From positions 1-22,648 of the IMG/VR virus record IMGVR_UViG_3300020601_000085: a stretch of 22,648 nucleotides of DNA; one strand, written 5' to 3'. Within the stretch, counting starts at the first letter, position 1. Each line of letters begins with the position of its first letter. Position numbers and translations under genes: made by a program. This DNA comes from a virus. Shown here piece by piece: positions 1 to 22,648 of this stretch. The notes under the pieces are model-generated. The model saw only the letters and a program-made list of their open reading frames with translations, did no database searches and was not told the DNA's origin.

Positions 1-4
1 TGGT

Positions 5-469
5 TTATGCTACTAGACCGGGTAAGTATACGGTTTTACCGTCTTTTTTGGTAGCCGTAAGTACCTGCTTCTTGTTATCACCGGGGTTGTAGCTGACATG
101 CACCCAGCCTGAATCAGGGATGCCGGGAGTGTAAAACTCAAGGATAACTTGTCGAAACTCCATGTGGTCTACGATCCACTTAGCCAAGTCTGCGTTAGCA
201 ACACCGGGGATTTCAATATCCGCAGCCATGCCTTTGCAGTGATCTGAGGTCTTAGAACCGCCCACTTTTGCGTTTACATCAGGGTGACGGAAGCCAGAAT
301 TTACTTTGACACCAATCCCAAAATGCTCGCGCACAGGCTGCAGAACGCACTCACACAGGGCGGTTAGGTTTGCAAGCTCTTCCTCACCGGGAGTATTGTC
401 CATATCTAGGCGTAAGGCTGTATCGCTCTTTACCATCTCCGCTAGGCTGAAGTTTTTCGTTATTTGCAT
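5..469 (-). CDS. M15 zinc peptidase, probable endolysin
   Basis: This 154-aa protein looks like a complete peptidase M15A domain (VanY/Ply-type D-Ala or L-Ala-D-Glu peptidase), which cleaves peptide cross-links in peptidoglycan. The zinc-site signature is visible: SGFRHP at about 58-63, SDHCKGMAAD at 75-84 (ligands H77 and D84) and GWVHVSY at 121-127 (ligand H124). The N-terminus (MQITKNFSLAEM) is the usual start of this family, and AAGGAAACAGGG lies just upstream, so the start is secure. It is the last gene of the lysis block in this window, downstream of the holin, so release of progeny is the likely job. M15 domains also occur as virion-borne peptidases, so a structural role is possible. 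No signal peptide is seen, so it would need the holin for export. Confidence 0.88.
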   Translation of the reverse strand: MQITKNFSLAEMVKSDTALRLDMDNTPGEEELANLTALCECVLQPVREHFGIGVKVNSGFRHPDVNAKVGGSKTSDHCKGMAADIEIPGVANADLAKWIVDHMEFRQVILEFYTPGIPDSGWVHVSYNPGDNKKQVLTATKKDGKTVYLPGLVA

Positions 470-659
470 TCCCTGTTTCCTTTAATAAGACCTGAATACA
501 GGTCACATCGTACGCCCGAACATCCGGGTCTTGTTGCATTTTTTGGGCGGCTTTGCGGTTGACCGCTTCGCACTCATGTAGATACCGCTCGACGTAAGAA
601 TAATGAAAGGCGCACCCACCGTTAACCAAACAAACGAAAGCAGCGGGTACCCACAACAT
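384..659 (-). CDS. small membrane-anchored protein of lysis region
   Basis: A 91-aa protein of unknown function. It starts 8 bases after the holin stop behind a good ribosome site (GAGGTGA). Residues 1-18 are hydrophobic and end near NGGCAF, so they could be a membrane anchor or a signal with a lipobox-like cysteine. The body holds HEC, a DPDVRAYDVTCI block and an Arg/Tyr-rich tail. Similar short proteins with an N-terminal hydrophobic run, an NG-C-A motif and a DP-V-TCI block are, as I recall, common and unnamed beside phage lysis genes. The last 86 bases overlap the peptidase start in another frame, which is long for this compact block and recalls overlapping spanin gene pairs, but no spanin homology can be shown. 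That it is a gene is fairly likely; its function is unknown. Confidence 0.6.
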   Translation of the reverse strand: MLWVPAAFVCLVNGGCAFHYSYVERYLHECEAVNRKAAQKMQQDPDVRAYDVTCIQVLLKETGNANNEKLQPSGDGKERYSLTPRYGQYSR

Positions 660-667
660 AATTCACC

Positions 668-1066
668 TCACTTTGTTACGCCCTTGTGCTTCTCAAAAGT
701 ACGTAGTCCACCCAAGCCAAGCATACCCAACAGCACGGGCATCATTTGGCTCATATCAAACTCAGGAAGAGGTGGAAGAGATACTCCGGCAGTAGCAACC
801 CCGAAGAGAAGAATGGGCTGAAGAATAAAATGGTAAGCAAAAGCAAAACCGCAAACCCACCCAATGAAAGGTCGCCATCCGCCTTTAAAAATAGAGCCTG
901 AAGCAGCTTCTGCCTTGTTGACTTCGATCTGAGCCATTGCAAGTTCTTGCGCATGCTTCTCAGACATAGTGGCAATTTCATGCGCAAGTGCATTTTTCTG
1001 ATCCTTATCCTCGATGAACTTATCCAACAGGCCGGTAACTGGACCAATCAGTGCGCCTAGCATCAC
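668..1066 (-). CDS. holin of the 3TM superfamily (GTA/DUF3154 type)
   Basis: About 132 aa, with the layout of the phage holin 3TM family (Pfam Phage_holin_3): an amphipathic N-terminus, a charged helix at 15-55, the signature GGWRPFIGW at 62-70 followed by a membrane segment to about 92, a PLPEFD linker and a second hydrophobic segment (MPVLLGMLGLGGLR) at 109-122 before a basic tail. Holins of this type assemble in the inner membrane and time lysis by opening it to the peptidase encoded two genes later. The listed start is GTG at 1066, overlapping the previous stop as GTGA. ATG at 1063 is an equally good start, with AAGAAGG about ten bases upstream. Gene order with the M15 peptidase supports a lysis cassette. 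Confidence 0.85.
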   Translation of the reverse strand: MMLGALIGPVTGLLDKFIEDKDQKNALAHEIATMSEKHAQELAMAQIEVNKAEAASGSIFKGGWRPFIGWVCGFAFAYHFILQPILLFGVATAGVSLPPLPEFDMSQMMPVLLGMLGLGGLRTFEKHKGVTK

Positions 1067-1302
1067 TCACCATCCTTCTTGTTACCCTTAGTGCCGACCA
1101 TAATGCCCGACAGAGCGCCAACGATAAAGGTGGCAATTGGGTTCACTAACTTAAAGAACTCGGCATCGTTGGGAGCCTGCCCCACCATAGGCTGGGTTAC
1201 GAACACCAGCGAATACAGCACAACGCCGACAATACCGACAAGGGTCAGCGCCATGGTCACGCCGACTACGAATCTCAACCATTCATCAAGGCTTGTTTTC
1301 AA
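1063..1302 (-). CDS. small two-TM membrane protein, possible accessory holin
   Basis: A 79-aa protein with two clear membrane segments (about 9-34 and 53-69) joined by a short polar loop (VGQAPNDAEFFK), and a Lys-rich tail GTKGNKKDGE. The size and the two-helix layout with a charged C-terminus match class II holins or antiholins, but no family is recognised. The start is TTG at 1302, supported by GTGGAG seven bases upstream; the next Met lies inside the first membrane helix and would remove most of it. It overlaps the lipoprotein end by 17 bases and is translationally coupled to the 3TM holin. Two adjacent holin-like genes suggest a holin plus regulator pair, which is inference. Confidence 0.7.
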   Translation of the reverse strand: MKTSLDEWLRFVVGVTMALTLVGIVGVVLYSLVFVTQPMVGQAPNDAEFFKLVNPIATFIVGALSGIMVGTKGNKKDGE

Positions 1303-1486
1303 TGTAATGCTCCACTAAGTATTCAGTACAAGTTCCATCTGCTTCGCAGACAGGCGGGTTACACTCTTTTGAGTTTTGATTCGCAGGGTCTTGGCAGGGA
1401 TACCGGTACTGATCGGAACAGCCAGCGATTGCAAAGACCGCGAACACAGTTACCAATCCAGTGCATACTAATAAAATCCTTGTCAT
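1286..1486 (-). CDS. small lipoprotein, possible outer-membrane spanin-like
   Basis: A 66-aa protein with a textbook lipoprotein signal: MTR, a hydrophobic core at residues 4-19 and the lipobox IAGC at 20-23, so C23 would be lipidated after signal peptidase II cleavage. The mature part (about 43 aa) is Cys/Pro rich (YPCQDP, ECNPPVC, GTCTEYL). I recall the same cysteine pattern in small lipoproteins of other aquatic phages, where it is unnamed. The start chosen is the ATG at 1486, which overlaps the upstream stop as ATGA; an in-frame ATG at 1504 would put charged residues before the signal and is less likely. Its position beside the holin would suit an o-spanin, but it lacks the Pro-rich length of typical Rz1 proteins. 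Confidence 0.75.
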   Translation of the reverse strand: MTRILLVCTGLVTVFAVFAIAGCSDQYRYPCQDPANQNSKECNPPVCEADGTCTEYLVEHYIENKP

Positions 1487-1959
1487 ATACCGTTCTGCTT
1501 CCATTCAATTGCGGTAGCGATCATGCCCCACATAGCCCAGCCAGCAGCGACAACAGCGACAACGGCTATTGCGTACCACATCATATCTCGACGACGTTGC
1601 TGTTGGTGAATCTTCTCGCGCTCACGCTTTAGTTTAATCTGACGCTGCATGTGCATCAAGTCATCAAACGCCTGCGGCCCGTAGGCCAGCTTCACCATGG
1701 ACATCATCTCAAGGTGTTGTTTGCGCATGGCTTCGCGGCGCTGGAGCTGCTCCATTGCCTCTTGCTCGACGGATTTACCGCTGCCGATACGTTGGAATAG
1801 ACCCGGCTTTTTGTTGTCGACTTCAGCAAGCTCAGAGGCTTTACCCATCCAAGTGCCGATTTGACCCAGAACATCTTCGACCTCACGGCCCGCTTCCACC
1901 AGCTTCTTGACGGTGTTGAAGGCGGCAGTGGCTGCCATGAAGATGCTAATCGGGTCCAT
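1483..1959 (-). CDS. membrane-anchored coiled-coil phage protein
   Basis: A 158-aa protein with a strong ribosome site (AAGGAG). It begins with MDPISIF and a mildly hydrophobic helix (to about 20). Long charged helices follow, with Gln/Arg/Lys-rich likely coiled coil at about 60-125 (MEQLQRREAMRKQ, KREREKIHQQQRRRD), and then one clear membrane helix near the C-terminus (MMWYAIAVVAVVAAGWAMWGMI, about 126-147). It is the first gene of the lysis block after the fibre genes. A helical protein with one membrane anchor beside a lipoprotein is reminiscent of an i-spanin/o-spanin pair, but here the anchor is C-terminal, whereas i-spanins carry an N-terminal one. It could instead be a virion or superinfection factor. 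Function unknown. Confidence 0.72.
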   Translation of the reverse strand: MDPISIFMAATAAFNTVKKLVEAGREVEDVLGQIGTWMGKASELAEVDNKKPGLFQRIGSGKSVEQEAMEQLQRREAMRKQHLEMMSMVKLAYGPQAFDDLMHMQRQIKLKREREKIHQQQRRRDMMWYAIAVVAVVAAGWAMWGMIATAIEWKQNGI

Positions 1960-1992
1960 GCCTACTCCTTGTAAGGCTCTATTGTGCCCGTT

Positions 1993-2145
1993 TTACTCGT
2001 CTGCGGGAAGAGGCTCGTTACCCTCAGCCAGCCACTTCAGGTACTCTTGGTAATCTGTGTTGGCGGGGTCGAATGGGATGAAGGCGTTGTCGGACAATCG
2101 CACAACACACTTTGCATTTTCACTATCTAGTTTGTACATACTCAT
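1993..2145 (-). CDS. 50-aa tail-region protein (copy I of a paralogous pair)
   Basis: This short gene encodes MSMYKLDSE... followed by [20 protein letters not shown] and [15 protein letters not shown]. The start ATG overlaps the stop of the upstream fibre gene as ATGA, which fixes its position. It is clearly paralogous to the 56-aa product at 6269-6439: the [27 protein letters not shown] core matches, and in both cases the gene directly follows a large fibre gene. Such short proteins with a DYQEYL-W motif recur at the end of fibre genes in environmental phages. A fibre chaperone or small fibre subunit is an inference only; no named family is recognised. Confidence 0.72.
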
Positions 2146-3197
2146 AGCTCCGAAGATGCTTCCCATCCAGTTACATAATTGCTATTGGTCATTCCGTTTA
2201 AATACGGAGCAAAACCGGCGACAGAAATCATTTGAGACCCTGAAGCATTATAAGTTGATCTATAAAATGTTAAACCGCTGATTGTTGGAATAGCTCTCAT
2301 GTAAACAGGAAAATATATAGGGCTTCTTCCATACCCGCTTCCAAGTTGCTCTATTGAATAAAACCAGCTTTCAAAACCAGTTGGGCTTTTTTGATAATAC
2401 CGCTGACACAACGCCAACTCCTGCCCATACTGACGATGCTCAAAAGGCGTGGCTACACTGCCTGCCTCAAGCTGTACGCCTGTGATGTAGAACGTGGCTC
2501 CGTTGGTGCCGACTACTGAGGTTGCGCCTGTGGCTGACAAATAAAGCGTACCAGCCCAAGAACCAGCAGTGCCGCTGTATGTGGAGCCAACACCCATGCC
2601 TAAGTAAAGAGTTATTCCAGCGCCATTTGTTTTTAGCCATGTGCCAGATGTATCGCCAGCTATGGTGACGGTTTTTTGCTCCCAAGTATTAGCTACACTA
2701 ATTGTGTAAACAAATGGGTATGAACGAGAACCACCGCTATTTCCAAGCACCCCACCAAATGTTCCTGTCAAAGAACTGCGAACCCAAAAAGACAAAGTCA
2801 CGGTAGCTGCATTTGCAGTACCCCAACCCAAATCGGCTACGTTAAGTCCCTCAATAATCTGAGTAACTAAAAAATAGTCACTAGAGCTGACAGAATAAGC
2901 TGAAGTCGATGTGAAGCCCAAATAATTTTCAAACCCTGCTGGCGGCGTTACAGACCCAGCGTTTTGCTGTGCAGTAAATTTACTTGCTTGTGACGAGTAA
3001 TACACAAATCTATCAACAAGGTATTGCCCGTTCGTAGGAGTAACACTCGCCCCAGCGTTCCTCTGGTCAATCCGCATATCTCCGTTGATGATGCGATTCC
3101 TGCCAGCCATGTTAGACATCGTGGGGGTGTACCCGTTGATGGTTGCTGTGTTGCCACCACTAGCGTCTGTGATGGCGTTTGTTGCTAATGTACTCAT
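2142..3197 (-). CDS. tail fibre / receptor-binding protein (cassette I)
   Basis: A 351-aa fibre-like protein. The start is ATG at 3197, overlapping the upstream stop as ATGA with AGGAG upstream; a longer in-frame start at 3242 is less likely. Residues 1-50 carry the conserved fibre head with [19 protein letters not shown], and a central beta-rich domain (about 60-240, rich in Gly, Ser and Thr) resembles carbohydrate-binding modules. A strongly conserved block follows ([18 protein letters not shown] then [14 protein letters not shown]), typical of phage fibre proteins, and then a variable C-terminal tip. The paralogue at 6442-7554 shares head and block but has a different tip, the pattern expected when only receptor specificity changes. 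The role in host attachment is inferred from this. Confidence 0.85.
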
Positions 3198-3457
3198 GGC
3201 TTGGGATACTCCTGTTTCACTGCGGCAATCGTTGCCTTCCAAGCGTCAATGCCTTCGTGGTAGATGGTGTCTAACTGGTCAGTAATGGATGGGTAGGCGG
3301 CGGCTCTTTTTGCTTGATAAGCGTATGAATCAACAAGGGCTTGCACAGCCACTTTGTCATAAATTACTTCGTTACCATCAGCGTCAAATGCTTTGTCATT
3401 GATTGTTGATACAACCTGTGGGTAAAGTTTACGCAAGCATTGAATGTCGTTTATCAT
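3194..3457 (-). CDS. 87-aa fibre-associated protein (cassette I)
   Basis: A small, mostly helical protein. The start is the ATG at 3457, overlapping the upstream stop as ATGA; the longer reading from 3472 is less likely. Conserved elements are LRKLYPQV near the N-terminus, DADGNEVIYD in the middle, then YQAKRAAAYPSITDQLD and [14 protein letters not shown] at the end. It is paralogous to 7558-7827, which has DANEQVVAYD, RASEYPPITDYID and AVKAKYPKA in the same order. Both copies sit between a ~190-aa and a ~350-aa fibre gene. The R-YPSI-D-LD pattern is, from memory, widespread in aquatic phage tail regions without an assigned function. A fibre-assembly helper is a reasonable guess but unproved. 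Confidence 0.78.
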   Translation of the reverse strand: MINDIQCLRKLYPQVVSTINDKAFDADGNEVIYDKVAVQALVDSYAYQAKRAAAYPSITDQLDTIYHEGIDAWKATIAAVKQEYPKP

Positions 3458-4038
3458 CCAGCAATCTCCCAAACAGTAATTGTTGATGTATCGTTGTACA
3501 ATGTAGTGTTAACGCCGCGATTTAGGTAAGCAGTTCCAGAGTTAACCCACCATTGCAATTTATATGTCAATGCAGATGTTGTTGCAGGAGAGTCCAGATA
3601 TTGAACCCCGCTATTTGTGCCGTTAGCTCCGCTATAACCTTGACTCAACCATACCCTATGTGCACCACCTGAGCCGCTTCCAATAACAGTTCCGTTTCGA
3701 TCGATCCTTGTAGAACCAAGGTTAGAACCGTCCATTTCAGTGTGCAAACTAGCAATGATCAAAATTTTACTGGTCGAATAATATGGAGTGATGCTTACTG
3801 ACATATCTCCCATGTCAGCCCAACCACCACTATGAGTCGCTGGTGTTGTGCTTGTAAAACTTTGCACTTGAAGAACAGAGCCAGCAGGTAAATTTGCGCG
3901 AGAGATTGCGGACGATGTTGTCATCACCGTCCCCGCTTCATCAGGCAACACAAGCGTTCTATCTGTATTACTATTTGGGGATGCTATTGTAAAGATACCT
4001 GTCCCACTGGCATCCCCTTGGATGGTTACCTTGGACAT
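3454..4038 (-). CDS. tail fibre-like protein (cassette I)
   Basis: A 194-aa beta-rich protein. The N-terminus (MSKVTIQGDASGTGIFTIAS with RTLVLPDEAG) is a common phage fibre or virion-surface opening. The region NLPAGSVLQVQSF at about 50-62 is a conserved hinge, and the C-terminal half (about 70-194) is a Ser/Thr/Gly-rich jelly-roll-like domain ending TSTITVWEIAG. It is paralogous to 7824-8378, which has RLPAGSVLQVVSNV, an equivalent beta domain and the ending SVTLLEIAA. Its start overlaps the stop of 4038-4265 by one base (TAATG). The C-terminal beta domain probably forms a trimeric head that binds host surface or other fibre parts; this is inference from composition and location. Confidence 0.8.
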   Translation of the reverse strand: MSKVTIQGDASGTGIFTIASPNSNTDRTLVLPDEAGTVMTTSSAISRANLPAGSVLQVQSFTSTTPATHSGGWADMGDMSVSITPYYSTSKILIIASLHTEMDGSNLGSTRIDRNGTVIGSGSGGAHRVWLSQGYSGANGTNSGVQYLDSPATTSALTYKLQWWVNSGTAYLNRGVNTTLYNDTSTITVWEIAG

Positions 4039-4265
4039 TACAGACCCTCGACGATGGCTTTCAATGCGTCCACATCAGCGGCAGCATCAATAGACGTTTG
4101 TACATCAGCATACTTGGCACGAATGGCAGCACGGGCTTCTTCAGCCGCAACAGCCTCAGATGGGATGGTGGCTTTAATGTCCAATGGTGCAAACTCTTCT
4201 GCACGTTTGGCACGGCGAACTTCGTGGGCAATGCCCTTGGCTTTATCTACGTTAACTGTAATCAT
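4038..4265 (-). CDS. 75-aa helical tail-region protein
   Basis: The start is the ATG at 4265, overlapping the upstream stop as ATGA, giving MITVNVDKAKGIAHEVRR and onwards. The protein is almost entirely charged helix with many Ala, Glu and Arg residues (RAKRAEEFAPLDIKATIP, then AAEEARAAIRAKYADVQTSI), ending DALKAIVEGL. No membrane segment or enzyme motif is visible. It occupies the slot before the cassette I fibre genes; the cassette II slot (8381-8653) holds a different helical protein of like size, so it may be a functional analogue rather than a homologue. Similar short proteins accompany fibre genes in other phages, so an assembly or trimerisation role is possible. Function unknown. Confidence 0.75.
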   Translation of the reverse strand: MITVNVDKAKGIAHEVRRAKRAEEFAPLDIKATIPSEAVAAEEARAAIRAKYADVQTSIDAAADVDALKAIVEGL

Positions 4266-4447
4266 GCTGAATACTCCCATGCGTTGCGAAATGTACGGTC
4301 GGCGGGCACATCAGCCACATCGACAATCTTGTAGGGCTTACCTGCTGGTACAGCCTTTAGCACCTGCTCTTGTGTAGCGCCGGGTGCAGGAACGATAACG
4401 GCAACACCGCCTTCGTCTGTTGGGTAAATTACTCGTTTGTTGTCCAT
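4262..4447 (-). CDS. 61-aa conserved phage protein
   Basis: A short protein, MDNKRVIYPTDEGGVAVIVP followed by GATQEQVLKAVPAGKPYKIV and ending DRTFRNAWEYSA. It has a strong ribosome site (AAGGAG). It is coupled to the next gene by an ATGA overlap. The VIYPTDEGGVAVIVPAP opening and ADRTFRNAWE ending are familiar from small uncharacterised proteins next to fibre genes in environmental phages. Size and position suit a fibre accessory or assembly factor, but there is no direct evidence for that. No homologue elsewhere in this window. Confidence 0.78.
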   Translation of the reverse strand: MDNKRVIYPTDEGGVAVIVPAPGATQEQVLKAVPAGKPYKIVDVADVPADRTFRNAWEYSA

Positions 4448-4464
4448 GTTAGACTCCTTAAAAA

Positions 4465-4830
4465 TTAGTTGCTGAAGACAGTGACAGTTACTGCGGTTGG
4501 GTCCACGTTATAACTACCAACATCACCAAAAGTTAATACGTTAAGAGAAGATGCTGATGAAGTATATGGAAATGTCCACCCAATGTTTCCTGCATACCCT
4601 GTGTGATTCGCAGTATAAGCATAAGTTGCATCAGCCATTGGAGTTGTATAGTTCACCGTGTAACTTCCGGTTCCGTTGTCAGTGATTGAACTCACATTGT
4701 ATGACTCCCTAATCGCCACAGTCCCTGTGCCATTAAAGTTAACCCACGCCTTACAAGCCTGTTGACCTGTTTGCATTGAGGTGCTATCTGGAAAGGTAAC
4801 ACCGTTTGTTCCGCTTATTGTTGTACTCAT
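4465..4830 (-). CDS. tail fibre domain protein, tandem copy A
   Basis: A 121-aa beta-rich protein, the last transcribed of three adjacent paralogues. The shared core is KAWVNFNGTGTVAIR, then NVSSITDNGTGSYTVNYTT, then MADATYAY, at about 28-74. The N-terminus is unique (STTISGTNGVTFPDSTSMQT, a motif common in phage fibre proteins) and the C-terminal strand differs (TAVTVTVFSN). It has the ribosome site AAAGGAA. A 47-base stretch of its core (4652-4698) matches copy C (5440-5486) with a single mismatch, much closer than either is to copy B. This points to recent exchange between copies. The domain is a recurrent fibre module; the likely role is in the tail fibre or another virion surface structure. 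Confidence 0.82.
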   Translation of the reverse strand: MSTTISGTNGVTFPDSTSMQTGQQACKAWVNFNGTGTVAIRESYNVSSITDNGTGSYTVNYTTPMADATYAYTANHTGYAGNIGWTFPYTSSASSLNVLTFGDVGSYNVDPTAVTVTVFSN

Positions 4831-4839
4831 GGGATTCCT

Positions 4840-5223
4840 TTAGCTGAAGAACGTAGCGTTAATACTATTACTATCATAATAGTCAACTCCGGGATTAAAT
4901 ATTCTTAATTTGCAACTACTGGATGTAGAATCCCCGTTAATGTAGTCAGATAAAATCATAGCGTATTTACCGTTATCGTTTGCACCGTAGTATCTAAGAG
5001 CTACCACCGAATAGTTATTATCTTCCATTGCAGTTGTAAAGTTCACCGTGTACTGCCCAGTGCCATTATCAGTAATACTCGCTACATTAAAAGCCCTACG
5101 AATAGCAACCGTACCTGTCCCGTTAAAGTTCACCCAAGCCTTTGCTGTGCCGTTAACCACTGTGTCTACTGGGACGGTTGCGTTGCTAGGGGTGCTTAAT
5201 GTTTCTGTTTTAATTGTTGACAT
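4840..5223 (-). CDS. tail fibre domain protein, tandem copy B
   Basis: The middle of the three tandem paralogues, 127 aa. It has the same core (KAWVNFNGTGTVAIRRAFNV, ASITDNGTGQYTVNFTT, AMEDNNYSV at about 28-72) but a different N-terminus (MSTIKTETLSTPSNATVPVD) and a different C-terminal half with SDYINGDSTSSSCKLRIFNP. It has a strong ribosome site (AGGAG). The core at the DNA level is the most diverged of the three. Each copy keeps the core and varies both ends, suggesting that the core packs in a common fibre stalk or trimer while the ends attach to or recognise different partners. That interpretation is inference. Confidence 0.82.
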   Translation of the reverse strand: MSTIKTETLSTPSNATVPVDTVVNGTAKAWVNFNGTGTVAIRRAFNVASITDNGTGQYTVNFTTAMEDNNYSVVALRYYGANDNGKYAMILSDYINGDSTSSSCKLRIFNPGVDYYDSNSINATFFS

Positions 5224-5231
5224 ATTAGCTC

Positions 5232-5603
5232 CTAGCGGAAGACGGCGAGGTTGATATAGGATGAATCAGCCGAACTAAAGTTGTAGTTATAAGCGTTAAC
5301 ACTAAAAGATGAAGCAGAAGGGGCTATTGGTTGATTTGTTTCTAACAAAAGCCCGTTCAAGGCAGCGCCACCGCTTGATGTGGCACGTCCTGCGCTTCCT
5401 GATATTGAGTAGCTCGCATCCGCCATTGCCGTAGTAAAATTCACCGTGTAACTTCCAGTTCCGTTGTCAGTGATTGAACTCACATTTCCACTCGCACGAA
5501 TCGCCACAGTGCCAGTACCATCAAAGTTTACCCAAGCCCTACACTTGTAGTTCTCTGTGCCGTCATCGTTAAGCCAGCCGTTAAAGTTAATATTTCCGCT
5601 CAT
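5232..5603 (-). CDS. tail fibre domain protein, tandem copy C
   Basis: The first transcribed of the three tandem paralogues, 123 aa. The N-terminus is MSGNINFNGWLNDDGTENYK, followed by the shared core CRAWVNFDGTGTVAIR, NVSSITDNGTGSYTVNFTT and AMADASYSISG, and a C-terminal beta segment ending SSYINLAVFR. Its ATG overlaps the stop of the 72-aa gene upstream as ATGA. It shares a near-identical 47-base core with copy A, two genes away. As with its paralogues, a small fibre or virion-surface subunit is the best guess; the individual role cannot be read from the sequence. Confidence 0.82.
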   Translation of the reverse strand: MSGNINFNGWLNDDGTENYKCRAWVNFDGTGTVAIRASGNVSSITDNGTGSYTVNFTTAMADASYSISGSAGRATSSGGAALNGLLLETNQPIAPSASSFSVNAYNYNFSSADSSYINLAVFR

Positions 5604-5818
5604 ACAACCACCCAGAAAGAACCAGTTGGAACAGTAACTGTGACACCCGTGGCAACCGTAATGTCACCCACGCTCATAGCGTTCTTGTTTGTGCCAATGG
5701 TGTAGTCAGCCGTAATTGTGTTGTCAGTCTCGTAGAAAGCAACGTTAGTTCCAGAGCCACCTTTGCCTACACCAGCGGCTCCTGTGATATACCCATCACC
5801 GTTTAATACAATAGCCAT
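5600..5818 (-). CDS. 72-aa tail fibre module protein
   Basis: A short beta-rich protein (MAIVLNGDGYITGAAGVG then KGGSGTNVAFYETDNTITAD and YTIGTNKNAMSVGDITVATG). The C-terminal half, FYETDNTITADYTI-TNKNAMSVGDIT-TGVTVTVP-G-FWVVV, is the same module that ends the 145-aa protein encoded next upstream (FYENGQTVNYDYTI-STKNAGTFGPIT-SGVAVTIESGARWAIV). This is an internal domain duplication between neighbouring genes. The start has AAGGGG upstream. The module is a known-looking short beta unit at the end of many phage fibre proteins, probably a trimerisation or capping strand set. Function by analogy only. Confidence 0.78.
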   Translation of the reverse strand: MAIVLNGDGYITGAAGVGKGGSGTNVAFYETDNTITADYTIGTNKNAMSVGDITVATGVTVTVPTGSFWVVV

Positions 5819-5827
5819 ATATACCCC

Positions 5828-6265
5828 TTAGACAATGGCCCAGCGGGCGCCGGACTCGATGGTTACTGCTACACCACTGTTGATCGTAATTGGACCAAAG
5901 GTTCCTGCGTTCTTGGTGGATACGATGGTGTAGTCATAATTGACTGTCTGCCCGTTCTCGTAGAACACCTCGTCGGTACCGCCACCTGTGGCTCCGCCGC
6001 CTCCACTCTCAGATACCAGCTCTACAGGGAAGTAAGCAATGGATTTGAATTCGTCCGAGGCTGAAGCCGCTGATGTCAGGAATACATTCACCCCGTTTGG
6101 TGCTGAGAAGTCGGCATTGCTAAGCAGCACCCCGTTCAGGTACACGTCAATATAACCGGGCGTGTAGCCGCCAGACGGCGCGAACACAGTCTGCCCAGCC
6201 GTCGCTGTAATTTCAGTAACAGTCCGGACTGTCTGCCCAAACGGTGGTACGCCGATATATGACAT
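5828..6265 (-). CDS. tail fibre-like protein with N-terminal attachment domain
   Basis: A 145-aa protein with two parts. Residues 1-85 (MSYIGVPPFGQTVRTVTEIT, TAGQTVFAPSGGYTPGYIDV, YLNGVLLSNADFSAPNG) form the GYIDVYLNGV-L-DF domain that opens many phage tail fibres and is usually taken to attach to the tail. After a Gly-rich hinge (GGGGATGGG, about 91-99) comes the FYENGQTVNYDYTI module also found in the 72-aa neighbour. It has a strong ribosome site (AGGAG). The compact attachment domain plus short module looks like a minimal fibre or an adaptor that anchors other fibre proteins; that last point is inference. Confidence 0.82.
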   Translation of the reverse strand: MSYIGVPPFGQTVRTVTEITATAGQTVFAPSGGYTPGYIDVYLNGVLLSNADFSAPNGVNVFLTSAASASDEFKSIAYFPVELVSESGGGGATGGGTDEVFYENGQTVNYDYTIVSTKNAGTFGPITINSGVAVTIESGARWAIV

Positions 6266-6268
6266 TTA

Positions 6269-6439
6269 TTATTCTCCTACCGGATCAGCCGGTTCGGGTT
6301 CGTTGCCTTCTTCTAGCCAACGTAAGTACTCTTGGTAGTCTGTGTTGGCTTCGTCGAAGGGGATAAAGGCGTTGTCTGACAGGCGTTTGATAACCTGTGA
6401 GGGTTGGTCTTCAAATGTAGGTTTGATTTTTTGATACAT
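6269..6439 (-). CDS. 56-aa tail-region protein (copy II of paralogous pair)
   Basis: This short gene starts two bases after the stop of the 370-aa fibre gene. The product is MYQKIKPTFEDQPSQVIK, then [20 protein letters not shown], then LRWLEEGNEPEPADPVGE. It is paralogous to the 50-aa protein at 1993-2145, with the core identical at most positions while the first ~18 residues differ. Both copies have the same place, directly after the large fibre gene of each cassette, which strongly suggests a real coding unit that works with the fibre. Its function is not known; a fibre-specific chaperone would be consistent with size and location. Confidence 0.72.
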   Translation of the reverse strand: MYQKIKPTFEDQPSQVIKRLSDNAFIPFDEANTDYQEYLRWLEEGNEPEPADPVGE

Positions 6440-6441
6440 AA

Positions 6442-7554
6442 TTAAAGCTCCGCACTAACCAGCAAATAAGAAGCTCCACTAGAGGGGACGGTTTGCAAAT
6501 ACACTGGCAAATTGGCTCCACCAACTGAACTGGTGTAGTTAATATCCGTTTCCAAACAAAGCCCATTGAGAAGATAAACAGTACCAAAACTGCTAAACGG
6601 AACCGTGCCAGCTACTAAATTCCAACCCTGTAAATTTACAGCAGTCAAAGCAGGTGTCGCCCGCATTGGATAGGGCACTTGAATCATGCTTCTCCACCCC
6701 GAGCTTGAGCCGTTACTCATACCTCTCCCAATGGTAATAGTATATGTACCAGAGAGCCTACCTAAAAATACCGCATACCGCTGACACAACGCCAACTCCT
6801 GCCCATACTGCCGATGCTCAAACGGGGTAGCGACACTGCCTGCCTCAAGCTGGACGCCTGTAATGTAGATGTTTGCACCAGTGGTGGCAGTCAACTTTGT
6901 GCCGCCCGTCAAACCAAGGTAGTTGGCGTTCTGCCAAGAACCCGTATTCGAACCGCTGTATGTCGTGCCAACACCACAATCAAACAACAGGTCGATACCC
7001 GTGCCAGTCGTTGTGTTGTGAGTTCCATCAGTACAACCGGGAACTAAGATCGTTTTGTATTCCCATGTGTTTGCTGAATTGATTGTGTAAGAGCCACAAT
7101 AAGAGCGAGTGTTGTTTGCTGTACGAAGGGTTGCTCCAAATGTACCTGTCTGGCTTGATCGAACCCAGAACGACAGCGTTACCGGGCTTGCAGATGCAGT
7201 GCCCCACGCTAGGTCTGCTGTGTTGTAACCCTCAATGGATTGCTGGATTACGTTGTAGTCAGTGGTGTTTGTGGTTGCGCCGCTTGTTACTGAAAATAAC
7301 AAGCTGCTTCTGAAACCTGCTGGGGCAGTAGACGATTGAGAGGCTGCAACAGTTGCGCCACCGTTTTTGCCAGTGATCCAACGATCAAGTGAATACACAT
7401 TTCCTGATGGGGTGAAACTTGTTCCTCTTTGCGAGATAACCATCGCACCATTGATGATGCGGTTTCTGCCAGCCATGTTGCTGGCGGTTGGGGTAAAGCC
7501 ATTTATAGCGGTGTCGGCTGAGATGCCGTCGGTGCCAATTTTACTTAGTGCCAT
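6442..7554 (-). CDS. tail fibre / receptor-binding protein (cassette II)
   Basis: A 370-aa paralogue of the 351-aa fibre of cassette I. The head MALSKIGTDGISADTAINGF leads into [20 protein letters not shown]. The middle is a Thr/Gly/Asn-rich beta domain (about 55-235). The conserved block [18 protein letters not shown] plus [12 protein letters not shown] follows, and then a unique ~110-residue C-terminal tip ending SYLLVSAEL (the cassette I copy ends GWEASSEL). The two genes share 36 bases exactly (6775-6810 and 2397-2432) in the LCQRY-coding block, so recombination at this point could swap tips. It starts three bases after the upstream stop. A role in host recognition is inferred from the conserved-head, variable-tip pattern. 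Confidence 0.85.
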   Translation of the reverse strand: MALSKIGTDGISADTAINGFTPTASNMAGRNRIINGAMVISQRGTSFTPSGNVYSLDRWITGKNGGATVAASQSSTAPAGFRSSLLFSVTSGATTNTTDYNVIQQSIEGYNTADLAWGTASASPVTLSFWVRSSQTGTFGATLRTANNTRSYCGSYTINSANTWEYKTILVPGCTDGTHNTTTGTGIDLLFDCGVGTTYSGSNTGSWQNANYLGLTGGTKLTATTGANIYITGVQLEAGSVATPFEHRQYGQELALCQRYAVFLGRLSGTYTITIGRGMSNGSSSGWRSMIQVPYPMRATPALTAVNLQGWNLVAGTVPFSSFGTVYLLNGLCLETDINYTSSVGGANLPVYLQTVPSSGASYLLVSAEL

Positions 7555-7557
7555 GTC

Positions 7558-7827
7558 TTATGCCTTTGGGTACTTTGCTTTAACAGCCTGACAAGCCGCA
7601 ATGTATGCGTCGATCTGCGCTTGGTCGCCCTTGACTACGCCATCGATGTAGTCGGTGATTGGAGGGTATTCGGATGCTCGTTGGTCTTTGTATGCGTTAG
7701 CGGCTACCAAGGCTTCAGCGGCAGACAAGTCATAAGCTACTACTTGCTCGTTTGCGTCATAGGCAATTTGATTTTTGAGAGCCGAAATAGACGGGTTTAA
7801 TTGTTTGATTGCTTCAACTAAAGTCAT
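7558..7827 (-). CDS. 89-aa fibre-associated protein (cassette II)
   Basis: A paralogue of the 87-aa protein at 3194-3457. Matching blocks are IKQLNPSISAL at the N-terminus, AYDANEQVVAYD, a LVAANAYKDQRASEYPPITD stretch and IAACQAVKAKYPKA at the end, against LRKLYPQVVST, AFDADGNEVIYD, AKRAAAYPSITD and [11 protein letters not shown] in copy I. Its ATG overlaps the upstream stop as ATGA and the following fibre gene begins just after its stop, so all three are probably translated together. No enzyme motif or membrane segment is present. Function unassigned, likely linked to fibre assembly because gene order is kept in both cassettes. Confidence 0.78.
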   Translation of the reverse strand: MTLVEAIKQLNPSISALKNQIAYDANEQVVAYDLSAAEALVAANAYKDQRASEYPPITDYIDGVVKGDQAQIDAYIAACQAVKAKYPKA

Positions 7828-8378
7828 GCTGCAATCTCCAGTAAAGTTACGCTTGAATAACCACCATCAGGATTGAGCTGTGCATTGCTTCCATTTTGTA
7901 GCGCAAATTCAAAGCGATACAGAGCAGGGGAGGTTGTATTAGGCGAGTCTAAAACACTAAGGAATATAGGAATTGATATATACACACCAGCGCCGCTGTA
8001 ATCATAATTGCGGTAATATGTGTGATAGACATTACTGTTATTTCTTTTTACAAGAGTCAAACAGGTCGCATTACTACCTCCTGAACCATTTACTGAAATT
8101 GAGGGGTTCATTAAAACTAAAATTTTGCTAGAAGCTGAAGAGGGTGTAATAGTTGCCTCTAAATTTGTAGCAATATGATTGCCATCATAAGATACGTATG
8201 CAGTTGGCGTAACGTTAGACACCACCTGCAACACACTACCCGCTGGCAACCGTGAAGTCCCCAAAGTCCCCGTAGTTAACGCACTGGCATCATTAGACGG
8301 TGGTACGTTATCCAAAGCGCCCAAGGGAACATCAAAGTTCCCCGTGACTATATCTGCAAGGTTTCTTGCGTTACTCAT
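7824..8378 (-). CDS. tail fibre-like protein (cassette II)
   Basis: A 184-aa protein. The N-terminus MSNARNLADIVTGNFDVPLG ALDNVPPSNDASALTTGTL is the familiar phage fibre opening in which the L-TGTL...RLPAGSVLQV element (about 42-55) precedes a beta domain. The C-terminal two thirds form a Ser/Thr/Asn-rich jelly-roll-like domain with YLDSP-like SVLDSPNTTSPALYRF and end GGYSSVTLLEIAA. The 194-aa protein of cassette I has the same order (NLPAGSVLQVQ, YLDSPATTSALTYKLQW, STITVWEIAG). A surface or fibre head role is inferred. Confidence 0.8.
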   Translation of the reverse strand: MSNARNLADIVTGNFDVPLGALDNVPPSNDASALTTGTLGTSRLPAGSVLQVVSNVTPTAYVSYDGNHIATNLEATITPSSASSKILVLMNPSISVNGSGGSNATCLTLVKRNNSNVYHTYYRNYDYSGAGVYISIPIFLSVLDSPNTTSPALYRFEFALQNGSNAQLNPDGGYSSVTLLEIAA

Positions 8379-8380
8379 GC

Positions 8381-8653
8381 TTACGCTCCCTGTTGGGCTG
8401 CCATCTCAGCTTCCATGCGAGCCTGACGTTCTGCCGCAGATTCCACGTTAGCCGCCATAACGATGTCGTCCTTAGAGCCAGTGATGGATTCACCAGCGGC
8501 TAGTTTGCGTTGGACTTCAGCCGCTACGATTTCCTCGATAGCAATGCGGCACCGCTCGTGTACTGCGTTGTCAATCCAGTCTTGTGCTGACATAGCGACA
8601 ACATGAAGTGCTTTGTCTTCGGCATCGCTTAAAGTAATTGTGTAAGTTGTCAT
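8381..8653 (-). CDS. 90-aa helical tail-region protein
   Basis: A charged, helical protein, MTTYTITLSDAEDKALHVVA followed by MSAQDWIDNAVHERCRIAIE and EIVAAEVQRKLAAGESITGS, ending in a Glu/Ala/Met-rich tail (ERQARMEAEMAAQQGA). The opening TYTITLSDAEDKAL, W-DN and helical EI-A-E-R-L elements recur in small phage proteins beside fibre genes. It sits at the head of cassette II as 4038-4265 does for cassette I, but the two are not clearly homologous. It has the ribosome site AAAGGAA. A fibre accessory or assembly role is possible; nothing in the sequence proves it. Confidence 0.75.
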   Translation of the reverse strand: MTTYTITLSDAEDKALHVVAMSAQDWIDNAVHERCRIAIEEIVAAEVQRKLAAGESITGSKDDIVMAANVESAAERQARMEAEMAAQQGA

Positions 8654-8668
8654 AATTTTTCCTTTGAG

Positions 8669-9610
8669 TTAGCCGATAAGAAAACCAGACCAAGTAGTTG
8701 GTCTCTCAGCACTACTATAAAGATCCCCCGACGAGGTTATCACGGAATATATCTCTACATAATCACCTGCTGTAAGTTTTGTAGCGGCAACCAAAACACC
8801 ATTAACAGGGTTTACGTTTGATGCAGACGCGAACTGAGAACGTATAAACAGGCTACTATTTTTCCACAGAGTTACTTCATGGTTATTAACAGTGTATGCG
8901 TAAACAATCACATTAAATTGGTAAAAACCTGTAACAGGTGCAGTAAACCTTTTATTAGCGGTACTATAGTTACTTCCGTTTTCGTAGTCTATTGTGTCGA
9001 AATTAACTTTTGTTCGGACACCAGCGGAAAGACCTTGAGTAGCAGACAATCTAACTTGGAAAGCAGGCTGATACGGCATCGTGACCCGACCTGCGGAGTC
9101 GATGCGCATTTGCTCCGTGGTTCCTTTTAAGAACCTAAAATGATCCCCAGCTTTTATTTCTAGACCATCGAATGCTCTGATTCCATAGTTGGTTGTCCAA
9201 AATTGGACTTCGTTGGAAGTTTGCATTTGCAAAGCTCCCGTCATCGTATCACCAGTCTTGGCAACCCGACTAGACAAGTCCACAGCACCAATCAACGCAT
9301 CTGTCTGAGCTTTGGTGTATGTATTGGGGTCAGTAATTGAACCCACGGGGAAGTCGCGGTAGACGACGTAGATGTTTGCTGTGCCGCTTGATGGGGCTGC
9401 TGAGAAGGTGAGCGTCGTGCTGCTTACGCTGTATGAGCCGTCGTAAGGTGACTGCTGGACGTTATTGACCATCACCTCAATGGCATTGACTGCCGAGACA
9501 GGGCGGTTCAGGGTAAACGCAACAGTAGACCCGTCGCCGTTAAACGACTGGGAATTGACCCCAGAGAACCCGACTGGGATAACAGCAGCGGATGATCCTA
9601 CGTATGACAT
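8669..9610 (-). CDS. tail fibre with C-terminal C1q-like head
   Basis: A 313-aa protein, one of the larger fibre proteins here. Residues 1-90 (SFNGDGSTVAFTLNRPVSAV, IEVMVNNVQQSPYDGSYSVS, IYVVYRDFPVG) form a beta domain that opens many phage fibres. A short stalk (YTKAQTDALIG, VAKTGDTMTGALQM at about 98-130) and a DHFRFLKGTTEQMRIDSAGR segment follow. Residues about 183-313 are a C1q/TNF-like jelly roll: PAFQVRLSATQ, VNFDTIDYENGSNYSTANKR, FTAPVTGFYQF, HEVTLWKNS, L-AGDYVEIY and a final WSGFLIG. C1q heads are trimeric binding domains, so this is a likely receptor-binding tip. It differs from the other two large fibres, so the phage could carry three types of tip. Confidence 0.86.
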   Translation of the reverse strand: MSYVGSSAAVIPVGFSGVNSQSFNGDGSTVAFTLNRPVSAVNAIEVMVNNVQQSPYDGSYSVSSTTLTFSAAPSSGTANIYVVYRDFPVGSITDPNTYTKAQTDALIGAVDLSSRVAKTGDTMTGALQMQTSNEVQFWTTNYGIRAFDGLEIKAGDHFRFLKGTTEQMRIDSAGRVTMPYQPAFQVRLSATQGLSAGVRTKVNFDTIDYENGSNYSTANKRFTAPVTGFYQFNVIVYAYTVNNHEVTLWKNSSLFIRSQFASASNVNPVNGVLVAATKLTAGDYVEIYSVITSSGDLYSSAERPTTWSGFLIG

Positions 9611-9612
9611 AT

Positions 9613-9933
9613 TTATACCAAGTAGCTGACAACAGTATCAATCGAAGCGGCAGCGCTAGAGACAACCCCAACGTCGTCACCTTCTTCGATAACAAGTTTC
9701 TGATCCCCGCCAACGACAACCAGTGCGCCGCCCACAGGAACAATCGCCCCTTTGACCATATATGCAGAGGACCCGCCGTTCTTATTCAGAATGACATCCG
9801 CAGTGATGTTGCCGGTAGTGACGTTAGCAATAGACACGCCGATAAGAGTATGCGGAGAGCCAGCACTCACCGTATCAGTAATAGAAGTCTCGGAAGTTCC
9901 GATACCTGCTGTGAGAGTGGATTTAAAGGCCAT
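9613..9933 (-). CDS. 106-aa tail/virion protein
   Basis: A beta-rich protein (MAFKSTLTAGIGTSETSITD, then TVSAGSPHTLIGVSIANVTT and ITADVILNKNGGSSAYMVKG) with the ending VVSSAAASIDTVVSYLV. The pattern IG-S-ANVTTG-ITADV--NK-G-AY-VKGA-VPVGGALVVVGGDQK is familiar from small structural proteins in the tail region of aquatic phages, which may form a beta-sandwich decoration or fibre base. It sits between the C1q fibre and a 70-aa fibre-opening protein, with only a few bases on each side. Virion structural protein is likely; the exact place in the particle is unknown. Confidence 0.78.
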   Translation of the reverse strand: MAFKSTLTAGIGTSETSITDTVSAGSPHTLIGVSIANVTTGNITADVILNKNGGSSAYMVKGAIVPVGGALVVVGGDQKLVIEEGDDVGVVSSAAASIDTVVSYLV

Positions 9934-9936
9934 TTT

Positions 9937-10149
9937 TTACCCCAAGGCGATAGCCATAGCTACAGAATAGCTTTCCGCTTCGCTTTTACTATAGACGTTA
10001 AGGTTAGTACGGGCAGTAGCCACACTAGCTAGGTCGCTTAAGTTTGCAGATTTCTCCGCCTTATCGGTGTTAAGGTTAGAGAAATTATTGTCTACCTCAG
10101 TGTTCGTCAGTGGCGAACCTTTGGTATTGCGAAGCGTTAGCGTTGACAT
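9937..10149 (-). CDS. 70-aa fibre N-terminal-domain protein
   Basis: A short protein that begins with a recognisable fibre opening: MSTLTLRNTKGSPLTNTEVD and NNFSNLNTDKAEKSANLSDL. In other phages the TLR-TKG-PLTN-EVD-NF-NLN motif begins a long tail fibre, and the following K--NLSDL-S-ATAR-NL element is typical of fibre stalk repeats. Here the gene stops after only 70 residues (ending AESYSVAMAIALG), so it may be a fibre attachment domain split from the shaft or a shortened fibre gene. No frameshifted continuation was seen; the next gene downstream (9613-9933) has its own start and a distinct fold. It has a ribosome site (GGGGG) upstream. Confidence 0.76.
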   Translation of the reverse strand: MSTLTLRNTKGSPLTNTEVDNNFSNLNTDKAEKSANLSDLASVATARTNLNVYSKSEAESYSVAMAIALG

Positions 10150-10170
10150 AGTTGACTACCCCCGCCTTAA

Positions 10171-10629
10171 TTAGATCGCACTCAGTGTGATGGTCCAAGT
10201 GACAGTCATTGTATCATCGGCTGCCTTATTTACAACACCAAACACAGTACGACACAGCATGTCACCGCCTGTAGGAGCATTGAAAATGCCAGCTTCAGTA
10301 ACAGCTCCGGTGGCATCGCCAGCTTCAAAAGAAGCTACATAAACAACCTTTTCGTTGTTAGTGCCAGCAATCGTAGTGCTATCCAAAACTTCACGAGCGC
10401 CAAGCAAACTGCCTAAGTCTGTGTCGCCTGCAGCTGCTGCTGAAGTACCGGAGCCTAGAGCCATGTGCGACATAACATTTTTAGACGTGCCGGTCATGCG
10501 GCTGATGATGTACGCCAGTCCGGAGTTAACTACAAGGTTTTTCACCTCTCGGTTATCTTTGACGTTGCCGTTTTTGTCTTTGAGGACAATGCTTAACTGC
10601 CCTGCAAGTTTCAAGTTTTCTTGGATCAT
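10171..10629 (-). CDS. tail/virion structural protein
   Basis: A 152-aa protein, MIQENLKLAGQLSIVLKDKN, then VVNSGLAYIISRMTGTSKNV, MSHMALGSGTSAAAAGDTDL, GAREVLDSTTIAG, VVYVASFEAGDATGAVTEAG and IFNAPTGGDMLCRTVFGVVN. The order MALGSGT - L----ARE - V-Y-A-F-AG-ATGA-TEAGIFNA - G-ML-RTVF-V-NK - D-MT-TWTI is a familiar phage tail-collar or fibre-base family found across many tailed phages. It lies at the join between neck proteins and fibre genes, consistent with a tail-tip or fibre-attachment position. The start is preceded by GAGGG. The family role is known only as virion protein. Confidence 0.8.
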   Translation of the reverse strand: MIQENLKLAGQLSIVLKDKNGNVKDNREVKNLVVNSGLAYIISRMTGTSKNVMSHMALGSGTSAAAAGDTDLGSLLGAREVLDSTTIAGTNNEKVVYVASFEAGDATGAVTEAGIFNAPTGGDMLCRTVFGVVNKAADDTMTVTWTITLSAI

Positions 10630-10642
10630 TTAGATACCCTCG

Positions 10643-11476
10643 TTAAAAAGTTCTGGAAGCCCCGACGTAGTCTTCCGCAAAGTAAGTGAAGTCGCAGTAC
10701 CCTTGACTTCGCAGCGACCCCGTGTCGGAGAAAAGGGCCGAATCTGATTTACCCAAGCCGGGCGTGTTAAAACTACTATCGGCTATAGAAAAAGCGTCGA
10801 GAAAAGGAGCCGGGCTAAAAGCCTTGGCTGCCTGTTCGGCTATACCTGAAGTGTCCGCTATTCCTCGTAGAATGTCAAAATAATGTTGCTGGCTGACAGC
10901 AGCTGCATCAGCCCGCGGAGCACTAAAATCCACGGTGGCAACATCGGAGATTGCGGTAGCCTCTGAAAAAGCTCTAAAGTAAGCTACTAGGCGATAAAAA
11001 ACGTCGGATGCCGTTGCGGGCTGGGTAATAGCCTTAAAAAACAGCATCTCTTGGTCGTCTAGGATAGACGCCGCCCCATCTACGTCATCAGTTACAGAGA
11101 TACTGCTCTGTAGCACCTTACTCAAGAACGAAGCTGAGGAATCGCCAAAGGTGGGGTTTTCCTCTAGGGCCTTAAAGAACTCAAACACCTGAGCGTCTGT
11201 AAACCCGGTGGTGTCGGTAAGCGCTTTATAAAAGTCGGAGGCCAAAGCCTCGGCGACCGCAAAATCGTCCGTCTTGTTCTTAAAAAAGTGAAGCAGCGCT
11301 TCTTCTAGAGCAGTTGAGTTACTAGAAGCTAAAACAGTCTCAAACGCAGCCAGCCTGTTTAAGAAAAACCCAATCTCGGCTAGCAGTTGAACGTGCGAAA
11401 CCCCGGCGTCGAGAACTGTCCCGAGGCGAGTTGCTTCGCTTTGCGCTCTTTCTACCGTCTTAGCCGTTAATCTCAC
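10643..11476 (-). CDS. 277-aa repeat protein of tail region
   Basis: An Ala-, Phe- and Asp-rich protein without a named family. A short aromatic-Lys/Arg motif recurs: FFK at 64, FYK at 82, FFK at 100, FLSK at 117, then FFK at 146 and YFR at 166, so the first four are spaced about 18 residues. Each is followed by Asp-containing turns such as TGFTDAQVF and PTFGDSSASF. The C-terminus is distinct and polar: SDSALFSDTGSLRSQGYCD then FTYFAEDYVGASRTF. It starts with GTG, overlapping the upstream stop as GTGA. The regular spacing suggests a repeating helical or fibrous shaft, perhaps a tail-spike or internal virion protein. I cannot name the function. Confidence 0.75.
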   Translation of the reverse strand: MRLTAKTVERAQSEATRLGTVLDAGVSHVQLLAEIGFFLNRLAAFETVLASSNSTALEEALLHFFKNKTDDFAVAEALASDFYKALTDTTGFTDAQVFEFFKALEENPTFGDSSASFLSKVLQSSISVTDDVDGAASILDDQEMLFFKAITQPATASDVFYRLVAYFRAFSEATAISDVATVDFSAPRADAAAVSQQHYFDILRGIADTSGIAEQAAKAFSPAPFLDAFSIADSSFNTPGLGKSDSALFSDTGSLRSQGYCDFTYFAEDYVGASRTF

Positions 11477-11808
11477 ACAAAGTCCTCTCTGACTTTGAAC
11501 TTCAGTATGTCGTAGATAGTTTCCCGGAGGCCGCTTGAGCGGACAATCTCTACTTCCCCTTCGTACTCACCCGCGTCTACATCAAGGTCGCCGACAGCCC
11601 ACTCAACAATGCAAACTCCAGTTGCGGCGGTGGCTGGGTTAATGTAGGCAGCTCGCGAAAACAAAACCGCTGAAGAACCAGCCGCACGAAAGTGCAACGT
11701 TACTGTCGCCCCTGATAAATCAGAAGGCGTTCCAGTGTCTTCATCTGTAAGAGTCAACCGAAGCTGCGGGCCGGTATCGCCTTGAACTAATTTAATTTTT
11801 TCAGCCAT
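11473..11808 (-). CDS. BppU/Ig-like baseplate-type protein
   Basis: A 111-aa protein that matches the N-terminal domain of baseplate upper proteins (DUF2479/BppU_N): VQGDTGPQLRLTLTDEDTGT, DLSGATVTLHFRAAG, then GVCIVEWAVGDLDVDAGEYE, GEVEIV and ETIYDILKFKVRED. The W--GD-D--AGEYEGEVE block near residues 75-90 is characteristic. In Siphoviridae this immunoglobulin-like domain joins receptor-binding proteins to the baseplate; in short-tailed phages it is seen as a small stand-alone virion protein near the neck. It has a strong ribosome site (GAGGTAA). It overlaps the 277-aa gene start as GTGA, suggesting the two products act together. Confidence 0.8.
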   Translation of the reverse strand: MAEKIKLVQGDTGPQLRLTLTDEDTGTPSDLSGATVTLHFRAAGSSAVLFSRAAYINPATAATGVCIVEWAVGDLDVDAGEYEGEVEIVRSSGLRETIYDILKFKVREDFV

Positions 11809-11816
11809 GTATTACC

Positions 11817-12467
11817 TCATTTACGGGGGGCCATGCCAGTAGCCCCACTTAGTTCTGTCGCTAAGGCGGCTTTAAATGCTTCAAAATGCGCTACAGCGCG
11901 TTGAGCGTTAGCGGCGACTTCGCTGTCTTTGGTGAGCGCGCGGTATAAAACATAGTCAACCAGTGCATTGGCATATGTGTCTGGGAGATCAATGTTTCCA
12001 GTTACCGATGTGTAAGTAGTTCCGGCTGCAGGCTCTGCCACGTCGGTCGGCAGGGCCGAATACACAATCTCCAGACTAGCGGCTGTATCAGCTGGCGGGT
12101 ACACATAGAAAATCTGCGGATCGCGAGGATCGTACATGTAATGCAGAATGGTGTCTGACGCAGTAGACGTATACCAGTTGGGCTTCTGGGCGTCTAGAAT
12201 AAAGCGAGTAGTCAACCGGACAACTCGACCTGATGTATTCCTGATAACCTCTACAAGCCGCGATACGCCCGCTGGTAGCGTTTGTTTGGCCCCGGTAGTA
12301 AGGGCCATAGTACCATTAGTAATAGTCGCGTCTGGGCGCAAAATAACGGCTTCGCGCTGCCCATCGTTAAGATAGCGGACAAGCTCGCTAGTGGCCCACC
12401 GAACGGCGGATGTGTCTTGTAGCGTAGTGGCTACGCGCTGAATAATTGACTGGGCTGTTATAGCCAT
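11817..12467 (-). CDS. neck / head-tail adaptor protein (DUF6682-like)
   Basis: A 216-aa protein, MAITAQSIIQRVATTLQDTS then VRWATSELVRYLNDGQREAV, followed by PDATITNGTMALTTGAKQTL and PNWYTSTASDTILHYMYDPR. The elements L-D---VRW---EL--YLNDGQRE-V--RPDA, D-RDP--FYVYPP and LPDTYANALVDYVLYRAL match the short-tailed phage adaptor family annotated as DUF6682. In the capsid these proteins probably form a ring below the portal that the tail attaches to. The gene follows capsid and a 210-aa neck candidate, as expected for a connector operon. Start has TGAGGTAA upstream. Confidence 0.82.
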   Translation of the reverse strand: MAITAQSIIQRVATTLQDTSAVRWATSELVRYLNDGQREAVILRPDATITNGTMALTTGAKQTLPAGVSRLVEVIRNTSGRVVRLTTRFILDAQKPNWYTSTASDTILHYMYDPRDPQIFYVYPPADTAASLEIVYSALPTDVAEPAAGTTYTSVTGNIDLPDTYANALVDYVLYRALTKDSEVAANAQRAVAHFEAFKAALATELSGATGMAPRK

Positions 12468-12475
12468 GGTTTACC

Positions 12476-13108
12476 TCACACAAAGGGCCGTGGGGAGACT
12501 CGCATAGAACCGCGAACCATCCCGTAGTTACTCTCAACGCGAGAGGCGGTTATCTTTTTGGCAGCAGACAACGCAAGAGCAGCTGCTTGTGCTGGGTTTG
12601 TGAACGGCTGATCTGGAATCATCATCGCACGGGCGATGGCGGACTCGCAAATCGGGTCGATCCATAAGTTGTACAAATCGTTATCGAGCGATGTAGCATC
12701 ACGCGCGGGGCGCAACGCGGCGATAATTTTTACTGGGTACACTGCATCAGGCGGAGGTGCAAGCCGCAGGACAAGTGTAGAGTCTACGCGATCCGTATAA
12801 AACCCGGTTGGTTTAGCAACAGCTGTTGGGAGATCGCTGCGAACTGTCTCCGTCATTACTGGGGCAAGTTCATCCCCATTCACATTAACGCTCATCACAC
12901 GAGCAATAATATACTGGTTGGACGGCGGGTCTAGGTCGTACTCAATGGCACCGATGCGTGTATTAAAAGAGTCTAGGGTTTGCCGCAAGACGGGAGCGCT
13001 CTCGCAAAACTCAATGGCGGCGTCAAGCAGAACCTGATCTACTAAAGGCTCTGAACAGCCGGGTAAAAACGGCATGATCCGCGGATAGAAATCGCTCAGA
13101 GCTTTCAT
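12476..13108 (-). CDS. neck / tail-completion-like protein
   Basis: A 210-aa protein, MKALSDFYPRIMPFLPGCSE, then VDQVLLDAAIEFCESAPVLR, a beta domain (YDLDPPSNQYIIARVMSVNV, STLVLRLAPPPDAVYPVKII) and helices (ICESAIARAMMIPDQPF) ending MRVSPRPFV. The layout of an N-terminal helical pair with A-IEFCE--PVLR, a central beta domain and a C-terminal helix is seen in small adaptor or neck proteins of podo- and siphophages. It is the second of two genes between capsid and tail genes, so it probably helps form the connector or tail nozzle base. Assigning it to a specific family is uncertain. Confidence 0.75.
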   Translation of the reverse strand: MKALSDFYPRIMPFLPGCSEPLVDQVLLDAAIEFCESAPVLRQTLDSFNTRIGAIEYDLDPPSNQYIIARVMSVNVNGDELAPVMTETVRSDLPTAVAKPTGFYTDRVDSTLVLRLAPPPDAVYPVKIIAALRPARDATSLDNDLYNLWIDPICESAIARAMMIPDQPFTNPAQAAALALSAAKKITASRVESNYGMVRGSMRVSPRPFV

Positions 13109-13116
13109 AGCGTACC

Positions 13117-13398
13117 TTACTCGTCGATATTAACGTTTAGGCCAGTAGCTGGCGCACGTGACACTTGCGCTGATTCTACAGGAGATGACCTAATTTTACG
13201 AGCTTTTGAGGCTTTTGCGTCATTTTCCGCAGCAACTTGGTTAGAGTGCAAGTCCGCAAGGGCTTTACCTTCGTCGGTAAATACTAACTCTGCGCCTTCG
13301 TAGCGACCGATAACAACAATCTTCCCGTCAATAGTGGCACGAACGCGGGCAGACAAAACTTCGCCACCAAGGCGATTCATTAGCTCTACAACAGTCAT
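13117..13398 (-). CDS. 93-aa protein after the capsid gene
   Basis: Starts MTVVELMNRLGGEVLSARVR, with ATIDGKIVVIGRYEGAELVF and a Ser/Ala/Lys-rich tail (KASKARKIRSSPVESAQVSR) ending NVNIDE. A short beta hairpin plus an exposed tail would suit a small capsid-associated or completion factor. It is the first gene beyond the capsid and the attenuator hairpin, so it would be made at a lower level than the capsid protein. The ribosome site is TTTGGAG. I do not recognise a family. The beta segment (RVRATIDGKIVVIGRYEGA) could be a fold of its own; function unknown. Confidence 0.68.
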   Translation of the reverse strand: MTVVELMNRLGGEVLSARVRATIDGKIVVIGRYEGAELVFTDEGKALADLHSNQVAAENDAKASKARKIRSSPVESAQVSRAPATGLNVNIDE

Positions 13399-13416
13399 AG
13401 TTTCTCCAAAGGGTGA

Positions 13417-13437
13417 AGGGGGCCGCTAGGGCCCCCT
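13417..13437 (-). terminator. attenuator hairpin after major capsid gene
   Basis: A perfect 8-bp stem (AGGGGGCC at 13417-13424 with GGCCCCCT at 13430-13437) closed by a GCTAG loop, 13 bases beyond the capsid stop in the direction of transcription and before the next gene. The minus-strand 3' flank (TTCACCCTTT) is only weakly U-rich, so it is more likely a leaky attenuator or RNA-stabilising hairpin than a full stop. A hairpin after the capsid gene is a common way to keep capsid transcript higher than downstream genes. Confidence 0.72.
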
Positions 13438-13449
13438 CTTACTCAGCTA

Positions 13450-14457
13450 TTAGCTAGCTGAACCGACCTGAGCAACCACGAGGGCTTCAGGCTTAACCAC
13501 TTTGCGACCGTAGATAGCCAGACCGCGAACGATGTCGCCGAAGTCTGTCTGGTTACGCAAAGGCTCAGTCTTGTTGATGGTCATGGCAAAAGACGTTGCG
13601 GCCTTAGTACCAGCGATCATCGTACGACGTGCTTTAGCGTCAGTCACATTGCCACCAGTAGAAGTAGCGGACAAGCCAGCAACCAGCGCCTTACCAGCTT
13701 CGCCTTTTGGCAGCAAGTTAGACACATAGACGCTGAAGCGGTCCAACATACCGATCTTGCCGGTGCGGATGGTGCTTGAGTTGTCACCAGAGAAGTACGC
13801 CTGAGCGATGCTTGATTGCATCAACAGGTGACGGTCATAGGGAGACAGGATCAAGAAACGGCCATCTTCAGGAACGTTCTGCTCGTCCAGAGCCGTAGAC
13901 ATGCGAAGGATAGCCTTCAGCACGTTTTCAGGCGTAGCTTGGTCGATAGGAGCAGTGTCAGAGCCCAAGTTGTAGGCAGCAGAGATAGCACCAGCAGTCG
14001 CGCCTTCGTTAGCAGCGGCAGGGCCTTCGGTCACAAAGCTATTGAAAAACACTTCGTTTTCGATGGCGATCTTCAACTGCTTAGCGGCGTCTTCGGTGAA
14101 CATGTTCATCAAGTTCATGTCAGACTGATAGGCCAACACGTCGTTGACTTGCACGCCAAAGTACTTGCCCTTGTTGACTTGCATGTCTTGGAAGCTAGGA
14201 ACTGGCACTTCGTAAGACAAGTTCTGACCGACAGTGTAGTCAGAGATGCTGATTGAAGGAGCCAAACGGATACGGACGGTATCGCCTTGGTTCTTCAACT
14301 CGCCTTCGTAGTCAGTGTTAGTGACTTCTGACAGCATAGTGTTCTGATAGAACTTAGCCAACAACTTGCCTGACCACAGCGTGGGGATAAAGGCACCAGA
14401 GTATGAGGGGGTGGTGTCAAACGCACCAGAGCCCGTGACGGGATAAACAGCAGCCAT
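13450..14457 (-). CDS. major capsid protein (HK97 fold, T7 gp10-like)
   Basis: A 335-aa protein with the general pattern of T7 gp10/N4-type capsid proteins: SGAFIPTLWSGKLLAKFYQN at about 21-40, TNTDYEGELKNQGDTVRIRL (about 46-65), ISDYTVGQNLSYEVP, KGKYFGVQVNDVLAYQSDMN, then MFTEDAAKQLKIAIENEVFF. The C-terminal part holds ENVLKAILRMSTALDEQNVP, RFLILSPYDRHLL and RNQTDFGDIVRGLAIYGRKV. It assembles with the scaffold and portal into the procapsid. It has the best ribosome site of the block (AAGGAGG), lies next to the scaffold and is followed by an attenuator hairpin, all as expected for the most abundant virion protein. Capsid identity is confident; fine family placement less so. Confidence 0.93.
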   Translation of the reverse strand: MAAVYPVTGSGAFDTTPSYSGAFIPTLWSGKLLAKFYQNTMLSEVTNTDYEGELKNQGDTVRIRLAPSISISDYTVGQNLSYEVPVPSFQDMQVNKGKYFGVQVNDVLAYQSDMNLMNMFTEDAAKQLKIAIENEVFFNSFVTEGPAAANEGATAGAISAAYNLGSDTAPIDQATPENVLKAILRMSTALDEQNVPEDGRFLILSPYDRHLLMQSSIAQAYFSGDNSSTIRTGKIGMLDRFSVYVSNLLPKGEAGKALVAGLSATSTGGNVTDAKARRTMIAGTKAATSFAMTINKTEPLRNQTDFGDIVRGLAIYGRKVVKPEALVVAQVGSAS

Positions 14458-14508
14458 TTTGGCCTCCTTAAAAATTTAGAACAGGTTGGTTAGACACCTG
14501 TATATGTT

Positions 14509-15489
14509 TTACGCGGTAACGCGGTTTTCCATATACGCAGCATCAATTTCAGCTTCAAGTTTCCTAGCCGCATCCAGTTCGCCTCGGCCACCCAAGTCCG
14601 CTGCCTTTTTAAACATCGCCTCAATCTGTTTTACAGAGTAGGTCTTGCCTTTAGGCTGGACAGGCGCAGCGTTAGTCGCACTACGGTTCGGTTGAATCTG
14701 ACGTTCTAGCTCTTCGTTCGGACCCTTCGGTTGCGACACTGGGGCGTTGCTCTGTTTGAACAAGTCCACATAGTACGCTACCGCTTCGGCATCGCCTCGG
14801 TTAAACGCTTCTTGGGCAACAGTCATTCGAGGTGCTCGTAGCAACGGATCAACCTCATTCAACCACGAAATCCACTGGGGATCGGCGTTGATGGCGTCAA
14901 AATCCGGCACCATACGGTGCAGGCGCTGCTCAAAACTAGCTTCAGAAACCTGTGAACCGGTCTTTGTTAACTGCTCGCGCAGGACATCGTTATCGGCTCG
15001 CAACTTCTCAAGCTCCTCTTGGAACTCTTGGGCCACTTCGCGGGCAACCTTGCGTTGTACCTCAATAAGGTCTTCGCCAAAGGCTTGGACATCATCATCG
15101 GTGACCAGTTTCTTACGCTCTTTAGGCTTAGGAGCTTCCTCAGCTTTAGGTTTCTGCAGCTCATCCATCTGAGCTTTCAATTCCTTTAACTGGGCGTGCA
15201 ATCTTGGGACTTCTGCATCGTACATCCCTTGCAGGGTACGGTACTTCTGTCTCCAAGTTTCCTCTTCCTTAGAGTCGGCTTCAACCGGTTTAGACGGTTC
15301 TACCTTCTGTTGTTCGTCGGTTGTAGGCTCTTCAGCTACGGGCGTGGGCTCTGTCGGCGTCTCTTCAGGCGGGTCTTCCGGTTCCTCCTTTGGAGGGGGT
15401 TCGTCTTTTGTCCCCTGATCTTTAGCCAACTGCGCTTCCAGCGCTTCCAAATCCTTTAACGTTTGCTCAACTTGTTTAGGCAATGCCAT
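14509..15489 (-). CDS. capsid scaffolding protein
   Basis: A 326-aa, highly charged protein between portal and capsid. Residues 20-75 are a disordered acidic Pro/Glu/Thr region (DEPPPKEEPEDPPEETPTEP). A conserved WRQKYRTLQGMYDAEVPRLH segment comes next (about 80-99), then a coiled coil (about 95-185, with LHAQLKELKAQMDELQKP and EELEKLRADNDVLREQL), and a C-terminal helical domain with KTYSVKQIEAMFKKAADLG and GELDAARKLEAEIDAAY. WRQKY-TLQG-Y is a recurring signature of scaffolds in this phage class. Scaffolds guide capsid assembly and leave the head before DNA enters. Ribosome site AAGGGA. Confidence 0.88.
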   Translation of the reverse strand: MALPKQVEQTLKDLEALEAQLAKDQGTKDEPPPKEEPEDPPEETPTEPTPVAEEPTTDEQQKVEPSKPVEADSKEEETWRQKYRTLQGMYDAEVPRLHAQLKELKAQMDELQKPKAEEAPKPKERKKLVTDDDVQAFGEDLIEVQRKVAREVAQEFQEELEKLRADNDVLREQLTKTGSQVSEASFEQRLHRMVPDFDAINADPQWISWLNEVDPLLRAPRMTVAQEAFNRGDAEAVAYYVDLFKQSNAPVSQPKGPNEELERQIQPNRSATNAAPVQPKGKTYSVKQIEAMFKKAADLGGRGELDAARKLEAEIDAAYMENRVTA

Positions 15490-15580
15490 CTTAATTTCCC
15501 TTTTAGCTCCAACTCTGCTCTGGGCTCCTGCTGCGGTCTGCCGTTTGCATAATGGTTTGCTTCGGTTTCAAAAATACGGG

Positions 15581-15823
15581 TTATTTAACCCGCTCGACTA
15601 TCTCTGACGATCGTTCGACCGCTTCGAGAAAATCTTGGAGGACTTCCGCGCGACCTTGCAGGCGGTGAATCATTACCTTGTCTTCTGCCATGACTAAAGC
15701 ATTTTTCGCTTCGTCTAGCCTAGACCGGAATAATTCGATCAACGCTGCACTTTCCGGCTGCTTGCAGCGTAGTAACGCTTGCATGTGCTGCCTGTCAGGC
15801 TTTGGTCCAATAAAAATCCTCAT
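15581..15823 (-). CDS. 80-aa helical protein between portal and scaffold
   Basis: A short, nearly all-helical protein: MRIFIGPKPDRQHMQALLRC, SAALIELFRSRLDEAKNALV and VMIHRLQGRAEVLQDFLEAV, ending ERSSEIVERVK. The LIELFRSRLDEAKNALV-A----I-RLQGRAEVLQDFLEAV block is familiar from small phage proteins encoded near the portal. No good ribosome site is seen before the ATG. Position suggests a role in capsid assembly or packaging, for example binding the portal or scaffold. The low-signal start leaves some doubt about translation level, but codon pattern and conservation-like motif favour a real gene. Confidence 0.7.
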   Translation of the reverse strand: MRIFIGPKPDRQHMQALLRCKQPESAALIELFRSRLDEAKNALVMAEDKVMIHRLQGRAEVLQDFLEAVERSSEIVERVK

Positions 15824-15865
15824 GTGCTTAATTTTATAGCAACTTCACTCTATTATGTCAACTAC

Positions 15866-17959
15866 TTACATACCATTCGGTCTTGGCGACATAAAGTTCC
15901 CTTCACGACCGCCTACTTGAGAACCATCGGGTAACATATTCTTAGGCTGCATTTGTGGGCCGGGCTGCCCGCCCTGCGCCATCTCGGCTTGACCCATAAC
16001 CATTTGTAGTTGTTGTTGCAACTGCGCGATCATTTGCTGTTGCTGCTCCATCGTAGTAATCTGCTGTCGAGCAGGAACAATACGATCAACATTACCGTTT
16101 AAGTTACGAGCAGACTCGCGGAGCAATTCAGCTGCGCCGTTCATGCCAACAATCTGCTGGGCAACTGGGCTACTAAGAACCAGCTGCAAGAACTCATTAC
16201 GGCGAATGGCTTCAGCTTCCTTAACAACTAAACTAGACGCGCCCCGTGCGACGATGTTTACATCGCCTATCAAATCAGGGTCATCGCTGTACCGCAAATT
16301 ATCTTGGTACAACCGCTCAATAGCCGGAACAATTACGTTGTGGTCAATGTTGCTAATAACCTGTTTAATACCCTTACCGGCGTTGCTAATCAACATTGAC
16401 AAGCCAGACGAAGTACGCCCCGCACCGGGTGTGTGCTCACCCGTCATATAACGAGGAATCATCGTGTCTTCATCAGCGCGGGCTGAGAACTTCTCAAACA
16501 CTGTCAGTAATTCACCTGCATTACTGTTGGGCTGGAAGAACTGAATAGGCGCAGAACTATCACCATAATCAGATGCTTGGAACTGCCAAATCTTCCAAGG
16601 GTGCAGTGCAGTAATATCTTCGCCAGCTGGCAAGCGAGACACGTTTACACCGACCTGCGGGCCTGATGAGATGCCCATGTTGTTTGCTAAAGCGCGAGCG
16701 GTAGCGTTGACCATAGCCTGAGAGTCTCGGCACAAATCAGTAACGCCTTTACCCTCAACTGCGCCGGGTAACTGCTCGTAGGAAGTCAAATAATACGGCT
16801 TGCGGCCCAGTGGGTCGTAGTTCAGCACGGCGCGAATAACCGTACCGCCAATCAGCCAAACTTCGCAGGGGTAAGTCATGGCTGGGTCTGGAATATCTTT
16901 TTCAGACAGGCCCCACTCAAGCAAGTACTTACCCTGTACTGAATCCCACAACTGAATCGCGTCGATTAGATCATCAGTAACAGTTGCGTCGGTCGTGTTT
17001 TTGCCTTCAGCTTCAGCCTTTGCAGTATCGCTCCACAACCATTCTTTCAAGCCACCGCCAGTAAATTCGTCTAGTACTGTGCGGATTGCGTCGTTGTTGT
17101 ACCCCGGGACGTCGATCAAAGCCTGCAAATCTTCCGGTGTCATGCGGTGACGCTCGATTACAAACCCGTCGTTAATATCCCAAGCCCAAGGAGCCCAGTA
17201 CAACATAAACGGATCGACACGTTCCCACTCGTTACGGATGACCTGTTTGGGGACCAGCTTTCCGTTCTGCCAAGCCATGGTCTTACGGCGGCGTTTGATA
17301 GGGCCCTTAAGCGCCGCGAACGGAAATGTCACGATGTCATCAAGGAACTCGTTAAACGCCTTAGCCCAGCCGCCTTCTAGCAACTGATCTTCCATGCGTT
17401 TCTCCATCCGCTTTACACGCTCGGTTGCTTCTTCTTGCAACGCGTGTTGCGCACGGTCTTTCATCTCTATAGCAATCTTGCGAAGTTGCTCTTCGCTAGG
17501 CATGGGCAAACCCTGCTGCATAGCAGCTAACAGTTCCTGCTCCATCTGAGCCTGCAAGGACTGCAACACCTCCGGTGGCATATCCGCAATAGGTGATGGG
17601 TCTACTGCCCACGGTTTGTCCGAGCCGTTCCCCAGCAGTGTGTCGCGCAACCAGCTAGTAGCAGCACGGCACTTAACTGATGTTAGGTTAATAAAGATGT
17701 CAGAGCCACCCTGCTCCATAATTTCAGCTAATTTATCAGGGTCGTACTCGCCATTGCGTTGACGCAAACACTGAAGCATGCGTTCTTCTAAATCGCGCTT
17801 ACCTGTTTTAGCAATATCCCAGCGTTTGCGCACATGCGCTGCTAGGCCTTGGATAATGGGTTGGTTCTGAAGCTCGTCGCTTCGACGTTTAGCTTCTGCT
17901 TGCGCGTCAAGTTGTGTCGCTGTGACAATAGGAAAAAGGGCGATGCCACTCGTTGCCAT
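15866..17959 (-). CDS. portal protein (short-tailed phage type)
   Basis: A 697-aa portal. Recognisable elements include AAHVRKRWDIAKTGKRDLEE near residues 40-60, DIFINLTSVKCRAATSWLRD about 90-110, a long helical stretch (120-195), IKRRRKTMAWQNGK, RNEWERVDPFMLYWAPWAWD, VTDLCRDSQAMVNATARALA, NNMGISSGPQVGVN, RADEDTMIPRYMTGEHTPGA and GRTSSGLSMLISNAGKGIKQ. The C-terminus is a Gln-rich coil (TMEQQQQMIAQLQQQLQMVM), matching the barrel or crown helices of P22-type portals. Portals form the dodecameric DNA gate at one capsid vertex and bind the terminase. Ribosome site AAGGAA. Length and motifs fit a podovirus-type portal rather than the shorter siphophage ones. Confidence 0.93.
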   Translation of the reverse strand: MATSGIALFPIVTATQLDAQAEAKRRSDELQNQPIIQGLAAHVRKRWDIAKTGKRDLEERMLQCLRQRNGEYDPDKLAEIMEQGGSDIFINLTSVKCRAATSWLRDTLLGNGSDKPWAVDPSPIADMPPEVLQSLQAQMEQELLAAMQQGLPMPSEEQLRKIAIEMKDRAQHALQEEATERVKRMEKRMEDQLLEGGWAKAFNEFLDDIVTFPFAALKGPIKRRRKTMAWQNGKLVPKQVIRNEWERVDPFMLYWAPWAWDINDGFVIERHRMTPEDLQALIDVPGYNNDAIRTVLDEFTGGGLKEWLWSDTAKAEAEGKNTTDATVTDDLIDAIQLWDSVQGKYLLEWGLSEKDIPDPAMTYPCEVWLIGGTVIRAVLNYDPLGRKPYYLTSYEQLPGAVEGKGVTDLCRDSQAMVNATARALANNMGISSGPQVGVNVSRLPAGEDITALHPWKIWQFQASDYGDSSAPIQFFQPNSNAGELLTVFEKFSARADEDTMIPRYMTGEHTPGAGRTSSGLSMLISNAGKGIKQVISNIDHNVIVPAIERLYQDNLRYSDDPDLIGDVNIVARGASSLVVKEAEAIRRNEFLQLVLSSPVAQQIVGMNGAAELLRESARNLNGNVDRIVPARQQITTMEQQQQMIAQLQQQLQMVMGQAEMAQGGQPGPQMQPKNMLPDGSQVGGREGNFMSPRPNGM

Positions 17960-17973
17960 AGATGTTCCTTAGA

Positions 17974-18528
17974 TTACAGTTCGTGCCACAGGGCTTTAAT
18001 CAACCCGCTAGACGCTGAGTTGTCTGTGTTTGTCACGCGAATATAGTACGTACCAGCGGGGAAGCCGATTTGGAAGTTCTCTCCAACGGATACTCCAACT
18101 GACTGGTTAACATTATCGCCTGTATTTACTAAAAACAGGTCAAGTGTCGTGCCGCCAGTAACCGTGCCGCCGGACTGAACCGTTGTAGTAGACGCTCTAG
18201 GTGCAGCAGTGCTCATAGTGTTAACAGGAAATACAGGCACGGATTGACTAAATGTACCGCCTTCAGTGCCGCCACTTACGATCTCAACTCGCGCAGTACC
18301 GGCCATCACCTTGATAATGAATGACTCCATTACGGTATCGCCAGTAATAACTACTTTTACCACCTCAGTCCCGAGCGACGGCACTGAATACTCGTGGAAC
18401 ATAAAGTAGTGCTTGTTATCGGGAGGAGATATGTTTCCAGCGTCAACAAAAAGACGACCGTGCAGGCCGTGAACCTGCTCGAAGAAACCTGAAACCGGGT
18501 TCAGGTAGTTGGTCGTCATGTGACTCAT
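17974..18528 (-). CDS. virion-associated beta protein (unknown)
   Basis: A 184-aa protein lying between terminase and portal. It begins MSHMTTNYLNPVSGFFEQVH, has KHYFMFHEYSVPSLGTEVVK and VVITGDTVMESFIIKVMAGT, then a Thr/Ser/Gly-rich stretch (about 100-130) and ends FPAGTYYIRVTNTDNSASSG and LIKALWHEL. The alternating hydrophobic pattern indicates a beta sandwich, and the AGTYYIRVTN-D ending is seen in virion surface or fibre proteins. It could be a head decoration protein or head fibre, given its place among the head genes. No signal peptide or enzyme motif is present. The start has AGGA upstream. Function unknown. Confidence 0.72.
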   Translation of the reverse strand: MSHMTTNYLNPVSGFFEQVHGLHGRLFVDAGNISPPDNKHYFMFHEYSVPSLGTEVVKVVITGDTVMESFIIKVMAGTARVEIVSGGTEGGTFSQSVPVFPVNTMSTAAPRASTTTVQSGGTVTGGTTLDLFLVNTGDNVNQSVGVSVGENFQIGFPAGTYYIRVTNTDNSASSGLIKALWHEL

Positions 18529-18580
18529 AGCGGTGTCCTACCGTAAATATACTAGAATTGTACTCTTTGCAGCCGTCGGG

Positions 18581-20059
18581 TCAAGTATAAGCATACTTTT
18601 TGGCTTTTTTGATCTCTCGCCGCCCAGTATTTAAAAGCCCAACCCCGCGAATGTTCATATCAATCACGGCATCGGCGTACTGGTTTGCGTCATGCACGTG
18701 TGAAAACTTGTTCTTGTCCGGCTTATCCTCAGTCTCTCCATTTCGCTTAATTTTATAGCGGTATCCTGACTTAAATCCTTGAACTAACATAGTACACCCC
18801 GGGTCAACAAGATACATCGCTTTGCCTTCGAGCTGCTGGTTCAACAAACGCTCAACCGCTTGAATACGTAGCTCCGGCATGTTGGTAGGGGGCCTAACGC
18901 ACTTATACCCTTCATTCTTCAAGACATCAACTAGGGACATTTCGTTCTGTTGCTGTTTCGCAAACCCCGCAGGATCAGGCGCGCAGACGAAAGTACACCC
19001 TCCCATATTGTTGGCGATAAACGGGTTGAGCCTCGTACGGACAAAAGTCTCGATGCCCATATTCTCCGATGTTAGCTCTGCTAGTGTCAACACCCGCCCT
19101 CTAGGGTCTCGTTGTTTAAACACAGCAGCAGGCGTTCGCCCAAAGTCGATGCCAATAACAACGGGGTAGTCCGCCGAGCGAATAACTTTCAGCGGCCCCT
19201 CAGAGATGTGGAAGTCAGGCACAAAAGTTTTCTCGTACACCGGAGTCCCTGAAAGTGAGCGACCGTACTCTGATCTAAGGTAAACACGCAACCAGTCCTC
19301 GGTTTTACCCGGAATCAAGTTGGGGTAATACTGCTTCGGCAAGTTGTCGTAGTTGTCAGCCTCGGGGTTAACTACCCACTCTTCACCGTCCTTGTCGAGC
19401 AGCACCTCATCAGGGTCTTCCTTGAACTTCTCTATATACCGAGCTGGTTTGATGATAGCCGCTGGCTGTTTAAAGATCGCCCAGTTACTAGGCGGCTCTT
19501 CCATCTTGTCCTGCCACCACGTATCTTCGTCTGGCATGTTGGTATCGAACAACGCACACGACCGCGTCGGCCCGCCGTCCTTCATGCTGGGGTAGCGGTT
19601 TAGACGACCGAGCAGGCCATCGACAACATCAGGGTGCAACTCTCGACTCTCGTTACCCCACAAGAACGTAGTTTCTAGTGACAGCGCTTTTCTCACGTCG
19701 TCAGGTGTATCCAGAGCAATAAACAGCCACTCTGACTCAACAACAGTGTTATCAGACAGCTTGGCTCGCAGCAAAAAAGTCTTTTCCACCGCCTTCCAGA
19801 CTCCCATTTCCCCCGGTGGGAGCCAGTCAAATACCGTTTTTCTAGTCGTTAACGCCAGCTGATCGGCAGTATTTCGGACAATAACAGCCCTAGTTTTGCG
19901 TATATTTTGAGCATTTGGGGCCTGTCCGCACGCTAATTTGACCAACTCGTGCACACAAGTGACAGATTTTCCCCCTCCAACCGGGCCTGCTAGCACCCTA
20001 ACGTATGCTTCGTCAGCCATAAAAGCCGCTTGTGTAGGGGTAGGGTTGTATGTACTCAT
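18581..20059 (-). CDS. terL: terminase large subunit
   Basis: A 492-aa packaging motor. The ATPase part has a Walker A at residues 24-32 (AGPVGGGKS, K31), a motif like the adenine-binding Q region before it and a Walker B/catalytic stretch TTFLWGNESREL at 130-141 (E137). The nuclease part is visible as three acidic motifs: VVIGIDFGRTPAAV (D305), CAPDPAGF (D362) and KFSHVHDANQYADAV (D457). It cuts concatemeric DNA and drives it through the portal with ATP. It directly follows the small-terminase candidate, with three bases between the stop and its ATG. WGNESRE in place of the common W-NEARE is a small variant of this family. Confidence 0.95.
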   Translation of the reverse strand: MSTYNPTPTQAAFMADEAYVRVLAGPVGGGKSVTCVHELVKLACGQAPNAQNIRKTRAVIVRNTADQLALTTRKTVFDWLPPGEMGVWKAVEKTFLLRAKLSDNTVVESEWLFIALDTPDDVRKALSLETTFLWGNESRELHPDVVDGLLGRLNRYPSMKDGGPTRSCALFDTNMPDEDTWWQDKMEEPPSNWAIFKQPAAIIKPARYIEKFKEDPDEVLLDKDGEEWVVNPEADNYDNLPKQYYPNLIPGKTEDWLRVYLRSEYGRSLSGTPVYEKTFVPDFHISEGPLKVIRSADYPVVIGIDFGRTPAAVFKQRDPRGRVLTLAELTSENMGIETFVRTRLNPFIANNMGGCTFVCAPDPAGFAKQQQNEMSLVDVLKNEGYKCVRPPTNMPELRIQAVERLLNQQLEGKAMYLVDPGCTMLVQGFKSGYRYKIKRNGETEDKPDKNKFSHVHDANQYADAVIDMNIRGVGLLNTGRREIKKAKKYAYT

Positions 20060-20062
20060 GTG

Positions 20063-20563
20063 TTAGTCGTCGTTATCCATGTCTATAGTAAGTGGAGGCG
20101 GCTCGGACGCCCCGCCAAGCGACACTGTACCCCCATTGATGATAATAGTGGGCAAATTCAGCATCTGCTTGTCTTTTTCTTCCTTCGGCTCTAGCCCGCC
20201 TAACTTAGAAAACGTCTTAAAAGCGTCTAATTTTTGTGCAAGTGGTGCTTTTGGGTTTTTTGCCAACACGTATATGTCGTCCATCAAGTCCTCAGCCCGC
20301 ATAGCGGCCTTAGTTTTGAACGTTATACCCTTACTCTCAAACTCAGAGCGCTTGATATTAACCTGAAGTTGGAACCACTTTTGCTTTTCTAGTTCCTTAT
20401 AGGACTCAAGACTATAGCCGTGGCGTGCTGCCACGATAACATCTTCTTCTTGCCCCAGCGCAATGCTGTTAATCATCTCACTTGGGACAGACGGGAACGA
20501 GGACTGCTGTTTTGGCCCTACCTCAAGCGGGTCATCGTCAAGATCAAGGTCTTCAGGAAGCAT
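20063..20563 (-). CDS. probable terminase small subunit
   Basis: A 166-aa protein from the ATG at 20563, which has AAGAGG upstream; a GTG at 20587 in frame is less likely. The N-terminus is acidic (MLPEDLDLDDDPLEVG). Residues about 40-80 carry GQEEDVIVAARHGYSLESYK ELEKQKWFQLQVN, which resembles a helical DNA-binding or multimerising region, followed by TFKTKAAMRAEDLMDDIYVL and KAPLAQKLDAFKTFSKLGGL and a beta-rich acidic tail ending DMDNDD. It lies immediately before terL, the usual place for terS, and the size fits. HGYS-E-Y is typical of small-terminase helix-turn-helix parts, but no exact family match can be claimed from sight. Confidence 0.72.
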   Translation of the reverse strand: MLPEDLDLDDDPLEVGPKQQSSFPSVPSEMINSIALGQEEDVIVAARHGYSLESYKELEKQKWFQLQVNIKRSEFESKGITFKTKAAMRAEDLMDDIYVLAKNPKAPLAQKLDAFKTFSKLGGLEPKEEKDKQMLNLPTIIINGGTVSLGGASEPPPLTIDMDNDD

Positions 20564-20738
20564 TTGCTGCCTCTTGCTCAGCCGCACGCTTCACAGCCGC
20601 CAGATATTTTGAGCACGCAATCCTTGTCAGCTTGCTTGCCGTGATGTTGTGGGCTTTAGCCACTTCTTTGATCTCATTGAGAAGATCGTCGGGCATAAAA
20701 AGTGTCCATCGCTTCATGTCTTTTTCTGATTCGGTCAT
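20553..20738 (-). CDS. ribbon-helix-helix DNA-binding protein
   Basis: A 61-aa protein with the shape of an Arc/MetJ/CopG repressor: a basic beta strand KRWTLFMP (about 9-16), a first helix DDLLNEIKEVAKAHN and a second helix ITASKLTRIACSKYLAAVK. The start is ATG at 20738, backed by AAGGAGG five bases upstream; the longer reading from 20771 has no ribosome site. It overlaps the terS start by 11 bases. As the first gene of the late block, beside three GTTAATAC repeats and a candidate promoter, it is well placed to repress or switch late transcription and its own promoter. That role is inferred; some small terminase-related proteins have similar folds. Confidence 0.82.
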   Translation of the reverse strand: MTESEKDMKRWTLFMPDDLLNEIKEVAKAHNITASKLTRIACSKYLAAVKRAAEQEAANAS

Positions 20739-20762
20739 GTTACCTCCTTCGTTAATACGTGC

Positions 20763-20790
20763 ATTGTACATACTTTTTATTTTGTAGCAA
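20763..20790 (-). promoter_or_regulatory. candidate sigma70-like promoter for late block
   Basis: Read leftward, TTGCTA (20785-20790) and TACAAT (20763-20768) are separated by 16 bases, close to a bacterial -35/-10 pair, and an A-rich spacer lies between. The start point would be near 20756, leaving a short leader with AAGGAGG before the ATG at 20738. It would drive the whole leftward block. No experiment supports it; a chance match in AT-rich sequence is possible. Confidence 0.42.
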
Positions 20791-20814
20791 CATGTTTCAG
20801 AGAAGCGACTGTGG

Positions 20815-20833
20815 TTAATACGTCACTATGGGT
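20815..20833 (+). promoter_or_regulatory. T7-promoter-like string, rightward
   Basis: The sequence TTAATACGTCACTATGGG reads like the T7 class III promoter core TAATACGACTCACTATAG with two bases missing after TAATACG and one missing before GGG. The CACTAT core and GGG start are kept. It faces the early rightward gene. Phage single-subunit polymerase promoters vary, so this could be a true phage promoter, but the changed spacing and the absence of a polymerase gene in the window make chance or another role quite possible. Confidence 0.28.
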
Positions 20834-20909
20834 AAGTTGCTGCAGCGGGCTGGGTCCACGTTAATACATACCTAAAAATTGGGCTTGCTGTATGAGCGCC
20901 TCGTAAGGC

Positions 20910-20938
20910 GGGGCGGGGGGCTGGGGTGGGGTGGGGGG
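20910..20938 (+). other. G-quadruplex motif (five G-runs)
   Basis: Five consecutive G-runs of 4, 6, 4, 4 and 6 bases (20910-20913, 20915-20920, 20923-20926, 20928-20931, 20933-20938) with loops of one or two bases. This is an exceptionally strong G4 pattern on the plus strand and C-rich on the minus strand. It lies in the control region, in sequence otherwise balanced in composition. It could stall polymerase, act as an origin or RNA element, or reflect coding of a short Pro-rich peptide on the minus strand. Confidence 0.72.
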
Positions 20939-20939
20939 C

Positions 20940-21475
20940 CCGTGGGCTAGGTCGAATCCTGTCATTGTAGACGGGGCAACCCCGATACGATTAGGTGGAA
21001 TCCTAGTCTTGAGAGTATCGCCTCTCGACCCTTCGTTTATTAACAATGTGCGGATAGTCTCGCCAGTAGTGCGCCTAGTGTTTCGCTCTCAAGCTGTCAT
21101 GGTTTCGAGTGCAAGCGCGGTAGGTCATCTGCTAGCAGTATGGGGTTATCGGTGCATTAGGGTGCGGTATTTAAAAGTTTACGGGGTATAGGTTTGCGGT
21201 AGCGCGTAAACCATTGTGCGGTAATAACGGCGCACATGACTAAGCATCCAACGCCTTCGTGCGGTGGCAAACCCATAGTGGAGCACTGGGCCACTTTGTC
21301 GGGACTGCGAATATGTGCAGACGGTAAGAGTCCGTCCATGTATAGGCCTACTGGAAAGACAGTAGCAAGTAACGCTTACTTAAAAAGAGCGGTGAGGTAG
21401 TCCGAGCGCACCAAGAACAGCAAGCGCGTAACCCCCTCGCGAGAGGGCTTCATTGTGTGTACGGTTGTGCATACA
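20940..21475 (+). ncRNA. candidate structured non-coding RNA / long leader
   Basis: This ~540-bp stretch before the first rightward gene has no credible protein gene on either strand but is rich in short perfect hairpins. Examples are CGGGG/CCCCG at 20972-20984, GAGAG/CTCTC at 21011-21026, GGTTTGCG with CGC-AAACC at 21191-21212, TGTGCG/CGCACA at 21215-21236, GACGG/CCGTC at 21320-21336, CTACTG/CAGTAG at 21348-21365 and AAGTAA/TTACTT at 21367-21381. Near the end an 8-bp helix (GCGTAACC 21426-21433 with GGTTGTGC 21463-21470, two G-U pairs) encloses CCCTC-GCGA-GAGGG (21434-21447), a tetraloop hairpin. Three six-bp stems with short loops is somewhat more than expected by chance. No tRNA, tmRNA or intron core is recognised. 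Direction is assumed from the downstream gene. Confidence 0.38.
20948..21004. repeat. 13-bp imperfect direct repeat
   Basis: TAGGTCGAATCCT at 20948-20960 recurs as TAGGTGGAATCCT at 20992-21004 with one base changed. Between the copies is a perfect hairpin CGGGG-CAA-CCCCG (20972-20984). The repeat may be a binding site pair or part of a structured RNA. Confidence 0.5.
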
Positions 21476-21507
21476 TCAAGCCTTTTTAACTATCAGGAGA
21501 GTAAATC

Positions 21508-21936
21508 ATGCAAAACGCAATCGCAATCATTGAAAACGCAAACAACGGTTTAACCGTTACTATGAACGCCAAGGGTAAACAAGGCACGTTCGCTCGTGCC
21601 ATCGCCTTTGCATCTCGTGATGCCCGCATCGCATTAGGTCAGGCAATGCACCTTAAGTGGTTACAGAATGGACAGTATCGCCCACTGGTAAATGACATTC
21701 TGTCCTGCGGTCTCGTGCCTAAAGCGGCGGTGCCCTTCGTGTCTGGTCTGATTCCAACGAACGGCGCGGTTCCAAAAGAACAGTTCATCTCTCTGTGCCA
21801 AGCAGTGAAGCACGCCGTGGACAACAAGCGCAACAAAGACGGTCAGCCTGTCGAGGTTAAGGGTGAGAAAGCCTTCGTGTACGGTCTGGTCAACGCCATC
21901 GTGTCAGAAGTTACCCCACAAACTGTGGATGCTTAA
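21508..21936 (+). CDS. first rightward (early) protein, unknown function
   Basis: A 142-aa protein with a strong ribosome site (CAGGAGAG) before the ATG. It reads MQNAIAIIENANNGLTVTMN, then GTFARAIAFASRDARIALGQ, MHLKWLQNGQYRPLVNDILS, VSGLIPTNGAVPKEQFISLC and KAFVYGLVNAIVSEVTPQTV. It is soluble, mixed helix and basic, with no enzyme motif I can recognise. It is the first gene on the opposite strand to the virion block, after the long control region and before the repeat array, so it is probably an early gene, perhaps for host takeover or DNA replication control. That role is inferred from position alone. Confidence 0.8.
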   Translation: MQNAIAIIENANNGLTVTMNAKGKQGTFARAIAFASRDARIALGQAMHLKWLQNGQYRPLVNDILSCGLVPKAAVPFVSGLIPTNGAVPKEQFISLCQAVKHAVDNKRNKDGQPVEVKGEKAFVYGLVNAIVSEVTPQTVDA

Positions 21937-22021
21937 TGGTTTACCGAGTACTACACTGCACCCGAATTAGACGTGTTCTATTAAGCACTACTTTCTGGGT
22001 GCGTGTAGTCCCAAAGTACCT

Positions 22022-22344
22022 AATAAGACAATTAGGCAGAGGGGTATCGGCTCTGTCTTATTACAACAGGGCTCCCAAGTTGTTGATTTCATTCCAGTTT
22101 CAATCCAACCAAGTATTACAATAAGACAATAAGACAATAAGACAGTATAAATAGGCTCCCTTCGCGAGAGAAAGTTTCCGAAAACGCGCAACGCAACGCG
22201 CATAAGTTCTCAAAATCCCGCGCAGCCAAACCCATTTCCTGTCTTATTGCCTAATTGTAGTACCAGTAGTACTCGACTTTCACGGTTTCATGCGGGCTCC
22301 AAGCCCACCACATAATAAGACAGCCCCCCGAACTCTGTCTTATT
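22022..22344. repeat. array of AATAAGACA / TGTCTTATT repeats, candidate origin or operator
   Basis: The nine-base word AATAAGACA occurs on the plus strand at 22022-22030, 22120-22128, 22128-22136, 22136-22144 and 22314-22322, and its complement TGTCTTATT at 22054-22062, 22240-22248 and 22336-22344. The middle three copies form a tandem array of period 8 followed directly by TATAAAT (22146-22152). Two outer pairs face each other as inverted repeats. The 21937-22390 region otherwise has no credible gene; it also holds GGGCT-CCA-AGCCC (22294-22306) and an AACGC-rich block (22183-22200). Clustered direct repeats beside an AT-rich word are typical of iteron origins or multi-site operators. Confidence 0.75.
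22314..22344 (+). terminator. inverted repeat / hairpin before the 62-aa gene
   Basis: AATAAGACAG (22314-22323) pairs perfectly with CTGTCTTATT (22335-22344) around an 11-base loop starting CCCCCC. The stem is AT-rich at its base and made of the array motif itself, and the downstream bases (GCTGTCTAAAAAC) lack a U-run. It may act as an RNA hairpin at the end of the 21508-21936 transcript or simply be a paired binding site; the second is favoured because the motif recurs elsewhere unpaired. Confidence 0.35.
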
Positions 22345-22390
22345 GCTGTCTAAAAACACCAAAAGTATTACACCCAAAAGGAGAAAAGAC

Positions 22391-22579
22391 GTGCATACAC
22401 ATCGCGTACATACCATGACAATGGAAGCTAGACGTGCATACATAGCCGTAATGACCCAACTCGACCTTGCCTTAGCCAAAGAACAAGCGCAACGTAAATA
22501 CCTAGAACGGCTAAACAAAGCGCAAACCACGGCAGAGTTCCGAGCCATCGCAACCCAAGGATTCAAGCCATGGCGTTAA
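22391..22579 (+). CDS. 62-aa basic helical early protein
   Basis: The start chosen is GTG at 22391, seven bases after AAAAGGAG; the longer TTG reading from 22343 begins inside the inverted repeat, and later ATGs lack a ribosome site. The product begins with a His/Thr-rich stretch (MHTHRVHTMTME) and continues as one long charged helix: ARRAYIAVMTQLDLALAKEQ, AQRKYLERLNKAQTTAEFRA and IATQGFKPWR. It has no cysteine pattern or enzyme motif. The next gene starts inside its last codons, so the two are coupled. It is probably a small early regulator or host-interaction protein, but there is no direct evidence. Function unknown. Confidence 0.66.
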   Translation: MHTHRVHTMTMEARRAYIAVMTQLDLALAKEQAQRKYLERLNKAQTTAEFRAIATQGFKPWR

Positions 22580-22648
22580 TACCATACAACACTGGCAAAG
22601 TTAAGATCGGATGTGCATACATCGCCAAGCCCCCAACGTACACACCAG
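22570..22648 (+). CDS. partial early gene, runs off window end
   Basis: An open frame starts with ATG at 22570, overlapping the end of the 62-aa gene, and stays open to the window edge. It reads MALIPYNTGKVKIGCAYIAK then PPTYTP. AAGGA about ten bases upstream could serve as ribosome site. The YNTGKVKIG opening is familiar from very short phage early proteins, but only 26 residues are visible and no family is claimed. The AYIA-coding word GTGCATACAT also occurs in the preceding gene. Confidence 0.55.
   Translation, partial: MALIPYNTGKVKIGCAYIAKPPTYTP

Follow-up and report, generated by a model that had tools for sequence, protein, structure and literature searches.

The window, i.e. the whole 22.6-kb virus record analysed here (22,648 nt), encodes portal, capsid and terminase on its minus strand, the terminase large subunit gene (TerL) serving as our syntenic anchor. 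A repeat-rich region follows beyond a 142-aa gene on the plus strand, for which neither Pfam nor PHROG gave a match. The features are as follows:

18581..20059, minus strand: TerL, syntenic anchor (phrog_2, E 7e-19)
21508..21936, plus strand: ORF of the 142-aa gene adjoining the proposed origin
22022..22030, plus strand: outer left iteron AATAAGACA, exact match
22030..22038, plus strand: degenerate iteron AATTAGGCA, at period 8 after the first iteron, relaxed-word match
22054..22062, minus strand: outer left inverted iteron, partner of 22022, exact match
22076..22088, minus strand: match to the IHF consensus WATCAANNNNTTR (AATCAACAACTTG), found at the corresponding place in many relatives
22120..22144, plus strand: left inner array, three AATAAGACA at period 8, exact match
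22145..22239, no strand: spacer of 95 bp between the inner arrays, beginning GTATAAATA
22145-22153, no strand: AT-rich start of the spacer, GTATAAATA, proposed as melting site from its base composition
22240..22256, minus strand: right inner array, inverted, TGTCTTATT plus TGCCTAATT, exact plus degenerate match
22286..22306, plus strand: block TTTCATGCGGGCTCCAAGCCC, similar in relatives (TATYCATGCGGGTT..AGCC), by eye
22314..22322, plus strand: outer right iteron, exact match
22336..22344, minus strand: outer right inverted iteron, partner of 22314, exact match

Iterons and neighbouring features

The initial annotation had reported eight copies of a nine-base word, five forward and three reverse, within 323 bases, and an exact-match scan of the whole window returned the same set, i.e. 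AATAAGACA at 22022(+), 22054(-), 22120(+), 22128(+), 22136(+), 22240(-), 22314(+) and 22336(-). Far less than one copy was said to be expected by chance; 0.17 copies are expected in the whole window, and eight were reached in no shuffle. All copies lie within 22022-22344, the count in the rest of the 22.6 kb, proposed as a check, being zero, and the relaxed word occurs a single time in the remaining 21.9 kb. The three tandem copies at period 8 (22120, 22128 and 22136, all forward), the two inverted pairs (22022/22054 and 22314/22336) and the intergenic position by TATAAAT were likewise as described, with this motif at 22146-22152, just inside the tandem array, and only short and unsupported ORFs overlapping the iteron region. 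While the eight exact copies stood, the earlier inventory had missed the IHF consensus at 22076-22088 and AATTAGGCA, a degenerate form of the word that occurs twice, at 22030(+) and 22248(-), both times abutting an exact AATAAGACA at period 8. Since the degenerate copy at 22248(-) adjoins the exact copy at 22240(-), the right inner array is a doublet; contig L003 carries TGTCTTATTGTCTTATT at this place.

Several further features were seen in the vicinity. A conserved noncoding region of about 600 nt (20880-21460, plus strand) is matched by homologous sequence in an equivalent position in several relatives (nhmmer) and has a consensus fold of 40 pairs, 24 of them with compensatory changes; it had no Rfam match up to E 5 and is possibly a new structured phage RNA adjoining the proposed origin. 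Its 5' part includes a G-rich tract (around 20908-20941) that is conserved in the aligned relatives and at which several of their contigs end, perhaps due to sequencing or assembly dropout. The stretch TTAATACGTCACTATGGG (20815-20832, plus strand; single copy in the window) resembles a T7-type promoter; a search for the T7-like RNA polymerase domain PF00940 gave no match, nor did it give any in control genomes. The exact sequence GTGCATACA is present four times in the last 1.2 kb of the window (21467, 22391, 22434 and 22613, all plus strand).

Conserved architecture and drifting words

A scan of viral contigs for two tandem words returned 103 stretches, and dense clusters of the relaxed word, defined as A[AT]T[AT]A[GT][AC]CA, were found in 109 contigs. 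Two inverted period-8 arrays, with a start-to-start gap of 102-125 bp, were present in 96 viral contigs, i.e. in 96 elements two sets of short iterons flank a spacer, as do 22120-22144 and 22240-22256 in the window, and this architecture also comprises outer inverted pairs and often the exact IHF consensus. The element is the conserved core of an intergenic region in a widespread family of environmental phages of about 60 kb. In most of the clustered contigs the gene order is portal, TerL, putative TerS, a gene of about 160 aa, the element, small genes and a MoxR-like ATPase. Contig L002, identical to the window, runs 6.4 kb further past the element into the early operon, which encodes a MoxR-like ATPase and a DUF2201-type protein (domains assigned from a relative's homologue). 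The early arm of the long records encodes a family-A polymerase, an SNF2-type helicase and an exonuclease of the PD-(D/E)XK superfamily; a giant protein of 2040 to 2649 aa is common to all long records compared (e.g. G001 54353-60475 and G008 44930-52879).

Conservation in relatives, another of the proposed checks, concerns the architecture, which is kept in the 96 contigs although the word drifts. Among TerL relatives, the words at this place are AATTATCCA, ATTAATCCA or AATTAGACA, sometimes mixed within one element, and the tandem pattern was found in 14 of 26 DUF927 phage records (reversed control, 0). Six long records failing this pattern were searched without assuming any word, and five of them have drifted words in a similar layout between TerL and MoxR, i.e. 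TAATATCC nine times in G015, CTATTATC nine times in G029, AATTATTG six times in G034, and looser, less regular clusters in G031 and G019; the same search gave no clear cluster in the sixth, G025. The dominant word is confined to the element in the relatives' records examined for it. A layout that is kept while the word changes is as expected of a protein-bound array.

Palindromes were also noted, i.e. GGGTWWACCC beside the right inner array in AATTATCCA-type relatives (G001-G005 and G012, by eye), and TGTGTATACACA near the origin in some relatives, with six in L212.

The IHF consensus is concentrated in the elements, with 63 matches in 37.7 kb versus 39 in the 1061 kb outside (1.67 vs 0.04 exact matches per kb, an enrichment of about 45-fold), and 22076-22088, as a match to WATCAANNNNTTR, is the putative IHF site of the window. 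The 10 nt beside the larger array have a mean AT content of 87% versus 51% for the contigs (76 distinct cores/spacers), the whole spacer having a mean of 60% over the elements and 49% in the window. Arm-type repeats combined with IHF sites are also found in the lambda attP, and the element might accordingly be read as a phage attachment site; an integrase gene would then be expected next to it, and the tyrosine-integrase domain was found in just three of 22 long records, with the gene lying about 20 kb from the element in G008, which argues against attP and makes it a very improbable reading. DnaA boxes were few (10 in 54.6 kb of element regions versus 46 in 950 kb outside), were seen in few contigs and had no fixed place, and were discarded as a component. 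The product of the neighbouring gene of about 160 aa was dismissed as the binding protein, as the same word is found alongside its non-matching variants (c11, c24 and c26), and one variant alongside different words.

A DUF927 primase-helicase as candidate initiator

No initiator gene is present in the window, as had been stated; both this record and L002 end before the place of the gene that the relatives carry in their early arm, 16-18 kb from the element in the circular records G001, G002 and G008. It encodes a DUF927 protein of about 1000 aa, which was found in all 22 long records tested, nine of which had been picked by terminase or iteron word, independently of DUF927 (9/9 positive). In the cultured phage Rollin the homologue spans 97% of the query. 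Phage P4 ori/crr has short iterons of 8-9 bp and the alpha primase-helicase as initiator, and is in these respects alike; the protein found here, in contrast, matched only DUF927 among Pfam families at E 0.01.

With a profile of ten DUF927 sequences, the helicase domain matched two initiators, the SCCmec helicase Cch (5dgk, with E 7.7e-18) and a Rep of SaPI elements (8tch, with E 3.2e-7), while the N-terminal part looks, by motif, like an archaeo-eukaryotic primase. The full-length model of 1012 aa had low quality over its helicase part (mean pLDDT 61), and a C-terminal model of 285 residues built from 36 sequences (mean pLDDT 81) was used instead. With Foldseek, only 8tch (SaPIbov1 Rep) and 5dgk (Cch) were below E 0.001, both at probability 1.00, and a second structural comparison ranked the same two first (Z 9.0 and 8.4), followed by the winged helix of TcpK (Z 8), a structure solved with oriT DNA. 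Both superpose on the model with a large rmsd of 8-10 A, perhaps reflecting domain flexibility. Based on these matches to 8tch, 5dgk and TcpK, the C-terminal domain probably folds as a winged helix resembling the one in the SaPI initiator, and the relatives are predicted to encode a Rep-type helicase with a C-terminal DNA-binding domain. SaPI Rep uses its C-terminal domain to bind iterons and is related to Cch with DUF927 (PMC7581432); other mobile elements, and Aquificae viruses as well, are known to combine DUF927 with a family-A polymerase (PMC10061031, PMC7689252).

Some covariation of word and protein was seen in the 25 genomes with both element and DUF927 protein. In all ten genomes whose words are exclusively of the GAC type, the wing residue 978 (Q-x-R-C) is A, S or V, and genomes with TCC-type or mixed words have Q, T or H there; this position, second-ranked among the DUF927 protein columns, was picked out before testing and is confounded by ancestry. 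In Mantel tests the word correlated significantly with most proteins, none being singled out, which is probably due to ancestry. The covariation is a lead and only suggestive.

Interpretation as a replication origin

The reading of the repeats as a phage replication origin with iterons is supported by these data. Because the architecture rather than the word is conserved, the word is confined to the element, IHF sites and AT-rich DNA by the larger array are present, and an initiator-type DUF927 helicase is found throughout the family, we consider it likely that the element is the replication origin of this phage family and would be bound by the DUF927 helicase together with IHF. GC skew, suggested as a marker, was abandoned, as it did not mark the site consistently and is confounded by the divergent genes.

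A packaging site of the pac or cosB type, in which the iterons would be small-terminase sites with IHF about 2 kb upstream of TerL, is an unlikely alternative on balance. The lambda cosB likewise joins repeated protein sites (R sites) and an IHF site near the terminase genes, and the element is only about 1.5 kb from the putative small-terminase gene. However, identical words occur with two small-terminase groups kept apart by clustering (c4 and c6) and different words with TerL proteins that are 85% identical. The element differs from cosB in its independence from the small-terminase group as well as in symmetry and number of sites. Moreover, contig ends accumulate 0.5-1.5 kb upstream of TerL, in several cases at the G-rich tract, and not mainly at the element, a concentration that may be an assembly effect; and an initiator would better account for the many sites, placed symmetrically on either side of a spacer that has an AT-rich step.

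The other suggestion of the initial annotation, a multi-site operator, here widened to an operator or enhancer at which a phage repressor or activator would control the early operon, appears less probable still. The element does lie upstream of the divergent early operon, and a ribbon-helix-helix (Arc-like) gene is present at 20553-20771 (minus strand; it overlaps the start of the putative small-terminase ORF), but the corresponding cluster (c25) is found in few element-bearing records, sigma-70-like promoters are no commoner than chance, and it would be unusual for a dimeric repressor to have overlapping sites that are not palindromic and are set at period 8 in two inverted arrays. An operator role alongside that of an origin is possible.

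For the origin, we infer binding, melting and firing at the element as follows. The iterons would be words of 8-bp period in two main opposed arrays about 100 bp apart plus outer inverted pairs, bound by the C-terminal winged helix of the phage DUF927 primase-helicase, while a bend between the outer and inner sites would be made by IHF or by a host protein with the same site. The helicase could then form two oppositely oriented assemblies, which would melt the AT-rich stretch next to the larger array and be loaded onto the strands, and bidirectional replication would start with the phage's own primase domain and the family-A polymerase.

The closest parallel is offered by the PICI/SaPI origins of staphylococcal phage satellites, such as the SaPIbov1 rep-ori, in which two iteron sets flank an AT-rich region (PMC6092414), AT-rich DNA being found here mainly next to the larger of the two arrays. 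Their initiator belongs to the DUF927/SaPIbov1 Rep group and has a C-terminal DNA-binding domain (PMC7581432), as is predicted for the candidate initiator of the phages. In contrast, the replicon of the long records is a phage of about 60 kb with its own terminase, portal and family-A polymerase, the element has outer inverted pairs and IHF sites, and the word drifts within the family. Furthermore, PICI origins lie directly 3' of the initiator gene, and since the gene is 16-18 kb away here, the element is set outside PICI/SaPI membership; by analogy, it would work like these origins, as a variant with IHF sites in a large phage. The SCCmec Cch/Cch2 system has a helicase homologous to the DUF927 protein and short direct repeats, and several such elements have a family-A polymerase nearby (PMC10061031), as does the phage family. 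At the putative SCCmec origin, in contrast, the iterons next to the Cch2 gene number three and are 5 nt long (PMC7581432), versus about 8-13 words of 8-9 bp here.

It is tempting to speculate that an organisation regarded as PICI-only serves a widespread phage family as its standard origin, with IHF as an addition, the initiator gene set apart, and words and winged helix drifting together, a proposal to which we give even chances. If true, the family would be a natural series for the recognition code of self-loading replicative helicases and would bear on where PICI replicons came from. For a phage group that is abundant and of which few members have been cultured, the proposed origin and its candidate initiator form a testable pair, which would extend the self-loading helicase system of PICI/SCC elements to large phages, the drifting words in a conserved layout being a natural experiment on origin recognition by such helicases.

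A megablast of the window against phages gave no match. Two cultured relatives, Rhizobium phage RHph_TM3_14A and Pseudomonas phage Rollin, open the family to experiment. A 770-bp noncoding gap of RHph_TM3_14A contains two inverted IHF consensus sites and no period-8 array, and in Rollin a noncoding region rich in repeats includes one of period 8, CGCAGTGG, at 1087-1115.
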